From an uncultured bacterium (GTDB lineage Bacteria; Bacteroidota; Rhodothermia; Rhodothermales; UBA10348), in NCBI GenBank assembly GCA_943788505.1, contig CALSQR010000002.1:1067213-1131212 (forward strand): a stretch of 64,000 nt of DNA, in the 5' to 3' direction. Shown piece after piece: positions 1 to 64,000 of the stretch. The notes below the pieces were generated by a model. It had not been told where the DNA came from. It was given only the letters and a program-made list of their open reading frames with translations, and made no database searches. Within the stretch, counting starts at the first letter, position 1; the number at the start of each line of letters is the position of its first letter. The translations under genes were made by a program, and so were the position numbers.

Positions 1-846
1 TTCCGCGTCGAAGTACCGGGCGTGGTTGCGGCCAATAATCTCCTGAAACTCTCGCTGCCAATCGGTGACCTCTTCATGGACCGGCTCGGCGGCCGGCGCA
101 AAGAAGTACGGTGAGTTGACGCCTTGCTCGTGGAAATCAACATGCACATGAGGCATCCACGCGCGATACAGGGTCATGCGCTGACGAGTCTCTACTTGTG
201 TTTGCCAGGACCAATCACGGTTTAGGTCAAAGTAATAGTGGTTTGTTCGACCACCGGGCCAAGGCTCAGCATGCTCAACGGATACTGGGTCTGCATCCAT
301 AGACTCTCCAACCATCATATTGTACCAGTTGGCATAGCGGTCCCGACCGTCCGGGTTGATAGCCGGATCAAGTACCACCACCGTGTTCTCAAGCCACTCG
401 GCAGATCGTTCAGAAGATGGGTCAGCAAGCGCAAATAACGTCGTCATTGACGCTTCGGTGCTGTTTGACTCGTTGCCATGTACGTTAAACGAAAGCCAAA
501 CGATGGCTGGTGGCGTGCCCTCAGGATCGCCTTCTTCGAGGTTAGCCAGGCGCAGGTTGTCATGCCGGATGCTCTCCAACCGGGTCATGTTCCGTGTTGA
601 AGACACGACAGCTACTAGCAGCGGGCGCCCTTCGTTGGTCGTACCGTAAGGAATTAGCTGCACCCGATCACTTGCCTCAGCAACGTGCTCAAAGTAGTCT
701 ACCACCTGGTGATGGCGGGAGAACCGGGATCCAATTTCATACCCAAGAAAGCTCGAAGGGGATTCTAGGTCCTGAGCGACGGTGGGAGCGACGGTAGGAG
801 CTACTGCCAGTAGCAGTACAACGAGAAACAACAGGCCTTTTCGCAT
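1..846 (-). CDS. Secreted M14-family zinc carboxypeptidase (3' end beyond window)
   Basis: The minus-strand frame opens at 846 and stays open to the window edge: 282 codons, C-terminus missing. Residues 1-25 form a signal peptide (basic start, Leu/Val core, AQ at the cut site). The M14 zinc site is visible: HGNE (His123, Glu126) in a NVHGNESNS context, NPDGRDRY at about 164-171, DLNRDW at about 207-212, and DFHEQG with the third ligand at His239. M14 enzymes remove C-terminal residues from peptides; with the signal peptide this one should act in the periplasm or outside the cell, feeding on protein. The catalytic Glu expected near the C-terminus lies outside the window. Family call is firm, substrate unknown. 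Confidence 0.88.
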   Translation of the reverse strand, partial: MRKGLLFLVVLLLAVAPTVAPTVAQDLESPSSFLGYEIGSRFSRHHQVVDYFEHVAEASDRVQLIPYGTTNEGRPLLVAVVSSTRNMTRLESIRHDNLRLANLEEGDPEGTPPAIVWLSFNVHGNESNSTEASMTTLFALADPSSERSAEWLENTVVVLDPAINPDGRDRYANWYNMMVGESMDADPVSVEHAEPWPGGRTNHYYFDLNRDWSWQTQVETRQRMTLYRAWMPHVHVDFHEQGVNSPYFFAPAAEPVHEEVTDWQREFQEIIGRNHARYFDAE

Positions 847-1050
847 GAGTGATGTCAAAAGAGTGGGGAAGCCGGAAAGCATATTGCGCCGGATGGTAAA
901 TCGAAGTGGTGCGTGTCAAAGGATCCGATCTACACGTCCTGCGTTCGGAGAACTCTGACAAATTGCCCTAAAGCAACGGACAACGAAAGTACCCCCGCTA
1001 AGAGGGGCCTTGCAATTGCCCGATCCACTCGGCTTCCATCCTATTCCTGA

Positions 1051-4000
1051 ATGCGACGTTTTTTCTTCAGTTTCACCGCCTTTTTTGATGCCCGCTCACG
1101 TGCTGGAATAGTCTTAGCGACCCTAACAGCCGTTCTCGTGGCCCTTCTTGTCACAGACATAGAACGAGATATCTCCCACGCGTGGATTCAGGACAAGGCG
1201 CAAGGTTTCCCCGACGAATTTGCCCGTTACCTGCATGCCATCACGACATCAGAAGGAGAAACTGCGCCAGCGTACGCACCTGGCTATCGGCGCTCAACAT
1301 TGACACGTCTTAAAGAAGTTCGCAAGGGTAGCGGTCAGGTTCTTCCATGGGTAGAACGAGGTCCGGGAAATGTAGGGGGGCGGACCCGAGGATTAGTGAT
1401 CGACCTTAATGATCCGTCCGGAGCCACCTGGTTGGCCGGATCGGTGAGCGGTGGAATTTGGAGGACGACAACATCAGGCAATAAATGGACTCCGGTTACG
1501 GAAGATGCGCCAAGGCTGTCCATTTCAAGCATCGCCCAAGCTCCTTCCAATCCCCAGATCCTGTATGCAGGCACTGGTGAGGGCTTTCCCAATGGGGATG
1601 CAGCCATTGGAGATGGAATTCTCAAGTCGCTCGACGGGGGGCTGACATGGACACCCCTTCCCTCCACGACCGGGGGCCAGGGCTTCTTGTTCGTGAATCG
1701 GGTAATTGTGTCAGACACGGACGCGGACCTAGTACTTGCCGCTACGCAGGAAGGGCTTTGGCGCTCAACTGATGGGGGTGCCAGTTGGGCCAAGGTCCTC
1801 GAGGCCAATGGATTCTTTGGCTTTTATCAAATCATTTCTGAGCCAGATAATTTCTCCATTCAGTATGCCACCGATGAGGTTACTGGCATTTGGAAATCAG
1901 TCGACGCGGGGCTGACCTGGAACCAATCAAGCCAAGGTATTGCAGAAACTGGTTCTGGTAACCGGATCGAGATCGACATCTCCCCGGCTGAACCTAGCAC
2001 CTTGTTTGCGCTTGCTGAGAACAGCCGCCCAAATCAAAACGATCCTGCCTATATCTCAAAAGATCGTGGCGACAGTTGGCTTCCTTTCCTCCCAGAACCG
2101 GGCAGCTTCAATCCGGACATCGCTGGTGACCAAGGTTGGTACAACCAAGTGGTTCACGCCCATCCTTTTGATCCCAACGTTGTCTTTATGGGTGGTATCC
2201 GCATGTATCGCCTTACCGCAGGGGCATCCACAACCACCCTGAACCTATTTACGGGTGCAGATCAGGAGGGAACGGAAGCGTTCATGACCTTCGTAAATTT
2301 TGGAGCCTCCCATCTCGGTGGTGGTCTACGGCTTGGTACTGAAGAAGAGGAAAGCACTATTCGGGCTAGCGAGATGGTGTCCGTCGAAATTCGCTTTGGG
2401 CCAGGGCGGTCGCAAATGGCCCACCGGTTCGTTCCTCCAGATCAGTCCGGAGTTGACTTCATTGACTACCCCTATGCCGACTATGTATCAGTACCCTTCG
2501 AAGTCTGGGACATAACCAATAATCGACAATTGCATGTGTCCTTTCGAGACAGGGAAGACAACGGAGAATTCGATCTTGATGAGTACAACGCCTCCAGTGT
2601 GGATCGCGAGTATGTACTAATATCTACCCGAACGTACACCGCAGATGCGCCCGATCCAGATATTGCACAAGATGGTGGCGTTCGTAACGACCTTGCATAC
2701 TTCTTTTGGCCGGTCTTGGCTTCCGGCGCAATTTGGAACCCTATGGCACTGCCCGAATCTGTTTTACGGCTCAACTTCGAAGAAGTCGATGCACCCAATC
2801 GGATTCTTTCGAATGTTGGAACTGGCATTCATGCTGATCAACATGTTATGCGTGCCTTTAAAACAGGAACGGTAGGCAGTGGTTTTAGATTGGTAGTCGG
2901 CAATGATGGAGGGGTGTATTACTCGGGCGATGGGGGACTAAACTGGACGGGACGGTTCCGCGGATACAACACCACTCAGTTTTATGGCGTGGACAAGAAG
3001 CCTGGGGCTAATCAGTATATCGGCGGAACCCAGGATAATGGATCGTGGAGATCCCAAGCCAACCCCACATTGTCGTCGAGCTGGATAAGCGCTGGCGGAG
3101 GAGACGGATTCGATGCTATCTGGCACAAGCAGAATGATCAGCAAATGATCGCGACATCTCAACACACCTATATCACGCGAAGCCTGAACGGCGGAAGCTC
3201 TTTTTCTACTGCTATGACAGGGCTGTCTGATACCGGTAATTCGTGCGAGTGTGCGCAGTTCATTACCAGCCTATCTTCGCGCTCTGACAACTCCAATATT
3301 GTCTATACGCTAGGAAAATCGGGGGTTTGGCGTTCCCGTAATTTTGCCGGGACGTGGTCCCTGAGAGCAATCCCCTCAAGCGAGTGGGGGTATGCAGGGA
3401 GCAGCGGAAAAGTTCACGTTTCAAACGCTGACGGAGATATCGTGCTCGCTGGATATGAGATGGATCCGGTGGGTGGCGGCGGTGACATCGCGGGTAACCT
3501 ACAGGTTTCAACAGATGATGGCACCACGTTCTCGTCTGCTACGACTCCTTCATGGTCCCCAGGCAGGCTGACCGGCATTTCGAGTTCGTTCGAAGACGCC
3601 AACACCATCTATGTGACTTTCTCACAGTTCGGGCGCCCCAAAATTATCCGGAGTACCGACCTTGGACAGACTTGGCAGGATTTAACCGGCTTTCGGGACG
3701 GATCAGCCGGTGTAATCAGTCCAAACGGATTCCCGGACGTAGCAACATTTGATGTAATCGACTTCCCAGAGTCTCCTATGATCTGGGCGGCTACGGAAAT
3801 TGGGCTAATCGAGTCTCTTGATGACGGAGCAACATGGCAACTGGCGGACAATGGCTTGCCGGCCGTGTCCATTTGGCAAATGAAGCTCATTGATGGGGAA
3901 GTTCTTCTGGCCACGCACGGTCGCGGCGTTTGGACGGTACCTGTTTCGGCCATCCCCACCGAGACGGCGTCAGAGGTGTCCATTCCCACAGAGTTTGCTA

Positions 4001-4251
4001 TCGATAGTATCTGGCCGAATCCGTTCGGCTCAGAGCTGCGTGTGTCTTGGGAGGCGCCACAATCCGGTTCTGTTCGCATAGAACTAATAGACATCCAAGG
4101 CCGCATCGCGGCGTCGTTGTTTACAGGAACAGTGACGGCTGGAAAACAACAACAGCGGTTCACAACGGCGAGCCTGGCCGCCGGGGCGTACTTTTTACGC
4201 ATTCAGAGCGGGGACCAGGTGCTTGCGCGAAGCGTGATTAAGGCGCGCTGA
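1051..4251 (+). CDS. Large secreted BNR/Asp-box repeat (sortilin-like) protein with T9SS sorting domain
   Basis: 1066 residues. A hydrophobic segment at about 16-36 acts as signal or anchor. At least eight Asp-box motifs (S-x-D-x-G-x-T-W type: SLDGGLTW, STDGGASW, SVDAGLTW, SKDRGDSW, SGDGGLNW, STDDGTTF, STDLGQTW, SLDDGATW) mark a seven- to ten-bladed propeller of the sialidase/VPS10 class. A non-repeat insert at about 380-610 separates the first four blades from the rest. The last ~80 residues (from FAIDSIWPNPFGSELRVSW) are a type A T9SS C-terminal domain, so the protein is probably exported through the outer membrane and anchored or released. The full set of sialidase catalytic residues is not obvious; the propeller may bind or lyse polysaccharide, or serve as an adhesin. 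Specific function unknown. Confidence 0.82.
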   Translation: MRRFFFSFTAFFDARSRAGIVLATLTAVLVALLVTDIERDISHAWIQDKAQGFPDEFARYLHAITTSEGETAPAYAPGYRRSTLTRLKEVRKGSGQVLPWVERGPGNVGGRTRGLVIDLNDPSGATWLAGSVSGGIWRTTTSGNKWTPVTEDAPRLSISSIAQAPSNPQILYAGTGEGFPNGDAAIGDGILKSLDGGLTWTPLPSTTGGQGFLFVNRVIVSDTDADLVLAATQEGLWRSTDGGASWAKVLEANGFFGFYQIISEPDNFSIQYATDEVTGIWKSVDAGLTWNQSSQGIAETGSGNRIEIDISPAEPSTLFALAENSRPNQNDPAYISKDRGDSWLPFLPEPGSFNPDIAGDQGWYNQVVHAHPFDPNVVFMGGIRMYRLTAGASTTTLNLFTGADQEGTEAFMTFVNFGASHLGGGLRLGTEEEESTIRASEMVSVEIRFGPGRSQMAHRFVPPDQSGVDFIDYPYADYVSVPFEVWDITNNRQLHVSFRDREDNGEFDLDEYNASSVDREYVLISTRTYTADAPDPDIAQDGGVRNDLAYFFWPVLASGAIWNPMALPESVLRLNFEEVDAPNRILSNVGTGIHADQHVMRAFKTGTVGSGFRLVVGNDGGVYYSGDGGLNWTGRFRGYNTTQFYGVDKKPGANQYIGGTQDNGSWRSQANPTLSSSWISAGGGDGFDAIWHKQNDQQMIATSQHTYITRSLNGGSSFSTAMTGLSDTGNSCECAQFITSLSSRSDNSNIVYTLGKSGVWRSRNFAGTWSLRAIPSSEWGYAGSSGKVHVSNADGDIVLAGYEMDPVGGGGDIAGNLQVSTDDGTTFSSATTPSWSPGRLTGISSSFEDANTIYVTFSQFGRPKIIRSTDLGQTWQDLTGFRDGSAGVISPNGFPDVATFDVIDFPESPMIWAATEIGLIESLDDGATWQLADNGLPAVSIWQMKLIDGEVLLATHGRGVWTVPVSAIPTETASEVSIPTEFAIDSIWPNPFGSELRVSWEAPQSGSVRIELIDIQGRIAASLFTGTVTAGKQQQRFTTASLAAGAYFLRIQSGDQVLARSVIKAR

Positions 4252-4416
4252 GTCTTACGTGTTCAACACGGAAAACAGCCTTTAATCGGAGGAGCGAATC
4301 CTTTGGTTCACGAGCGCAAATCCGCTCTTTTTCATCGTATTAATAAAGTGGACGAACCGCCGCCTTTCCTCGTCCCCAATGTCTTACCGGTCCCTTCGCA
4401 CGACCGCCGTTACTTC

Positions 4417-5811
4417 ATGCGCCGTTTCCTGGTCGCCATTCCGTTTATCCTGCTTCTGGCAGCGTCCGTCCTCGAGACCGCCGCCCAGAACGTCCGAATC
4501 GTATACACCGTTGATACTGTTCATGAGGGTGAGTACACGTCGCACGTGATGCTCACTAACATGACCGATATAGCCATTGAGGGCTGGGACATGAGTTTCC
4601 GGCTGAACCAGCACGTCACGACTATCGAACATGCTGCTTGGAGCGAATTCCAAGATGTTTTCACGGTGCAGGGGCAGGGTTGGACACGAACGATAGGCCC
4701 GGGTGAAGTCGTCTGGTTTACGATTACAGGGATTGCCTATGATGGCCAGTCACCAGAAGTACCTCGAAGCTGTTTCTTCAAGGGCGCTGCGTGTACGGTT
4801 GAGGTCCATCCGGACGCCGAGGAGGATTTCGCTTTTGAATCGGAAATGATCGTGTCTGCATGGGTAGACGATTACGATTTTACTACCTACCGCGGCTTTA
4901 TTGTGGTTCAGAACCCAACGGATCGTCGCTTCCCTGCTGCTTGGGGGCTTCAGTTCGCAACCCCATCACAAATCGTCGAGATGGAAGGTGTCGTCTGGAG
5001 CCGATCCGGAACAGAATATCAGCTTTATGGAACAGCCCACACCGATTACATAGGGCCGCACGATTTCGTCGTAATCCCGTTCCGTGGCGTCCACACGGGC
5101 ATTCCAACAGAGCCTGTAAACTGCCGTCTGAACGGCACCTCGTGTACGTTCGAGCAACCGGATCACTTGGTTGAAACACCGAATCTGAACGTGTTTTTTA
5201 AAATGGGTGAGGCCAACGACACGGAGTGGGAGGGGTACATCCGGATTGAGAATCCAACGAAGAGTACTCTTTCCAGCTGGGTACTTCGTTTCACGCTCCC
5301 CAACCGAATCACAGATGCTGAGAATATGATTCTCGAGCGTACCGGCACCTCCTACACGATCCGCCCTGATTTCGGTAGAGGCCGGATCATGCCGGAAGCG
5401 GAATACACGTTCGCTATACGTGGAACGTGGGCTGACAGCCTGTCTGCACCGACGAATTGCACCATCAACAGGATGGAATGCAAGCTCAAATATCAGATTC
5501 AGCAAGATGTGTCCAGCGATGGCGACGGATCAACTGATTCGGGAACTGGTGGCGGAGGCGATGACGGTGGGGGAGATGATGGGGGATCGACATCCAAAAC
5601 GGCGGCGAGCCGATCCCTGAGGACCGGCTCGCTACTTTCTTTGACAAGTTTAACACGACCAAGAGCGAACACGGAGGCACGGGTCTTGGCACCACGTATG
5701 CCAAACTTGTGGTTGACGCTCATGAGGGTGACATCAGTGTCTCCTCCTCATCGGAGGAAGGGACCCGTGTCAGCATTCGGCTTCCACGGGTTGCCCTTTG
5801 ACGTTCCCTAG
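4417..5811 (+). CDS. Secreted protein with three CBM2-like modules; 3' end out of frame over a kinase fragment
   Basis: The start is placed at 4417 because MRRFLVAIPF...AAQ is a clean signal peptide; an earlier in-frame opening at 4303 has none. Three tandem modules of ~115 residues follow, each a beta-sandwich resembling bacterial carbohydrate-binding family 2 and each closing with a paired cysteine motif (CFFKGAAC, CRLNGTSC, CTINRMEC) likely to form a disulfide. An Asp/Gly-rich linker (about 5515-5590) comes next. The last ~75 codons are low-complexity and basic; the same DNA in another frame encodes the end of a histidine kinase (next entry), so the natural C-terminus has probably been lost. 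It overlaps the convergent porin gene by four bases. Binding to cellulose or chitin-like polymers is inferred from fold only. Confidence 0.65.
   Translation: MRRFLVAIPFILLLAASVLETAAQNVRIVYTVDTVHEGEYTSHVMLTNMTDIAIEGWDMSFRLNQHVTTIEHAAWSEFQDVFTVQGQGWTRTIGPGEVVWFTITGIAYDGQSPEVPRSCFFKGAACTVEVHPDAEEDFAFESEMIVSAWVDDYDFTTYRGFIVVQNPTDRRFPAAWGLQFATPSQIVEMEGVVWSRSGTEYQLYGTAHTDYIGPHDFVVIPFRGVHTGIPTEPVNCRLNGTSCTFEQPDHLVETPNLNVFFKMGEANDTEWEGYIRIENPTKSTLSSWVLRFTLPNRITDAENMILERTGTSYTIRPDFGRGRIMPEAEYTFAIRGTWADSLSAPTNCTINRMECKLKYQIQQDVSSDGDGSTDSGTGGGGDDGGGDDGGSTSKTAASRSLRTGSLLSLTSLTRPRANTEARVLAPRMPNLWLTLMRVTSVSPPHRRKGPVSAFGFHGLPFDVP
5589..5801 (+). pseudogene. Histidine kinase HATPase_c C-terminal fragment, out of frame with the host gene
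   Basis: Read in the frame ending with TGA at 5799-5801, this stretch encodes 70 residues that match the end of a two-component histidine kinase ATPase domain: a G1-like box (DIQNGGEPIPED), an F box (FFDKFNTTK), a G2 box (HGGTGLGTTYAKLVV) and the closing strands ending TRVSIRLP. The N box, the dimerisation/phosphoacceptor helix and any sensor domain are absent upstream, where the DNA instead encodes the Asp/Gly linker of the CBM2-like protein. It is therefore a remnant joined near 5580-5590, not a working kinase. Confidence 0.75.
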
Positions 5812-7184
5812 AACTTGACACTTACGCCTCCGATTATCGTCAGGGTCGATAGTTCATTCGTCACACTTGTTCCTGGGTTTTCCCCATTTGGAAACATTGG
5901 GTTCTTCCACAATCCCGTGACCTTTTCCGTCGGTGCATACTGTCCAGCCATGGAGAACATCACCTTTTCAGTGATTGGCCAAGAGAACCCAGCCGAGATG
6001 TGCTGAGTGACGAGCGCCGGTGCAGGGGCATTGAAAAAGGCCAAGTCGTCTGGAATCGGGTTGTTGTTCCAGGCATAGCCGAAACGTACGGGGAACGTGC
6101 CATTTACGTTGTACTGAGCACCCACCGCTACGACGGTGACGGCGTCCCATCCAAATCCTTTCACGGCCATGGTTTGGTCAAATCCAGATTCGTCGAATCC
6201 GTTGGTTGAGGCATAGTCGATGTAGCGGACATCCAGAGCCAACAACAAGTCGTCCATTCCCGTCCAGGCCAACGCGCCAGATACGATCATTGGGAAATCC
6301 ATTCCGAATGTGTAATCCTGTGCGCCTGCTGTTTCTGGTTCGTATTCGAGGTCATCGAATGACTGGGGGCTCTTGTACGAGAGACCAAGGTTCAGATCCT
6401 CATTCACTTCAACATGCAATCCCGCCTGAAATCCGTACCCACGGGCCCATGTAGCCGGTGCATCTGGATACAGTGGGAGGTCGTCCATAGGATCGGCAGG
6501 CGTACCAAAGGCATCAATGAATTGAGGCGATGTGCCTGGGAATACGGACAGTTCCAGCGATGCAAAGTTCAGTGTTGGGGCAAATCCAAACGATACGTTG
6601 TCGTTTAACCGATAGGCAATCGTTGGGGAAATCTGAAGCAGCATAAAGGCTGACTTCATCTTTCCAAATCCAAATCCGCCTTGGGGCATCTGGGGTGTCA
6701 GAATCGGATTCACCGATGAGGTGGTGAAGTCGGATCCGGGGTAATCAACACCAAAACCACCTACACCATACATCGAGAAACCCCAGGCCAGGCGTCCGCC
6801 TTCCGGATTGTGAACATACCCGATAGAAGGAATCGGGAAAGGACCGGCGCCACTGTCTGTTGAACCTTCAAACGTCATTGGAGGGCCAAACGCTGGGCCA
6901 AAAGCACCTTGCTGCACGGAAGACGTGATTGTACTGGTCGGCATCATGAATTGGATACCCAAATCAAACGTCTGACCCGGTACCTGCACGATGGCAGCGG
7001 GATTCCAGTGTAGTGCCGTAAGGGCGTCCTGTGGAGCTGCCATGCCGGCACCTGACATGCCTTGGTCTATTGGTCCCACACCATTAAGTACGTGACCTGT
7101 CTGGGCCATGGAAGATGTCGCGAGAAATAGGCTAGCAAGCATCACTGCCGTAATGGGTTGCCAAATGGAAATTCTATGTGTCAT
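5808..7184 (-). CDS. OmpP1/FadL/TodX-family outer-membrane transporter
   Basis: 458 residues with a signal peptide (about 1-28, ending SMAQ). The N-terminal plug signature is present: NGVGPIDQGMSGAGMAAPQDALTALHWNPAAI, i.e. the G-AGxA...D-A-A--NPA pattern of FadL, where the N-terminus plugs the barrel. Alternating aromatic/hydrophobic strands follow and the protein ends with a strand closing in Phe (SVKF). FadL porins carry long-chain fatty acids or other hydrophobic compounds across the outer membrane. It is transcribed divergently from the GntR/HutC gene, and its putative promoter carries an 18-bp palindrome, so control by that neighbour is likely. Substrate is not determined. Confidence 0.88.
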   Translation of the reverse strand: MTHRISIWQPITAVMLASLFLATSSMAQTGHVLNGVGPIDQGMSGAGMAAPQDALTALHWNPAAIVQVPGQTFDLGIQFMMPTSTITSSVQQGAFGPAFGPPMTFEGSTDSGAGPFPIPSIGYVHNPEGGRLAWGFSMYGVGGFGVDYPGSDFTTSSVNPILTPQMPQGGFGFGKMKSAFMLLQISPTIAYRLNDNVSFGFAPTLNFASLELSVFPGTSPQFIDAFGTPADPMDDLPLYPDAPATWARGYGFQAGLHVEVNEDLNLGLSYKSPQSFDDLEYEPETAGAQDYTFGMDFPMIVSGALAWTGMDDLLLALDVRYIDYASTNGFDESGFDQTMAVKGFGWDAVTVVAVGAQYNVNGTFPVRFGYAWNNNPIPDDLAFFNAPAPALVTQHISAGFSWPITEKVMFSMAGQYAPTEKVTGLWKNPMFPNGENPGTSVTNELSTLTIIGGVSVKF

Positions 7185-7252
7185 AATTCTACCCTCGGTT
7201 GGGGGGTGTCAGTAGGGAAAACGTCCTTGCGAGTCAAATTTGGCTCGCGACA

Positions 7253-7283
7253 CAATGGTAGGGTGTAGCACTTGTAATTACAA
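7253..7283 (-). promoter_or_regulatory. Candidate promoter of the FadL-type gene
   Basis: On the minus strand a TTG (complement of 7281-7283) is followed after 20 bases by TACCATTG (complement of 7253-7260), close to the Bacteroidota -33/-7 consensus TTG-N19..21-TAnnTTTG. The start would fall near 7246, giving a leader of about 60 bases before the ATG at 7184. The -33 element lies inside the palindrome at 7269-7286. Confidence 0.45.
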
Positions 7284-7286
7284 GTG
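7269..7286. promoter_or_regulatory. 18-bp perfect palindrome, candidate GntR/HutC operator
   Basis: CACTTGTAATTACAAGTG is a perfect inverted repeat. Its core TTGTAATTACAA fits the published HutC-subfamily operator pattern (YGTMTAKACR) except that the central TA is inverted to AT. It overlaps the -33 element of the FadL-type promoter and lies 160 bases upstream of the gntR start, so repressor binding would block porin transcription. Assignment to the neighbouring regulator is inference from position and symmetry. Confidence 0.55.
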
Positions 7287-7446
7287 GCGCCGGAAGCCGT
7301 GCCTCCGGACGTAGTGGAATACCTTGCAACTGTATTTTTCATAGTCGCTTCCCACCCCTTGTACGGCAAATAGGAAGTGTTGGAGAGTTTTCAACAACTG
7401 GATCCTATGCCTGTCATTACACGTATGCCCTTGAATTAATTCCCAA

Positions 7447-8241
7447 ATGAATACCATGTCTACTACCGCAACGCCGAGGCACGAGCGGGTCAGTTCTTGG
7501 ATCCGCGATCAAATTGAGTCGGGCAAACTCCTAGAGAACGACCAACTCCCTTCTGAAAATCAGTTGGGTACACGGTTCGAGGTGAGCAGGATAACAATTC
7601 GCCGAGCCCTTCAAACACTAGCGTCTGAGGGATTGATTTATCGAAAGCAGGGACTGGGCTCGTTTGTGGCCGACAATCGGCTGCACCAAGGTCTGGAAAG
7701 TCTGTCGGACTTTGTTGAAGACATGGAGGCTGCGGGATTGGCCCCTGAGTCTATTATGCTGTCCCAGGGGACCGAGCAAGCTAGCCCCCGAATCGCCACA
7801 TCACTTGGTATCAAAGAGGGTACCGTTGTTTGGCGAATCGACAGGCTTCGAAAAGGTGATGGGGAAACGTTGGCATACGACCGAACATGGATGCCCATGT
7901 TTTATGCCCACCTCCTGCAGCAGCGCGACTTAGAGTCTACAACCATATATAGCATCCTCGAAGAGGAGCATGATATCTGTGTGTGCAGGGGTGCATTTAG
8001 AATTGAAGCGGTTAATGCCCCAAACGATGTGGCCCAACATCTCGATGTGCCCTGGGGAAGGGCTTTGCTTCTAATAGAGCGAACCACATATTCCGATGCG
8101 GACCAGCAGGTTTACTTCCAGCAGCGGTTCTACCGTTCTGATCGGGTAGCTTACGAACTGGAGCTTCGCCGGTCTAAGCGGACCAGCAAGCCATCTGACC
8201 AGCCTGTGAAAAGCCTAGAGCCTGTTTTTAAGGAGCGCTAG
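7447..8241 (+). CDS. GntR-family transcriptional regulator, HutC subfamily (UTRA domain)
   Basis: 264 residues; ATG at 7447 with a second in-frame ATG at 7456. Residues ~12-80 are the winged helix of the GntR family (LPSENQLGTRFEVSRITIRRAL then LASEGLIYRKQGLGSFVA). Residues ~95-245 are a UTRA effector-binding domain, ending in the usual YYRSDR-like segment (RFYRSDRVAYEL). Such proteins bind DNA as dimers and release it on binding a small ligand, often a sugar phosphate or amino-acid derivative. The divergent partner is a FadL-type porin whose promoter holds a matching palindrome. The stop overlaps the convergent moeA by 14 bases. Ligand unknown. Confidence 0.9.
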   Translation: MNTMSTTATPRHERVSSWIRDQIESGKLLENDQLPSENQLGTRFEVSRITIRRALQTLASEGLIYRKQGLGSFVADNRLHQGLESLSDFVEDMEAAGLAPESIMLSQGTEQASPRIATSLGIKEGTVVWRIDRLRKGDGETLAYDRTWMPMFYAHLLQQRDLESTTIYSILEEEHDICVCRGAFRIEAVNAPNDVAQHLDVPWGRALLLIERTTYSDADQQVYFQQRFYRSDRVAYELELRRSKRTSKPSDQPVKSLEPVFKER

Positions 8242-9463
8242 CATAGAGCTTCGACCACGGCAGCATTTCAATAGTGACGAGCGTACCCTCGCGCACATAG
8301 CCTCCCGCCTCGGGAAGATGGAGGATGCAGTTGGCCTGAACCACAGAACCATACAGATTGGATCGTTGTGGGCCCGTGTCTTTTACTCGAAGCACCCCTT
8401 CCTCATCCACTTCGGCAATCGCCCGAGTGAAAAAGTGGAGTCCATCAACCTTCTTTATCTCCTTCCCCAAGACAGCCTTGAGGGTTGGGTTGCCTGTTGG
8501 CGCACGGCCCGAAAGCCGCTCAATCAATGCTCGTCCATAGACCTCGAAACACATGGCAGACGAAACGGGATTACCAGGCAAGCCTAATAGCAGTGTGTTC
8601 CCTAGTCTCCCAAAAGCGAGCGGCTTACCCGGTCGTTGTCTGACCTTCCAAAAATCGAACACTGCTCCTGCGTCCCTGAGCACCTGTTTAACATGGTCAT
8701 GATCACCTACGGAAACACCGCCCGAAATCACGAGCAGGTCCACCCCTTTGGCCTCATCTATGGCGGCACGGATCAGGACAGGGTCGTCCGGCGCGTGCAC
8801 CCAGTTATCACACTTGGCGCCAGCCATAATGGCCTGTTCTCTCAAAGATGGCCCATTCGAGTTGCGGATTTGGCCTGGCCGCGGCTGTGCGGCCGGGAGA
8901 ACCACCTCATCTCCTGTTGAAAGGATCGCCACGATGGGCTGCCTGATTACAGGCACCGGATCAACGCCAAGGGTCGCTAACATGCCAATAATAGCCGGTG
9001 TAATCCGTTCGCCCCCTGAAAAAACCTGGTCTCCCTTGGCTACATCCTCTCCTGCAGGCCTAACATGCTGTCCGGGCGTCGGCCCCTTTTTGAAGACAAC
9101 TCTCTCTCCCTCGCGAGAAGTAACCCACTCGACAGGCGCCACGGCGTCACATCCTTCTGGTGTAGGCGCACCTGTCATAATTTCAATACATGTGCCAGGG
9201 ACTACCTTGATAGTAGAAACCGCGCCGGCAGCAATATGGCCTATGTTTTCAAGATCTGTAGATTCGCTCTCGAAATCAGCTGCACGGACTGCAAAACCAT
9301 CCATAGCCGAACTCGCAAACGGCGGCACCGGTCCAGCCGATATAGTCGCGCCAGCCAACGTCCTGCCAAGAGCGTCTTTTAGGGGTATTTCTTCCACCGA
9401 AAGAGCGGAGGCTGCTGAAAGAACAGTTCCGAGGGCTTCGTGGAATGAAATGAATGTTCGCAT
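8228..9463 (-). CDS. moeA: Molybdopterin molybdenumtransferase MoeA
   Basis: 411 residues, the usual MoeA length. It shows DALGRTLA near the N-terminus, PPFASSAMDGFAVR at about 47-60, the domain-III motif SGGVSVGDHDHVKQVL and LGLPGNPVSSAMCFEVY, with the beta-barrel domain IV at the C-terminus. MoeA inserts molybdate into adenylylated molybdopterin, the last step of molybdenum cofactor synthesis in the cytoplasm. No other moa/mob gene is in the window, so it stands alone. It is convergent with the GntR gene (14-base overlap) and divergent from pgi with a 90-base gap. Confidence 0.95.
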   Translation of the reverse strand: MRTFISFHEALGTVLSAASALSVEEIPLKDALGRTLAGATISAGPVPPFASSAMDGFAVRAADFESESTDLENIGHIAAGAVSTIKVVPGTCIEIMTGAPTPEGCDAVAPVEWVTSREGERVVFKKGPTPGQHVRPAGEDVAKGDQVFSGGERITPAIIGMLATLGVDPVPVIRQPIVAILSTGDEVVLPAAQPRPGQIRNSNGPSLREQAIMAGAKCDNWVHAPDDPVLIRAAIDEAKGVDLLVISGGVSVGDHDHVKQVLRDAGAVFDFWKVRQRPGKPLAFGRLGNTLLLGLPGNPVSSAMCFEVYGRALIERLSGRAPTGNPTLKAVLGKEIKKVDGLHFFTRAIAEVDEEGVLRVKDTGPQRSNLYGSVVQANCILHLPEAGGYVREGTLVTIEMLPWSKLYASAP

Positions 9464-9553
9464 ACCTGAGAATCGGTATCGTTAATTTAAGCTGACAAGA
9501 TAGGCACGGCCTCGGTGGTCTTGCCCGTCCATACACACTCCTAGTGAGCCGCC

Positions 9554-10951
9554 ATGATCCGCCTAGATTCAGACCTTGTACTGCCCTTTATTGCTGACCA
9601 TCTCAGGGACGGGATGCACACACGTGCATCCGCAGCCCATCTTGCTGTTCTTCATGGAACTGGCCAAGGAAACGAGTGGCTTGGTTGGCAAAACATGTTG
9701 CGCCAGCCCAATGACGCTCTGCTTGAGGATATTGCTGCACTGGGAGAAGAAATTCGCGCTCGTGCAGACGTGCTCCTTTGTATCGGAATTGGTGGGTCGT
9801 ACTTGGGCGCCGAGGCTGTAATAAAGGCCTTGTCGCCCTATTTCTCATCGCCCATTGGCGCTGCGGGCGCCGTTGCTCCCGCTTCCCCATCTGCTATGGG
9901 TCAGGCACCTGGATCTGTGGGCGAAAACGCCTCATTGTTTGGGCCCGCTCCAGCGCGTCCTGCGGGAACGCCCACTGAGGTGGTTTTTGCGGGTCACCAT
10001 CTCTCGGGTCGCTACCTAGAGCAGTTGTTGTCCCATCTTGAGGGAAAGTCTGTGATGGTCAATGTGATTTCCAAAAGTGGGACCACCCTTGAGCCCGCGA
10101 TCGCATTCCGTATTGTTCGGCAATGGATGCAGAAACACTTCAAGGATGCTAGTTCCCGCATTATCGTTAGCACGGACCCTGAGCAGGGCGCCTTGCGCGA
10201 GTTGGCAAAAAAGGAGGGGTACCGCTCCTATGACATACCCGCAGATGTTGGAGGGCGTTTTTCTGTGCTCACTCCCGTCGGCCTCATCCCGATAGCCGCT
10301 GCTGGGTTTGACGTTCGCACGCTGTTTTATGGAGCGGTCGCACAGCAATCTGACATTGAAAAAGCGCCTGACAATATCGCGGTGAGCTATGCCGCCAACC
10401 GATATGCTCTCCACGAAAGTGGTTTTACTACAGAGGTGTTGTCTGTGTTTGAACCTCGCTTATCAGGCATCGGTGGGTGGTGGCAACAGCTTTTTGGCGA
10501 AAGCGAGGGGAAAGACAAGCGGGGAATATTTCCCGTCACATGTACCTTTTCCTCTGACCTACACTCCCTGGGACAATATTTACAGGAGGGGCGACGCAAC
10601 CTGATTGAGACGTTTCTAATGGTCGAAGATGATCGTGGGGGGTTGGCTATTCCTGGGGTGGCGACTTCCGACGGTACCCCCTGTGCTGATGGGCTAGATT
10701 TTGTTGCCGGGTTGTCCATGAGTGATGTAACAACAGCGGCTTTTGAGGGCACACGTAAGGCACATATTGCAGGCGGTGTTCCTGTTCAAACCTTACATAT
10801 CGATACGCTTTCTGAAGGGGATATCGGGCGCCTCATCCTGTTTTTTGAGCATGCAGTTGCCGTTGGTGGCTACCTGATGGGTATCAATCCGTTTGATCAA
10901 CCCGGTGTTGAGGCCTATAAACGGGAAATGTTTGCTCGGTTGGGCAGGTAA
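9554..10951 (+). CDS. pgi: Glucose-6-phosphate isomerase with an Ala/Pro-rich insertion
   Basis: 465 residues of the ~450-residue Bacillus-type Pgi. Motifs: GIGGSYLGAEA (78-88), ISKSGTTLEPAIAF, the signature LFGESEGKDKRG with the catalytic Glu, the late His region (VQTLHID) and the C-terminal Lys segment (QPGVEAYKREMF). It interconverts glucose-6-phosphate and fructose-6-phosphate in the cytoplasm. Odd feature: residues ~99-139 are a low-complexity Ala/Pro/Gly-rich insertion between an early helix and the strand EVVFAG, where related enzymes have only a short turn. The rest of the fold looks intact. Confidence 0.95.
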   Translation: MIRLDSDLVLPFIADHLRDGMHTRASAAHLAVLHGTGQGNEWLGWQNMLRQPNDALLEDIAALGEEIRARADVLLCIGIGGSYLGAEAVIKALSPYFSSPIGAAGAVAPASPSAMGQAPGSVGENASLFGPAPARPAGTPTEVVFAGHHLSGRYLEQLLSHLEGKSVMVNVISKSGTTLEPAIAFRIVRQWMQKHFKDASSRIIVSTDPEQGALRELAKKEGYRSYDIPADVGGRFSVLTPVGLIPIAAAGFDVRTLFYGAVAQQSDIEKAPDNIAVSYAANRYALHESGFTTEVLSVFEPRLSGIGGWWQQLFGESEGKDKRGIFPVTCTFSSDLHSLGQYLQEGRRNLIETFLMVEDDRGGLAIPGVATSDGTPCADGLDFVAGLSMSDVTTAAFEGTRKAHIAGGVPVQTLHIDTLSEGDIGRLILFFEHAVAVGGYLMGINPFDQPGVEAYKREMFARLGR

Positions 10952-11448
10952 ATTCCTGGTTTTTTGCGCACATGTTGAGTGTTGGCAACCCGTTAAAAGG
11001 ATGTGCGAAAGCATGATCTAGAAGAGGGCCTGTGGAAGGTCGTGGAAAAGGCCTCGGAAAAGGGGTGGCTCTCCACGCCCTTCCAACACCGACCCTACCG
11101 TGAGTCCAGTCTCTATCCTTATCCACAAAAAAAGTGTGGGTTACTGTGGAAATGTTAGAATCTGGCTAAAGGAGGTTTTTGATTCGTAGATAATCAGACT
11201 GATGTAGTTCACTTTGAGGACAACTCTCCACAATTGTGTACACATAGGTATGTCAATACGGGTTGATAACAAGGTTCTACACATATCCACACCCCCTACT
11301 ACTATCTACTATTATTTTAAAATCTTCTTATAGAAGAAGAAAGAGCCGTGGATGAGTGTTGATTAGTGATATTCCTCAATCGATTGGAGGGTTTTGATTG
11401 TGAGAGCACGTTTTCACGTTTACCTTTGTATCCGCTGCTCCACAACCC
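10952..11448. other. oriC: Gene-free region with DnaA boxes and DnaA-trio-like tract: candidate oriC
   Basis: About 500 bases without a credible gene. It holds one perfect DnaA box TTATCCACA (11119-11127) and near matches ATTTCCACA (minus, 11145-11153), CTCTCCACA (11224-11232) and ATATCCACA (11283-11291). The last box is followed directly by CCCCC and then CTACTACTATCTACTATTATT (11296-11316), which on the other strand reads as consecutive 3'-GAT-type DnaA-trios, then an A/T-only run and a TCTTCT-TATA-AGAAGA palindrome. Box, GC patch, trios and AT-rich stretch in this order match the basal unwinding element known from Bacillus subtilis. No dnaA gene is nearby, so this rests on sequence architecture alone. 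Confidence 0.6.
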
Positions 11449-11463
11449 GTGATAGAGATTTCC

Positions 11464-12303
11464 ATGATCAGACGAATCCTAGTTGCCCTCGACCCGGACA
11501 CTGACTCCAAAGTAGCTACCCAGTACGCGATTCGGATTGCTCGTGAAACAGGAGCCCGCATTACCGGGCTGGCTGTAGTCGATACAAAAACGATCGAGTC
11601 GAGTTCGAGGGGAGGGGGTATTGGTTCGATGTATTACGCCGAAAAGCTTCGAGAAAATCTTACTCAAGAAACTCGCGCATACGCTCAAAAGCTCATTACA
11701 GAATTTGAGCGGCACGTGGAAGGATCAGGCGTTGATCATATCGAAACCGTAGAAGAGGGTGTTCCATTCCAGCGAATTGTGGAAGATATGAAGGTGCATG
11801 ACCTGCTCGTTATGGGATGTGATCCGCACTTTTTTTATGGACACCCCAAACAGCGCACGAACACGATAGCTGGTGTTTTTCATAACACCATCGGTCCCAG
11901 TTTGATTGTCCCAAAAAAATTAAGGGAAATCAAAAAAGTGATTATTGCTTCGAATGGTGAAAACTCATCATCACGTGCCGTTCACCGATTCGTAGAGCAG
12001 GCTCCTTTCGGACGTGGTCTTGAAGTTGATGTTATGTATGTGCAAAGTCGGGATAATCCAGATGTTGAATTTCATCTTCAGATGATGAAAGAGTATCTGA
12101 CAGACCATGGATTTACCACTAGAGTAACCACGAAGGACGACCACAATAAAGGGCAGTGTATTATTGATCATGCAAAGGCAACTGATGCGGATCTGATTAT
12201 TACAGGGTCTACGACATCAAAAGGACTGACAGGATATCATCTTAGTAAAACCACCGATATCCTTTCCAACAATCAGGAAATTGCTGTTTACGTCCACCAT
12301 TAA
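11464..12303 (+). CDS. Universal stress protein, two UspA domains
   Basis: ATG at 11464 is preferred over a GTG at 11449 because MIRRILVALDPDTDS is the standard first beta strand of UspA. The 279 residues hold two Usp folds (about 1-145 and 155-279). Domain 1 has VMGCDPHFFYGH and VFHNTIGPSLIVP, domain 2 has ITGSTTSKGLTGYHLSKTTDIL, in the place of the G-x2-G-x9-G(S/T) nucleotide loop; spacing departs from the ATP-binding consensus in both. Usp proteins are cytoplasmic stress-response proteins, some binding ATP. It lies right of the candidate origin. Confidence 0.85.
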   Translation: MIRRILVALDPDTDSKVATQYAIRIARETGARITGLAVVDTKTIESSSRGGGIGSMYYAEKLRENLTQETRAYAQKLITEFERHVEGSGVDHIETVEEGVPFQRIVEDMKVHDLLVMGCDPHFFYGHPKQRTNTIAGVFHNTIGPSLIVPKKLREIKKVIIASNGENSSSRAVHRFVEQAPFGRGLEVDVMYVQSRDNPDVEFHLQMMKEYLTDHGFTTRVTTKDDHNKGQCIIDHAKATDADLIITGSTTSKGLTGYHLSKTTDILSNNQEIAVYVHH

Positions 12304-12328
12304 GCGGAAAGTTACGCCTATCCCATAT

Positions 12329-13609
12329 CTAACGGGGTAGCCAAGACGATATTTTCATTCTGTGTCCGTTTGTAGAAAGCCTAACTGCTCCTACTTCAGA
12401 GGTGGATAACACCTCTACACCCATTTGTTGTAGGCGGCTAACAACACTTGGATTAGGGTGACCGAAAGCATTATTGGTGCCAGCACTGATAACAGCACTG
12501 GTGGGTTGCACAGCGTTAAGAAAAAAGGAGGAGCTACTCGTTGATGAGCCATGGTGAGCCACCTTTAATACATCAGCCGAGAGTAGGGGAGTAAACTGCC
12601 TAACTAATAAATCTTCCGTTTGCTGCTCAATATCACCGGTGAAAAGAATGCGGGTGGTTCCAAAAATGACTAACAACACTACTGAATCATTATTGTCATC
12701 ACCTAGGTCTGTAGGGTGTAAAACATAGACTCGATAGGAAGAAGACTGGTTGTTGTTTGGTTCACTGTTTATCAGATGCTGTCCTCTTCGCACTCTTTTT
12801 TTGGATGAAATATTCCTTGAAATACCCTCGGTAATAAACGCGGCCATGAGCGTGAAAGAACCGACAGATTCTACCAAAACAGGTAACCCTCCCGTATGAT
12901 CTCGATCGCCATGAGACAGTAAAACGGCAGGCTTTCCTCGTATTGAACGCTTCGTGAGCTCTCTTTTAAGAATGGCTGCAGCCTTCGCGCCTGGGCCGGT
13001 ATCAACGATGAGTACCCTGCGGTCTGGAAAATGAATCAGAGCAGAATCTCCTTGACCCACATCGAGAAAGGTCGCGCGTAGCCGAGGCCCAGGAAGGAAT
13101 AGGAAGCAGGCACTGATAAATAGGCATACACAACTGATCCACCGCACTTTCCACCCTGCGTGCAAAAAAGGTAAAAGGAGGGCCGAACACATCGCGATGG
13201 AGATAGGCACCACAAGTGTCCTTCCGGCTTCTAAAACAGGGAGCAACTCTGCAGAGCTCATAATTAGGCTCCCATTAATCAACAGACCCATCATCCACGA
13301 AGCTAGTTGATTCAATACTTCAATAGAGAAAGGAGTCAGCAAGGCCAGAACAGAGAGGGAGAGGGCCAGGCTCGCAACAGGAATCAACACGGGGCTAGAG
13401 AGAAGAGTCACGAGAGGAACGAAACCGATATGCCACAAGATGGCCGGTGCCGATGCTAGTGAGGCACAGCTAGAGATAATAAAAGCTGCCTTGAAACGCT
13501 CTTTTTTCTGACGAGACTTCCGGGTTATGCGTAGACCAGATGCAATACCACCAACAGCCAAAAACGACAAATGCATTCCAACTGAATAAACATCGTCTGG
13601 TCGGATCAT
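12329..13609 (-). pseudogene. comEC: ComEC/Rec2, 3' part (competence helices plus metallo-hydrolase domain)
   Basis: 426 codons from the first ATG after an in-frame TAG at 13667-13669. The frame is continuous with the upstream part: the 19 codons between (13610-13666) extend the ComEC pattern, ending in SFSTALFILV and MHLSFLAVGG. It contains the rest of the competence membrane domain (several helices), then the metallo-beta-lactamase-like domain with SHGDRDHTGG, LLFTGDIE and VAHHGSSTS. In ComEC these parts form the inner-membrane channel and a probable nuclease for DNA uptake. Without its N-terminal half this piece is unlikely to work alone. Confidence 0.85.
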
Positions 13610-13666
13610 TACTAGGATAAAAAGCGCTGTACTAAATGATGATTCAAGTGTGCGCGGGCGGGAAGC

Positions 13667-14716
13667 CTAGAGGGAAAGAATGAAGCAACAGGTCATAACC
13701 CATGCCCTAAAAACAGAGGGGCCCCAACCGACGAGTGTGGCAAACAAGAAGCAGCCCACCATCATTAAGACAGTGCCCATCGATCGGCGCAGAGATGGGT
13801 GGACGGGTAACCTGTGTACGAGGCCCTTCACTCCAAGGGAAAGCAAGGTTACCACGATTCCAAAGTGAAGACCTGAAACAGCGAGAAGATGAATGACACC
13901 ACTTTGGATGAAAGCTTCCCGTATTGCCGGATCAATTAGGTGTCTCCGGCCCAGTACCATAGCCTCAACTAAGGCGGCAGCCTCCTCTGCAAACCGCGTC
14001 GTTATCCTCCTTGAAATGTGTTCCTGAATAGTCCTGGTACCCAGCCTGCTTAATAGGGGGTGATCATGGACCACAATCAGGAGTGCTGGGATATCACTAA
14101 TCAGGTCGGCTGAATTGGGTCTTCGCTTGACAAAATATGGATCGTGAGGATTTCGAGGCGGGTAGATTGGCCTAGGTCGGAAGTCAAACAACACCAGGTC
14201 GCCCGAATGAATGGCCGAAGAATCAACCAGGGACATGGTGAATACAGCGAGCCGAACAGGAGCTATCCGATCTGCCAGTGTGTGTCCCGTACGAACACTA
14301 AGTCCAACAGCAGAAGGCGTGCTTGCCTCCGCGGCTCTACCCTGGACGATTGGTCGTTGTGGCCATTTCAAAGAGGAAAACCCCACAGTGTCCTGGGACG
14401 TAACGACCGACAGGTCACCGGCAGACCACGACGGAATGCCTGTGGTTAGATATGGGGCGCCAGCCTCAAGAAGCAGTTCTGTTTTCTGGTTGTCTGCCAA
14501 AGAGCGGGCGCCCACCATCAACAGCAAGGCCGCCAACACAATGCGAAACATGGCTGAACTAACCACAAACAGAAATACACAAGGCACAAATACCACCCAC
14601 CACCCACTAACAGAGCCAAGAACAGAAAAGAAGGCAACCACAAGCAGCCGAACCGGCTGGGAAACAGAGTTGGGTTGATGGTTCATACCCATCTTGACCC
14701 GTATTACGAATAGCAA
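13667..14716 (-). pseudogene. comEC: ComEC/Rec2, 5' part, ended by in-frame TAG
   Basis: 349 codons up to TAG. The N-terminus has closely spaced hydrophobic helices (about 20-75), then the soluble DUF4131-like beta domain, then the start of the competence domain with LAVSGLHFGIVVTLLSLG and GWGPSVFRAWVM, the motifs that open the ComEC permease. The stop falls just after VFRAWVMTCCFILSL; in intact ComEC the chain continues, and here the continuation is present in the same frame. A single C-to-T change (CAG to TAG) would explain it. Start is uncertain: ATGs at 14716, 14692 and 14686 are all possible. Confidence 0.85.
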
Positions 14717-14760
14717 TAACCTGTTTACTGTAAAACCTTGCCCAAGACAAGCACTGTGGA

Positions 14761-14792
14761 TTGTATTCGTCTTTGTAGAGGGGTATTCTTTG
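14761..14792 (+). promoter_or_regulatory. Weak candidate promoter for nusB
   Basis: TTG at 14761-14763 followed 20 bases later by TATTCTTTG (14784-14792), which resembles TAnnTTTG with one extra base. It lies about 80 bases before the nusB ATG. Supported by pattern only. Confidence 0.3.
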
Positions 14793-14870
14793 ACGCGGGG
14801 CTATTTTATGCCCAGGCATCACCACACTGGCAATTCTGAAGACCGTTTTTTGACAGGCTGACCCGAAGAG

Positions 14871-15359
14871 ATGAGTAGCAGAAGAGAAGCACGCGAACGA
14901 GCCTTGCAGGCCTTATATGCGTTCACCGTTGGTGGTGACGATGCGGATCATGTTATCGAAACGATTATTGATGATTCGATGGGAAACGACAAGGTAGCAC
15001 GGGATTTTGCCAAAAAGCTTTTCCTGAAGTCGCTGGACACAACCGAGCTAGCCGACGAGTTGGTCAGTAGCTACACCAAAAACTGGGAACTGTCCAGAAT
15101 TGCCCTGGTCGACCGGCTCTTGTTGCGTTTGGCCATCTGCGAAATGATACACTTCAAGGACATTCCGCCGAAGGTTTCAATTAACGAAGCCATAGAGGTC
15201 TCCAAGCGATTCAGCACAGAGAAAAGCGGGCAGTTCATTAACGGAATCTTGGATGCAGTGCTGATAGACTTGCACAAACAAGGTAAACTCAACAAAAAGG
15301 GTCGCGGCCTCATAGGAATGGAAGCACTCCTAGGAAAGAAGCCAGAAGCGGATGGATGA
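14871..15359 (+). CDS. nusB: Transcription antitermination factor NusB
   Basis: 162 residues. N-terminal SRREARERALQALYAF is the RNA-binding helix of NusB; the C-terminal half has the family core RIALVDRLLLRLAICEM, PPKVSINEAIEVSKRFS and FINGILDAV. NusB with NusE/S10 binds boxA of rRNA leaders and keeps RNA polymerase from terminating early. A purine-rich GAAGAG lies just before the ATG. The C-terminal ~20 residues are a basic extension. It is followed after 43 bases by a phosphatase gene in the same direction. Confidence 0.95.
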   Translation: MSSRREARERALQALYAFTVGGDDADHVIETIIDDSMGNDKVARDFAKKLFLKSLDTTELADELVSSYTKNWELSRIALVDRLLLRLAICEMIHFKDIPPKVSINEAIEVSKRFSTEKSGQFINGILDAVLIDLHKQGKLNKKGRGLIGMEALLGKKPEADG

Positions 15360-15402
15360 TGCTCCGCCTTGACCAGATTATAAACCTCGAAACACACTCA
15401 GA

Positions 15403-16059
15403 ATGGGACTGATAGCCATTGGCGACATACATGGCTGTGCGATCACGATGGACGCACTGTTGGATCGGATACAACCAGGTCCTGATGATACCCTGATTTT
15501 CATTGGGGACTATATCGATCGTGGCCCAGACTCAAAAGGTGTGATCGACAGGCTCATACGCCTGCGAGAAGAACAGGAGTGCGTTTTCCTGCGAGGCAAT
15601 CACGAAGAGCTTCTCTTGGGATATTTGGATCGTGGAGAATATGATCTTTGGGCCATCAACGGGGGTATCACCACTCTCGGCAGTTATGGTTCGCAAGGTG
15701 ATGGGTCAACCATACCACAAGATCACGAGCAATTTATCAGGGATACAATCCTTTACCACGAGACAGAGGAGTTTCTCTTTGTGCATGCGGGCATACGGCC
15801 CACGCTCTCAGTTGCTGATAATCTTGCTGAATCGGATCCCATGGTATTTTTGTGGGAACGAGGCCACATGAAGGCCCCTAATCCACCGTGGGAAAAAACC
15901 GTTGTTTGTGGACACACGCCCGTTTCGGTTCCGATGGATGAGCCCCATCTGATTAACATTGACACCGGGTGTGTATTCTACACACACCCAACACTTGGTC
16001 ACCTTACGTCGGTTCGATTGCCCGAGCGAGATTACTTGTCAATTCCCTTTATGGGCTGA
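15403..16059 (+). CDS. Metallophosphoesterase, serine/threonine protein phosphatase (PrpA-like)
   Basis: 218 residues with the full PPP-type metal site: GDIHG (7-11), GDYIDRG (35-41), RGNHE (64-68), VHAGIRP and CGHTP. This pattern is that of the small bacterial PP2A-like phosphatases (PrpA/PrpB, ApaH relatives), which use two metal ions to remove phosphate from proteins or small phosphoesters in the cytoplasm. It follows nusB closely and may be cotranscribed. Whether it acts on proteins or on diadenosine polyphosphates cannot be told from motifs. Confidence 0.9.
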   Translation: MGLIAIGDIHGCAITMDALLDRIQPGPDDTLIFIGDYIDRGPDSKGVIDRLIRLREEQECVFLRGNHEELLLGYLDRGEYDLWAINGGITTLGSYGSQGDGSTIPQDHEQFIRDTILYHETEEFLFVHAGIRPTLSVADNLAESDPMVFLWERGHMKAPNPPWEKTVVCGHTPVSVPMDEPHLINIDTGCVFYTHPTLGHLTSVRLPERDYLSIPFMG

Positions 16060-16147
16060 CCATTCTCGGGGCGCGGCGTAGAAGCGCAAGACACTATCGG
16101 CCAGATCTCGGCCAGTTCTCGACCAGTGCGGCAACCGGCGGGTGGGC

Positions 16148-16729
16148 TTAGAGCGCGATCCAAAAACCCAGGCGCACAGCAGGACGAGTAATCCCAGATT
16201 CTAATACCCACGCCAAACGATGATTTCGAGCGCGGGTAAACCGAAGGAAGGGCTCAAGTACCAACTCAAACCGACGGTTACGATCTTCCGCGGATTCGTC
16301 CGGTGAAAAAGAGAGACCCGGACCCGCCCGAAATCCGAGGTCCAAATCAAAACCGCGATAGGCTGCGTTTCCCACAAGGCGCTCAAACCCAAAGAGGCGA
16401 AGGGAAAGCCCCGGCATCAGCACCACTCTCGCCTGTCGTGATGTTTCATTCCAGAGGGGCTCGATGTCGGCGAGGACCAATAGTTCGCGTGTAAAAAGTG
16501 CCCGGGCTGAAACCGTGCCCAACTCTATTCCGCGGCCTTTAACCATGCCAATGGCGAACTGGATCTGCCGCCCAACAGGAGCCCTTCGGATGCGCTTTGA
16601 CTCGCTGACAACCTCACCAGGCGGCCCATCTTCCGACTGAGCCTTGGCTGATGGTGTGGCGAACAGAGCCAAGAGCAGGACCCAAAGGAGCCCATTGGTT
16701 GCCAGGCGTGCCTGCCGACACGTCGTCAT
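16148..16729 (-). CDS. Putative outer-membrane protein, unknown function
   Basis: The start is placed at 16729 where MTTCRQARLATNGLLWVLLLALFATPSAKAQ gives a signal peptide; the longer frame to 16840 adds a basic tail without signal. The mature ~165 residues alternate polar and hydrophobic residues in short strands and end in a hydrophobic strand (VRLGFWIAL), as expected for a small beta-barrel. No family recognised. Divergent from ychF. Confidence 0.6.
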   Translation of the reverse strand: MTTCRQARLATNGLLWVLLLALFATPSAKAQSEDGPPGEVVSESKRIRRAPVGRQIQFAIGMVKGRGIELGTVSARALFTRELLVLADIEPLWNETSRQARVVLMPGLSLRLFGFERLVGNAAYRGFDLDLGFRAGPGLSFSPDESAEDRNRRFELVLEPFLRFTRARNHRLAWVLESGITRPAVRLGFWIAL

Positions 16730-16875
16730 ATTCAGGGAGTCTTTACTTGAGGTCAGAAACAAATCGCCTCTGCGGGGTTTACCGAGCGTTTTTATCGTGA
16801 TTTGCCGCCTCCAAGGTCGAAATTGAGCCAGGAGAGACACAACCGGTCACGACTTCAGAAATATAGGCAGAAACC

Positions 16876-17970
16876 ATGGCCCTTCGTTGTGGCATTGTAG
16901 GACTTCCCAATGTTGGCAAGTCCACCCTTTTCAACGCACTCAGTCAGGCGGGGGCCGAATCGGCCAACTACCCGTTTTGCACAATTGAGCCCAATGTGGG
17001 CATGGTATCGGTTCCGGATGAGAGGCTGGACCGCTTGGCGGCCATCAACAAGTCCCTCAAATCGGTACCGACTACGATAGAATTCGTGGACATTGCTGGT
17101 CTCGTGGCTGGTGCTTCGAAGGGCGAGGGATTGGGAAATCAGTTCTTGGGCCATATTCGGGAAGTCGATGCAATTGTGCATGTTGTGCGCTGCTTCGATG
17201 ACGAAAATGTTGTCCATGTTTCAGGAAAGGTAGACCCGACCAGTGACATTGAAGTCATCGAGACCGAACTACTTCTCAAGGATCTCGATGCTGTCGAAAA
17301 GCGAATCGACCGGACCAAAAAGGCAGCGAAAGGCGGAGACAAGAAGGTAAAGGACGAGCTTGCCTTCTATGAAAACCTACTAGGGTGGCTTTCTGACGGC
17401 AAGCCGGTTCGCGGGCTGGACACCAACGAACAGGAGCTTATTTGGCTTAAATCTTTGTTTCTCCTGAGCGCCAAGCCTGTTTTGTATGCGGCGAATGTGA
17501 GTGAAGCGGATGTTCACGATGGCAACGAGTATGTCGAGCGTGTTCGCGAGATCGCAGCAGAAGAGGGTGCAGGCGTCGTTATTGTTTCAGCAGAAATCGA
17601 GGCCCAGATTGCAGAACTGGATGAGGAAGAAAAAGAGATGTTCCTCGAGGAAATGGGACTAGAAGCATCGGGTTTGGACCGACTGATTCGAGCAGCCTAC
17701 GACCTACTGGGGCTGATCACGTTCTTCACGGCAGGCCCCAAGGAAACCCGGGCGTGGACCGTGACACGCGGCTCAAAGGCGCCTCGCGCAGCCGGACAGA
17801 TCCACACAGACTTTGAGAGGGGGTTCATCCGGGCAGAGACGATCAAGTATGATGACTACATCCAGCACAACGGTGAATCAGGAGCCAGGGACTCGGGTGT
17901 TCTTCGCTCAGAAGGAAAGGAATATGTTGTCGTAGATGGTGACGTGATCCTGTTTCGGTTCAACGTCTAG
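16876..17970 (+). CDS. ychF: Redox-regulated GTPase/ATPase YchF (OLA1 family)
   Basis: 364 residues, the usual YchF length. G1 [14 protein letters not shown] at about 7-20, then [11 protein letters not shown]3 [20 protein letters not shown], an inserted coiled coil (about 125-200) and the C-terminal TGS domain ([35 protein letters not shown]). YchF binds ATP in preference to GTP, associates with ribosomes and responds to oxidative stress. The unusual nucleotide preference is a known family property, not something read here. Confidence 0.97.
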
Positions 17971-18036
17971 GTTGAGAAATTTGGCGGAGCCCTTAGCCTC
18001 GGCAGGTTCTAGGGCTTCGTGGCCAACCGTCTACCC

Positions 18037-18726
18037 TCAGTTACCGAGGGCCCCGAAATACACCACAATAAGCGGCGTGCCAAAGCGCCGGCTTGGCGCC
18101 TTGATGGAGGCTTCAAGAAGGGCAATCTCCTCGTTGTATATGGAAGCGCGGTAACCAAACCGCACACCGTAGCTGGAGTCGTTTATATCGCCGAATCGAG
18201 CGCCCACTGAAAAGGAGAGCGAGACGCCTGTCCTGAAGTGGCCGCCGGGAAGACCACTCAGAACATCGTGGGTTTTTTCACCCTCATCAAGCAGGCCGTT
18301 TTCGTTATCGTCGTCAAAATAGGGATATAACCACCCCACGAGCGGTCCGGCTGAAAAGGATAGAAATGGACGGAAATTATCCTCGATTTTAGAACGAAAA
18401 ACACGGCGCTCCAAACCAACCTGAAGCGGCATTTCTAGAAGATAATTGGCCTTGTTTGGGACGTCCCGGTGTCCAAAACGGTCAAAAAAAGCTACTTCCC
18501 GCTCATCTTTGACGGCACCAAGATCGACCCCAAGCCTCAAGGACCAGTCCTGTCCTAGGTTTCGGGCTATAAACGCCCCTGCCCCAAATCCGCTATTTGA
18601 AAGAAAGATCTCAAGCCCTCGACCATGAAAGACGTGGAGGCTATCAGTTGGCTCCTGAGCGCTCGACGCAGTAGTTGGCGAGGCCAAAAGGATGAGAAAG
18701 ATGATATGGGGTAAGAAGTAGCGCAT
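18037..18726 (-). CDS. Putative outer-membrane beta-barrel protein
   Basis: 229 residues with a signal peptide (about 1-22, ending SSAQ). The body has alternating strands (DWSLRLGVDLGAV, FRTGVSLSFSVGARFGD, YGVRFGYRASIY) separated by short turns and an acidic DDDNENGLLDEGE loop, the pattern of a porin-like or OmpA-like eight- to ten-strand barrel. Divergent from the LolC/E-type permease. No specific family recognised. Confidence 0.6.
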   Translation of the reverse strand: MRYFLPHIIFLILLASPTTASSAQEPTDSLHVFHGRGLEIFLSNSGFGAGAFIARNLGQDWSLRLGVDLGAVKDEREVAFFDRFGHRDVPNKANYLLEMPLQVGLERRVFRSKIEDNFRPFLSFSAGPLVGWLYPYFDDDNENGLLDEGEKTHDVLSGLPGGHFRTGVSLSFSVGARFGDINDSSYGVRFGYRASIYNEEIALLEASIKAPSRRFGTPLIVVYFGALGN

Positions 18727-18764
18727 GTTGGATCTCGTTCCGGCAAAACCGAATTCCGACTCGT

Positions 18765-20102
18765 TTGTTCACCCTTGGAACACGGGGCACTACCCTGCGC
18801 ATTCCGTCATCCGCACTCAAACTCACTGAGAAACCTCTGGACTACCGCTTCCTCATAGCCCGCCGATATCTCTCAGGCCGACGAAGCGTATCTCTCGTTT
18901 CCCGCATCACCTCCATATCCGTAGTAGGTGTGGCCCTCGGTGTAGCAGCGCTGATAGTCGTGCTATCTGTCCTTAACGGTTTTTTTGACTTCGTTAGAGA
19001 CATGCTCGTTTCCTACGACCCACACATTAGGATTGTCTCGGTGGAAGAGAAGGGATTTGAAAACCAAGACTCACTACTGGTGCTAGCAATGCAGCACCCA
19101 GAAGTGGTTTCTGCAACGGCCTATGTTGAGGGCAAGGCCATGCTGCTTCATGACGGCTCTGGAAATATTAACAAGGTTGTGATTGTTCGTGGTGTAGACC
19201 CTGAAGCCCTCTCTGGGGATAATGGCGTGGTAGCTGGCACGACGTATGGAGCGTTTGACCTTGCAAGGCAGGACGGTCGCCCAGGAATTGTTTTGGGCAG
19301 GCGCCTCGGTGAGCGGCTTTTGTTGGCGCCGTCTAGCGATGTTATCCCCGCCAGCCGAGTGGCCCTATTGTCTGCTCCCGCCATGGAACGGATGTATACC
19401 AGCGTATTGTCAAGCTCACCGATTAGGCAGTTTGAGGTCCGGGGTTTATTTCAGTTAGAATCAGTCTTCGATGAAAGCCACGTTTTTGTAGGCATTGAGG
19501 AGGCCCAACAGCTTTTTCGAATGGGAGATCGAATATCAGGCATTGATGTCCGCCTTACCGACCTTAACAAAGCCGACGAGGTCAAGGGTTGGCTGGATGA
19601 ACGAATCGATCAGGAAAGATTCGAAATAGTAACCTGGTATGACCTGCAGCGCTCTCTTTACGACGTTATGCGCCTCGAGAAATTTGGTGCATCCATCGTA
19701 TTGTTGCTGATTGTCGTGGTAGCAGCATTCAATATCGTGGGGTCTTTAACCATGATTGTGATAGAGAAACGACAGGACGTAGGAGCGTTGCGCGCTATGG
19801 GCGTCAGCAGGCGAAACATTCGGCGTATTTTCCTGAACGAAGGCATTTTGATCGGCGCCGTTGGGGCGGGGGCGGGAGTAACGCTTGGCCTGGTTTTGTC
19901 CTGGCTACAGTATCAATTCGGTATTGTTACCCTTCCCGGATCAGAAAACTTCTTGATCGATGCCTACCCAGTGGCCGTGGATATGCTCGACGTATTCCTT
20001 GTCGGAGGAATGGCCATGCTTCTGTGTGTTCTAGCGGCGTGGTATCCGGCTCACCGCGCAGCGGCCATTGTACCTGCCGAAGCGCTTCGGATGGACGGTT
20101 AA
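18765..20102 (+). CDS. LolC/LolE-type ABC transporter permease (lipoprotein release)
   Basis: About 445 residues. N-terminal FLIARRYLSGRRSVSLVSRITSISVVGVALGVAALIVVLSVLNGF is the hallmark of LolC/E; a large periplasmic domain follows (about 70-290), then FtsX-like helices with GSLTMIVIEKRQDVGALRAMGVS and a closing YPAHRAA-IVPAEALR. These permeases with the ATPase LolD extract lipoproteins from the inner membrane. No lolD is adjacent. The start is unresolved: there is no ATG upstream of the first helix; TTG at 18765 or CTG at 18837 (LDYRFLIARRYL) are candidates, the shorter matching the family better. Confidence 0.88.
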   Translation: MFTLGTRGTTLRIPSSALKLTEKPLDYRFLIARRYLSGRRSVSLVSRITSISVVGVALGVAALIVVLSVLNGFFDFVRDMLVSYDPHIRIVSVEEKGFENQDSLLVLAMQHPEVVSATAYVEGKAMLLHDGSGNINKVVIVRGVDPEALSGDNGVVAGTTYGAFDLARQDGRPGIVLGRRLGERLLLAPSSDVIPASRVALLSAPAMERMYTSVLSSSPIRQFEVRGLFQLESVFDESHVFVGIEEAQQLFRMGDRISGIDVRLTDLNKADEVKGWLDERIDQERFEIVTWYDLQRSLYDVMRLEKFGASIVLLLIVVVAAFNIVGSLTMIVIEKRQDVGALRAMGVSRRNIRRIFLNEGILIGAVGAGAGVTLGLVLSWLQYQFGIVTLPGSENFLIDAYPVAVDMLDVFLVGGMAMLLCVLAAWYPAHRAAAIVPAEALRMDG

Positions 20103-20189
20103 CGCCTATTTGGCGTCGCGATTGGTTTGAACCTGCCCGCCTTCACCGAAAATCGGCAGAAAAGAACGCATTTGAGGTTGTGGATAACC

Positions 20190-20221
20190 TTGCAAACTCT
20201 CCATAGACTGACGTATATTTG
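20190..20221 (+). promoter_or_regulatory. Candidate promoter of the rpmB operon
   Basis: TTG at 20190-20192, a 21-base spacer and TATATTTG at 20214-20221 match the Bacteroidota -33/-7 consensus fully. Transcription would start near 20228, about 90 bases before rpmB, and could run through rpmG, the DUF4295 gene and tRNA-Pro to the terminator at 21075-21108. Confidence 0.55.
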
Positions 20222-20315
20222 CGGTTCTGTGCTCGTTATGCGCACAGGCGATTCCAGGCGCGCGATGTTCCACCAACAAAACGCGCCTTTTTACCAACGC
20301 CAGACCCCCCGACTC

Positions 20316-20552
20316 ATGGCGAGAAGAGATGAACTTACGGGCCAGGGCCCTGTAGCAGGAAACCACGTTTCCCACGCGCACAACAAGGCCAAGCGTCGTT
20401 TCGAGGTTAATATCCAGAAGAAACGCTTCTTCATTCCTGAAGAAGATCGCTGGGTTACGCTGAAGGTTTCGGCGAAAACCATCAAAACGATCAACAAGAA
20501 AGGAATTTCTGCCGTGCTGAAAGATGCACGCGCGAAAGGAATCAACGTTTGA
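20316..20552 (+). CDS. rpmB: 50S ribosomal protein L28
   Basis: 78 residues, from ATG at 20316 (MARRDELTGQGPVAGNHVSH); an upstream in-frame opening at 20127 is a non-coding extension. Family features: GNHVSHAHNKAKRRFEVNIQ, then RWVTLKVSAKTIKTINKKG. L28 sits on the large subunit near the L1 stalk base and helps late assembly. First gene of rpmB-rpmG-DUF4295, the standard Bacteroidota order. Confidence 0.97.
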   Translation: MARRDELTGQGPVAGNHVSHAHNKAKRRFEVNIQKKRFFIPEEDRWVTLKVSAKTIKTINKKGISAVLKDARAKGINV

Positions 20553-20569
20553 CCGACAGGTAACCGACC

Positions 20570-20740
20570 ATGGCCAAAGGAAAAGATGTACGTACGAAGG
20601 TAATCCTGGATTGCACAGAAGCTCCAGGTACCTCCCGCTATTCGACGATGAAAAACCGTCGCAATACGCCTGACCGTATGGAGCTGAAGAAGTACAATTC
20701 AGTCCTTCGTAAGCACACCATTCACAAAGAGACCAAGTAG
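20570..20740 (+). CDS. rpmG: 50S ribosomal protein L33
   Basis: 56 residues starting [18 protein letters not shown] and ending [16 protein letters not shown]. The pattern [20 protein letters not shown] is typical of L33. Only one Cys is present, so this is the zinc-free type. It lies 17 bases after rpmB. Confidence 0.96.
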
Positions 20741-20790
20741 TCTCTTCGTCGGCCCACTAGGCCGATGACACCAGTTGACAGCAACGAAAA

Positions 20791-20964
20791 ATGGCAAAGA
20801 AACAATCATTCGGCGACAAGGTCCTAGCACAGAAGCGGGACGCGAAAAAGATGGCCAAGGTCGTCATCGCTGAGAAAAAGCCAAACGGCAGCTATAGCTA
20901 CCGTCACAAAATGGTTCACTTGGATAACCTGCAGTCAGAATTGGCTGCAGCCAAGAACCAGTAG
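20791..20964 (+). CDS. DUF4295-like small basic protein
   Basis: 57 residues, strongly basic: MAKKQSFGDKVLAQKRDAKKMAK at the start and KPNGSYSYRHKMVHLDN in the middle. In Bacteroidota a small basic DUF4295 protein follows rpmG as here and is thought to be ribosome-associated, though its role is not established. tRNA-Pro begins 28 bases after its stop. Confidence 0.8.
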   Translation: MAKKQSFGDKVLAQKRDAKKMAKVVIAEKKPNGSYSYRHKMVHLDNLQSELAAAKNQ

Positions 20965-20992
20965 GTCTCCGGCGGGCAATTGTCCGCCAGTT

Positions 20993-21070
20993 CGGGGTGT
21001 AGCGCAGCCCGGTTAGCGCATCTGCTTTGGGAGCAGAGGGTCGCAGGTTCGAATCCTGCCACCCCGACCA
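20993..21070 (+). tRNA. tRNA-Pro (TGG)
   Basis: Full cloverleaf: acceptor CGGGGTG pairs with CACCCCG, anticodon loop CTTTGGGA with TGG, T arm GGTTCGAATCC. The terminal CCA is encoded. It probably belongs to the rpmB transcript. Confidence 0.97.
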
Positions 21071-21074
21071 AAAG

Positions 21075-21108
21075 TCGGCTCGTCCTTGCCGGACGAGCCG
21101 ATTTTTTT
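21075..21108 (+). terminator. Rho-independent terminator after tRNA-Pro
   Basis: An 11-bp perfect stem (TCGGCTCGTCC / GGACGAGCCGA) with a 5-base loop is followed by seven T. It closes the rpmB-to-tRNA-Pro unit. Confidence 0.9.
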
Positions 21109-21200
21109 CACCGTCGCGTTAGATTGACGTCAACTAGTAATCTATCGTCGAACGGAATGATTGCCGAAAGCTATATTTCGGCGTGTTCATTGTATCCGCT

Positions 21201-21274
21201 GCGCCCGTAGCTCAACCGGATAGAGCAGCGCACTTCTAATGCGCAGGTTGCAGGTTCGAGTCCTGCCGGGCGTA
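21201..21274 (+). tRNA. tRNA-Arg (TCT)
   Basis: Acceptor GCGCCCG pairs with CGGGCGT (one G-T pair), D arm GCTCAACCGGATAGAGC, anticodon loop CTTCTAA with TCT, T arm GGTTCGAGTCC. CCA not encoded. A GCCGAAA/TTTCGGC hairpin lies at 21163-21182 just upstream. Confidence 0.95.
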
Positions 21275-21363
21275 CTAGTTTTAGTGTATGCCCGGGTATG
21301 TCCACAGGGTCAGCAACCTCAATCGAAGTAAGGAAGCTGCAAAAGGGTGCACTGAAAAAAACT

Positions 21364-21434
21364 GGTGACGTGGCCGAGTGGCTAGGCAAGGGTCTGCAAA
21401 ACCCTGTACGGCGGTTCGAATCCGCCCGTCACCT
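21364..21434 (+). tRNA. tRNA-Cys (GCA), island attachment site
   Basis: 71 bases: acceptor GGTGACG / CGTCACC, anticodon loop CTGCAAA with GCA, T arm CGGTTCGAATCCG. From 21383 to its 3' end the gene is part of a 57-bp sequence repeated at 32456-32512, so an integrated element borders the tRNA and has kept it intact at the left junction. Confidence 0.95.
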
Positions 21435-21439
21435 CATAA
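21383..21439 (+). repeat. attL: left 57-bp direct repeat in tRNA-Cys
   Basis: Starts in the D arm of tRNA-Cys (TAGGCAAGG) and runs five bases past its 3' end (ACCTCATAA). Identical over 57 bases to 32456-32512. The downstream bases differ at once (GGACTG against AGCTTC). Confidence 0.92.
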
Positions 21440-21463
21440 GGACTGTATGGCAATAGCCATTAC

Positions 21464-21522
21464 GTCCATTTAAAACAGCCTCTTACAGCCAAAAGCTGTA
21501 AGGGGCTTTTTTTTAAACGGAC
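21464..21522 (+). terminator. Nested hairpin/terminator just inside attL
   Basis: Outer stem GTCC-TTTAAAA / TTTTAAA-GGAC encloses an inner stem CTTACAGC / GCTGTAAG extended by GCCT/GGGGC and followed by eight T. It can end tRNA-Cys transcription in place of the terminator displaced to the right border. A diverged copy with compensating base changes lies at 32690-32746. Confidence 0.7.
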
Positions 21523-21537
21523 CTCGGCCACGTCTGG

Positions 21538-21564
21538 CTTTGACGGAAAACTACCGTCAAAACT
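21538..21564. repeat. 27-bp hairpin repeat near the left island end
   Basis: Contains TTTGACGG / CCGTCAAA as an inverted pair with a 7-base loop. The same 27 bases recur exactly at 32347-32373 near the right end, and a diverged form (ACAGC/GCTGT) at 32768-32782. Placement at both ends suggests recombinase arm-type binding sites; not proven. Confidence 0.6.
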
Positions 21565-21600
21565 GGTGACAGTAGAAGATGCGCGCATCCAAGAGAAAAG

Positions 21601-22764
21601 ATGCCCAGTCTTTACAAACGTGGCGACACGTACTACGCAGGATTCTACAAGGCTGACCGTTACCCACAGAAAAAGCAGGTGTCACTTAAGGTTGCCAGCA
21701 GGAAGGCAGCCGAGAAGAAGTACGCCAAGCTCATACGGCGCTATCACGAAGGCCAGTACGATCCTTGGACTCCAACGGGTCGCAAGAAAACATCAACGCT
21801 TGGAAGCGCAGCCACAGCCTTTATCCAGACGCGTAGGAATCTGTCCAAGCAGTCTGTAGCCAAGTACCGATCAGTCCTTGGTCAGTTGGTCCGACATGCT
21901 GGTAGGAAGACGGCTCTTGATCTTCTTACCACAGCGAAGGTGCAGGCCTTCATTGACGCGTCTGATCGTCGCGCCATCACTAAGCGCACTTATAGCACCA
22001 CGCTATCCCCGTTCTTCAACTGGGCCGTCGCAGAAGGGCTGATAGAAAAGAACCCAGTCAAAGGCGTACGCCTTCCACGCGTGCCCGAGAAGACGCCTAA
22101 GACGTTCTCCAGCGAGCAGATAGATCTCCTGCTCCAGACGATTACAGAGGCAGAGAGGCACTGTAACGGCCGTCAGAAGGGAAGCTGGAAGTGGCTTGTA
22201 CCAGCCATCAAACTATCCCTTTTACTGGGCCTTCGTGTGGCCGAGCTGGCGCAGCTGCGCTGGGAGGATATTGATGAAGGGCGTGGTCTTGTCACGATCG
22301 GGGGGCGAGAGTCGTTCAAGACCAAGAATGGTAAGCGCCGCATTTTGCCACTGACGGAAGCTGCGCGTGATGTGCTTCTACAGGCAAGCAATCCTTCCCT
22401 GTACGTGATCACCAGTTCCTCCGGCGAAGCGGTTAGCCCACTGTATCTGTCGCGCCGATTCAAAGATGCATGTAGGCTGGCGGGACTTCCTGAGCACCTG
22501 ACGTTCCGGGGAAAAGAGATGGCAAATACTTGGATCAAAGACGCAGTCTTCCACATGGCTCTCAAGGCCATTGAGGCGAAGCTGGAAGGAGATCACGCGA
22601 GGGTTGATAGCCTCTGCACCATGATGGATATTCATACTTGGCAGTCAGGAGCTAAAGATGCGCTGGTCAAACTGCTGCGTCTTCCCCTGAGACCGGTGAG
22701 GGAATACCACCTGCTATTCGGGATGCTTGAGGAGGAAATGCGAGACAAGGGCAATCCTAACTAG
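21601..22764 (+). CDS. int: Tyrosine recombinase/integrase of the island, with atypical C-terminus
   Basis: 387 residues. N-terminal beta segment with GDTYYAGFY and many Lys/Arg, SAM-like core-binding domain at about 75-160, then the catalytic fold with LGLRVAELAQLRWEDI (first catalytic Arg) and FKTKNGKRRILPL (Lys). After RRFKDACRLAGLPEHLTF, where relatives have HxLRHT, LGH and a catalytic Tyr, the sequence instead runs RGKEMANTW... and ends LRPVREYHLLFGMLEEEM; the His-x-x-Arg and LGH signatures are not seen. The odd tail recurs in the relic at 32101-32232, so it is a lineage feature, not a sequencing slip. It reads away from the tRNA into the island. Activity uncertain. Confidence 0.8.
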   Translation: MPSLYKRGDTYYAGFYKADRYPQKKQVSLKVASRKAAEKKYAKLIRRYHEGQYDPWTPTGRKKTSTLGSAATAFIQTRRNLSKQSVAKYRSVLGQLVRHAGRKTALDLLTTAKVQAFIDASDRRAITKRTYSTTLSPFFNWAVAEGLIEKNPVKGVRLPRVPEKTPKTFSSEQIDLLLQTITEAERHCNGRQKGSWKWLVPAIKLSLLLGLRVAELAQLRWEDIDEGRGLVTIGGRESFKTKNGKRRILPLTEAARDVLLQASNPSLYVITSSSGEAVSPLYLSRRFKDACRLAGLPEHLTFRGKEMANTWIKDAVFHMALKAIEAKLEGDHARVDSLCTMMDIHTWQSGAKDALVKLLRLPLRPVREYHLLFGMLEEEMRDKGNPN

Positions 22765-22858
22765 CCCAAGGGTCCATGCTGTGCTTCACCATTTTTGGAT
22801 TCCTATCGGCCCAATGCTTACTTAAAGACACGAGTGACTACCTAATACTATTCTGACT

Positions 22859-25003
22859 ATGAAATTTGCCGCCTCTTTTCTTGTGTTCCTTCTTCTAACT
22901 GCAGGCACCAGTCTTTCTCAGGTTTTGTCTTCGGGAGACATTGCCCTGATAGGTGCGAATGCAGTCAACCCTGATGAGTTTGCCTTTGTGGCTCTAGTGG
23001 ATATCCCTCAGGGGACAGAAATTGGATTTGTGGATCATGGCTGGCTTGCCTCTGGATCGTTTCGCACAAACGAAGATGAACTGTTCTATACAGCTAGTTC
23101 CACGATTCCCATGGGTACGGTCGTGGCCATTGACACTGATGGTGGAGCTCCACGCTTTGCTCAAGCAGGTGATCAAGTCATTGCGTTTCAGGGCACAGTA
23201 GAATCACCGTCGTTCTTGTATGCCTTGAATTTCGAAGGCGATGGGGTTTGGCAAGAAGACGCTACTAGTTCGAACACTTCAGCTCTGCCGTCGGGACTTG
23301 TAAATGGATTCACCGCTGTCGCTGTAAGTGCGTGCAGTGACAACAACCACAAGTACAATGGACCAACTTCCGGAACCAAATCTGAGCTACTAGGGCACAT
23401 TGGAGACAAGTTAAACTGGACCTGTTCTAGCAGTAGACAAACATTCCTTTCTTCCTTTAGTGTCATCGGCGGTGGAAGCAACTCCTTTCCAGAGTTCACT
23501 AATCCTATCCTCACAGCAAACGTTGATTCTGGAGAGCTACTGCAGATTGATTACGACGCAACTGATTCGGATCAGGACGACTTGACGTTTAGCGGTATCG
23601 GTCTTCCGAGTGGCTCAAGCATCTCGCCTGACACTGGGATTCTATCTTGGACCCCAACCGAAGAACAGGTTGGATCTAATACGTTTACTATCTCTGTGTC
23701 TGATGGCACAGATACCGCTTCAATCTCTGTTACAGTCTCCGTTACCTCAATTATTGATGCCAAAACCCCATCTTTTGTTGTCGTTCCTGCTGATACGCTT
23801 GTAGCTGCAAATACCTCACTTTCAATTCCTTTTGATGTTGATGACCCTGATGGTCTACCAATCGCATCCTACTCGGTAAACCCATCCAGCTTGGGCGCTT
23901 CGGTTGACAACTCAACGTTTAGTTGGGTCTCCAGCAATGTCCCCAACGTTTACAGCTTTACAATTACTGCCACTGATGCCGACGGGCTTTCTGTGAGCCA
24001 CGAGCTGTTTATCGGGGTATCTGGCGTCCTGTTTGAAGGTGAGACCAGTACGACGCTTCTGGCGAGCCTGCAAGGAGCGTACAGCCCTTCACAAACCTTA
24101 GGGTACGACACGGCAAGAGACACCATGTACTCCAAGATCGATTTAGATCTTGATGGGTTTGTGAGAGGCATTTACACTGGTTTTTCCGTCGAGTACACAG
24201 GAGGAGATCCAAGTACAGCAATGTTCAACAATGGGATCAATGCTGAGCATTCATGGCCGCAATCAATGGGCGCAAGTTCGGAGCCGCAAAGAAGTGACTT
24301 ACACTCTCTCTTCCCTGCTAAAGACAACGTCAACTCGACGCGAAACAACCACCCCTATGCAGAGATTCCCGACAGCGATACCCAAACGTGGTTTGTTGGC
24401 TCTACCTCTCAGAGTACTATCCCGCTGATTGACGTGGACGCTTATAGCGAGTTCGCCTCGGGGAGATTTGAGCCACGCGAATCAGTAAAAGGAGATATTG
24501 CTAGAGCCGTGTTCTACTTCAACACGATCTATTCTACAGAAGCCAGTCAAAGCTTTTTTGATCTCCAGTCAGCAACCCTAGGAAGTTGGGAGTCGCTTGA
24601 TGTCGTATCAGGAAAAGAAATCCGCCGTTCTGGGAAGATCCGCAAGTATCAAGGAAACCTGAACCCATTTTTGCTTGACAGCTCACTTGATGATCGTCTC
24701 TTTGGCACCGCTACATCGATACAGGACGAGGAGATTCCAACGGTGTTTAGTATCGATTCCGTTTACCCAAATCCAGTAGTTGGATCGAGCGAAGTGAACA
24801 TTATGCTCCGATCAGGTCAGGCGGCGAAGGTTGAGATCTCTCTGGTTGACGTTCTGGGAAGAACTGTTGTCAAACATTCTGTTCCTCTTACAAGCCCCAA
24901 TGAGACTATTTCATTCGATCTGAGCAACGTCTCACGAGGCACATATTACATCAGGATTGCGACTGCGAATAATGTGGATTACAAGTCAATCACTGTTCTG
25001 TAA
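22859..25003 (+). CDS. Secreted endonuclease I with Ig-like domains and T9SS sorting domain
   Basis: 714 residues; signal peptide 1-20 (SLSQ). Residues ~25-200 are a lamin-tail-like beta domain. Two Ig/cadherin-like repeats follow (about 215-400) with LSWTPTEEQVGSNTFTISVSDG. The nuclease domain (about 400-620) has the NucM/endonuclease I pattern: NAEHSWPQSMG with the catalytic His, DLHSLFPAK, NNHPYAEIP and RFEPRESVKGDIARAVFYF. The C-terminus (FSIDSVYPNPVV... to ITVL) is a T9SS sorting domain. It should cut DNA or RNA outside the cell, for nutrient use or biofilm remodelling. Cargo of the tRNA-Cys island. Confidence 0.9.
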   Translation: MKFAASFLVFLLLTAGTSLSQVLSSGDIALIGANAVNPDEFAFVALVDIPQGTEIGFVDHGWLASGSFRTNEDELFYTASSTIPMGTVVAIDTDGGAPRFAQAGDQVIAFQGTVESPSFLYALNFEGDGVWQEDATSSNTSALPSGLVNGFTAVAVSACSDNNHKYNGPTSGTKSELLGHIGDKLNWTCSSSRQTFLSSFSVIGGGSNSFPEFTNPILTANVDSGELLQIDYDATDSDQDDLTFSGIGLPSGSSISPDTGILSWTPTEEQVGSNTFTISVSDGTDTASISVTVSVTSIIDAKTPSFVVVPADTLVAANTSLSIPFDVDDPDGLPIASYSVNPSSLGASVDNSTFSWVSSNVPNVYSFTITATDADGLSVSHELFIGVSGVLFEGETSTTLLASLQGAYSPSQTLGYDTARDTMYSKIDLDLDGFVRGIYTGFSVEYTGGDPSTAMFNNGINAEHSWPQSMGASSEPQRSDLHSLFPAKDNVNSTRNNHPYAEIPDSDTQTWFVGSTSQSTIPLIDVDAYSEFASGRFEPRESVKGDIARAVFYFNTIYSTEASQSFFDLQSATLGSWESLDVVSGKEIRRSGKIRKYQGNLNPFLLDSSLDDRLFGTATSIQDEEIPTVFSIDSVYPNPVVGSSEVNIMLRSGQAAKVEISLVDVLGRTVVKHSVPLTSPNETISFDLSNVSRGTYYIRIATANNVDYKSITVL

Positions 25004-25258
25004 CCTGGCCCAACTAAGCTCCATCGTATCAAGGGATTTAGGCCTCAATACCATTTCCTTAGGAATGTGATTAAGGGCCAAGAAATGATCGGCAAAACTT
25101 ACGGCAACACCATTTCTGACCTTTCTTAGGCAAGTGACTTCGTTCAGACCAGACAAATCACATTGCTGAAATAGCAGGCGCGTATCAGATGGGGGTCCGC
25201 TTGATTGAAAGTCGGCCTTTTAATAGCTACCATAATGCAACAGACAACGAGAAAATTG
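25004..25258. other. Intergenic, no recognised feature
   Basis: Between the nuclease and the MazG-like gene. No RNA gene, strong hairpin or repeat copy was seen here. Confidence 0.5.
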
Positions 25259-25579
25259 ATGGACATACAAGCTTGGCAAGAGAGGTTGGCATCATTCGCG
25301 TCAGAGCGAGACTGGGATCAGTTTCACTCCCCCAAGAACCTCTCCTCCGCTTTGGTTGTCGAGGCAGCCGAGCTGCTTGAACAGTTCCAGTGGCTCACTC
25401 CTGAGCAGAGCACCTCAGATGTACTATCATCAAAAACCCGAGATGCCGTTCAACAGGAAGTTGCAGATGTTGCGATCTATCTCTTAAGGATCTGCGATGT
25501 GTTGGACATTGATCTTGAGGATGCTATGGCGCGAAAGCTTGCGATTAATGAGCTTAAGCGAAGCAATGTCAGCTCTTAA
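25259..25579 (+). CDS. MazG-like/dCTP pyrophosphatase-type nucleotide pyrophosphohydrolase
   Basis: 106 residues from ATG at 25259 (MDIQAWQERLASFASERDWDQFHSPKNL); the longer frame from 25205 lacks family similarity, and GAGA lies 8 bases before this ATG. Metal motifs: EAAELLEQFQW (E-x2-E) and QQEVADVAIYLLRICD (E-x2-D), as in the all-alpha NTP pyrophosphatases related to DCTPP1. These convert NTPs to NMP and pyrophosphate, often on non-standard nucleotides, in the cytoplasm. In the island it sits between a secreted nuclease and a secreted phosphodiesterase, which suggests clean-up of imported nucleotides. Confidence 0.85.
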   Translation: MDIQAWQERLASFASERDWDQFHSPKNLSSALVVEAAELLEQFQWLTPEQSTSDVLSSKTRDAVQQEVADVAIYLLRICDVLDIDLEDAMARKLAINELKRSNVSS

Positions 25580-25629
25580 TCCCGGCATGTTCTTTTGATA
25601 AACGAGGTAGCACCTTCCTTCACAAGTAC

Positions 25630-26355
25630 ATGAAACCAGCCCATTGGTCGTCCATTCGGACACACACTGTAGAGTTTATCGTCGTTGTTCTGGGAATAAC
25701 GGTTTCGTTTGCCCTAGATGGCTGGCGCCAAGATCGCATCATTTCAGAATTGCACCTGTCTGAGATTCGAAGTCTACTCGAGGATCTTGAGCAGGATCGT
25801 GAACGGCTGTCGGAAGTCTTCGGCATGATTGAGGAGGGCGATAGCAATATGCAGCGGATCATAGGTGATGTGATGGCCTACAGAAGCGGAGCGTTATCCT
25901 ACGATCAATTAGCAGCGACCCTCGAAGATATTGGCACGCCCTATCAGTACGGTACGTTCTACATGAACACGTCCACCTACAAATCGCTAGTAGCAACAGG
26001 CAGGCTGCAGCTGTTTCCCGAGGATATCAATCGCAAACTCAGGGACTACTACGAGTATGTATCAAAGCGGGTTGATGACAATAATGCGATTGTCGACCGC
26101 ATCACACTCGCATACTATAACGAACACCACCCTTGGGTAAATGCCAGTACTTTTCCAGGCATAGGGCTCGAGAGCGGTACAGAAGTAACCGTGAATCCAT
26201 TTTTTATCGACCCCGACGTGCGCAGAAAATACTCTGACATCACGTTCCTGAACTCAAGTCTGGCTCTGGCGGACAGGATTCGTATCCATCGAGGTCAGGT
26301 AATACGATACAACGAGTTACGCGACGAGCTGGCCGCTTTATTGCATGACCTTTGA
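25630..26355 (+). CDS. DUF6090-like single-pass membrane protein
   Basis: 241 residues. N-terminal segment TVEFIVVVLGITVSFALDGWRQDR is a single helix followed by a W-(N/R) motif, as in the Bacteroidota family with GE-ILVV-GI-IA-Q-NNWNE. The rest is mainly helical with charged coiled-coil stretches (LEDLEQDRERLSEVF) and an NTSTYKSLVATGRLQLF segment also typical of that family. Function unknown. Confidence 0.6.
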   Translation: MKPAHWSSIRTHTVEFIVVVLGITVSFALDGWRQDRIISELHLSEIRSLLEDLEQDRERLSEVFGMIEEGDSNMQRIIGDVMAYRSGALSYDQLAATLEDIGTPYQYGTFYMNTSTYKSLVATGRLQLFPEDINRKLRDYYEYVSKRVDDNNAIVDRITLAYYNEHHPWVNASTFPGIGLESGTEVTVNPFFIDPDVRRKYSDITFLNSSLALADRIRIHRGQVIRYNELRDELAALLHDL

Positions 26356-26623
26356 CAAAGACTGGGCGCTGACCGTCGTCTTGGTCAGCTCTATGCGTGA
26401 AAATTGCATGCCCGAGAAGGCATTCTTCCCTGAATTCGTTCTTCCCCAGAACATCATCTATAGCGAACGCAACCCTACGGCGTTGGCATGAAACTGGGAA
26501 ACATTAGTGCGTTAGACCAAGAGCCCATAGGAGCGGGTCTAGCCCCGGAAAATTGGTTGGGGGTAGAGATATGGTAGAAGTACGGGGACGATGTGCAGCG
26601 TTTGGTAGCCCATACAAATAATC

Positions 26624-28438
26624 ATGAAAGCGAATCCGATAACTGAAATAATTGGCAGCACTAAGGTGATTAGGAAGCACTACCGCAAGTGTGCCATGAT
26701 GGCACTTCTCCTTTTGGTCATGTCATCCAAAGGAATACAGGCTCAACAGTGGGCAGATACTGTCGTCCTTGTTTCACTGGATGGATTCAGGTCGTCCTAC
26801 GTCGATGATTATGATACTCCGTTTCTGGACGCATTGATTACGTCGGGGGTACATTCACGAGAAGGAATGATCCCTGTATTTCCAACATCTACATTCCCCA
26901 ATCATTACTCCATGGCTACGGGTCTCTATCCCCAAGACCATGGAATCGTGTCAAACACGTTTTTCGACCCGGCTATCGACGAATGGTTTTATATCTCAAA
27001 TAAGCCGGCGCAATCGGATCCCAAGTGGTGGGGAGGAGAGCCATTGTGGACCACGGTGGAATCCGCCGGTCGTAAGGCGGCAACGTTCTTTTGGGTCGGC
27101 TCTGAGGTGGAAGGAACCCGAGCATCTTCATGGCTGCCCTACGATAGTGTACCCTTTGATGTACGCATCGATAGTCTGCAAAGCTGGCTGTCACGTCCCA
27201 TCGAAAGCATCCCAGCACTTATCACGCTGTATTTTCCAGAGCCTGACGGCCAAGGGCATACTTTCGGGCCTGATTCAGCCGAAATGGCAATCAAGGTCCA
27301 CGAAATGGATGCCTGGGTTGGGGAAATCGTTAAAATCATAGATTCGTTCAGGACTACCCGCAGGATTGCACTTATTGTTGTCTCCGACCATGGTATGGCC
27401 GAGCAGACGGGACAGGGTATTTATCTGGGGGACTACATTTCTGAGAGCGATGTTATTCGGCGGGTCATCGGACCCTACCTTGATCTGACCGTTCCCCAGG
27501 GCAAAGAGGCCGAGGTGCTTGAGCAATTACAAGGTGCTCATCAGGCGATGCACGTCTTCAGCGTGGATGATGCGCCGGAGGAATGGCAAGCGGGCTCCCA
27601 TCCACGCCGAGGTCAAATCGTCGGCTCGGCAGACCCCGGTTGGTACATTCGTTGGGACCGGTCCCAACCCGTTTACCAAGGAGGAACACATGGATATGAC
27701 AACAGGGACCCTTCAATGAGGGCCCTATTTGTTGCTCAGGGTTCCGGTCTGCTCTCCGGGATCGTCCTTCCATCCTTCGATATCATTGACATCCACCGCC
27801 TCGTGCTATTTCTGTTGAACCTGCCACATCCGGAAGGTTCTGTTTCATCACTTGCACCCTTTGAGCTGGCTCTATCATCTTCTCAGGCTCCGGTAGCACA
27901 GATTACATTTTCATCCGTAATCGGCGTTGCTCCTTTTGGCATCGACTTCAACGCATCAGCGTCCACTGATCCCAACGGCGACGCACTGACATACGCGTGG
28001 GACTTCGGCGACGGCACCACAGACTCTGGCGAAACAGTTTCCCATACCTATACAGCCGCAGGAGAGTACACAGTTGTTCTAACAGCCTCAGACGGAGTAC
28101 TCACGGGAACCGACTCCCTGGCTGTCTCCATCGCTTCAGGCGTCGACACCGAGTCCTTTGAGCTGCCAGAAAGCTTCGTTCTCAAGGCTGCCTATCCCAA
28201 CCCGTTTAATCCCACCACTACGATCACATACGGCTTACCTGTAGCTTCTGAAGTGCGCCTTACCGCTACGGACTTACTTGGAAGGCAGGTAGCTACTCTG
28301 GTAGCAGGGGACATGAAAGCGGCAGGCTACCACACAGCACAGTTCAACGCTGATGGCCTTGCCTCAGGCACCTACCTTATTAGGATGGAAGCAGGTGACT
28401 TCGTGGCTACTACTAAGCAGGTTATACTTCTGAAATAG
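26624..28438 (+). CDS. Secreted nucleotide pyrophosphatase/phosphodiesterase with PKD and T9SS domains
   Basis: 604 residues; an internal hydrophobic stretch at 24-40 (MMALLLLVMSSKGIQAQ) is the signal, so translation may begin nearer 26693. The alkaline-phosphatase-superfamily NPP domain has Asp53 in SLDGF, the catalytic Thr90 in PTSTFPNHYSMATGLYP, DGQGHTFGPDS and SDHGM. These enzymes hydrolyse NTPs, dinucleotides or phosphodiesters. A PKD domain (about 430-505, YAWDFGDGTTDSG) and a T9SS domain (about 510-604) follow. The T9SS domain is nearly the same as that of the FG-GAP protein at 29111 (about 13 differences in 99 residues). Confidence 0.92.
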   Translation: MKANPITEIIGSTKVIRKHYRKCAMMALLLLVMSSKGIQAQQWADTVVLVSLDGFRSSYVDDYDTPFLDALITSGVHSREGMIPVFPTSTFPNHYSMATGLYPQDHGIVSNTFFDPAIDEWFYISNKPAQSDPKWWGGEPLWTTVESAGRKAATFFWVGSEVEGTRASSWLPYDSVPFDVRIDSLQSWLSRPIESIPALITLYFPEPDGQGHTFGPDSAEMAIKVHEMDAWVGEIVKIIDSFRTTRRIALIVVSDHGMAEQTGQGIYLGDYISESDVIRRVIGPYLDLTVPQGKEAEVLEQLQGAHQAMHVFSVDDAPEEWQAGSHPRRGQIVGSADPGWYIRWDRSQPVYQGGTHGYDNRDPSMRALFVAQGSGLLSGIVLPSFDIIDIHRLVLFLLNLPHPEGSVSSLAPFELALSSSQAPVAQITFSSVIGVAPFGIDFNASASTDPNGDALTYAWDFGDGTTDSGETVSHTYTAAGEYTVVLTASDGVLTGTDSLAVSIASGVDTESFELPESFVLKAAYPNPFNPTTTITYGLPVASEVRLTATDLLGRQVATLVAGDMKAAGYHTAQFNADGLASGTYLIRMEAGDFVATTKQVILLK

Positions 28439-28751
28439 TGCCTGTATTCCTGACACGGGCTGCCTCAACATCTCGCAAGATTGTTTCTTGGCTTCGGTAC
28501 CCCTTTTCAATAAGAGATGAGCTGTGCCACTCGTTGTATTTCACAGCCGCAGCGATTGTAAGGATGATATTTCCTATTCCAAAGGTGGTGGCGGAGAGAA
28601 CAAGGTGACCAACGATTAAGATAAGGAAGTACTTCAGATCACCACGAAACAACGCGGGCAGCGGACCGAAAAAGAACACAGTCCAACTCCACCCTGTGTA
28701 AGCGGTCTTGGTTGATCCTGCGGGATGAATCAGTACGGTCTGAGTTGCCAT
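28422..28751 (-). CDS. Small HrgC-like membrane protein
   Basis: 109 residues: a short N-terminal beta part, then YTGWSWTVFFFGPLPALFRGD and a hydrophobic pair (about 43-68), ending with IEKGYRSQETI. The SWT-FFG--P-LFRGD / EKGY pattern resembles HrgC-type small proteins of unknown role. Its stop overlaps the 3' end of the phosphodiesterase gene by 17 bases on the opposite strand. Confidence 0.65.
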   Translation of the reverse strand: MATQTVLIHPAGSTKTAYTGWSWTVFFFGPLPALFRGDLKYFLILIVGHLVLSATTFGIGNIILTIAAAVKYNEWHSSSLIEKGYRSQETILRDVEAARVRNTGTISEV

Positions 28752-28837
28752 CTCTAAAAAACCTTTTTACCTAGCGGGGATTGCGAAACAGCAAAATATA
28801 CTACTCTACGCTGGAGCTTGTCTACCCCCCTCGTCTT

Positions 28838-28950
28838 CGGGAAGCTGGAAGTTGACATGGTAAAGGCTTGAGTCTGGATTTGGCTTTGAGAAAACCACAC
28901 GCATTCCTGACGGGGGTAACAGCAGCCCCTGATACTGGCTTTACCCCTCT
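28838..28950 (+). pseudogene. Integrase 3'-end relic A and its flank
   Basis: 28838-28871 encodes VFGKLEVDMVKA-stop, the tail of an integrase like the one at 21601 (FGMLEEEM...) and even closer to relic B (FGMLEVDMAKA). The ~75 bases after the stop are also shared with relic B, so it is a common end piece, not chance. It marks an old element boundary inside the island. An ORF spanning 28868-29062 here has no family features and is not called. Confidence 0.7.
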
Positions 28951-28951
28951 A
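28908..28951. repeat. GGGGTAA...TTACCCC palindrome, copy 1
   Basis: An imperfect palindrome of ~40 bases (GGGGGTAAC ... TTTACCCCTC). Two further copies lie at 31010-31054 and 32268-32312, all in the same orientation. Confidence 0.6.
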
Positions 28952-29110
28952 CTGGCCCAAGTGCTTTGTCCTACGCGTCACGCCAAGCTGTCAGCAATGA
29001 TGGCTTTTGGCGCGTTGATGCTTTGCATTCCGCAAATTGACAGTAAAGTTAGGACCCACTAAGTTGAACTCAACACCCGGTTACCCAGCCACAAATATCT
29101 CTCAGCGCCA

Positions 29111-30994
29111 ATGAAAAGTTTAGTACATCTTAGCTCCCTTCTGGTCTTGATGTTCTCACTGAGTAGTGCTGTATCAGCTCAAACCAATTTTATCGGCTCC
29201 GCACAAACCAACCTATTATCAGGAATAAACAGTATTCACTCTAAACAGTCCGAATGCGTGTTATCCGGATTCTTTAGCGATTTTTATGATGAAGCCGTAT
29301 TAAAGGGCCAAAATGAGGGGGTAGGAGTTCATACGTGGCTTACAACGGATTTCACAAATGATGGTTATTGCGACCTATTCCTCTCGTTTTTTACGATGGG
29401 TGAAGTACACTCTGTGCCGAATATTCTACTTGTGTTTGACCCAGAGACGGGTTTTTTAGTAGATGAGTCGTACAGAATAGAAAACAATGTTGGACAGTCA
29501 TTCAATCGCAAATCAATGGCCGCTGACCTTAATGGTGATCAGATCAAGGACATTGTAATGGTTAGTCATCCTGAGATGCCCGAAAAAAGCCTTTCTTATC
29601 TTGATATCCTGATGTCGGATGGTGTTGGTGGCTGGCGTCAAGAAACTCGCTTGATTGGCTCTCGTCGCTACCCCAACTCTGGTGATCGGCCGGGATATTG
29701 GCACGGCGTAGCACTGGGGGATGTTGACAACGATGGTGACATAGATGTTTTTGTCGCCAATTGGCGAACGACGGATGACGTCTCCTTTATCCTTGAAAAT
29801 AATGGCAATGGCGAGTTTACCGAACGAGACGCATTTGATGAAGAAATGAAGTCAGACACCCAGCGACTCTTCAGAATGAGTCACTTCACCTCTGAGATGG
29901 CCGACCTAAATGGCGATGGGTTTATTGATTTAATGGCGGATCCTGGAAATACAATTATATACGGTGATGGGTCTGGTTATTTTAAATACAGGCTCCAGCA
30001 AGATATACCAAACAGCAGCTGGCTAAACCCCGACTTTCTTATTGTAGACTACGATGTTTATGATTTAGATAATGACAATGATTATGATTTGCTTCTAACG
30101 TTAACAGATTACGTTAATTGGCAATTCGCTTTTTTGATTAATGATGGAGTCGGAGAAAACGGGTTTGTTAACTGGGCTGACAAGTCCGAAGAGTTGAACG
30201 AAGGACTCATAGCAAAGGGCTTTTACACCGATGAGTATACCTCTTCGGCAAATATGTATGTGCAGGTTTTGGATGTGAACGGGGATGGTGCAATGGATAT
30301 TCTTCCCCAAACAAAATTTGGAGGATCCCCGTACGATACCGAATGGGTTTTGCTCAAGAACCCAAGTGATTTGGTATACGATTATTTTCATTCCCCACTT
30401 ACCAGACCAGTAATCAATCTCAACGCGACTTCGTCTGGTTTAGATGTGACGCTGACATGGAGTGTGCCAACACTGTCAAACGGAGTCACTACCCCAGCTG
30501 ATACCTGGGAGATATACAGGTCTGGGGCACCGTTTGGTGACACCTCTTTGGCAACACGAATTGGTCAGACCACGGATCTCATCTTTACTGATAAGGGTTT
30601 AGTGTCAGGAAGCACGTTGTACTACCGGATAGTTGGGATAGGCCCCGGTGGAATTCCTTCGCCAATATCTAATCAACTATCCATAAGCACTGCTTCAGGC
30701 GTGGACACAGAGTCCTCTGAGCTACCGGAGACCTTCGTCCTGGAGGCTGCCTACCCCAACCCCTTCAACCCTACCACTACCGTCACGTACGGCCTGCCCA
30801 CAGCTGCCGAAGTACGCATTACCGCCACAGACCTACTGGGAAGGCAGGTGGCTACTCTGGTAGCAGGAGACAAGAAGTCAGCAGGGTACCACACGGTCCA
30901 GTTCAACGCAGACGGCCTTGCTTCAGGCACCTACCTGATCAGAATGGAAGCAGGAGACTTCGTGGCCACTCAGCAGGTCGTGCTGCTGAAATAG
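29111..30994 (+). CDS. FG-GAP (VCBS) repeat T9SS-secreted protein
   Basis: 627 residues; signal peptide 1-23 (SSAVSAQ). Calcium-binding FG-GAP motifs recur: DLNGDQIKDIV, DVDNDGDIDVFVANW, DLNGDGFIDLMAD, DLDNDNDYDLLL, DVNGDGAMDILPQ, giving a propeller of integrin-alpha type. A fibronectin-III-like domain (about 435-530) and a T9SS domain (about 530-627) follow. The propeller half is clearly AT-rich while the T9SS end is GC-richer and close to that of the phosphodiesterase upstream, which points to domain swapping. Likely an adhesin or binding protein; ligand unknown. Confidence 0.85.
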   Translation: MKSLVHLSSLLVLMFSLSSAVSAQTNFIGSAQTNLLSGINSIHSKQSECVLSGFFSDFYDEAVLKGQNEGVGVHTWLTTDFTNDGYCDLFLSFFTMGEVHSVPNILLVFDPETGFLVDESYRIENNVGQSFNRKSMAADLNGDQIKDIVMVSHPEMPEKSLSYLDILMSDGVGGWRQETRLIGSRRYPNSGDRPGYWHGVALGDVDNDGDIDVFVANWRTTDDVSFILENNGNGEFTERDAFDEEMKSDTQRLFRMSHFTSEMADLNGDGFIDLMADPGNTIIYGDGSGYFKYRLQQDIPNSSWLNPDFLIVDYDVYDLDNDNDYDLLLTLTDYVNWQFAFLINDGVGENGFVNWADKSEELNEGLIAKGFYTDEYTSSANMYVQVLDVNGDGAMDILPQTKFGGSPYDTEWVLLKNPSDLVYDYFHSPLTRPVINLNATSSGLDVTLTWSVPTLSNGVTTPADTWEIYRSGAPFGDTSLATRIGQTTDLIFTDKGLVSGSTLYYRIVGIGPGGIPSPISNQLSISTASGVDTESSELPETFVLEAAYPNPFNPTTTVTYGLPTAAEVRITATDLLGRQVATLVAGDKKSAGYHTVQFNADGLASGTYLIRMEAGDFVATQQVVLLK

Positions 30995-31009
30995 GGCGCG
31001 CATTTCTGA

Positions 31010-31054
31010 GAGGGGTAACCGCGGGCCTATCACCCGTTTTTACCCCCCTCTCTG
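31010..31054. repeat. GGGGTAA...TTACCCC palindrome, copy 2
   Basis: GAGGGGTAACCGCGGGC ... CCCGTTTTTACCCCCC, with an inner CGGG/CCCG pair. It begins 15 bases after the FG-GAP gene and could act as its terminator. Confidence 0.55.
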
Positions 31055-31177
31055 CGCTATTGATTTCCAGATCCGCTCAGAAGTATTGACAATAAGTCAA
31101 CGATTGCCCTACTCTAATAGTCGTCTGGTGTTGACATTCGGGCCTCGAGTCACAGTTCATAACTGCAGGTAATAGCT

Positions 31178-32068
31178 ATGAAATCCTTTCATTCTCTTCT
31201 TCTCTTTGTTCTACTGTCATTTGGAATAGGCGCTTTGACCGCTTGTTCTGTTAAAAAGGATGACTCGGATGGTACAAACGTCAAGGGTCTGGTTGAGGCG
31301 CATATGAGTGCCTTTGAGGAGGCTTGGACAAGCGGCGATGGGTCCAAGGTTGGAGCGTTTTACGCAGAGGACGCCGTCCGAATTGTCTTCAGTATGCAAA
31401 CCCCCTTGTATGGACGTGATGCCATTTCTCAGAACTTTTCGGCGGGATTTTCCCAAGACGAGGGAGATCCGTTGCTTTCTCTTACTCTCGTTGAAGCTCG
31501 CGAGATGGGAGAAGGCGTGATTATGGCAGTTGGTGAATGGGAGGCTCCAAATGAGGGTCAAGGAATTAGAGGGGCGTGGCTAAACGTTTACCGTTCCGAT
31601 GGGCAAACACTCAGCTCCGTATTTGATCACGCTGTCGTCTACAATCCTGTGACGGACCTCACTCAAGTTGAGCGTGTTTTTGACGAGGTCCACAAAGGAG
31701 AGGGCTCTGACATGGTGGAACGGGCCATAGCACGGTATACCTCTCTCACTAATGCTGGGGATATAGCCGGACTCTCTGTTCAGATGTTTGAGGAAGACGG
31801 CGTCCAAGTCACAGAAAACGGAATCTTAAAAGGGCACGAGGCCCTCGCCTCAGGGATTCAACCACCGCCAGAGGGCGTGCGCCTCACGGCTCAATCATAT
31901 GGATACCGACCGGTCTCCGATGACCTTGTTATAAACTGGGGTGGATATCAAATTGAGAGTAGCGAGGGCGGCTTACTCGGCTTTGGCCAGTGGGGCAACC
32001 TCTTGCGAGTCGTTGACGGCGAACTCATTCTGGTTGTTGAAGCAGCGGGTGCCCACTCAGCCGACTAA
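31178..32068 (+). CDS. Lipoprotein with two SnoaL/NTF2-like domains
   Basis: 296 residues. The N-terminus MKSFHSLLLFVLLSFGIGALTAC carries a lipobox (LTAC), so it is lipid-anchored. Two similar halves follow (about 35-160 and 170-290), each with the cone-shaped NTF2/DUF4440 pattern: HMSAFEEAWTSGDGSKVGAF-YAEDAVRI in the first, IARYTSLTNAGDIAGLS-MFEEDGVQV in the second. The fold is used by enzymes and binding proteins alike; no catalytic set is evident. Last intact gene of the island. Confidence 0.75.
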   Translation: MKSFHSLLLFVLLSFGIGALTACSVKKDDSDGTNVKGLVEAHMSAFEEAWTSGDGSKVGAFYAEDAVRIVFSMQTPLYGRDAISQNFSAGFSQDEGDPLLSLTLVEAREMGEGVIMAVGEWEAPNEGQGIRGAWLNVYRSDGQTLSSVFDHAVVYNPVTDLTQVERVFDEVHKGEGSDMVERAIARYTSLTNAGDIAGLSVQMFEEDGVQVTENGILKGHEALASGIQPPPEGVRLTAQSYGYRPVSDDLVINWGGYQIESSEGGLLGFGQWGNLLRVVDGELILVVEAAGAHSAD

Positions 32069-32100
32069 GTTGCCACCCCCGTAGCGGCACTCACACAAAA

Positions 32101-32232
32101 AAGTCTCCGGAATACCCGTGGCAGTCTGAATGGAAGGACTGTCTCGTGGAATTATTGGGCCAACCCCTTCGTCCTGTGCGCGAGTATCACCTCTTGTTTG
32201 GGATGCTGGAGGTTGACATGGCAAAGGCGTGA
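32101..32232 (+). pseudogene. Integrase 3'-end relic B
   Basis: The frame ending with TGA at 32230-32232 encodes WQSEWKDCLVELLGQPLRPV and then REYHLLFGMLEVDMAKA, aligned with the last ~45 residues of the intact island integrase (WQSGAKDALVKLLRLPLRPV). The 5' part is missing. Its downstream flank matches that of relic A. It shows that a related but different recombinase gene once ended here. Confidence 0.85.
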
Positions 32233-32267
32233 ATCTGGATTTGGCTTTGGGAATACCACACGCATTC

Positions 32268-32312
32268 CCGACAGGGGTAACCGCAACCCCTGATACTCGC
32301 CTTACCCCCCTA
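32268..32312. repeat. GGGGTAA...TTACCCC palindrome, copy 3
   Basis: CAGGGGTAACCGCAACCCC ... CGCCTTACCCCCC; closest to copy 1, with which it shares ~75 bases of leading flank. Confidence 0.55.
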
Positions 32313-32346
32313 CCCCGCAGCTCCAAATTCACAGTGTGATCCGGAC

Positions 32347-32373
32347 CTTTGACGGAAAACTACCGTCAAAACT
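32347..32373. repeat. 27-bp hairpin repeat near the right island end
   Basis: Identical to 21538-21564 (TTTGACGG-loop-CCGTCAAA). It lies 83 bases inside attR; the left copy lies 99 bases inside attL. Confidence 0.6.
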
Positions 32374-32455
32374 ACTTAATGCTAACCAGCGCACTTCTTT
32401 CTGTTACTGGCGAGGCTGTTAGGAGGCAATGACTTACAGGCGAAGCAGATCGGCG

Positions 32456-32512
32456 TAGGCAAGGGTCTGCAAAACCCTGTACGGCGGTTCGAATCCGCCC
32501 GTCACCTCATAA
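32456..32512 (+). repeat. attR: right 57-bp direct repeat (partial tRNA-Cys copy)
   Basis: Carries the anticodon and T arms and 3' end of tRNA-Cys without the 5' half, so it cannot make a tRNA. Perfect match to 21383-21439. The original tRNA terminator follows at once. Confidence 0.92.
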
Positions 32513-32554
32513 AGCTTCCCGTAGGGCGCGCAGCGTCCAGCGGGAAGCTTTTTT
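32512..32554 (+). terminator. Original tRNA-Cys terminator, displaced by the island
   Basis: AAGCTTCCCG and CGGGAAGCTT form a 10-bp perfect stem around a 19-base loop, followed by T. It abuts attR, as expected if it closed the tRNA-Cys transcript before the island inserted. Confidence 0.8.
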
Positions 32555-32573
32555 AGTATGGTGCGCGGATGAG

Positions 32574-32642
32574 AACCGCCCAGGCGGTTTGACACGAGCG
32601 GCCGCAGGCCGCGACTGATGAGGACGCGGCTGCGTCCGAATA
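32574..32642 (+). other. Hammerhead-ribozyme-like motif
   Basis: CTGATGA (32615-32621), a 6-bp perfect stem GGACGC/GCGTCC with a 4-base loop, then GAA (32638-32640) reproduces most of the hammerhead core. Before it, GCGGCC-GCA-GGCCGC (32598-32612) can form stem I, bounded by opposed GA pairs. Against a working ribozyme: position 15.1 is U instead of A, the expected NUH site is replaced by CAC, and stem III is only partly paired (GGCGG with CCGCC). It may be a decayed ribozyme or a look-alike. Confidence 0.35.
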
Positions 32643-32790
32643 ATTCCGCCCGTCACCTCCATAGAGACATAGTGGCCACTCGCCATTACGTCTATAAAAA
32701 CAGTCTCTTGTAGCTAATCGCTGCAAGGGGCTTTGTTTTTATAGACCTCGCCCACGTCACCAGAAAAACAGCAAACTGCTGTCAAAACTG
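32643..32790 (+). repeat. Decayed second att-like end (tRNA-Cys 3' end, terminator element, hairpin)
   Basis: TTCCGCCCGTCACCTCC (32644-32660) matches the tRNA-Cys 3' end. It is followed by a diverged copy of the sequence inside attL: CATTACGTC, the nested hairpin at 32690-32746 (GTCTATAAAAA/TTTTTATAGAC outside, CTTGTAGC/GCTGCAAG inside), GACCTCG-CCACGTC, and an ACAGC/GCTGT hairpin with CAAAACTG. Same order and direction as at the left island end, so this is the left end of an older, largely lost element. Confidence 0.7.
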
Positions 32791-33011
32791 ATGAACGACC
32801 AACCACTTGGCCATACGTCGTTGCGATCTTTCAGCCAATAACAATCCGTTCAATCGTTACAAGATGGAGAAGCGGCGCACGGCGGAGCGCCAAAAGTTAT
32901 CGCTCGAGGAGACTAGGAAATTGTAAGCTGTCAGTTTGTAAGGTGTTGCAGCGCTCGTACGTGACGCGTTCGTGCTTTCATTCTACGGAGCAGCGTCTTG
33001 TTGGCCACTGT
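32791..33011. other. Gene-free remainder right of the island
   Basis: No gene, tRNA or clear repeat seen. It lies between the decayed att-like end and the FkbM remnant and may be debris of the older element. Confidence 0.5.
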
Positions 33012-33480
33012 TCATTCATGATGATACCAACAAGGTGGCAGGGGAAGCGCAGGGGCTGAGATATTGTCGGAATCAAGAGAGTGAGGGAAATCATTCCGAT
33101 AAGAAGCGCTCTCAATCCGATCCTTTCTCAAAAATGTAAATTCCATTACTTTGGGTATCTCCAGATTAAAGACTTTGACGGGACCACAACAGTTATTAGG
33201 GTGAAGATGAAGACAGCTGTGTGTGTTAAGGAGTTTTTTGAATATTCTAGGCTTGGTTTTATCCAAGATGTCGAGATTGTGGAACTCTATTACAATAATT
33301 CTGAATCGGTTCAATAATTCATCAGACACACAGCTGAAGACCTCATATTCGAAGCCTTCAATATCCATTTGCATCAGAAGGTCCTTGTCATCGTCTTCGC
33401 ATGATTCTGCTACCCATTGCTCAAGTGTTATGAAGTTTTCTCTCTTGTATCCGCCGATAAACGTTTTAGAGAACTCAAAC
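33012..33480 (-). pseudogene. FkbM-family methyltransferase, C-terminal fragment
   Basis: About 155 codons recognisable as the end of an FkbM-type methyltransferase: KTFIGGYKRENFITLEQW, DLLMQMDIEGFEYEVF, RFRIIVIEFHNLD, HLHPNNCCGPVKVFNLEIP, MEFTFLRKDRIESASY and DFPHSLDSDN. The SAM-binding N-terminal half is missing. The open frame continues to 33863 only because it runs antisense through the neighbouring T9SS gene fragment. Such enzymes usually methylate sugars of surface polysaccharides or lipids. Confidence 0.75.
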
Positions 33481-33499
33481 AACTCTGCTTCCCTAATCG

Positions 33500-35154
33500 G
33501 GTATGGAGCCATCCAGATTCGCTCTGCTGGCCACATGCATATCACAGAAATTCGACCCTCGAATGCAGACGGCAATATTAGCTCTTTAGGCTTTGTCCCG
33601 ACGGCTTCGGTGTTGTCGGATTCTCTCGCCATGGTCCTTACAGCGCCTATTGGTCCTTCTGAATCACGAACATTTGATGTTGTATTAATAGCTGACGCAG
33701 ATGCAGCATCATTGACCTCAGTACCCATTTTTGCAGCATCCGTTCTTCGAACGGACGAGTCTGACCTTCTGACCTCAATGGCGGGAAGTACCACGGGAGC
33801 TGAGGAAGTATGGAATAGCATGACAGCAGAATGGCCGTATGCTGAACGACCGTTTTTTAGCATGGTGGATAAGGCTGGCTTTTCAAAAAAGATCGATCCG
33901 GTTACGATATCCGTTGTTGTCCTTGCTGTTGGTTCGGCACTTCTTACGTATGCAATCTTAGCTTATGAAGGACAATCCGAAGTGGAAATCATTTTGGAAA
34001 ACGACAAACGAGATGCGCTGGCCGACGCCCTAGCGATATTGAGAGATGGTGATAAAAGAAACCTTGGATCACCTGATGAGCAGGATTTAGCCAGCAAGTT
34101 TGATGGCTATCAAAGTAGCGGCACAAATATGTCCGCTGGTGTCACATCTTCTTTCGATCCCAATGAAAAAGCAGGTCCCACAGGAGTTGGTCCTGAGGGA
34201 TTTGTCTCGGCGCTGGGTAGAACGACCTACAAAATCTTCTTTGAAAACAAGGCGGAAGCAACAGCAGCAGCCTATCAGATTGTGATTGACGATACACTCT
34301 CGTCGGTTTTTGATCCAACTACTTTTGAGGTTGAGGGGTCTAGTCATGAAGGCTGGACGGTGACGCGCATTGGAAATCATCTTCACTGGGAAATCCAGGG
34401 AATCGAGCTCCCACCAAATGTGACGCCCCCAGAAGGGGAGGGTTATGTTCAGTTTTCTGTGGAGCCCATAGGAGGCTTACCAAGCGGGACATCATTGGAA
34501 AACCACGCAACGATTGTATTTGACTTCAATGATCCAATCGTGACCAATATGTTTGTAAACACGCTTGATTTCGGAAAACCGACAACAACGATGCAGGCGT
34601 TAGAGCAAACAGTTTCCACGGATTCCATATGGGTATACTGGGAGTCGTCTGACCCCACAGGAGAGTCTGGTATTAGGTCAACGACGTTATATCAGTCAAT
34701 CGACGGGGCTGCTTTCACAGCGATCAGCACCTCATATTCTGACTCTGCCCGAGTTGATGTTGAGCCGGGTCACGAGTATTCCTTTTATGCGATTTCTCGA
34801 GATCGTGTGGGCAACGTAGAGCAGCAACGCCCTGCAGTTGTTACGACCCAAGTGGTCAGCGGAGTGGCCACAGAAGAGGAAACCCTGCCATTTGTGTTCG
34901 CTCTCGAATCCAACTACCCGAATCCATTTAACCCAGTTACAACGATTCGGTATTCGCTTCCAACTCATGGGGGCGTTCGCCTGAATGTCTATGACGTAAC
35001 GGGAAGACACGTGGCCGAGCTGATAAACGGCGAAATGCCCGCTGGCAGGCATAGTGTCACACGGAATGCTCGCCAGGTTTCTAGCGGGGTATACTTCTAC
35101 CGGCTAGAACAGGCTGGTCAAATAGTAACACGGTCCATGATCCTTCTTAAATAG
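33500..35154 (+). pseudogene. T9SS surface protein with DUF7619-like domain, N-terminus lost
   Basis: Plausible coding begins near 33500 (IQIRSAGHMHITEIRPSNAD); upstream the same frame (open from 33223) is only antisense of the FkbM fragment. No signal peptide remains. The body has a helix-like hydrophobic segment (VTISVVVLAVGSALLTYAIL), a SFDPNEKAGPTGVGPEGFVS domain found in large secreted proteins, a fibronectin-like part and a T9SS domain with SNYPNPFNPVTTIRYSLP at the C-terminus. Without its export signal it should not reach the surface. Confidence 0.7.
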
Positions 35155-35314
35155 AGATTCTCCAGCGGGTTGGTTCATTTCGGACCTGGCCTATAAATCC
35201 GAACTGCAACGACTGATCAGTCGTCCATGGACATCTTTCCGTTAACAGTATCCTCGTCCTCAATGCGCCCTGACCCGTCGTAGCAAGGCGAGAATTAATT
35301 GATATCATTTATTG

Positions 35315-35352
35315 CTGTGCGGCTCCTAACAGGAGCCGCACAGTTTCGTTTT
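35315..35352 (+). terminator. Rho-independent terminator
   Basis: CTGTGCGGCTCCT / AGGAGCCGCACAG is a 13-bp perfect stem with a 3-base loop, then TTTCGTTTTT. It closes transcription before the SGNH hydrolase gene. Confidence 0.88.
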
Positions 35353-35405
35353 TACGGACTGTCCCGTACGTTGACATCATGCACTCACAGCGCAGGACAC
35401 CCACC

Positions 35406-36086
35406 ATGAAACAGCTCTTAATACTGTTTTTCATCGCCCTTCTCATGATTCCAGAAGCTTCTGCCCAGGAATGGGCCAATTTCGGTCGATTCGCCGAAGA
35501 TAATGCCGCTCTGGGAGCGCCTGCCGATGGGGAGCGACGAGTAGTTTTCATGGGCGACTCCATCACCGAGGGGTGGAGTGAGCTTTATCCCGATTTCTTC
35601 GAGGACCAGCCATTCATCAATCGCGGAATTAGTGGGCAAGTGACCGCTCAGATGCTCCTCCGCTTCAGAGAAGATGTACTAGACCTAAATCCCTCCATCG
35701 TTTTCATCCTGGCTGGCACGAACGATATTGCCCTGAACCAGGGGCCAATTCCTCTCGAAACGGTGGCCGGCCACATTGAATCCATGGCGGAACTGGCTTG
35801 GGCCAACGGCGTCGACCCCGTTATTTGCTCCGTGCTTCCTGCGTCCCATTATCCGTGGCGGGAGGGTGTGGATCCATCGACCGAAATCCCCAAACTGAAT
35901 GCTATGCTACAGGCATACGCTCAAAAGATGGGCTTCAGGTATCTGGACTATTTTGGCGCAATGACGGACGGCAATAACGGACTACAAGCTGACCTCACAT
36001 CCGATGCGGTGCATCTTACCGAAGCCGGTTATGCCCGCCTCTCAGAACTAGCAACGGCTATGCTCACAACCTTTGAACCGAAGTAA
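35406..36086 (+). CDS. Secreted SGNH/GDSL-family hydrolase
   Basis: 226 residues from ATG 35406 (MKQLLILFFIALLMIPEASAQ, a clear signal peptide); the frame from 35379 adds no signal. Blocks: block I VFMGDSITEGW with the Ser, block III VFILAGTNDIAL, block V DAVHLTEAGY with Asp and His. Length and pattern fit secreted acetylhydrolases/esterases that deacylate sugars. It is two bases from the following fucose-isomerase-like gene, so the two are probably one operon for a deacetylated sugar. Confidence 0.92.
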   Translation: MKQLLILFFIALLMIPEASAQEWANFGRFAEDNAALGAPADGERRVVFMGDSITEGWSELYPDFFEDQPFINRGISGQVTAQMLLRFREDVLDLNPSIVFILAGTNDIALNQGPIPLETVAGHIESMAELAWANGVDPVICSVLPASHYPWREGVDPSTEIPKLNAMLQAYAQKMGFRYLDYFGAMTDGNNGLQADLTSDAVHLTEAGYARLSELATAMLTTFEPK

Positions 36087-36088
36087 CT

Positions 36089-37519
36089 ATGGATTCGCGA
36101 ATCAAAACCCATACCCGGCCCATAACGTTGGGAGTGATCGTAGGTAACCGTGGGTTTTTCCCCGACCACCTCTGTTTGAAAGGGAGAGCACAGGTATTGC
36201 AGGTGTTAGAAGCGTCTGGGATTCGCGCCGTCATTGTTGATGAGGACGCCACGTCAAACGGGGCCATTGAAAGTCTGCAGGAGTCACGTCGATGTGCCGA
36301 TCTGTTCAAGGCGCATCGAGACGAAATCGATGGCATCCTGGTGACACTTCCAAACTTTGGGGATGAACGCGCTATCGCCAACACGATTCGCTTTTCGGGG
36401 CTCGACGTGCCCGTTCTGGTGCACGCATTCCAGGACGCTACCAACGAAATGTCCATCGCCAACCGCCGGGACAGTTTTTGCGGTAAGATGAGCGCTTGCA
36501 ATAATCTTAGGCAATACGGCATCCGGTTTTCGCTCACGAGCGAGCACACCATGGACCCAACGAGTGAGGCCTTCCGGGCTGATCTTGAAGCGTTTGCTGC
36601 TGTTTGCCGGGTGGTTGGATCGATCAAGGGTGCCCGATTCGGGCAGATCGGTGCACGGCCGGCAGCTTTCAACACTGTCCGCTTCAGCGAGAAACTGCTC
36701 GAGCGCACCGGCATCAGCGTGGAAACCCTAGATCTCTCCGAACTACTCGGGTGGATCCGGAAAATGACGGATTCCGATGCCGAGGTAACGGCCAAACTGG
36801 AAGAAATTCAGGGTTATACCCGCACCGAGCATATCCCTAAAGACCGACTCATACTGCAGGCAAAGCTTGGTGCCGCCATCGACCGATTCGTGACTGATCA
36901 CGAGCTTGATGCCACGGCCATCCAGTGCTGGACGGCCCTTCAGGAGTTTTATGGGGTCGTTCCCTGCACCTGCATGAGTATGATGAGCAATAATCTTCAG
37001 GCGAGCGCCTGTGAGGCCGACATAGCCGGCGTGCTCAGCATGTTTGCCTTGCAGCAAGCCGCTCTCAAACCCGCAGCGCTTCTCGACTGGAACAACAACT
37101 ACGGTACGGACCCCGACAAAGGAGTCGTTTTCCATTGCTCCAATCTCCCGAAAGCCTTCTTTGCCGATCACGAGATGGACTATCAGGAAATCATCGCCAG
37201 CTCTGTGGGAAAAGAGAATACGTATGGGACGATGGTTGGCCGAATAGCGGCTGGGGACTTCACGTATGCCCGTGTCACGACAGACGACTTGACTGGTACG
37301 ATCCGATCCTACGTCGGCGAAGGCAAGTTCACAGACGATACGCTCAAGACCTTCGGTGGATATGGTGTTTTTCATGTCAACGAGCTCCAGGTTCTCCTGC
37401 GGCACATTTGTACCCAAGGGTTTGAGCACCACGTCGCGGCAACACGCGCTCGCGTTTCAGGCGTCCTCGAAGAGGCGTTTAGCACGTACCTCGACTGGGA
37501 TGTCTACCGGCATGTCTGA
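36089..37519 (+). CDS. L-fucose/L-arabinose isomerase-family protein
   Basis: 476 residues. N-terminal GVIVGNRGFFPDHLCLKGR and GILVTLPNFGDERAIANTIR, middle VPVLVHAFQDATNEMSIANRRDSFCGKMSACNN, and C-terminal VVFHCSNLPKAFF and CTCMSMMSNNLQASACEADI are in the style of FucI/AraA-type sugar isomerases, including conserved Glu/Asp for metal. Such enzymes convert aldoses to ketoses in the cytoplasm. Next to a sodium/solute symporter and a secreted esterase, the likely job is breakdown of an imported deoxy or acetylated sugar. Exact sugar unknown. Confidence 0.85.
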   Translation: MDSRIKTHTRPITLGVIVGNRGFFPDHLCLKGRAQVLQVLEASGIRAVIVDEDATSNGAIESLQESRRCADLFKAHRDEIDGILVTLPNFGDERAIANTIRFSGLDVPVLVHAFQDATNEMSIANRRDSFCGKMSACNNLRQYGIRFSLTSEHTMDPTSEAFRADLEAFAAVCRVVGSIKGARFGQIGARPAAFNTVRFSEKLLERTGISVETLDLSELLGWIRKMTDSDAEVTAKLEEIQGYTRTEHIPKDRLILQAKLGAAIDRFVTDHELDATAIQCWTALQEFYGVVPCTCMSMMSNNLQASACEADIAGVLSMFALQQAALKPAALLDWNNNYGTDPDKGVVFHCSNLPKAFFADHEMDYQEIIASSVGKENTYGTMVGRIAAGDFTYARVTTDDLTGTIRSYVGEGKFTDDTLKTFGGYGVFHVNELQVLLRHICTQGFEHHVAATRARVSGVLEEAFSTYLDWDVYRHV

Positions 37520-37567
37520 TAGTCCCTCTGTAGTAGAAACGTGCCTCTCGTAGCCTAGCTCACACCC

Positions 37568-39244
37568 ATGACACCAATTGATTGGCTCATCATTGGAGCC
37601 TACTTCCTGATCATCGTGGCCATCGTATGGTGGTCTTCTCGGCGGCAGGAGACCTCGACCGATTATTTCCTAGCGGGCCGTGACATTGGATGGTTTGCCG
37701 TGGGCGCGTCTCTGTTCGCGTCCAACATCGGAAGTGAGCATATCGTAGGGTTGGCCGGAAGTGGTGCAGCCAATGGCATGGCGCAAGCCCACTGGGAGCT
37801 CCACGCATGGATCATGATCATGCTGGCATGGGTGTTCGTGCCGTTCTACTATCGGGCGGGCGTCTTCACCATGCCTGAATTCTTGGAAAAACGCTTCGAT
37901 TCACGCTCGCGCTGGGTCCTGACGATCGTGTCCCTTATCGCGTATATCCTAACCAAGGTTTCCGTCACGGTGTATGCCGGCGCCCTGGTGTTCAAGACGT
38001 TGCTTCCCGACACCTTTGGCACGCCTGACAACGCCTTTTGGATCGGTGCCGTGACGACCGTGGTGCTCACCGGAATCTACACCGTGTTCGGAGGCCTAAG
38101 GGCCGTTGTGTACACGGAGGTCATGCAGACCTTCTTACTGTTAATCGGCTCTGTGTTTATCACATTCTTTGGTCTCGAAATGCTCGGTGGATGGGGCGAA
38201 CTCAAGATGGTCCTCGCAGATAACGCCGACCAGTTTGCGTTGTGGCGGCCCAATTCGGATCCCAATTTTCCGTGGCTCGGGGTGATGATCGCCTCGCCCA
38301 TCATCGGCATATGGTATTGGTGTACCGATCAATACATAGTCCAGCGCACCTTGTCTGCCCGTTCGCTGAAAGATGCACGCCGAGGGGCCATTTTCGGAGG
38401 TTTCCTGAAGGTCTGGCCGGTGTTCATCTTCCTGGTACCAGGTATGATTGGCTATGCTTTGCAGAGCAAAGGTCTTCTACCCATTCCAGTTGACGTCGAC
38501 GGCAACGTCTTGGGAGACATGGTCTTCCCGACGATGGTCGCCAACCTGTTGCCCGTCGGACTGCGGGGCTTGGTCGTAGGTGGGCTTCTTAGCGCCCTGA
38601 TGAGTTCGCTCGCGTCGTTGTTCAACTCGTGTGCGACTCTGTTCACAGTCGATATCTACGAAAAGCTGCGGCCGGGCCGGTCGGAGCAGACTCTTGTGCG
38701 CGTGGGCCGGATTGCGACGTCCGTGGTTGTAGGCTTCGGCTTGCTCTGGATCCCGATCATGAAGCGGATCTCGGAAGGCAACGCGGGCCTTTATGACTAT
38801 TTGCAAAATGTGCAGGGCTTTCTCGCACCGCCAATAACGGCTGTGTTTCTGCTCGGGATCTTCTCGCGACGTATAAATTCAGAAGGTGCATTTTACGGCC
38901 TTGTTGTCGGGTTCGTGCTGGGGATGTTCAAGCTCACCGTCCAGACCTTGACACAAAGTGGCGTCATCGATCCGGCATCCATGCTCGGGGCGATCGGTGT
39001 CTTTAACGCCTATTACTTCTCCGGTGTGCTCTTTCTCTTCTCGGTCATTCTGATCGTGCTGCTGTCCTACATGTCGGAAGCGCCAACGGATGCGAAGGTT
39101 GAAGGATTGACGTTCGGTTCAGTGACGGACGCTCAGAAGCTCGAAAACCGTGAGAGCTGGGGGTGGCAGGAAGTCGCCGCAACGGTAGTAGTGCTCGGGC
39201 TGGTGCTGGGCGTGTATATCTACTTCAGTTTCTGGCTGGGGTGA
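37568..39244 (+). CDS. Sodium/solute symporter (SSS family, SGLT-like)
   Basis: 558 residues with about 14 membrane helices. N-terminal STDYFLAGRDIGWFAVGASLFASNIGSEHIVGLAGSGA is the sodium-site signature of SGLT-type carriers; HWELHAWIMIMLAWVFVPFYYRAGVFTMPEFLEKRFDSRSR follows as usual, and the middle has GLRAVVYTEVMQ. These import sugars with Na+. It lies 48 bases after the isomerase, supporting a sugar uptake and breakdown operon with the two genes upstream. Confidence 0.93.
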   Translation: MTPIDWLIIGAYFLIIVAIVWWSSRRQETSTDYFLAGRDIGWFAVGASLFASNIGSEHIVGLAGSGAANGMAQAHWELHAWIMIMLAWVFVPFYYRAGVFTMPEFLEKRFDSRSRWVLTIVSLIAYILTKVSVTVYAGALVFKTLLPDTFGTPDNAFWIGAVTTVVLTGIYTVFGGLRAVVYTEVMQTFLLLIGSVFITFFGLEMLGGWGELKMVLADNADQFALWRPNSDPNFPWLGVMIASPIIGIWYWCTDQYIVQRTLSARSLKDARRGAIFGGFLKVWPVFIFLVPGMIGYALQSKGLLPIPVDVDGNVLGDMVFPTMVANLLPVGLRGLVVGGLLSALMSSLASLFNSCATLFTVDIYEKLRPGRSEQTLVRVGRIATSVVVGFGLLWIPIMKRISEGNAGLYDYLQNVQGFLAPPITAVFLLGIFSRRINSEGAFYGLVVGFVLGMFKLTVQTLTQSGVIDPASMLGAIGVFNAYYFSGVLFLFSVILIVLLSYMSEAPTDAKVEGLTFGSVTDAQKLENRESWGWQEVAATVVVLGLVLGVYIYFSFWLG

Positions 39245-39332
39245 TCCGGCGGTAAGCGGGCCGTAGGCTACTCTTCGCAGATAACGACCAGGGTTGCTTG
39301 GGTTTGGCTAGTGCACAGCCGATACCCTCAGT

Positions 39333-39584
39333 ATGAAAACACTGATTACAAACGGCCATCGCATAGACGCGCCTGGATCTAGCCTAAGCGGCATCGAAGT
39401 GGTCCTATACGACGGTGAGCCTGTCTCCCGAAAATGGTCTATCCTCGGTGCAACGCACGCGTTTAAGGCCGAAGAAAATGGCCGAGAGGTTGAATATTGC
39501 GTCGAAATCGGCACACGCTGGCTCGGGTTTACCGCCACGTGCCGGATTATGCGGGACGGCGAATTACTCTTTAGCGACTGCTAA
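39333..39584 (+). CDS. Small hypothetical protein
   Basis: 83 residues, ATG at 39333. Mostly beta-type sequence (IEVVLYDGEPVSRKW, REVEYCVEIGTRWLGFTATCRIMRDGELLFSDC). No signal peptide, helix or known family. The even strand pattern suggests a real small domain. It follows the symporter by 88 bases. Confidence 0.5.
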   Translation: MKTLITNGHRIDAPGSSLSGIEVVLYDGEPVSRKWSILGATHAFKAEENGREVEYCVEIGTRWLGFTATCRIMRDGELLFSDC

Positions 39585-39666
39585 ACGCCGAAGCCGGCTT
39601 GCGGGCCACTGCAGACAGTCCAGCCAAGGCAAGCGCACTTCGGATGCTCAGCAGTTCTGGCGACCG

Positions 39667-39909
39667 CTATTCGTGTCGGTACCGGACAAGCAACTTGGGG
39701 TCTGAGGACTCGGCGACTTCGTCGCCGCATAATCTGCACATCCAGATGATTCGATCCGGTCTTCCACCTGACACCCCCCAGAATACTCCGTACCAGAATT
39801 TCGCCTTCTTGTGCTTGGCCTTCGGACTGATCCAGACACTTTTCATGTCATGTCCACAGGAGCAAAAGGCATGCGCCTCGGCAAGTGTCTCTGCGGTTAC
39901 GGTGATCAT
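39667..39909 (-). CDS. Putative small zinc-ribbon protein
   Basis: 80 residues. Two cysteine pairs, CSC near the N-terminus (HAFCSCGHD) and CRLC (MCRLCGDEV), with basic residues between, suggest a zinc-ribbon-like fold. The opposite-strand frame here is less convincing. No family recognised. Confidence 0.4.
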   Translation of the reverse strand: MITVTAETLAEAHAFCSCGHDMKSVWISPKAKHKKAKFWYGVFWGVSGGRPDRIIWMCRLCGDEVAESSDPKLLVRYRHE

Positions 39910-40066
39910 TTGGTGTGTTCTCTGAATTGCATAGGTCTGACTCGTGAAGATGGAATGGGATCCTGCAAGGCGGTGATAGACATCATAGATGAGATAGGTT
40001 AATCGAAGATTTTCGTATCATGCTTGCTGCAAAAGAATAGGAGCCCCATATTTTCCCTGAGACACG

Positions 40067-40441
40067 ATGTCCTCCCCCGACACCCGCGACCCGCGCATTG
40101 CTGAAGCAATAACAAGGTATTGGAAGAAGAATTTGACAATCATGGCCATTCTGCTCTTGATCTGGGCAGCAGCCGGCCTAGGAGCAGGTATCCTGTTTGC
40201 AGACACCCTAAATGACTTTGCACTAGGCGGGATACCCCTTGGTTTCTGGTTCGCCCAGCAAGGAAGTATCATCGTGTTTGTAGCACTCGTTCTGGTCTAA
40301 GCGATATTGCTAAATCGCCTGGATCGCCAGCATCACATCGACCTTGAAAATGTGATGTCTGCAGGGGATCTCGGACAAGGCCACCAGTCGACAGTTGATT
40401 TGGCTGCTACAACGCAGGGTTCAGTCGGAGGTGCATCATGA
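40067..40441 (+). pseudogene. DUF4212 symporter small subunit, interrupted by TAA
   Basis: Residues 1-77 match DUF4212: RYWKKNLTIMAILLLIWAA then IPLGFWFAQQGSIIVFVALVLV. TAA at 40298-40300 stands where a Tyr codon is expected (family: FV-VY--LMNRLD), and the frame continues with AILLNRLDRQHHIDLE to TGA at 40439-40441. That TGA overlaps the ATG of the following symporter (ATGA), as in intact pairs. A single base change disabled it. Confidence 0.8.
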
Positions 40442-40836
40442 GTGTACAGACTTGGACCTTTCTATTCGTCGGCATCACATTTTCGATCTATCTCGCGATA
40501 GCATGGCTTTCCCGGGTATCGGACACGAAAGGATTTTACGTAGCTGGACAGGGCATCCCGGCTATAGCCAACGGGATGGCTACCGCAGCAGACTGGATGA
40601 GTGCTGCGTCATTTATTTCAATGGCAGGCCTCATCTCAACATTAGGATATGCCGGCGGCATGTACCTGATGGGCTGGACCGGCGGATACGTATTGCTCGC
40701 ACTTTTGCTAGCCCCGTACCTGCGCAAATTTGGCCATTACACGGTACCTGACTTCATTGGTGATAGGTTTCGCTCTGATACGGCTCGGGTCGTAGCCGTA
40801 ATCTGTGCTGTGTTCGTGAGCTTTACCTACGTGGCT
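40438..40836 (+). pseudogene. Acetate/cation symporter (ActP/VC_2705 type), 5' fragment
   Basis: About 133 codons of an SSS-family carrier: DTKGFYVAGQGIPAIANGMA then ATAADWMSAASFISMAG, and HYTVPDFIGDRFRSDTARVVAV, ending at VSFTYVA. Intact members have ~550 residues. After 40836 the frame runs to 40908 antisense through the lipoprotein fragment. It is the usual partner of DUF4212, so the whole two-gene carrier is dead. Confidence 0.85.
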
Positions 40837-41321
40837 TTCCAGGCATTGAAATCCCGAACTCCATGCTGGACAATGATTCGGTTGGGAAAATCGTTAGGAT
40901 CGAATTGATTGACGTATCCCGGAGCTAATACCGCGCGATATACTTCTCCTTCAACGCCAGCAGCATCCATGGCTCGTGCCAGATTTGGATCCACCATAAA
41001 CTCGCGGGCAGATATCTCGTCGGGTGCTGTGCTGATCATCCAGACAATGCTGTCCTCATCGGCCCCTTGCATGATATAGGAGTCCGTTATACCCCATGCT
41101 TCGCGGGTAGAGGCCAGCTCTTCATGGGTCATTTTCCACACGGAATAGTCTTTTACCTCATGCCCGAAAATGACGTAGACTAGGTCTCCGGCTAAAGTAT
41201 CCGCGACGGTCGGTTCGTTCGCAGGCCGCATTTCCTCTCCTTCGGGGGCAGAACATGCCGCAACAAGCAGTAAAAGGGATAAAACAGCGAAATAGGAATA
41301 GAGACGATACAATCTACGCAT
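40837..41321 (-). pseudogene. Lipoprotein with ABM-like modules, C-terminus lost
   Basis: The open frame runs from 41321 to 40827. Signal and lipobox are intact (LLLLVAACS). One full module (LVYVIFGHEVKDYSVWKMTHEE to EGEVYRAVLAP) is followed by the start of a second similar one (RIIVQHGVRDFNAWK), which stops at the junction with the symporter fragment; the last few codons come from symporter DNA. The repeat of V-D-(Y/F)-x-(V/A)-W-K suggests an antibiotic-monooxygenase-like dimeric fold. Function unknown; possibly still expressed as a shortened lipoprotein. Confidence 0.6.
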
Positions 41322-41526
41322 AGCGAAAACTCCCGGGTGGGTGCCGTGCCAGAGTCAATTCCTTCCCGAATGGTGGTGTGACAGTAATCTAAATGTAGGA
41401 TCCGCTCTTTAGCGTACAAAAAAGGTAGGCGGAACCCCTACATCAGTGTAAGGAAAGGTCGCTTTGTGTGATAGTCAGGCCGGTCGCTTCACCTAGCCCA
41501 ATGCTATCTACCAGGTGAACAGACTA

Positions 41527-44500
41527 CTATCTGACAAAGACCAGAACACCATGTCCACGCTCGTCGCCGGCGCGAAGCGTGTAATAATAATTTCCAGCAG
41601 GCAGATCACGTGGAATCCAGTCTATACGATGTTTCCCTGGTTCCAAGCGCCGGTCAATGATGCGCGCCTGATGTCGACCCAGCGAATCGAATACATCCAA
41701 AATGACGTGGCTTCGGACCGGGATGGTGAATGGGATCGTAGCGCGGCGGGTGAATGGCTGAGGATAGGTCGGCAACACCGAGAAACGAATTGGCACTCGA
41801 CTGTCTTCTACCCGGATAACGGCATCTAAGCGTACCGCGATTTCTAGCGTAAGGTCACTGCTTTCACCGAAAACGTCAGTTACCCGAATATCAAAGGAGG
41901 CATTGCCAACATCGCCCATGGTTGCAAAAAGAGAATCGTTGCGAATAGAGACATCGGTGACGTTATCTGATGAAGAGAGGAGTTCATACGTCAAGTCGTC
42001 CTCATCCTGATCAAAGAAATGATTCTTTAGCCAAAAGCTGGCCGCCTCACCAGGAAAAAACTCAGGACCTTGAAAGAGGTCGGTCAATTCGGGTGCAGTA
42101 TTCTCGCGCACACGAATGTGTAGAGACTGCTCAATGCTAGCTCCTCGTCCGTCGCTCGCGCGAATACTCACGAATCCTGTCCCGGTCTTGTGCGCGGCAA
42201 AATGAAGAGTCTGATCAATTATAGATGCTTCGGCGACACTAGGGTCCCCATTGAAGATCCAGAATCGAAGAGAATCACCATCGGGTTCATCAAAAACATC
42301 GGTGATGGGCCAGTTTTGCTCGGTGCCGGGCCGCATGTATTGAGGGTTGGCAGGCAGGCCGGGAGCAGTCGGAGCGGTATTCGACACAACGACTACGTCA
42401 AACTCAATTTGATCACTCAGTCCATCGGGATCGGTAGCTGTGAACGTTAAGCGCGCTACACCGGGTTCTTCAGGATAAATGACCACCCCAAATGTCTGCA
42501 GCTCGGTACGTACAATCCCTGCAGGGACAACTTCGGCGGAATAAATCATCCTGTCATTTTCTGGATCAGCAAAATGAACGGAATAGCCGAGATAGACTAC
42601 GGCACCTCCTTCCCCCAGTTCTAGGGTGCCCCCATCTGTTAGGCGGAATGGACCTTTGTTAGCAGGTGGTGTCACCACTACACGACGATCAGACCACTCT
42701 GAGACCCCGGTTGGGTTTACAGCTCGGACACGCCAGTGATATCGTGCTCCGCGTTGCATTCCTGTTATTCGAAATTTGGTTGCACGGACGGCCTGGCTTA
42801 GAAAAACGTCTGCAAAAAGACTATCCGTCGCGACTTCAATCTCAAACTCGGCCCACTGCTGACGCTGCCAACTAACGAATGCTTCGTCTCCTGAAATGCG
42901 CACAAGTGGACTTGTAAAGACCTGAACGGTATCGGGTGCGGGAATGAAAGATGTATCGCCCGATTCTTCGAAGAGAAACGCCCTCATGATGAGTTCGCTA
43001 TCAGCCTCCTTGTCGAAAGAAGACATCGAAACAGTAGACACGACCACGTTGCCAACACGAGCGGCTAGGATGCCATTCCCTTGCTTTAGTAGTGGTTCTC
43101 CATCTGGGGGGAGCGTGAGAAAACGCGGTTGGGATAAGCTACCAAGAAACATATGTAGACCCTCTAAGGGACCTACGCCGTCAATCGAATCAACCCTAGC
43201 GGTGGCCCCCGTTTCAATCCCAACAGTTTCCTGCAACCATGTCTCAGCAATCTGGCTCGACGTGGGTTTCTGGGCAAAAAGATGCAGTTTTCCACCCCGT
43301 CCCAGGTGATTGGCCAGCACAGAAATATCTGTTTCTGAGTTGAGTGGTGCAGCATGTCGTCCGGCAATGATCCAGTCGAAATGAGACACGTCCGCATCAG
43401 GCATTGGCCCGCGTACCTGAGTTTCCCACCAAGATGCTGAGTAACCCAAATCGGCTAGAAGGGCGAGGTTTTTGTTCGTGCGTGAGGATGCCTCCTGTTC
43501 GGCTAAAAACAGAAGGTCCCCATCGGCTGAAAACGATGCAGAGGAATAGTAGGCGGGCATAGCCTGTCTTGTCTTGTTGCCTACTTCGTCTTCAGCCTCA
43601 AGAATGAGGCGATACTCAGCCTGTATTATTGGATAGAATCGACCGGTAAAAATCCCATCTCCTGCGACGTAGTCTAGGTCATTTGATAGATCGCCGGTGT
43701 CTCGCATGGGTATGCGCGCAAGAACCATAGACTCGTCAAACCGATCGACCATTACCGCTTCTACAGCTACCACCTCGCTTCCGTCAAGGAAACTGGATCG
43801 GATTTCCATCGACCCACCTGGGAAGGCAAAAGAGGCACCTGCTTTGCGAAGAGAGGCCAGCGGAAAGGGCCCCGTTCGATCTGAGCCACGTACGGTCCAA
43901 GAAAGGGTGTCAGCCAGCAAAAGTTGCCCCGTTACACCTCCAAGGCGGATTTCATATGGGATCCGAACCGTGTTACCCCCCGGAGCGTGGCCAGAAATCC
44001 AGATGACTGGAATTCTCTTTTTGAGCGTTGACCCTTCATCGACGGCCAAGGTTTGAGAAAGGGAAAGTTCTTCAAAAGTAGCAGCATCCGTTCCTGTCCA
44101 AGGAGACACAAAAGGATCAAATCGAGTGTCGATGCTGACCGTAGCCCCGGCCACGGTTTGTGCTTGTGAGCTGGAAAAGAAAAGCTCGACGCCATAGAGG
44201 CCTCCAGCTGATACGTCGGAGACATCGACTGCTAAGCTCTGCTCGCCCGACTGAAGAAGAAGGTCGGACTGAAAGGTGCGCACTCTCTGCGGTTGTAACG
44301 GGGGAATGACCTCGAGGTCAAACCGGCGCTGTCCCGAGGGAAGGTCGACGGTGATTCGTTCGGGTGAAAACGAAAACAGTGAAGGGTCAACCGAGAGCTG
44401 ATAGGAGCCTGATGGAAGATCATCGATATAAAAGATGCCGTCATTGTTCGTCCTTGACCCGCGCACCACAGGTCCCTCCAAGCGCACGTTTAACCCTGAT

Positions 44501-46356
44501 ATACCGAGTGTGCCTAATCGCACTGTTCCAGAAACAGCGTGCATTGCACCTGGAGCCTCAGCGGCGTCAGGAGTGCCTATGAGTAGCGAGAATGCTTGGG
44601 AAGCGGTCTGAAGCGATACAGGGGCTTTGACGCGCACGCGAACGATCCCCGGCGCTGCCACGAACACAACTTGTTCGATATTGTCTCGGTCATTGATGCC
44701 GGTTGAGGCGGCAGCAAAAGGTTGATCTGGATCAAGGACCCACGGTAAATGCGTTCCACTACCATCCACAACCTCGATGTCCAAGTCATGTACGAGGTTT
44801 GCTGTTCGACTATTTAACTGGTTTGGACGTTCGTCGCCGGCCGGATCCGTCCAGGCCATCGTTACTCGGAAAATGCCTTCTTCCTGAACTGGGATCTCGA
44901 TTTCGAAGGAGCCTCCAGCGGTCACTTCGTTTTCCAGCATCCATACCGGATAGGGCCGAGTGGGGGCAAGACTCTTTTCGGAAATAGCATGCTGCCGTAG
45001 GTGCAAGGCAGCCCGCTCCGCATTCAACTGACCCCACCCAAAACGGTAATCTGGTCCAGGGAATTCACCAGCTTCATCTGCGCTATGGACCAAGAGCCCA
45101 CGAATGGTTGAGGAAAGGGGGATAAAACCTGGAAATTCGCGTTGATAGAGCTCCTGCAGCAAGGCAACAGACCCAGCGACCACGGGGGCAGCCATCGATG
45201 TGCCTGAGGAGGTACCATAGTCCGTGTCTGAGCCGGCCTTGGCCGACAAGAGTTCCGTACCGTTTGCCACGAGGTCTGGCTTGATGCGGCCATCATCAAC
45301 TGGCCCCCACCCGGAAAACGACGTCATAACGACATCGCCCGGCACCTCAACACCCCACGGGGCATCATCCACGGCGCCTACTGTTAGGACATTTTTTGCT
45401 ACGCCTGTATCTCCGATTGTGTCGTACCCATCGCCACCGCCGTCAGCGCCTCGAACGGCATCGGAAAGAACCCATCCCTGATCATAAACATAGTGAGGGG
45501 CACCATCGAGAGGACCCTGTCGGTCCCGCTCATTGCCAGCAGATTTCACGATGACCAAGTGGGCACCGGCATGGGCAATATCATCCCATGCTGCCGCTTG
45601 TGCTCCGTAGAGTCCAAACCGAATATCTTCCCTAGGCGATACAGATGGATCTCCCATCCACCCCCAAAGGCCGTTTCCACGGATATTTGGAGTCCACCCT
45701 AGCGGGTCGCCGTAGCTGTGGTTGGAGACTAGTAGCCCCATTGCTGCAGAACGGGCCATTTCGGCGACATCGTCATTCCAATCATGGCCTTCAATCAGGG
45801 CTTCAGGGGCCATGCCACGCGCTTCCAGCCAATCTCCCGAAGCAACCAATGTGCCGGCCACGTGGGTTGCATGGGTTTGCACGAGGGAAAAAGTATCGAC
45901 ATTCATCACTCGTCCCACTAGCTCGACGTGCGTGGGCAAGGGGTTGCCAGCATCCCACAAGCCGATTACCTGACCGCTACCGGAAAGATCAAGGCCACTT
46001 GTGCCGCCGGCCAAAAGAGGTGTCACTCGCGCCGACGCTGCCGCTTCACGGTTGTGAGTCAGTTTAAGCAAAGGGCGCCCGTTTCGGATGCCGAGCCATT
46101 CTCGCACCGCTCCTGTTGAATCAACAAAGATGCGGGCGCCGCCTTTCGCGGCGATCAGGGAATCCAAGCTCGCAGAAGCTTCGCGAAAGGCGGCGCCCTC
46201 ACGAGATGAAATTTCTAACAGTCGCTCAACATCTGTGTGCTCTCCCAAAATCCTCTGACCGGCATTCTGTTGCCTTGCCTGAACTGGTGCAGCTATGGCT
46301 GCCCACAGAAGAGCAAATAGAAGCAAGTAGCCGGCGAGAGAGATGTCCAGGCGCAT
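41527..46356 (-). CDS. Secreted subtilisin-like S8 protease with T9SS sorting domain
   Basis: 1609 residues; signal peptide 1-27. The S8 catalytic triad is visible: Asp135 in GLWDAGN, His165 in THATHVAGT, Ser387 in GTSSGTSMAAP, with Asn275 in SAGN for the oxyanion hole. A P-domain-like segment, a carboxypeptidase-regulatory-like module (about 605-680), fibronectin-like and cadherin/Ig-like modules (about 1150-1510) follow, and the last ~85 residues form a T9SS domain (VLPTYPQPFTRRATIPFTIP ... VLVFVR). It should digest proteins outside the cell. Divergent from the DUF4249-like lipoprotein. Confidence 0.93.
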   Translation of the reverse strand: MRLDISLAGYLLLFALLWAAIAAPVQARQQNAGQRILGEHTDVERLLEISSREGAAFREASASLDSLIAAKGGARIFVDSTGAVREWLGIRNGRPLLKLTHNREAAASARVTPLLAGGTSGLDLSGSGQVIGLWDAGNPLPTHVELVGRVMNVDTFSLVQTHATHVAGTLVASGDWLEARGMAPEALIEGHDWNDDVAEMARSAAMGLLVSNHSYGDPLGWTPNIRGNGLWGWMGDPSVSPREDIRFGLYGAQAAAWDDIAHAGAHLVIVKSAGNERDRQGPLDGAPHYVYDQGWVLSDAVRGADGGGDGYDTIGDTGVAKNVLTVGAVDDAPWGVEVPGDVVMTSFSGWGPVDDGRIKPDLVANGTELLSAKAGSDTDYGTSSGTSMAAPVVAGSVALLQELYQREFPGFIPLSSTIRGLLVHSADEAGEFPGPDYRFGWGQLNAERAALHLRQHAISEKSLAPTRPYPVWMLENEVTAGGSFEIEIPVQEEGIFRVTMAWTDPAGDERPNQLNSRTANLVHDLDIEVVDGSGTHLPWVLDPDQPFAAASTGINDRDNIEQVVFVAAPGIVRVRVKAPVSLQTASQAFSLLIGTPDAAEAPGAMHAVSGTVRLGTLGISGLNVRLEGPVVRGSRTNNDGIFYIDDLPSGSYQLSVDPSLFSFSPERITVDLPSGQRRFDLEVIPPLQPQRVRTFQSDLLLQSGEQSLAVDVSDVSAGGLYGVELFFSSSQAQTVAGATVSIDTRFDPFVSPWTGTDAATFEELSLSQTLAVDEGSTLKKRIPVIWISGHAPGGNTVRIPYEIRLGGVTGQLLLADTLSWTVRGSDRTGPFPLASLRKAGASFAFPGGSMEIRSSFLDGSEVVAVEAVMVDRFDESMVLARIPMRDTGDLSNDLDYVAGDGIFTGRFYPIIQAEYRLILEAEDEVGNKTRQAMPAYYSSASFSADGDLLFLAEQEASSRTNKNLALLADLGYSASWWETQVRGPMPDADVSHFDWIIAGRHAAPLNSETDISVLANHLGRGGKLHLFAQKPTSSQIAETWLQETVGIETGATARVDSIDGVGPLEGLHMFLGSLSQPRFLTLPPDGEPLLKQGNGILAARVGNVVVSTVSMSSFDKEADSELIMRAFLFEESGDTSFIPAPDTVQVFTSPLVRISGDEAFVSWQRQQWAEFEIEVATDSLFADVFLSQAVRATKFRITGMQRGARYHWRVRAVNPTGVSEWSDRRVVVTPPANKGPFRLTDGGTLELGEGGAVVYLGYSVHFADPENDRMIYSAEVVPAGIVRTELQTFGVVIYPEEPGVARLTFTATDPDGLSDQIEFDVVVVSNTAPTAPGLPANPQYMRPGTEQNWPITDVFDEPDGDSLRFWIFNGDPSVAEASIIDQTLHFAAHKTGTGFVSIRASDGRGASIEQSLHIRVRENTAPELTDLFQGPEFFPGEAASFWLKNHFFDQDEDDLTYELLSSSDNVTDVSIRNDSLFATMGDVGNASFDIRVTDVFGESSDLTLEIAVRLDAVIRVEDSRVPIRFSVLPTYPQPFTRRATIPFTIPVRSHVILDVFDSLGRHQARIIDRRLEPGKHRIDWIPRDLPAGNYYYTLRAGDERGHGVLVFVR

Positions 46357-46527
46357 GACTCAATCAGTAGTGGGTTGTCGACTCACAACCTTCGTTTCAC
46401 CGTCCGGATCCCGTTTCTAACTGCCAGCAGACGGTATTGGGTATTTTAGTAGCCTAAAACCGATTATTGGAGCGAGAAAAGAAAGTATCTTTTCATTCTT
46501 GCTGTATCAGTCTTTCCTCAACACGCC

Positions 46528-47451
46528 GTGTTCACCTACCGTCTCTCGCAGCCTCTCTTTTTTGTCATGCTGGCACTACTTCCCTTGTGGTCTGGCTGCA
46601 GCGATACTGTGATTGATCCATTTGATAATGACGAACGTTACTTCACCGTTTACGGTCATCTAGACCTGCTCCAAACAGAGCATAAACTGCGTGTTATTCC
46701 TATCACGCGGTTTGCAGAATCCATCAACTCAACGACTGCTTTTCAAGCATCGATTGATGCAGAGGTGTACACGACGGATCTGTTTACCGGGGTCAGAACC
46801 CAATGGACGCACAAACTGGAGCCACTAAATGATGGGTCGTATGGCCATGTTTACACGGGCAAGTTTCTGGTAGGCGCCAACAGAACGTATCGCCTCGAAG
46901 TGATCCGTTCTGATGGTAAAATGGCGACAGCGGAAACGCATGTACCCGTAATCAACACTCCCACACTATTCGAGCTAGGACCGGAAGTATTCGAAAACGA
47001 CTCCACGCTAGTTTATCGGGATATCAAGATCCCTGAAATTGCCTCTCCGTGGAATATTAGAGCGATTTACTTATGGGGATCGGGCCCAATCAATCGACGT
47101 ATCTTCGTCCCTTATGGACGACCCGGACACAGAACCGATGATGGCGGCTGGGAGATGCGAATGAACATTTCGGATGATCAGCAAGCCGTCAGAGACAATG
47201 TTCAATGGTCTATCGACCGAGGTCAGATTCCAAATGCAGATACATATAGCCTAACGGCTATGGGTATCCAGATACGCATTCTTGACAAGAACTGGGATCC
47301 ACCTGGGGGTGTCTTCGATCCTGAAATTCTTGCTCAACCTGGCGCGATGTCAAATGTCGAAAATGGCTATGGGTTCTTTGGCAGTGTGGGCTTATATGTC
47401 GAAGAATGGAATGCTACGCATATTTCAACACTACTCGGACATCCATTCTAA
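46528..47451 (+). CDS. DUF4249-like lipoprotein
   Basis: 307 residues from a GTG at 46528; a later ATG (46567) would leave too short a signal. Lipobox LWSGC at about residues 20-24. The body has beta-rich DUF4249-like features: ERYFTVYGHLDLLQTEHKLRVIPITRF, TYRLEVIRSDGKMATAETHVPVINTP and a C-terminal SNVENGYGFFGSVG. In Bacteroidota such lipoproteins often sit by TonB-dependent receptors; none is here. Role unknown. Confidence 0.65.
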   Translation: MFTYRLSQPLFFVMLALLPLWSGCSDTVIDPFDNDERYFTVYGHLDLLQTEHKLRVIPITRFAESINSTTAFQASIDAEVYTTDLFTGVRTQWTHKLEPLNDGSYGHVYTGKFLVGANRTYRLEVIRSDGKMATAETHVPVINTPTLFELGPEVFENDSTLVYRDIKIPEIASPWNIRAIYLWGSGPINRRIFVPYGRPGHRTDDGGWEMRMNISDDQQAVRDNVQWSIDRGQIPNADTYSLTAMGIQIRILDKNWDPPGGVFDPEILAQPGAMSNVENGYGFFGSVGLYVEEWNATHISTLLGHPF

Positions 47452-47558
47452 ACATGTTGAATCAACCTAGGTGTTATGTTCATGATGTAGCCCGATGTAT
47501 CTCCTTGGCAGTTGGCCCGTAGGGAAGGTATATGTCCTGTTAAACGGAGCTCATAAAC

Positions 47559-47627
47559 ATGTCGCTTTTTCGTCGATTATCCTGCGCCCTCAAAAGCCTG
47601 TTTTTCTTCTGGCGCCGAAGTCCTTAG
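47559..47627 (+). CDS. Possible 22-residue small protein
   Basis: In the 297-base gap before the TerC gene there is an ATG frame of 22 codons (MSLFRRLSCALKSLFFFWRR + SP) with GGAG nine bases upstream. It is basic with an aromatic hydrophobic core, as in small membrane-associated peptides. Too short to be sure; the rest of the gap shows nothing. Confidence 0.25.
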   Translation: MSLFRRLSCALKSLFFFWRRSP

Positions 47628-47748
47628 CAACGGTTTGTCACCTGCGCTTCGTATGGATCGAAAGATTGCCGCTCTTACACTTCTACGGCCCCACAAATGA
47701 GTTGTGAAGCAATCCTATATTGGGATAAATTTACCCTGATGGTCCACC

Positions 47749-48498
47749 ATGTTTGACTGGCTTGCTGACCCTAACGCATGGGTAGCTCTTGGTACCCTGA
47801 CCGCTCTGGAAATCGTCCTGGGCGTAGACAATATCGTATTCATCTCAATCCTTGCCGGCAAGCTACCCGCGGCTCAACAGGCACGGGCACGAACGATAGG
47901 TCTTGCCCTGGCGCTCTTTGGACGAGTGGGTCTTCTCTTTTCCTTGTCTTGGATCATGCAGCTGACTGCTCCGTGGATATCGTTGCTCAGTTACGACCTT
48001 TCCGGACGAGATCTCATCTTGGTTGGAGGGGGACTGTTCCTGCTGACTAAAAGCACCAGGGAAATCCACGACAAACTAGAAGGTGAAGAAGAGTCTCACG
48101 GGTCGACAATGGCCGCCAGTTTCGGACAAGTACTTTTTCAAATCCTGATATTGGACTTGGTTTTTTCCTTGGATTCTGTGATCACGGCGGTCGGAATGGT
48201 CGAAGAACTTACCATCATGATTGTCGCGGTGGTCATCGCCATCATCTTCATGATGTTCACTGCCGGGGCCGTATCACGCTTCATTGAAGCGCACCCAACT
48301 GTCAAGATGCTGGCCCTCTCGTTCCTGTTGATGGTCGGGGTTGCCCTGATCGCCGAGGGTGTAGATTTCCACATTCCACGCGGATATATCTACTTCGCGA
48401 TGGCCTTCTCGATCTTTGTGGAAATGCTCAATCTCAAGTTGCGCAAGCCGAGTGGAGAGCCCGTTAAACTGCGTCAGAGCCCCCCATCGGGACTTTAA
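47749..48498 (+). CDS. TerC-family integral membrane protein
   Basis: 249 residues with seven to eight helices. LEIVLGVDNIVFISILAGKLP near the N-terminus and ILDLVFSLDSVITAVGM in the middle hold the acidic residues typical of TerC/Alx/YkoY proteins, which export or exchange metal ions such as Mn2+ or confer tellurite tolerance. No riboswitch or other ter genes were seen nearby. Convergent with the phosphatase gene, 38 bases apart. Confidence 0.92.
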   Translation: MFDWLADPNAWVALGTLTALEIVLGVDNIVFISILAGKLPAAQQARARTIGLALALFGRVGLLFSLSWIMQLTAPWISLLSYDLSGRDLILVGGGLFLLTKSTREIHDKLEGEEESHGSTMAASFGQVLFQILILDLVFSLDSVITAVGMVEELTIMIVAVVIAIIFMMFTAGAVSRFIEAHPTVKMLALSFLLMVGVALIAEGVDFHIPRGYIYFAMAFSIFVEMLNLKLRKPSGEPVKLRQSPPSGL

Positions 48499-48536
48499 CC
48501 CGCTCTAGCCAAATTAGATGATGAGCGGCGCGTGCA

Positions 48537-49736
48537 CTACGAGTCGTGTTTCAGGATAATGAGGGACATATCATCTTCGAGCATGTCGGACTCGTGCTCA
48601 AGCTTTTGCACATGGTTGAAGACACGTTCAACGATATCCTTAGCCGGGCGATGAGCGTGTCTGCGAATCAATTCGATTAGCCCTTTCTCCTCAAACGGAG
48701 TTCCATCTTCGTTCATTCGTTCCGTAATGCCGTCCGTGTAGAGAGCCAGGATGGATCCTATAGGAACGTTTCCGTATCCACGTTGCAGCGGAATATCCGG
48801 GAGGGGACCCATGATCGGACCGGTTGGATCAAGTCGAGCGACAGAATCAGGACAGATTACCAGACACGAAGTATGCCCAGCGTTGGTATACAGGATGCCA
48901 CCATCACGATCGAGCTCACCATAAAAAACGGATACAAAGCGGGTAGAAAACGTGGTCTTGTGCAATACTCGATTCAGTTTCTTCATCGTGTAGAGCATCT
49001 TCATATTGATACCAACACCCATTCGGATCCCCATCAACACATCGCGAACGAGGAGTGCCGCAGGTAAACCATGACCGGAGGCATCCCCGATGGTTAGGCC
49101 CATCAGGCCGTCTTCCAGGTCGATGAAGTCATACAAGTCCCCGCCAACAGCTTCTGCCGGAACGGATTGGGCAGCAATGTCCCAACCGGTAAACGTTGGC
49201 GGACTCGTCGGCAAGAGACTTCGCTGGATGGCGGCAGCTGTTGCCATTTCACTGCTTGCGGCGTCAGATCGGAGTCGGTAGTTGAGGGCAAAACGAGTCC
49301 CATTCAGGCAAAAGGCCAATTCATCTTGAACCCATCCCTCACGGAGGCTAAACATCATGATGTACCGATGCCCGGGAGGCCCATCGATCAAAAAAGCGAC
49401 AAACTGTCCGGCATCGCCTGGTCTAGGCCGATACCAGGCTGGGATTTCGGACGGTGTTTCGAAAAGAAACGACCCGTGCTGAGTCAGCACCTTAACGGCG
49501 GGGTCCGTTCCTTCTAGCCTGGCAGGGAAAACGTCCGATGCTCCCGATACATGCAGTAGTTCATATACGCCAAACAGATCCCTGTAAAGGTGTCCATTGG
49601 CAAATTTGAGCTCTTCGCCGAAAGAAGAACTCAGGTCGTCAAGAATTTGGGGGAGGAGGTTGCTTTGCTCGCCATCACTGGCGATGCTTGCAAGCATCCG
49701 GTCCATTTTCCGATAAAATTGCTTTGGTTCGATCAT
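48537..49736 (-). CDS. SpoIIE/RsbU-type PP2C protein phosphatase
   Basis: 399 residues. The C-terminal half has the PP2C-like SpoIIE domain: AAAIQRSLLPTSPPTFTGWD, AVGGDLYDFIDLEDG, TIGDASGHGLPAALLVRDVL, YTNAGHTSCLV, LALYTDGITERMNEDG and EDDMSLIIL. The N-terminal half is GAF-like in length but not clearly so. These enzymes remove phosphate from anti-anti-sigma factors in partner-switching stress pathways. No anti-sigma partner is nearby. Confidence 0.9.
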   Translation of the reverse strand: MIEPKQFYRKMDRMLASIASDGEQSNLLPQILDDLSSSFGEELKFANGHLYRDLFGVYELLHVSGASDVFPARLEGTDPAVKVLTQHGSFLFETPSEIPAWYRPRPGDAGQFVAFLIDGPPGHRYIMMFSLREGWVQDELAFCLNGTRFALNYRLRSDAASSEMATAAAIQRSLLPTSPPTFTGWDIAAQSVPAEAVGGDLYDFIDLEDGLMGLTIGDASGHGLPAALLVRDVLMGIRMGVGINMKMLYTMKKLNRVLHKTTFSTRFVSVFYGELDRDGGILYTNAGHTSCLVICPDSVARLDPTGPIMGPLPDIPLQRGYGNVPIGSILALYTDGITERMNEDGTPFEEKGLIELIRRHAHRPAKDIVERVFNHVQKLEHESDMLEDDMSLIILKHDS

Positions 49737-49839
49737 CGGGGCGACCTGATGGTCGTAATGCTGGTTTCAGCACGAAGCGTGCGCAGTCAGGGAGAGGTGA
49801 GTCTTCTCCCGTTAGGGTCTACGCCGGCAAAAATACGGA

Positions 49840-51333
49840 TCAGAACGGTGCCGTATCGTCTGGAGATGGAAGAGCCGGGGAATTCGAAGTTCCCGGAACG
49901 TAATCCGTTGGGCCGTAATAAGTTGTCAAATTCTCGAAGCGAGCATACTGATTGACGAAAGCCAAACTCACGTCACCGATGGGTCCGTTACGCTGCTTTC
50001 CGATGATGAGCTCGGCTATTCCTTCGGTTGAGTTACCGTTTTCATCGACCGTAATCCCATAGCGCTCTGCGCGGTAAATAAATGCTACTACGTCTGCATC
50101 CTGCTCGATCGAACCTGATTCCCTAAGGTCTGAGAGTTGTGGGCGCTTGTCGCCACCGCGCGTTTCAACTGCTCGGGAAAGCTGAGAAAGAGCAATCACG
50201 GGCACGTTCAATTCCTTTGCCAGCCCTTTTAGGGACCGGGAGATGTGGGCAATTTCCTGCTCTCTGTTGGAGTTTTTACCCATTCCAGAACCATGCATTA
50301 GCTGGAGGTAATCGACAATGATGATACCGATGTCGTGCTCAGCTTTGAGGCGCCGGCATTTAGCTCGCAGCTCTAAAACAGTCAGGCCCGCTGTATCGTC
50401 AATGTAAATAGGAGCCTCGCTCAGGCGTCCAGCAGCCTTGGCCAAGCGAGGCCAATCATCATCATTTAATCGACCGGTACGAGCAGCCTGGGCGTCGACC
50501 CGAGCTTCCGACGTAAGAAGGCGTTGAGCAAGCTGCCCCGAGCTCATTTCGAGCGAAAAAATTGCTACGCCAGTCGGATTTTCCTTGTCGAGCGCTGCGT
50601 TACGGGCCATGGCCAGCGTAAGAGCAGTCTTTCCCATGGAAGGACGCGCCGCAATAATGATGAGGTCAGAAGGCTGCCATCCACCTGTCATCTCGTCGAT
50701 TCGCTTGAAACCGCTAGGGACTCCGGTGATACCGCCTTCTCGGCCATGGATGGACTCGAGGCGAGTAAGCGTTTCTTTCAACACATCGTGCATCGATGTG
50801 GCTGCCCGTCTAAGCTGTGAGTCAGAAATCTTAAAAAGGTCGCCTTCGGCTTCATCCAGAAGCTCAAACGCATCAGCCGATGGCTCGTAGGCCCGCGTGA
50901 TAACGTTTGTCATCGTTTCGATTAATTTCCGAAGTAATGATTTCTCGGAGATTATGCGCGCGTGGTACTCCACATTAGCGGCTGTATCAACTGAAGCTGT
51001 TAGTTCAGATAGGTAGTAGGTACCACCAATCATTTCAAGCTTTTCGCGCCGCTGCAATTCATCGCCCAGCGTCACGAGATCGACCGGGTTACTTCGTTCG
51101 AAGAGACTCAGAATAGCTTCATAGATCGTGTTGTGGCGATCTGTATAAAACGCTCCAGGTACCAGTATTTCGATGGTCTTGGGAATGGCCTCTCGTTCGA
51201 GCAGCATGGCGCCGAGAACGGACTGCTCCACGTTCATGGCTTGCGGCGGCACCTTGGCACCAGACATCATCGCGGTGGACGGCATGTCACCGGAAAGGGA
51301 GCGGGGAGAGATTTGTGGGAGCATTTCGGACAT
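49840..51333 (-). CDS. dnaB: Replicative DNA helicase DnaB
   Basis: 497 residues. N-terminal domain with PPQAMNVEQSVLGAMLLE; RecA-like C-terminal domain with Walker A IAARPSMGKTALTLAMARN, VAIFSLEMSSGQLAQRLL, Walker B IGIIIVDYLQLMHG and the arginine region PQLSDLRESGSIEQDAD. DnaB is the hexameric helicase at the fork. No intein is present. It lies seven bases downstream of the uracil-DNA glycosylase gene. Confidence 0.97.
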   Translation of the reverse strand: MSEMLPQISPRSLSGDMPSTAMMSGAKVPPQAMNVEQSVLGAMLLEREAIPKTIEILVPGAFYTDRHNTIYEAILSLFERSNPVDLVTLGDELQRREKLEMIGGTYYLSELTASVDTAANVEYHARIISEKSLLRKLIETMTNVITRAYEPSADAFELLDEAEGDLFKISDSQLRRAATSMHDVLKETLTRLESIHGREGGITGVPSGFKRIDEMTGGWQPSDLIIIAARPSMGKTALTLAMARNAALDKENPTGVAIFSLEMSSGQLAQRLLTSEARVDAQAARTGRLNDDDWPRLAKAAGRLSEAPIYIDDTAGLTVLELRAKCRRLKAEHDIGIIIVDYLQLMHGSGMGKNSNREQEIAHISRSLKGLAKELNVPVIALSQLSRAVETRGGDKRPQLSDLRESGSIEQDADVVAFIYRAERYGITVDENGNSTEGIAELIIGKQRNGPIGDVSLAFVNQYARFENLTTYYGPTDYVPGTSNSPALPSPDDTAPF

Positions 51334-51340
51334 GGTCGGG

Positions 51341-52189
51341 TCAGGCCGTCAATTCGTCATACCGGGCGCGCAGTAGCTGCACGTCTTCCCAGGTTGGACG
51401 TTTCCAATTGGAGTTTCTGAGCAGTGCAGCCGGGTGATACGTTACCAGCACCGGTATGCCGTGATAATCATGAAACGTGCCACGCAGTTCCTTTAGGGAT
51501 GTTTGTATCCCCAGAAGGGACGTACCAGACGTTCGCCCAACACACAAGATTAATTTGGGCTTAATTAGGGTTATCTGCTTGTGTAGAATCGGAATATGGG
51601 TCGCAATCTCTTCGGCCAGTGGATCACGGTTGTTCGGCGGACGACTCTTGAGGATGTTAGCGATGTACACATCCTCTCGTTCGAACCCGATGGACTGAAG
51701 AATCTGTGTCAGCAATTTTCCGGCGCGCCCAACAAAGGGTTCGCCCTGTTTGTCCTCCTCTGCCCCTGGCGCTTCACCGATAACCAATAGATCTGCATCG
51801 GAACGACCAACGCCAAACACTGGTTTGATACGTGTCCGATCGAGCTCGATCAACTCGGTTGCTGCCACCCAGGCGGCGACCTCTTCCAAAGAAATGAGAT
51901 CGTGCAATGGGGAATTTTCAGGAATCAGAGTAGCAATCTGCTCATAAACGTCAGGCGTAGCTGCAGAAGATTCAGGCATAGATTCGGGGGAGGGCTCTGG
52001 AGTTGGTTCAAGATGAGCTAATGATCTAGCGGTCTGCGCTTCATCCGGGTCGTCCATAGGGGGAGCAGCAGGTTCTGATTCTGGCCCAAGGGCCTCGATA
52101 TCACCTTCCTTCCCCACATATAGTACATCACCGAACAGGGATATCTGGTGCTCGAAAACGGCGCGCAGTTCGTCGAGTTCAGTCGGCAT
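51341..52189 (-). CDS. Family-4-type uracil-DNA glycosylase lacking Fe-S cysteines
   Basis: 282 residues from ATG 52189 ([16 protein letters not shown]); the frame from 52261 is non-family sequence. An acidic, Pro-rich linker (about 40-90) precedes the core [20 protein letters not shown] then [17 protein letters not shown] and [11 protein letters not shown], the two active-site motifs. Family 4 enzymes hold a 4Fe-4S cluster on four Cys; here the places read AATELIEL (for CxxC), [11 protein letters not shown] (for NxxKCRPPxNR) and EIATHIPIL, with a single Cys in the protein (LILCVG). It should still excise uracil if folding does not need the cluster. Confidence 0.88.
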
Positions 52190-52358
52190 GGGAGAACGTG
52201 AAGGGATGGATCGGTCCGTGGATCTGGAATGATTGTAAAGTAAAGGACACAGATCAAGCACGGGGCGAAGAATTCCCCCGTTATGTCAACATCGATTTCC
52301 ACACGATTGTGGAGAACTACACCGTGGACGCTTGATGCGAGCGCCTTCAACGCACACT

Positions 52359-53615
52359 TTACGACGGCAAATAGCCAAGCACGGTGTATTCCAGAATAGC
52401 TTCGGCAACATCCGCTTTCGGTAGCACGGGTAGGGACACCTCCTCACCTGCACGGGAGACAAGCGTCACCTTGTTGGTACCAGGTCCAAATCCAGCTCCT
52501 TCTTCTGTCGGATTATTGAGTACGATCCAATCAAGATTTTTGCGCTTCAGCTTGCCCTTTGCATTAGCTAATCCATCGTCCGTTTCGAGTGCGAAACCTA
52601 CGAGTGTTTGATCAGAACGCTTATTTCGGCCTAAATCAGCAAGAATATCTACCGTTGGCTGTAGCGATAGGCTGAGTGCTTGTCTATCCTTCTTGACTTT
52701 ACCTTCGGCCGGATCAGCGATGGTGAAATCAGCCACGGCAGCCACCATTACCACAACATCTGCGTCTGCATGTTGCATGACGGCGGTGTGCATGTCTGCG
52801 GTCGAGATGACGTCTACCCGCCTGACGTTTTCCGGCTCGGCGAGAGAAGTTGGTCCGCTTACCAAAACCACATCGGCGCCTCGCCGGGCTGCTGCACGAG
52901 CGATTTCATATCCCATCGTGCCACTTGAATGATTCGATATATAGCGGACCGGATCGATGGCTTCCCTAGTGGGGCCCGCCGATATAAGGACTTTTTTTCC
53001 AGCTAGCGGACCACTGACCAATGCCCGCACGCGACTCAGCACCAAGGACGATTCCTCCACAATCGCGGGTGGTTCTGGCAAGCGACCTTGCCCGACAAGT
53101 CCGCTTGCCAGTTCACCATGTTCGGCTTCCATCACATGAACACCGCGTTTGGCCAGCGTCTCCAGGTTGGTCCGAACACTCTCGTGTACATACATATCAT
53201 GATCCATCGCGGGACAGACCAGAACAGGGCATCGCACGGTCAACGCTACAGCTGTCAGCATGGAATCGCATGCGCCGCTTGCAAGTTTGGATAGCGTCTG
53301 AGCAGTCATGGGGGCGACAACAAACAGATCGGCCCATAACCCAAGAGCTACATGCACCGTCCAGGACCCCGACATGTTTTCAGGGAAAATCTCGACATGT
53401 ACCTCGTTCTCTGAAAGCGTTCCTAGCGTCAGCGGCGTCACAAAGCGCGTCGCGCCGGGTGTCATAACGACCTTCACTTCGCACCCCGCCTTCTTGAAGC
53501 CCCGAACGAGTTCCGCTGTCTTGTAGGCTGCAATTCCGCCGCTAACTCCCAGCAGGATGCGGCGTCCTACTAGGCCCAACGTGTCAGACGTGGTTGATGA
53601 TGGCGTGTTGTTCAT
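52359..53615 (-). CDS. coaBC: CoaBC: phosphopantothenoylcysteine decarboxylase / phosphopantothenate-cysteine ligase
   Basis: 418 residues from ATG 53615, a TTG lying two codons earlier. CoaC flavoprotein half: ILLGVSGGIAAYKTAELVR, VHVALGLWADLFVVAPMTAQTLSKLASGACDSML with the catalytic His; the usual ADNLL reads CDSML. CoaB half: ISAGPTREAIDPVRYISNHSSGTMGYEIARAAARRGA and NNPTEEGAGFGPGTNKVTL. Together they make 4'-phosphopantetheine, a CoA precursor. It follows gmk after six bases; rpoZ, often between gmk and coaBC, is absent here. Confidence 0.95.
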   Translation of the reverse strand: MNNTPSSTTSDTLGLVGRRILLGVSGGIAAYKTAELVRGFKKAGCEVKVVMTPGATRFVTPLTLGTLSENEVHVEIFPENMSGSWTVHVALGLWADLFVVAPMTAQTLSKLASGACDSMLTAVALTVRCPVLVCPAMDHDMYVHESVRTNLETLAKRGVHVMEAEHGELASGLVGQGRLPEPPAIVEESSLVLSRVRALVSGPLAGKKVLISAGPTREAIDPVRYISNHSSGTMGYEIARAAARRGADVVLVSGPTSLAEPENVRRVDVISTADMHTAVMQHADADVVVMVAAVADFTIADPAEGKVKKDRQALSLSLQPTVDILADLGRNKRSDQTLVGFALETDDGLANAKGKLKRKNLDWIVLNNPTEEGAGFGPGTNKVTLVSRAGEEVSLPVLPKADVAEAILEYTVLGYLPS

Positions 53616-53627
53616 GTCCAAACGGGT

Positions 53628-54236
53628 TCAGGATGGCTCGCAGGAATCCAGGAACGAGCGAACGAGGGCAATGAGTTCGGCAGAAGCCCGGTCCAAGTCA
53701 TCATTCATGATCTGGTGGTCGAACCGATTAGCGAACGACTGTTCATACGTGGCTTTCTCGATTCGTGTCCGAAGGGTTTCCTCTGTTTCTGTTCCGCGCA
53801 GACGGAGGCGGCTTTCCAACTCGTCCATCGACGGCACGCTCACAAACACGGCTAAGCAACGACTTTCATAGGATTCTTTGACATTGAGGGCCCCCACAAC
53901 ATCTACATCGAGCAGCACAGGTGCGTTAACGCTGGAGCGATCCACTTCGGATCGTAGGGTGCCGTAGAAGCGCCCTGGATAGACTTCCTCGTATTCAAGC
54001 AACTGATTTTGGTCGATGGCATCGCGAAACGATTCTTCGTTAAGAAAATGGTAGTCGACACCGTCATTTTCACCTGCTCGTGGTGGCCTAGTGGTGGCAG
54101 ACACCGAAAACCGGATGCTGGGTAGCTCGGTCATTAAATGTTTGGCCAAGGAGGATTTTCCCGACCCACTGGGCGCTGCGACGATGATGATGCACGGATC
54201 GCTCTTCTTGGCAGTATGCCCACTCTCGTCACTCAA
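53628..54236 (-). CDS. gmk: Guanylate kinase
   Basis: 202 residues. Walker A VAAPSGSGKSSLAKHL, SATTRPPRAGENDGVDYHFL and YPGRFYGTLRSEVD are the GMP and ATP sites. The start appears to be TTG at 54236: there is no ATG or GTG before the P loop. It overlaps yicC by eight bases. Makes GDP from GMP. Confidence 0.96.
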   Translation of the reverse strand: MSDESGHTAKKSDPCIIIVAAPSGSGKSSLAKHLMTELPSIRFSVSATTRPPRAGENDGVDYHFLNEESFRDAIDQNQLLEYEEVYPGRFYGTLRSEVDRSSVNAPVLLDVDVVGALNVKESYESRCLAVFVSVPSMDELESRLRLRGTETEETLRTRIEKATYEQSFANRFDHQIMNDDLDRASAELIALVRSFLDSCEPS

Positions 54237-55110
54237 CGTTCTCGACCTGCTCCTTGATTTTTTCTAGCTCTTCTTTCATTCCCACAACAAGATGGGCCAT
54301 TTCAGCGTCATTGGATTTAGAGCCGATCGTGTTAATCTCCCGGTTCATTTCTTGGGACAAAAAATTAAGCTTTCGACCAACGGGCTCACCCGATGAGATG
54401 GCCTCCCTGAATAGTTTGAGGTGCGAATCTAGCCGTACGCATTCTTCTCGTACATCGAGCTTGTCAGCGAGCATGGCCATCTCGAACTCAATGCGCTCCT
54501 TGTCGATTCGGCCTTCTTCGATGATCTCAGCAAGGCGATCACGCAGCCGTTGTCCTGAGGAGGCAACCCGTTCTGGAGCTTGCCGTTCTGCTTCTCTTAG
54601 GCGCGTCTCGATCCCAACAAGGCGCTCAGATAGCTCGATTTGCAGGGCATCTCCTTCCTGCAATCGCATGGTCTGTATTCCCTTACAGGCGGCGTCCAAT
54701 GCGTTTTGCGTGGCTTCCCAGATGGCCTCAGCATTCTCTTCGATCGGGTCTTCTGCTTGAAAGATCTCGTTGTATTTCTGAAGGTGTTCCAGTCGGACTG
54801 GCTCTTCGATTCCGGCTGCTACACGCAATTCATCCAACAAGGAGCGGTAGGCAGCAGCAGCTCGTTTATCGACTTTCAGGCCGATCGAATCGGGCACGGG
54901 GTCAGTCACGGTGATGAAAGCGGAAATGCGACCACGCGAAAAGGCAGTCTTGATGATCCGCTGGATTTCTCCCTCATGTTCATTAAGGGACTTGGGTGAG
55001 CGAAGCGAGATCTCGCAGTATCGGCTATTGACCGATTTGAGTTCGACGACGGCTTCGTAGCCGGCGACTTCAGCTTCGCCCCGGCCGTAGCCGGTCATGC
55101 TGGCAATCAT
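54229..55110 (-). CDS. YicC-family endoribonuclease
   Basis: 293 residues, MIASMTGYGRGEAEVAGYEAVVELKSVNSRY at the start and the DUF1732 C-terminus EPVGRKLNFLSQEMNREINTIGSKSNDAEM. YicC proteins degrade small RNA or mRNA in E. coli and B. subtilis relatives. It leads the yicC-gmk-coaBC operon, the order common in this phylum. Confidence 0.95.
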   Translation of the reverse strand: MIASMTGYGRGEAEVAGYEAVVELKSVNSRYCEISLRSPKSLNEHEGEIQRIIKTAFSRGRISAFITVTDPVPDSIGLKVDKRAAAAYRSLLDELRVAAGIEEPVRLEHLQKYNEIFQAEDPIEENAEAIWEATQNALDAACKGIQTMRLQEGDALQIELSERLVGIETRLREAERQAPERVASSGQRLRDRLAEIIEEGRIDKERIEFEMAMLADKLDVREECVRLDSHLKLFREAISSGEPVGRKLNFLSQEMNREINTIGSKSNDAEMAHLVVGMKEELEKIKEQVENVE

Positions 55111-55230
55111 GGTGTTGGGGTCCGGTTATGGAGTAACGTAACCAGCGTCTGGCGACCGGCTCATAGTGCCCGGCTTGCGCGCTGACGCGGGGTACGCAAT
55201 ATACGACGTAACTGGCTGCGACTTGCGAGC

Positions 55231-58182
55231 CTATCTCGTCACGGGTACCGGCTCGGGTACCTGTTGATTAATGTAGAACGTCGTTGAGAGGTTGCCATCT
55301 GCATCAATTCCGAAGGCAATCAAGTCAAGATCTCCATCTCCATTGTAGTCTCCGAAGGCTGCCGCAGCGTGCACAAAGCCCTTTACGTCAAGTTCTGCAA
55401 CGAATTGACCCTCCACATTGCGGTATAGGCGGCCGACGGTTTCGCCAAGTGGGCTTCGGGCTCCTACAATAAAGACATCCTCGTCCCCATCATTTTCGTA
55501 GTCACCCCAGATTGCGGTACCAGTAACGACGCCGTCGAAGGGAAATGGGTGCGCCAAGAATGTACCACCCTGATTGACGAGCATTATTGAAATGCCGCGA
55601 AGCATGTCAGGGCCAAGTTCGCCACCCGTGAGCATCAAGTCTGGCTTTCCGTCTCCATTCACGTCACCCCAGTTGACAGAGCCTCCCATAACATCTGGTA
55701 ACCCTGTTCCGGTAGGTGTGAACACGCCGCCAGAACCGACATTTTGGTTATTCAGAATTGCTGCCCCGAAACGACCATTTCCAAAATCACCCGTGATCGC
55801 AAGGTCTTGGTCCCCATCGCTGTCTATATCAGCAAACGCTGCATCACCAAACATGAAAGGTGAAATACCAGCTTCTGCCGGAGTCATAGACTGCCCCGTA
55901 TTATTAATCCATACGTCGGCTACTAGATCATAGGGCTGTGTGAGGGATGTGGCACCAGATATAAAAAGGTCTTCATATCCATCTCCATTCAAGTCAACCC
56001 ACTTTACTACGCCTCCCCATACGTTGGGCAACCCCTGCACTTCCAAGGGAATAAACAGACCAACCTGATTGATATAGATTTGTGTGAGAGGTTGGCCGTT
56101 TTGCTTCGCAACGCCTGAAATAACCAAGTCAGGATCCCCATCTCTATCGAAATCACCCCAAGAGGCATTGGGTTGAGAAACCTGCTCCAAAGACACTCCT
56201 GAGTCCACAAGCGACTTGAAGATGTATTCGCCGCCATTGTTGTCGAGGATGATTTCAGCATCATTAGCTCGATATAGAGTCAGCACCGAAGTCCCATCTG
56301 TGTCCCCACCCACTAGCAAGTCGAGATCTCCATCCAAATCATAGTCCGCAAACTCGGCAATGCCTGATGAAATGCGCGGCAAGCCAAAATCATAGAGCGC
56401 AGGCTCTTGCAGCGTAGAGTTAGCAACATCTGGCTGCCCAAAGCTAAAGCTGTTTACATCGCTGCTCCCGCGGATTGAAAACCCATCAGTGGCCGTGACA
56501 GACCAAGAATAAATCTGATTTTTCGGCAGGATTTCAGTGTTCATTTCCAGAAATGGCTCCGAAATAGCGGGGAAGGAAAGCCGCAGTCCTGGTCCTGAAA
56601 GGTTTAGCGTGTAATCCACGCCATCGACATCGTTTGCTGCTTCCCACTCGAAGAGAATAGTCTCAGCACTAGTTTCAACGAATCCTGCGTTCACGGGCCC
56701 CATAAGCCGGAAAGCATTTGGTGGGTCATTTTGCCCCCTGAATTGAACAAACGTATAGTGGTGGTTTACAGCGAGGTTGGTGAATTCCTCTACGATTCCA
56801 TCAGGCCAATTGATAAGTACACGATCAATGACTTCAGAGGAGCCTACACCAAAATGGGCTCTCAATTCGTCGTGTTGCGTGCCATCACCGCTTCCGGAGC
56901 GAATTACACGAATCTGTTCGGTATCCCCGGAAAAAAGATGGATCCGCGCACCTACGGCAAACCGGTTGAAGGTGGCATCACGCAGCTGGAATGTTGCCCA
57001 GTTGTTATCACCTCCGTCATTGATCATGATGGCTGTGCCAAACTGATCCGGAATCACCAGGTCCATCCAGCCGTCATTATTGAGGTCCCCCATCCCAACA
57101 ACGGTATCCGAGGTTGAGTCTAGGGCGATGCTCATTTCCCAAATGTCCTCGAACGTTCCATCACCCTGATTGTGATAAAGGCGTCCCTGGTTGTTAAAGG
57201 GTAGATAAATGTCCTGCCAGCCATCGTTATCAAAGTCGGCAATCGCTGCTGGTCCATTTGGCAGGTTGGGAAAAGAACGAATTCCAGCCTCTTCCGCAAC
57301 ATTAATCAGTTGGCCACCATCATTACGATAAAGCTCGGTATATGAAGTCTTCAGATCCTGACTTGTATTAACGACCAGCAGGTCTTCCCAGCCATCATTA
57401 TTGTAATCAAACCAACGTCCTTCGAGGGACGGTGCGGTTGACTCAACACCTGCTCCTTGTCGGGTTGTGGTATAACGGTCACTGTTAGAATTATTGATCT
57501 TGAGTTCGTTGCCTGCGCCACATCGAGCAGCAAAGAAGTCAGGATCAAGGTCCTGATCGTAATCGGCTACAGCCAAACCACATGTTGGAGATCCAGTATC
57601 GGATCCCATTAGGGCACCAACGTTAATGAATCCGTCGCCAGCACTTCCCAAGAAAACAGGGTTGTTACCGTTACTCGTTCCAACAACAAAATCAAGAAAA
57701 CCATCTTGGTTTACATCAGCCCAAAATCCCCCGATCGGACTGTCTTGGAAAATCAGGTTAGTGCTACTATTGCCAAGGTCGAATTTTTCCCCGGACCGGT
57801 TAAGGTAAAACCGTGAACCGGGTGCGCCATCCATTATCAGAAGGTCGAGAAGACCGTCTTTATTGGCATCACCGAAAATGCCTCCTCTAACCGCATTACC
57901 CTCCAGTCGGATATCGGCTTGCTCTAATACATTGTGGAAGGAGCCGTCCAGTGCTTGGCGATATAAACGGCCTGCGTGATACATATCCAATAGACCGTCG
58001 GCATTGTAGTCGGCCAGCGCAATATTCTGAATGGTAATATCAGATGCAGGTAGGCTCTGCAAACGAGAATACTCGTTGGTGAATGTTTGCGCTTGTGTTG
58101 TTTTAAGAGCGCAAATCGAGAACATTCCTGCTATTGCTAGTAGGAAAATGGGGCGATTAGGCCACAATACCGTTAGGGACAT
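55231..58182 (-). CDS. Large secreted FG-GAP (VCBS) protein with ASPIC/UnbV domain
   Basis: 983 residues from ATG 58182, where SLTVLWPNRPIFLLAIAGMF gives the signal peptide; the open frame to 58389 is extension only. About fifteen FG-GAP calcium motifs (DYNADGLLDMY, DANKDGLLDLLI, DVNQDGFLDFV, DLNNDGWMDLVI, DYDLDGDLDLLVG and more) form two propellers flanking an ASPIC/UnbV domain (RFAVGARIHLFSGDTEQIR then VLINWPDGIVEEF) and a fibronectin-like part. No T9SS domain at the C-terminus (ends QQVPEPVPVTR), unlike the other large secreted proteins. Adhesion or ligand binding is likely. Confidence 0.88.
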   Translation of the reverse strand: MSLTVLWPNRPIFLLAIAGMFSICALKTTQAQTFTNEYSRLQSLPASDITIQNIALADYNADGLLDMYHAGRLYRQALDGSFHNVLEQADIRLEGNAVRGGIFGDANKDGLLDLLIMDGAPGSRFYLNRSGEKFDLGNSSTNLIFQDSPIGGFWADVNQDGFLDFVVGTSNGNNPVFLGSAGDGFINVGALMGSDTGSPTCGLAVADYDQDLDPDFFAARCGAGNELKINNSNSDRYTTTRQGAGVESTAPSLEGRWFDYNNDGWEDLLVVNTSQDLKTSYTELYRNDGGQLINVAEEAGIRSFPNLPNGPAAIADFDNDGWQDIYLPFNNQGRLYHNQGDGTFEDIWEMSIALDSTSDTVVGMGDLNNDGWMDLVIPDQFGTAIMINDGGDNNWATFQLRDATFNRFAVGARIHLFSGDTEQIRVIRSGSGDGTQHDELRAHFGVGSSEVIDRVLINWPDGIVEEFTNLAVNHHYTFVQFRGQNDPPNAFRLMGPVNAGFVETSAETILFEWEAANDVDGVDYTLNLSGPGLRLSFPAISEPFLEMNTEILPKNQIYSWSVTATDGFSIRGSSDVNSFSFGQPDVANSTLQEPALYDFGLPRISSGIAEFADYDLDGDLDLLVGGDTDGTSVLTLYRANDAEIILDNNGGEYIFKSLVDSGVSLEQVSQPNASWGDFDRDGDPDLVISGVAKQNGQPLTQIYINQVGLFIPLEVQGLPNVWGGVVKWVDLNGDGYEDLFISGATSLTQPYDLVADVWINNTGQSMTPAEAGISPFMFGDAAFADIDSDGDQDLAITGDFGNGRFGAAILNNQNVGSGGVFTPTGTGLPDVMGGSVNWGDVNGDGKPDLMLTGGELGPDMLRGISIMLVNQGGTFLAHPFPFDGVVTGTAIWGDYENDGDEDVFIVGARSPLGETVGRLYRNVEGQFVAELDVKGFVHAAAAFGDYNGDGDLDLIAFGIDADGNLSTTFYINQQVPEPVPVTR

Positions 58183-58570
58183 GCGGGATTGGGTAATTGC
58201 TGGCAGTGGTGGAAAATCTGTTTGATAGTAAGTCCAACCTACGAAAGGAGTGGAGCCAGAAAAAAGATCAGCGGAAAGCCTAGTGGTTAACCTCGATGTT
58301 TTCCCAACAATGGACGTCATCCTTTGATGAATCATTCCGCACGAAGGAAGTCGCAAATGTGGCTGGACGTCTTTGCGGATCATCGTCACAAGCTCGTGTC
58401 AGGATCACTGCCGGCTTCATCCTGATACATGACCGTCGGATTAGATTGTTGGCATCATCACTGCGTACGATCCAAGAACCCAATCTACTGTTGTGTCATC
58501 TGTTGAACAATGAGCGCTGCTGCGTTCGGTAACTCGTATTTGGGAATTCGTCCACATGAGCCACCTACAA

Positions 58571-58605
58571 AGAGCGCCCCATTCACTTTCATGAATGGGG
58601 CGCTC
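58571..58605 (-). terminator. Terminator hairpin after tRNA-Ser
   Basis: AGAGCGCCCCATTCA / TGAATGGGGCGCTCT is a 15-bp perfect stem with a 6-base loop, seven bases past the tRNA-Ser 3' end. The following T run is short (CTTTG). Confidence 0.75.
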
Positions 58606-58611
58606 TATTCG

Positions 58612-58698
58612 CGGAGAGAGAGGGATTCGAACCCTCGGTACGGTTACCCGCACACACGCTTTCCAAGCGTGCTCCTTCAGCCACTCGGACACCTCTCC
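58612..58698 (-). tRNA. tRNA-Ser (GGA)
   Basis: 87 bases with a long variable arm. Acceptor GGAGAGG / TCTCTCC, anticodon loop TTGGAAA with GGA between GCACGC and GCGTGT, T arm GGGTTCGAATCCC. CCA not encoded. Confidence 0.96.
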
Positions 58699-58779
58699 GT
58701 GCCGAAAGCGATCAAATGCCTTCCTTAGGGCCTTGTTTCAGTTCGTTGGTGCAGGCTCGGTGAATCCTGAAAGCCCGAA

Positions 58780-59349
58780 TCAGACCTCCATGACCTCTTT
58801 TTCCTTGTTATCGAGCAAAGCATCAATGCGAGTCACATGGTTGTCTGTCAATGACTGCAGACGATCTTCCGCTTCATAGCGCATGTCTTCCTGCAGTTTT
58901 TCTTCTTCCTGTGTGGTCTTGATCATGTCCTTTGAATGACGGCGTACGTTTCTGATCGCCACCTTTGCATCCTCTCCTTTAGAACGAGCTGCCTTAACAA
59001 GGTCTCTCCTGCGTTCCTCGGAAAGAGGGGGGACCGGGAGACGGATCATGTTGCCATCATTGGACGGATTCAACCCCAGATTGGCAGCCTGGATCGCTTT
59101 TTCGATATCTGGTAGCGCAGCACGATCCCACGGCTGCACAACAAGCAGATCGGCCTGAGGGGCGTTTACACTAGCCATCTGATTGAGTGGCGTAACAGAG
59201 CCATAATAGTCCACGCGCACGTTTTCTAGCATTGACGGCGTAGCTCGGCCCGCGCGAATCGACATCATTTCTTGGCGCAGGTGCTCAATGCTCTTATCCA
59301 TGAGCTCTGCTGCTTCTTCCAGAATCAGTTCGAGGTCTTCGTGTATCAT
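58780..59349 (-). CDS. frr: Ribosome recycling factor
   Basis: 189 residues. [45 protein letters not shown] is the family core, followed by [35 protein letters not shown] with EF-G splits the ribosome after termination. Follows pyrH by 28 bases, the standard pair. Confidence 0.98.
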
Positions 59350-59377
59350 GACAGCATGTGTGGATTGAGTGGGATGT

Positions 59378-60139
59378 TTAGGCTACAACCGGTTCTTCAG
59401 CGTTTTTACTCCAGTGAACAAACGTTCCGACGGATTCTCCCTTCACAAGGCGAAGGAGATTTCCACCCGTGTCCATATTGAACACGATTATCGGCATGTC
59501 GGATTCCTTGCACAGGGTAAAAGCAGTCATATCCATCACTTTCAAGTCTCTGGAGATGACGTCTTGTCCGTGAATCCGGGTAAATCGTACTGCATGTGGG
59601 TCCTTTTCTGGATCCGCGCTGTAAATACCATCAACGCGCGTTCCTTTCAGGATCACATCGGCTTCGATCTCCAATGATCGTAGGGCAGCAGCCGTGTCAG
59701 TGGTAAAATATGGGTTACCCGTACCCGCACCGAAGATGACTACTCGGCCCTTTTCAAGGTGGCGAACAGCACGACGGCGGATAAACGGCTCGGCGATTTC
59801 ATCCATGTTCAGACTGGATTGAAGCCGAGTATGGACGCCTTCTTGTTCAAGAGCGTCCTGAAGAGCCATAGCGTTAATCATCGTCGCCAGCATGCCCATG
59901 TAGTCAGCATGAGAACGAGTCATCCCCTTGGAGGCATTATTGACACCTCGGAAGATGTTGCCGCCGCCTATTACAATGGCAAGCTCGACACCGTGTTCGA
60001 CACACTGGCGAATCTCATCCGCATAGCCAGTTAGGACATTTTCGTCAATACCGAACTGCTTGGAGCCCATCAGGGATTCACCACTCAGCTTGAGCAGGAT
60101 GCGCTGGCGCGAGGGTGTATCAGATGATGAATCAGTCAC
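59378..60139 (-). CDS. pyrH: Uridylate kinase (UMP kinase)
   Basis: 253 residues from a GTG at 60139. [26 protein letters not shown] and [18 protein letters not shown] are the bacterial PyrH ATP and UMP motifs. Makes UDP from UMP. A terminator upstream (60240-60275) and a promoter-like element (60178-60207) suggest that pyrH-frr is separate from the rpsB-tsf transcript. Confidence 0.97.
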
Positions 60140-60177
60140 GGAGTCTCGGATGGGAAGTAAGTCATTTAATATCGAAT

Positions 60178-60207
60178 CAAACTAACGTTCCGCCCCTTGT
60201 GGATCAA
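60178..60207 (-). promoter_or_regulatory. Candidate promoter of pyrH-frr
   Basis: On the minus strand TTG (complement of 60205-60207), a 19-base spacer, then TTAGTTTG (complement of 60178-60185), seven of eight to TAnnTTTG pattern positions. It lies ~40 bases before the pyrH start and just after the tsf terminator. Confidence 0.45.
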
Positions 60208-60239
60208 TTTGAAAGGGTAATACGAACGCTTCATTCAAA

Positions 60240-60275
60240 CAAAAAGCGGGAGCCTGCTTTGCAGACTCCCGCTTC
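60240..60275 (-). terminator. Rho-independent terminator of the rplM-tsf unit
   Basis: AAGCGGGAG-CTGC-TTT-GCAG-CTCCCGCTT forms a 13-bp stem with one mismatch on each side; on the minus strand it is followed by TTTTTGTTT. Confidence 0.85.
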
Positions 60276-60338
60276 ACGTACGTAGTCAATACCGAAAAGG
60301 AAATAGCCACTGGCTCATTCCAATCAACAAAAACCTCA

Positions 60339-61169
60339 TTAGCCGCCTAGGGCGAACCGAACGAAGGTTTTAACATCGGCACTTGCGCTCTTGAGCATCT
60401 CGCCAACCGTCATGGAAGAGTCCTTGACGAAAGGCTGCTCGGTAAGCACATTATCTTTGAAGTAGCGATCCAACTTACCCGTTGCGATGCGCTCGATGAT
60501 CTGCTCAGGCTTTCCTTCTTCGCGAGCGGCTTCTGCAGCGATTTTCAGCTCCCGCTCCTGCAAGTCCTGTGGTACTTCATCACGGCTTGTAGAAACTGGA
60601 TTAAGCGCTGCAACCTGCATGGCCACGTCGCGACCGGCAGCCTGAAGATCGCCCGACCCGGAAATGTCCACGAGGACACCAAGACGCGCACCAGGATGGA
60701 TGTAAGAAACGATACTACCGCCCTCGCTAGTCAATACCGCGGTACGACGGACATCGATTTTTTCACCGATCTTTCCTGTCATATCCGTGAGGGCATTTTC
60801 TACCGTGCGACCGTCCTTCATAGCAACACCCATGAGGGACTCACGGTCGGCAGGAAGTGTCTCGAGTACGAGGTCGGCGATTTGGCCAGCGAACACCTGG
60901 AAGTCTTCATTGCGGGCAACGAAGTCTGTTTCACAGTTCACTTCGACCAGGATAGCTGTTTTGCCATCGGCTGTTGAACCGGTAGCCACAATGCCTTCTT
61001 TAGCATCGCGATCGGCGCGTTTGGCAGCCACTTTCTGGCCTTTGGTGCGGAGTAGGTCGATGGCAGCCTCAAAATCTCCACCAGCTTCGGTGAGGGCTTT
61101 TTTGCAATCCATCATGCCGACGCCAGTGGCTTCGCGCAATTTTTTTACGTCTGCAGCAGAAATAGACAT
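60339..61169 (-). CDS. tsf: Elongation factor Ts
   Basis: 276 residues from ATG 61169 (MSISAADVKKLREATGVGMMD); the frame to 61214 adds non-family residues. N-terminal UBA-like helix KLREATGVGMMDCKKALTEAGGD, then KVAAKRADRDAKEGIV and the core VLVEVNCETDFVARNEDF. EF-Ts reloads EF-Tu with GTP. Downstream of rpsB as usual. Confidence 0.98.
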   Translation of the reverse strand: MSISAADVKKLREATGVGMMDCKKALTEAGGDFEAAIDLLRTKGQKVAAKRADRDAKEGIVATGSTADGKTAILVEVNCETDFVARNEDFQVFAGQIADLVLETLPADRESLMGVAMKDGRTVENALTDMTGKIGEKIDVRRTAVLTSEGGSIVSYIHPGARLGVLVDISGSGDLQAAGRDVAMQVAALNPVSTSRDEVPQDLQERELKIAAEAAREEGKPEQIIERIATGKLDRYFKDNVLTEQPFVKDSSMTVGEMLKSASADVKTFVRFALGG

Positions 61170-61264
61170 GGTTATTCTGTCGTTTTCGATGGTTTCGAGG
61201 GACTGAGAGTCCACCGAGAATCAAATGTTACTCGGGCAACAGTGCCCGGAATCAGCCAGCCGAG

Positions 61265-62059
61265 TTACTTGGCGTCTTTGGATTCAGCCATTTCGGCTTC
61301 GTCCTGCTTGCGCTTCTCTTTTTCGGCTTTTTGGGACGCATCGGCGATCACTTTTTCCTTCTCACCTTCCATCACTGCCGCAGCAATGACACCAGTGATG
61401 AGGTCAATCGATTTGAGCGCATCGTCGTTGGCCGGAATCGGGAAATCGACGAGGTCAGGATCGCAGTTGGTATCCACAATGGCGATGATGGGGATTCCAA
61501 GCTTCTTAGCTTCCTTCACGGCGATGTGTTCGCGGTTAATATCCACGATGAACAAAGCGCTTGGTACACGAGCCATATCCTTAATACCGGAGAGCGTTTT
61601 CTCCAGCTTCTCGCGCTCACGGGCTCTCATGAGCCGCTCTTTCTTTTTGAGCTGCTCCATGGTGCCGTCCGCTTCCATCTTGATCAGTTCTTCCATGCGG
61701 CGAATAGACCGACGGATAGTCTGAAAGTTGGTCAGTGTGCCACCAAACCAGCGCTCAACGACGTATGGAGAACCGCATTCCGTTGCATGCTTGCGTATGA
61801 CGTCGCGAGCCTGCTTTTTCGTACCGGTGAAGAGAATCTTCTTACCGCGACGAGAGAAACGGGCGACAGCTTCGGCAGCCTCATCCAGATACGCCTGGGT
61901 ATGATTGAGGTTGATGATGTGGATTCCGTTGCGCTCCATGAAGATGTGAGTGCGCATTTTTGGATTCCACCGGCTCGTAAGGTGGCCGAAGTGGGTGCCT
62001 GCTTTAAGCAGGTCTTCAATCTGGGCGCGGTGCGCCGTCTGGGCGGTGTTTTCGCTCAT
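61265..62059 (-). CDS. rpsB: 30S ribosomal protein S2
   Basis: 264 residues: LLKAGTHFGHLTSRWNPKM, FTGTKKQARDVIRKHA, WFGGTLTNFQTIRRSI, PSALFIVDINREHIAVKEA and GIPIIAIVDTNCDPDLVDFPIPANDDA, all S2 signatures. The C-terminal ~30 residues are an extra Glu/Lys-rich tail. A 160-base gap to rpsI holds a hairpin (62178-62208) that may control or end upstream transcription. Confidence 0.98.
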   Translation of the reverse strand: MSENTAQTAHRAQIEDLLKAGTHFGHLTSRWNPKMRTHIFMERNGIHIINLNHTQAYLDEAAEAVARFSRRGKKILFTGTKKQARDVIRKHATECGSPYVVERWFGGTLTNFQTIRRSIRRMEELIKMEADGTMEQLKKKERLMRAREREKLEKTLSGIKDMARVPSALFIVDINREHIAVKEAKKLGIPIIAIVDTNCDPDLVDFPIPANDDALKSIDLITGVIAAAVMEGEKEKVIADASQKAEKEKRKQDEAEMAESKDAK

Positions 62060-62177
62060 TGGGTTGTTGTGGGTTGATGTCCGCTACACCGTTCATTAGC
62101 CGACCGAACCATACGCCCCAATAAATCGGGTACGATAGGTCACCCCGGTCAGCATCCGGGTGTATGAGAGATATAAA

Positions 62178-62208
62178 TCCGGTCGAAACCAAAAAGGCAT
62201 CGACCGGA
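62178..62208 (-). promoter_or_regulatory. Hairpin between rpsI and rpsB
   Basis: TCCGGTCGA / TCGACCGGA, a 9-bp perfect stem with a 13-base loop, followed on the minus strand by TTTATAT. It may be a weak terminator or a leader element for S2 autoregulation; neither can be proven here. Confidence 0.4.
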
Positions 62209-62219
62209 AAGGAGTTCGA

Positions 62220-62621
62220 CTAGCGTTTCGAGAACTGGAAACGTTTACGCGCTTTCGGCTGTCCGTACTTCTTACGCTCGACCATACGTGGGTCACGCGT
62301 CATGAAGCCAGCATCGCGAAGCGGTTTTCTCAGTTCTTCGTTGAACACGACCAATGCACGTGAAATGCCGAGACGGATTGCCTCTGCCTGACCGGTCATT
62401 CCACCACCATGGGTGTTCACCACGACATCAAACTGACCACCTGTTTCCGTTACATCGAACGGGGAGGTGACCGACGACTGACGCCAGATGGTTGGGAAAT
62501 ATTCGGTGAGTTCACGCTTGTTGATCACGACTTTGCCGGATCCGCCTGGACGCAGGTAGACACGTGCTACCGCATTCTTGCGGCGACCGACAGCGATGAA
62601 CTGAGTAAGGGCTGTTGCCAT
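62220..62621 (-). CDS. rpsI: 30S ribosomal protein S9
   Basis: 133 residues: AVGRRKNAVARVYLRPGGSGKVVINKRELTEYF, GGGMTGQAEAIRLGISRAL and the conserved basic end KKYGQPKARKRFQFSKR. Its C-terminal tail contacts the P-site tRNA. It follows rplM by 35 bases. Confidence 0.98.
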   Translation of the reverse strand: MATALTQFIAVGRRKNAVARVYLRPGGSGKVVINKRELTEYFPTIWRQSSVTSPFDVTETGGQFDVVVNTHGGGMTGQAEAIRLGISRALVVFNEELRKPLRDAGFMTRDPRMVERKKYGQPKARKRFQFSKR

Positions 62622-62656
62622 GATTCAGTTGGGTTGCAGTTGCTCGTTGAGAGCGT

Positions 62657-63100
62657 TCAGAGTTCGAGGGCTTGAGGTTGCTGGGCGCCATGGGGATGCT
62701 CACTTCCGGCATATACCTTCAGTTTGCGACCCATTTCACGACCCAGAATACCTTTCGGGAGCATACCTTTGACGGCGTTCTGCACCATGAAAGTAGGCTT
62801 GCTTACGCGAACCTCTCTCGGTGTGCGCACCCGAGCACCACCCGGATATCCGGTGTGGCGGAAGTACTCTTTGTCTGATTCCTTTTGACCGGTGAACCGG
62901 ACTTTGTCGGCGTTGATGACAATCACGAAGTCACCCGTATCCACATGAGGTGTGTACGAAGGCTTGTGTTTGCCGCGCAGGATGGTGGCGATTTTAGAAG
63001 CGAGACGGCCAACTACGGCATTCTCAGCATCGACAACATGCCAGGCACGCTCGACTTCAGCCGGCTTAGCACTGATCGTTTTGAAGCTATTAACGTCCAT
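62657..63100 (-). CDS. rplM: 50S ribosomal protein L13
   Basis: 147 residues from ATG 63100 ([12 protein letters not shown]); the frame to 63163 adds a non-family stretch. [48 protein letters not shown] is the L13 core, then KTYF-like [10 protein letters not shown] and [15 protein letters not shown]. First gene of rplM-rpsI-rpsB-tsf. Confidence 0.98.
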
Positions 63101-63221
63101 CGGGACTCGGGAAATATTATGAGGAGTGCATGGGGTGCACTCCGAATGTTCAGACTCCGGCAAGAAGACGATATCGGATGATTTCGTTCTTCAGTGGGGC
63201 GCCGGAAAAAAACGCAGACCG

Positions 63222-63252
63222 CTAAAATACAACGAAGTGGGTGCTTCGTCAA
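63222..63252 (-). promoter_or_regulatory. Candidate promoter of rplM-rpsI-rpsB-tsf
   Basis: On the minus strand TTG (complement of 63250-63252), 20 bases, then TATTTTAG (complement of 63222-63229), close to TAnnTTTG. It gives a leader of about 115 bases before rplM. Confidence 0.45.
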
Positions 63253-63610
63253 TGATCTAGCTGAATGAAAACGGGGCCTGACACGCATGACAAGCGGTTT
63301 AGTCCCCCGTTGCAGGGTTTATGGCAACGAGAACGTTATTCTTCCGCCAATCTTGAAATATGAGATCAATTTCTAACGACCACCGATTCTTGGCCACAAG
63401 GCCTTGTAGCCAGTCGATTTGTGCTCAAATCGTGGCCTCACCAGCGCAACGGATACTTGATCGAATTCTTAGGGCTCCTGACTGAAATACGGGAGCCAAA
63501 GTGTCGATAACTAGGGTTGAAGCTGGTTTCTACGCTCTTTTGCGTTGCTATAAAGAGTCCATCCAGCTACCTTCAAGCCCTTTCCGTACTACTTGGCAAC
63601 ACAGGTTCTT
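63253..63610. other. Divergent intergenic region, little recognised
   Basis: Between the rplM promoter and the outer-membrane protein gene. A GGCTCC/GGAGCC hairpin lies near 63473-63497; no RNA gene, repeat or further ORF could be supported. Confidence 0.5.
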
Positions 63611-64000
63611 ATGAAGCGTCTGCGACTCTTTTTCCTTCTGGCTCTTGCCTTATTACTAACGACACTGCCGACGACTTCCTCGTCCGCCCAAGACGTCGGT
63701 GTCGGGGTTCGTGTCGGCACGACGGGTGTCGCGGGGTCAATCGCTATTGGAATAACCCCAAAGCTCTCCCTTCGTGGCAATGGCAGTGTGTTCTCTGTTC
63801 CGGTTCCCTTGAATGATACATTCGGGGATGACCCTCGCGTGGATGCCACTGGCGATGCGAACGTAGGTGCTTTTTCCGGTTTTCTGGACTTCCACCCATT
63901 CGGATCCAACTTTAGGCTTTCCGGAGGCATTGGAAAAAACAACTTCACGGTTGATGCAGTCGCCACACCACTCGACTCCGTCTGCTTTGGAACGGAGGAT
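63611..64000 (+). CDS. Outer-membrane beta-barrel protein (3' end beyond window)
   Basis: 130 codons to the window edge from ATG 63611. Signal peptide MKRLRLFFLLALALLLTTLP (cut after SSAQ). Then VGVGVRVGTTGVAGSIAIGITPKLSLRGNGSVF and GAFSGFLDFHPFGSNFRLSGGIGKNNF, alternating strands with outward hydrophobics as in porin-like barrels. An antisense frame at 63589-63966 is a shadow. Function unknown. Confidence 0.8.
   Translation, partial: MKRLRLFFLLALALLLTTLPTTSSSAQDVGVGVRVGTTGVAGSIAIGITPKLSLRGNGSVFSVPVPLNDTFGDDPRVDATGDANVGAFSGFLDFHPFGSNFRLSGGIGKNNFTVDAVATPLDSVCFGTED

Follow-up and report, generated by a model that had tools for sequence, protein, structure and literature searches.

The tRNA-Cys gene of an uncultured Rhodothermales bacterium is followed by a second, distant copy of its own 3' part, and the locus raises the question of whether the DNA in between is a mobile island still able to move and whether its genes act together. 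The initial annotation had read it as a tRNA-Cys island with att repeats and a recombinase, carrying secreted and intracellular enzymes that would jointly scavenge nucleotides from outside DNA. We analysed the window, i.e., the whole stretch of 64,000 nucleotides (contig C2, positions 1067213–1131212), against related genomes. The genome of the window (G000) comprises 2.75 Mb in two contigs and is 96.9% complete. The relatives are mostly MAGs, in which single short contigs may be mis-binned. Names of genes outside the window come from Pfam or PHROG matches or from direct inspection of the sequence.

Island boundaries and insertion site

An 11-kb DNA island is inserted exactly into the tRNA-Cys gene (Table 1). 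Repeat comparison within the 64-kb window revealed a perfect direct repeat (57/57 bp) delimiting a unit of 11,073 bp; the probability that an exact 57-mer arose by chance in 64 kb is negligible. The repeat consists of tRNA-Cys positions 20–72 followed by ATAA, and ARAGORN made a second, tRNA-like call at its distal copy. A crossover of the anticodon-loop type is known for integrases that target tRNA genes, and the start of the repeat just 5' of the anticodon arm would fit such a crossover.

The terminator AAGCTTCCCG...CGGGAAGCTTTTTT comes right after the distal repeat. In G002, a genome of the same genus, the tRNA-Cys site is uninterrupted by an island, and the homologous terminator and flank (window position 32513 onwards) directly abut the tRNA gene in the same order. 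Since the G002 gene abuts this matching sequence, the insertion was precise at the 57-bp repeat. The boundaries given in the initial annotation thus held to the base, including the displaced terminator, and the empty site it had proposed to look for in relatives was found. In the window, the remnant of an earlier island's left end lies just right of the distal repeat; the unoccupied site of G002 still holds this left-end relic. In G004, contig breaks coincide with the att repeats. Two other candidates right of attR were rejected: a hammerhead ribozyme (CTGATGA...GAA), which had no Rfam support and was closer to RtT RNA, and a third tRNA-Cys att copy at 32645, which proved to be a tRNA 3' fragment ending the RtT-like element.

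Table 1. Coordinates of the tRNA-Cys island features in the window.
Feature	Position	Strand	Evidence
tRNA-Cys (gca), intact target gene	21364..21435	+	ARAGORN, Rfam RF00005
att repeat, left copy, 57 bp	21383..21439	+	exact repeat
Replacement terminator for tRNA-Cys, in island left end	21477..21515	+	hairpin and T run; pairing kept in G004, G025, G011
Left subterminal inverted-repeat site, 27 bp, TTTGACGG-AAAACTA-CCGTCAAAACT	21538..21564	+	identical to right site; position kept in relatives
Truncated tyrosine integrase, frame fused to gene X; HxxR and Tyr lost	21601..22764	+	PF00589 profile 6-129/172; alignment with intact relatives
Small gene X, about 81 aa	22519..22764	+	stand-alone counterpart in G021, about 89% identity
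Endonuclease I with Ig-like domains and T9SS tail	22859..25003	+	PF04231, PF05345, PF18962
Scar: 3' end of lost T9SS-tail gene (ASDFVQTRQITLLK, then stop)	25130..25174	+	91% identical to sequence in tRNA-Met island of same genome
MazG-like / dCTPase-type pyrophosphohydrolase	25205..25579	+	PF12643; nearest solved relatives
DUF6090-like protein	25630..26355	+	PF19578 E=0.0025, weak, below cut-off; DNA identity 99.6% G021, 94% G003
NPP-type phosphodiesterase with PKD and T9SS tail	26624..28438	+	PF01663 (Phosphodiest), Por_Secre_tail; PDB 2gsn
Small ORF, PHROG 4915 (unknown function)	28422..28751	-	PHROG match; 95% identical DNA beside tRNA-Val in G006
Scar of gene X and 124-bp D2 repeat	28817..28952	+	86% to 32190-32313; 92-95% to G006 beside tRNA-Val
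FG-GAP protein with T9SS tail	29111..30994	+	PF13517 (FG-GAP_3), PF18962; 86% DNA identity in G003
Putative lipoprotein with SnoaL/DUF4440 domain	31178..32068	+	Pfam; 91% G006 by tRNA-Val, 95% G004 tRNA-Cys island end
Scar of gene X and D2 repeat	32113..32313	+	repeat comparison; gene X comparison
Right subterminal inverted-repeat site, 27 bp	32347..32373	+	identical to left site; repeat comparison; end alignment
Conserved right-end segment GGCGAGGCTGTTAGGAGGCAA...	32411..32455	+	right-end alignment of G000, G004, G025, G011
att repeat, right copy, 57 bp	32456..32512	+	exact repeat
Displaced original tRNA-Cys terminator	32513..32553	+	immediately 3' of tRNA-Cys in G002

Terminator and subterminal sites of the island ends

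Alignment of the island ends of G000, G004, G025, and G011 revealed a common plan. On the left, att is followed by ~40 bp, a terminator hairpin, ~25 bp, and an inverted-repeat site with a consensus near TTTGACGACAAACTGTTGTCAAAACT; on the right, the inverted-repeat site in the same orientation is followed by about 35–40 bp, the segment GGCGAGGCTGTTAGGAGGCAA..., and att. The stem of the left-end terminator differs between these species with pairing maintained (covariation). It substitutes for the terminator displaced beyond attR, so that tRNA-Cys still has one.

The two 27-bp sites of the window, located just inside both island ends, are identical (27/27 bp). Such a site is present at both ends in all four genomes and almost absent elsewhere; the sites of the two ends vary together between genomes, both ends of G004 having TTTGACGACAAA(G or C)TGTTGTCAAAACT. 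The 15-base half-site ASTRYYGTCAAAACT occurred eight times in 28 genomes scanned, compared to two occurrences of a reversed control pattern. Three were in G000 (left end, right end, and old relic), G004 and G011 each had two, one at either island end, and one was a stray in G012; the half-site was absent from the remaining genomes of the 28, a set without G025, whose sites are known from the end alignment. Position and conservation suggest that the paired subterminal sites are putative binding sites of the integrase of the element or of a partner or accessory factor.

Integrase and replication module

The recombinase noted beside the tRNA is present, adjoining attL, but its catalytic C-terminal half is missing, and it is not functional as written. 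The 387-aa ORF retains the first catalytic Arg block and is about 43–49% identical to intact relatives over residues 1–302; integrase homology ends at residue ~302, and the PF00589 match extends no further than position 129 of the 172-position profile. Neither the HSLRHT box nor the later His and Tyr were found in it by Pfam or by alignment with intact relatives. The integrases of G025 and G011 (another genus) are intact (HSLRHT...MGHSS...TQRYIH) and have the complete catalytic set R..HxxR..H/W..Y, which the window copy lacks. Without the C-terminal motifs, no working integrase is encoded by the island itself, which is a defective descendant of a tRNA-targeted tyrosine-recombinase island and not a complete member.

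The DNA starting at position 22509 shares 85% identity with the stand-alone gene X of G021, both its leader and its body. A hidden integrase C-terminus downstream was therefore rejected, and the C-terminus was deleted, not frameshifted. Gene X had no PHROG match. The integrase of G004 is truncated too, elsewhere (residue ~171), indicating that integrase loss occurred independently. In the window, the loss may be recent or particular to this assembly. No intact integrase of this type was found elsewhere in the same genome, the nearest being a 31%-identical one beside tRNA-Thr. Among named records, the closest integrase relatives were from Rhodothermales bacterium DEBay_Sum29NL08_33, Bacteroidetes bacterium UBA7368, and a casp150 isolate, which places the host family in an uncultured Rhodothermales lineage; judging by sample names, it probably lives in marine or brackish water.

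In the intact relatives G025 and G011, the integrase is followed by one gene and then by a protein of 680 aa that matches phage primase-helicases; a genome search found no relative of this protein in the window genome. G025 carries tandem islands. No capsid genes were seen in the intact cousins, and no packaging or capsid-interference gene was detected among the island proteins scanned (Pfam, PHROGs).

Cargo genes and test of the joint pathway

The domain assignments made for the cargo were confirmed by Pfam: Endonuclease_1 with Por_Secre_tail, a MazG-like domain, Phosphodiest with PKD and Por_Secre_tail, FG-GAP_3 with Por_Secre_tail, and a DUF4440/SnoaL-type lipoprotein. The initial annotation had overlooked the DUF6090-like gene and the minus-strand ORF, as it had the integrase truncation, the paired 27-bp sites, and the relic beyond the distal repeat. 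The closest solved relatives of the MazG-like protein are a pyrophosphatase and dCTPP1, and the phosphodiesterase matches NPP structures, including PDB 2gsn, over the entire catalytic domain. A viral origin of the cargo was rejected, as the IMG/VR and phage-record matches were all remote. Defence-system cargo was likewise rejected (PADLOC had no match for five cargo proteins scanned).

The nucleotide-scavenging pathway proposed from these genes was not supported. In a co-occurrence search of 60 genomes, endonuclease I, MazG, and phosphodiesterase were found together in no relative. Close endonuclease I homologues (57–67%) occur in G010, G025, and G026, and endonuclease I is found without the other two enzymes. 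The only close phosphodiesterase homologue (65%) is in G025, on a contig separate from the island, flanked by genes that look chromosomal, a carbamoyl-phosphate-synthase-like one among them. Of the 60 relatives, 55 lack MazG; close homologues are located in G007, next to tRNA-Thr and a gene of HNH type, and in the window genome's own tRNA-Met island, together with HNH and SRA-HNH genes. As the three enzymes are never together in relatives, independent acquisition is the most economical reading. The cargo genes probably contribute separate secreted or surface functions, not a single pathway; common island membership need not mean common function.

Proposed exchange of cargo between islands

Pieces of the cargo are 86–99.6% identical in DNA in other genomes, compared to 70–73% for a core gene (YchF-type GTPase). 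The highest identity, that of the DUF6090-like block with G021 (99.6%; another genus), involves a MAG contig of 6 kb, for which mis-binning is possible; this block is 94% identical in G003, where the FG-GAP gene reaches 86%. The lipoprotein gene is shared with G006 (91%) and G004 (95%), and the minus-strand ORF block with G006 (95%). Several shared pieces abut tRNA-Val, related ends occur at tRNA-Met, and related pieces are also found beside tRNA-Leu. By these matches, the cargo looks like a mosaic from a pool on which islands at other tRNA genes also draw.

Internal remnants are consistent with this. The T9SS-tail scar marks a deleted gene between endonuclease I and MazG, and the block 28352–28952 is, on sequence comparison, the terminal part of a tRNA-Val-type island lying within the tRNA-Cys island. 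Integron or attC-like cassettes were rejected: inspection by eye revealed no attC-like motif between the cargo genes, and the intergenic repeats were a hairpin after T9SS-tail genes, T9SS-tail ends, and gene X remnants.

Interpretation of the island

We consider it probable (roughly 80%) that the island is a non-autonomous, recently mobile member of a Rhodothermales tRNA-Cys island family, with a shuffled and partly T9SS-secreted (predicted) cargo. Site-specific recombination would have placed an 11-kb element in the 3' part of tRNA-Cys, with the crossover presumably within the 57-bp shared segment. A deletion may then have removed the C-terminal part of the integrase together with the replication genes next to it, fusing integrase codon ~302 to the gene X leader, and inter-island recombination may have brought in and removed cargo genes, leaving the X-D2 and T9SS-tail scars. 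The island would persist non-autonomously, its movement depending on an integrase provided in trans. The retention of the att pair and of the two subterminal sites, as in G004 with its truncated integrase, and the intact integrases in other genomes of the family would also suit a MITE-like or satellite-like element actively mobilised in trans by the integrase of an intact cousin or by a helper element. Such active mobilisation is unlikely, however, given that the same genome has no intact integrase of this type and that IMG/VR holds no close relative.

A simpler history, in which successive tRNA-Cys insertions lost their internal att sites and the 57-bp pair now brackets several remnants, would account for X-D2 scars both inside and at the right end, for the additional relic right of attR, and for tandem islands such as those of G025. 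It is doubtful, because no internal tRNA-Cys fragment was found and the inner scars match tRNA-Val-type, not tRNA-Cys-type, island ends, which favours exchange between island families over accretion. That a functional mobile island spreads a coherent pathway of secreted endonuclease I and phosphodiesterase with intracellular clean-up by MazG is very improbable. Its domains are correctly identified, the expected catalytic motifs are readable, both secreted enzymes have T9SS tails, and endonuclease I is also part of the intact G025 island; however, the integrase has no catalytic half, relatives do not carry the three genes together, MazG elsewhere pairs with HNH genes, and the scar of a deleted gene stands between MazG and endonuclease I. 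Extending the preferred reading of a non-autonomous island with exchanged cargo, we tentatively suggest that tRNA-specific islands (Cys, Val, Met, Leu, Thr) might form an exchange system for secreted-protein genes in one Rhodothermales family. Its non-autonomous islands would keep only att, the paired subterminal sites, and the replacement terminator, be moved in trans, and swap cargo via X-D2 end modules and T9SS-tail sequences.

Comparison with known systems

The island family in uncultured Rhodothermales is apparently undescribed; its ends are known to the base, and its putative recognition site is testable. The 10K genomic island of Riemerella anatipestifer (about 10 kb, tRNA-Arg, 53-bp att site) is integrated and excised by its own integrase (PMC6764341). 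It resembles the present island in its Bacteroidota host, size, and tRNA-gene integration via an att site, whereas it uses another tRNA and its integrase was shown to work, the catalytic half being missing here; the replacement terminator and paired subterminal sites are features seen in the tRNA-Cys island. Tycheposons are marine tRNA-linked cargo elements (PMC10872708), listed as proposed satellites (PMC11389934). As outlined there, they share planktonic hosts, a tRNA border, a tyrosine recombinase (truncated here), and nutrient-type cargo modules, and differ from the present island in its tRNA-Cys target, the comparison being by description. Phage satellites with a primase-helicase include P4-like elements, PICI, and PICMI (PMC11389934, PMC10803314). 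The intact cousins similarly pair a tRNA-type integrase with a primase-helicase of phage type, whereas the window copy has no replication gene, no identified packaging or capsid-hijacking gene, and a cargo of large secreted proteins.

The island illustrates the apparent reshuffling of secreted-protein genes between islands at different tRNA genes. In Porphyromonas gingivalis, recombination likewise makes mosaics of genes for surface and secreted proteins (PMC5266723), but by allelic and domain exchange, whereas here whole genes appear to move between tRNA-linked islands.

Traces of earlier insertion at tRNA-Cys

A relic of the left end of an older island lies on the right side of attR, the distal att repeat, and is also present in the same-genus genome lacking the island (G002); it is evidence that insertion at tRNA-Cys was repeated. 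To the right of the island, an ORF for an FkbM-type methyltransferase overlaps a gene on the opposite strand for a DUF7619 protein with a T9SS tail, and these two are perhaps leftovers of the older island.

Four genomes of another genus (G008, G016, G020, and G023; loci L170–L173, L221, and L222) contain proteins that match the island endonuclease I in its N-terminal part (residues about 11–313) but not in its nuclease part. In all four, they are encoded 0.7–5 kb 3' of tRNA-Cys.

Coordinates of the features (L, loci in compared genomes or in the window's own genome, G000)
Feature	Location	Remarks
Relic of older tRNA-Cys island left end	window 32645–32796	about 74–79% to 21421–21569
FkbM-type methyltransferase ORF and T9SS-tail DUF7619 protein	window 33012–35154	opposite strands, frames overlapping
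RNA-like multi-hairpin element	window 32563–32657	
Relative copy	L066 8239–8324	(-)
Relative copy	L073 9748–9835	(-)
Relative copy	L075 15071–15160	(-)
Relative copy	L222 3669–3784	
tRNA-Met island	L107 10817–17100	G000:C2 about 898.8–905 kb
T9SS tails	window 28133–28411 and 30692–30970	DNA 82% identical

Elements and islands at tRNA genes

Beyond attR, 3' of tRNA-Cys, we observed a covarying multi-hairpin RNA-like element whose final stretch repeats the 3' end of the tRNA (AATCCGCCCGTCACC). The element resembles RtT RNA (RF00391) at 19.9 bits, under the cut-off. Pairing was retained in 96.8% of cells vs. 79.6% in shuffles, the alignment itself being fitted to the model. Similar elements occur downstream of tRNA-Glu, tRNA-Met, and tRNA-Ser in relatives, and the last 18 nt of the element in one genome (G014) are its own tRNA-Met sequence. 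Possibly, these elements form an RtT-like family in Rhodothermales.

The window's own genome carries a second island, adjoining tRNA-Met, with MazG-like, HNH, SRA-HNH, and SNase genes and with intergenic repeats common to the window island; neither an integrase nor a tRNA repeat was found in it. A near-identical end (TTGTACCTATGTTGTACCCATAAAAAGAAACCCCAAGCAGC...CTTGGGGTT), directly adjoining the tRNA 3' end, is common to tRNA-Val (gac, tac) and tRNA-Met sites of five genomes (L077, L079, L109, L110, L071, and L107). These sites represent another island family, likewise terminator-supplying.

Two T9SS tails in the window island are 82% identical in DNA, though the rest of the proteins are unrelated, and both genes have a common hairpin 3' of the stop codon. 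Tails and hairpin could serve as recombination points for passenger exchange.
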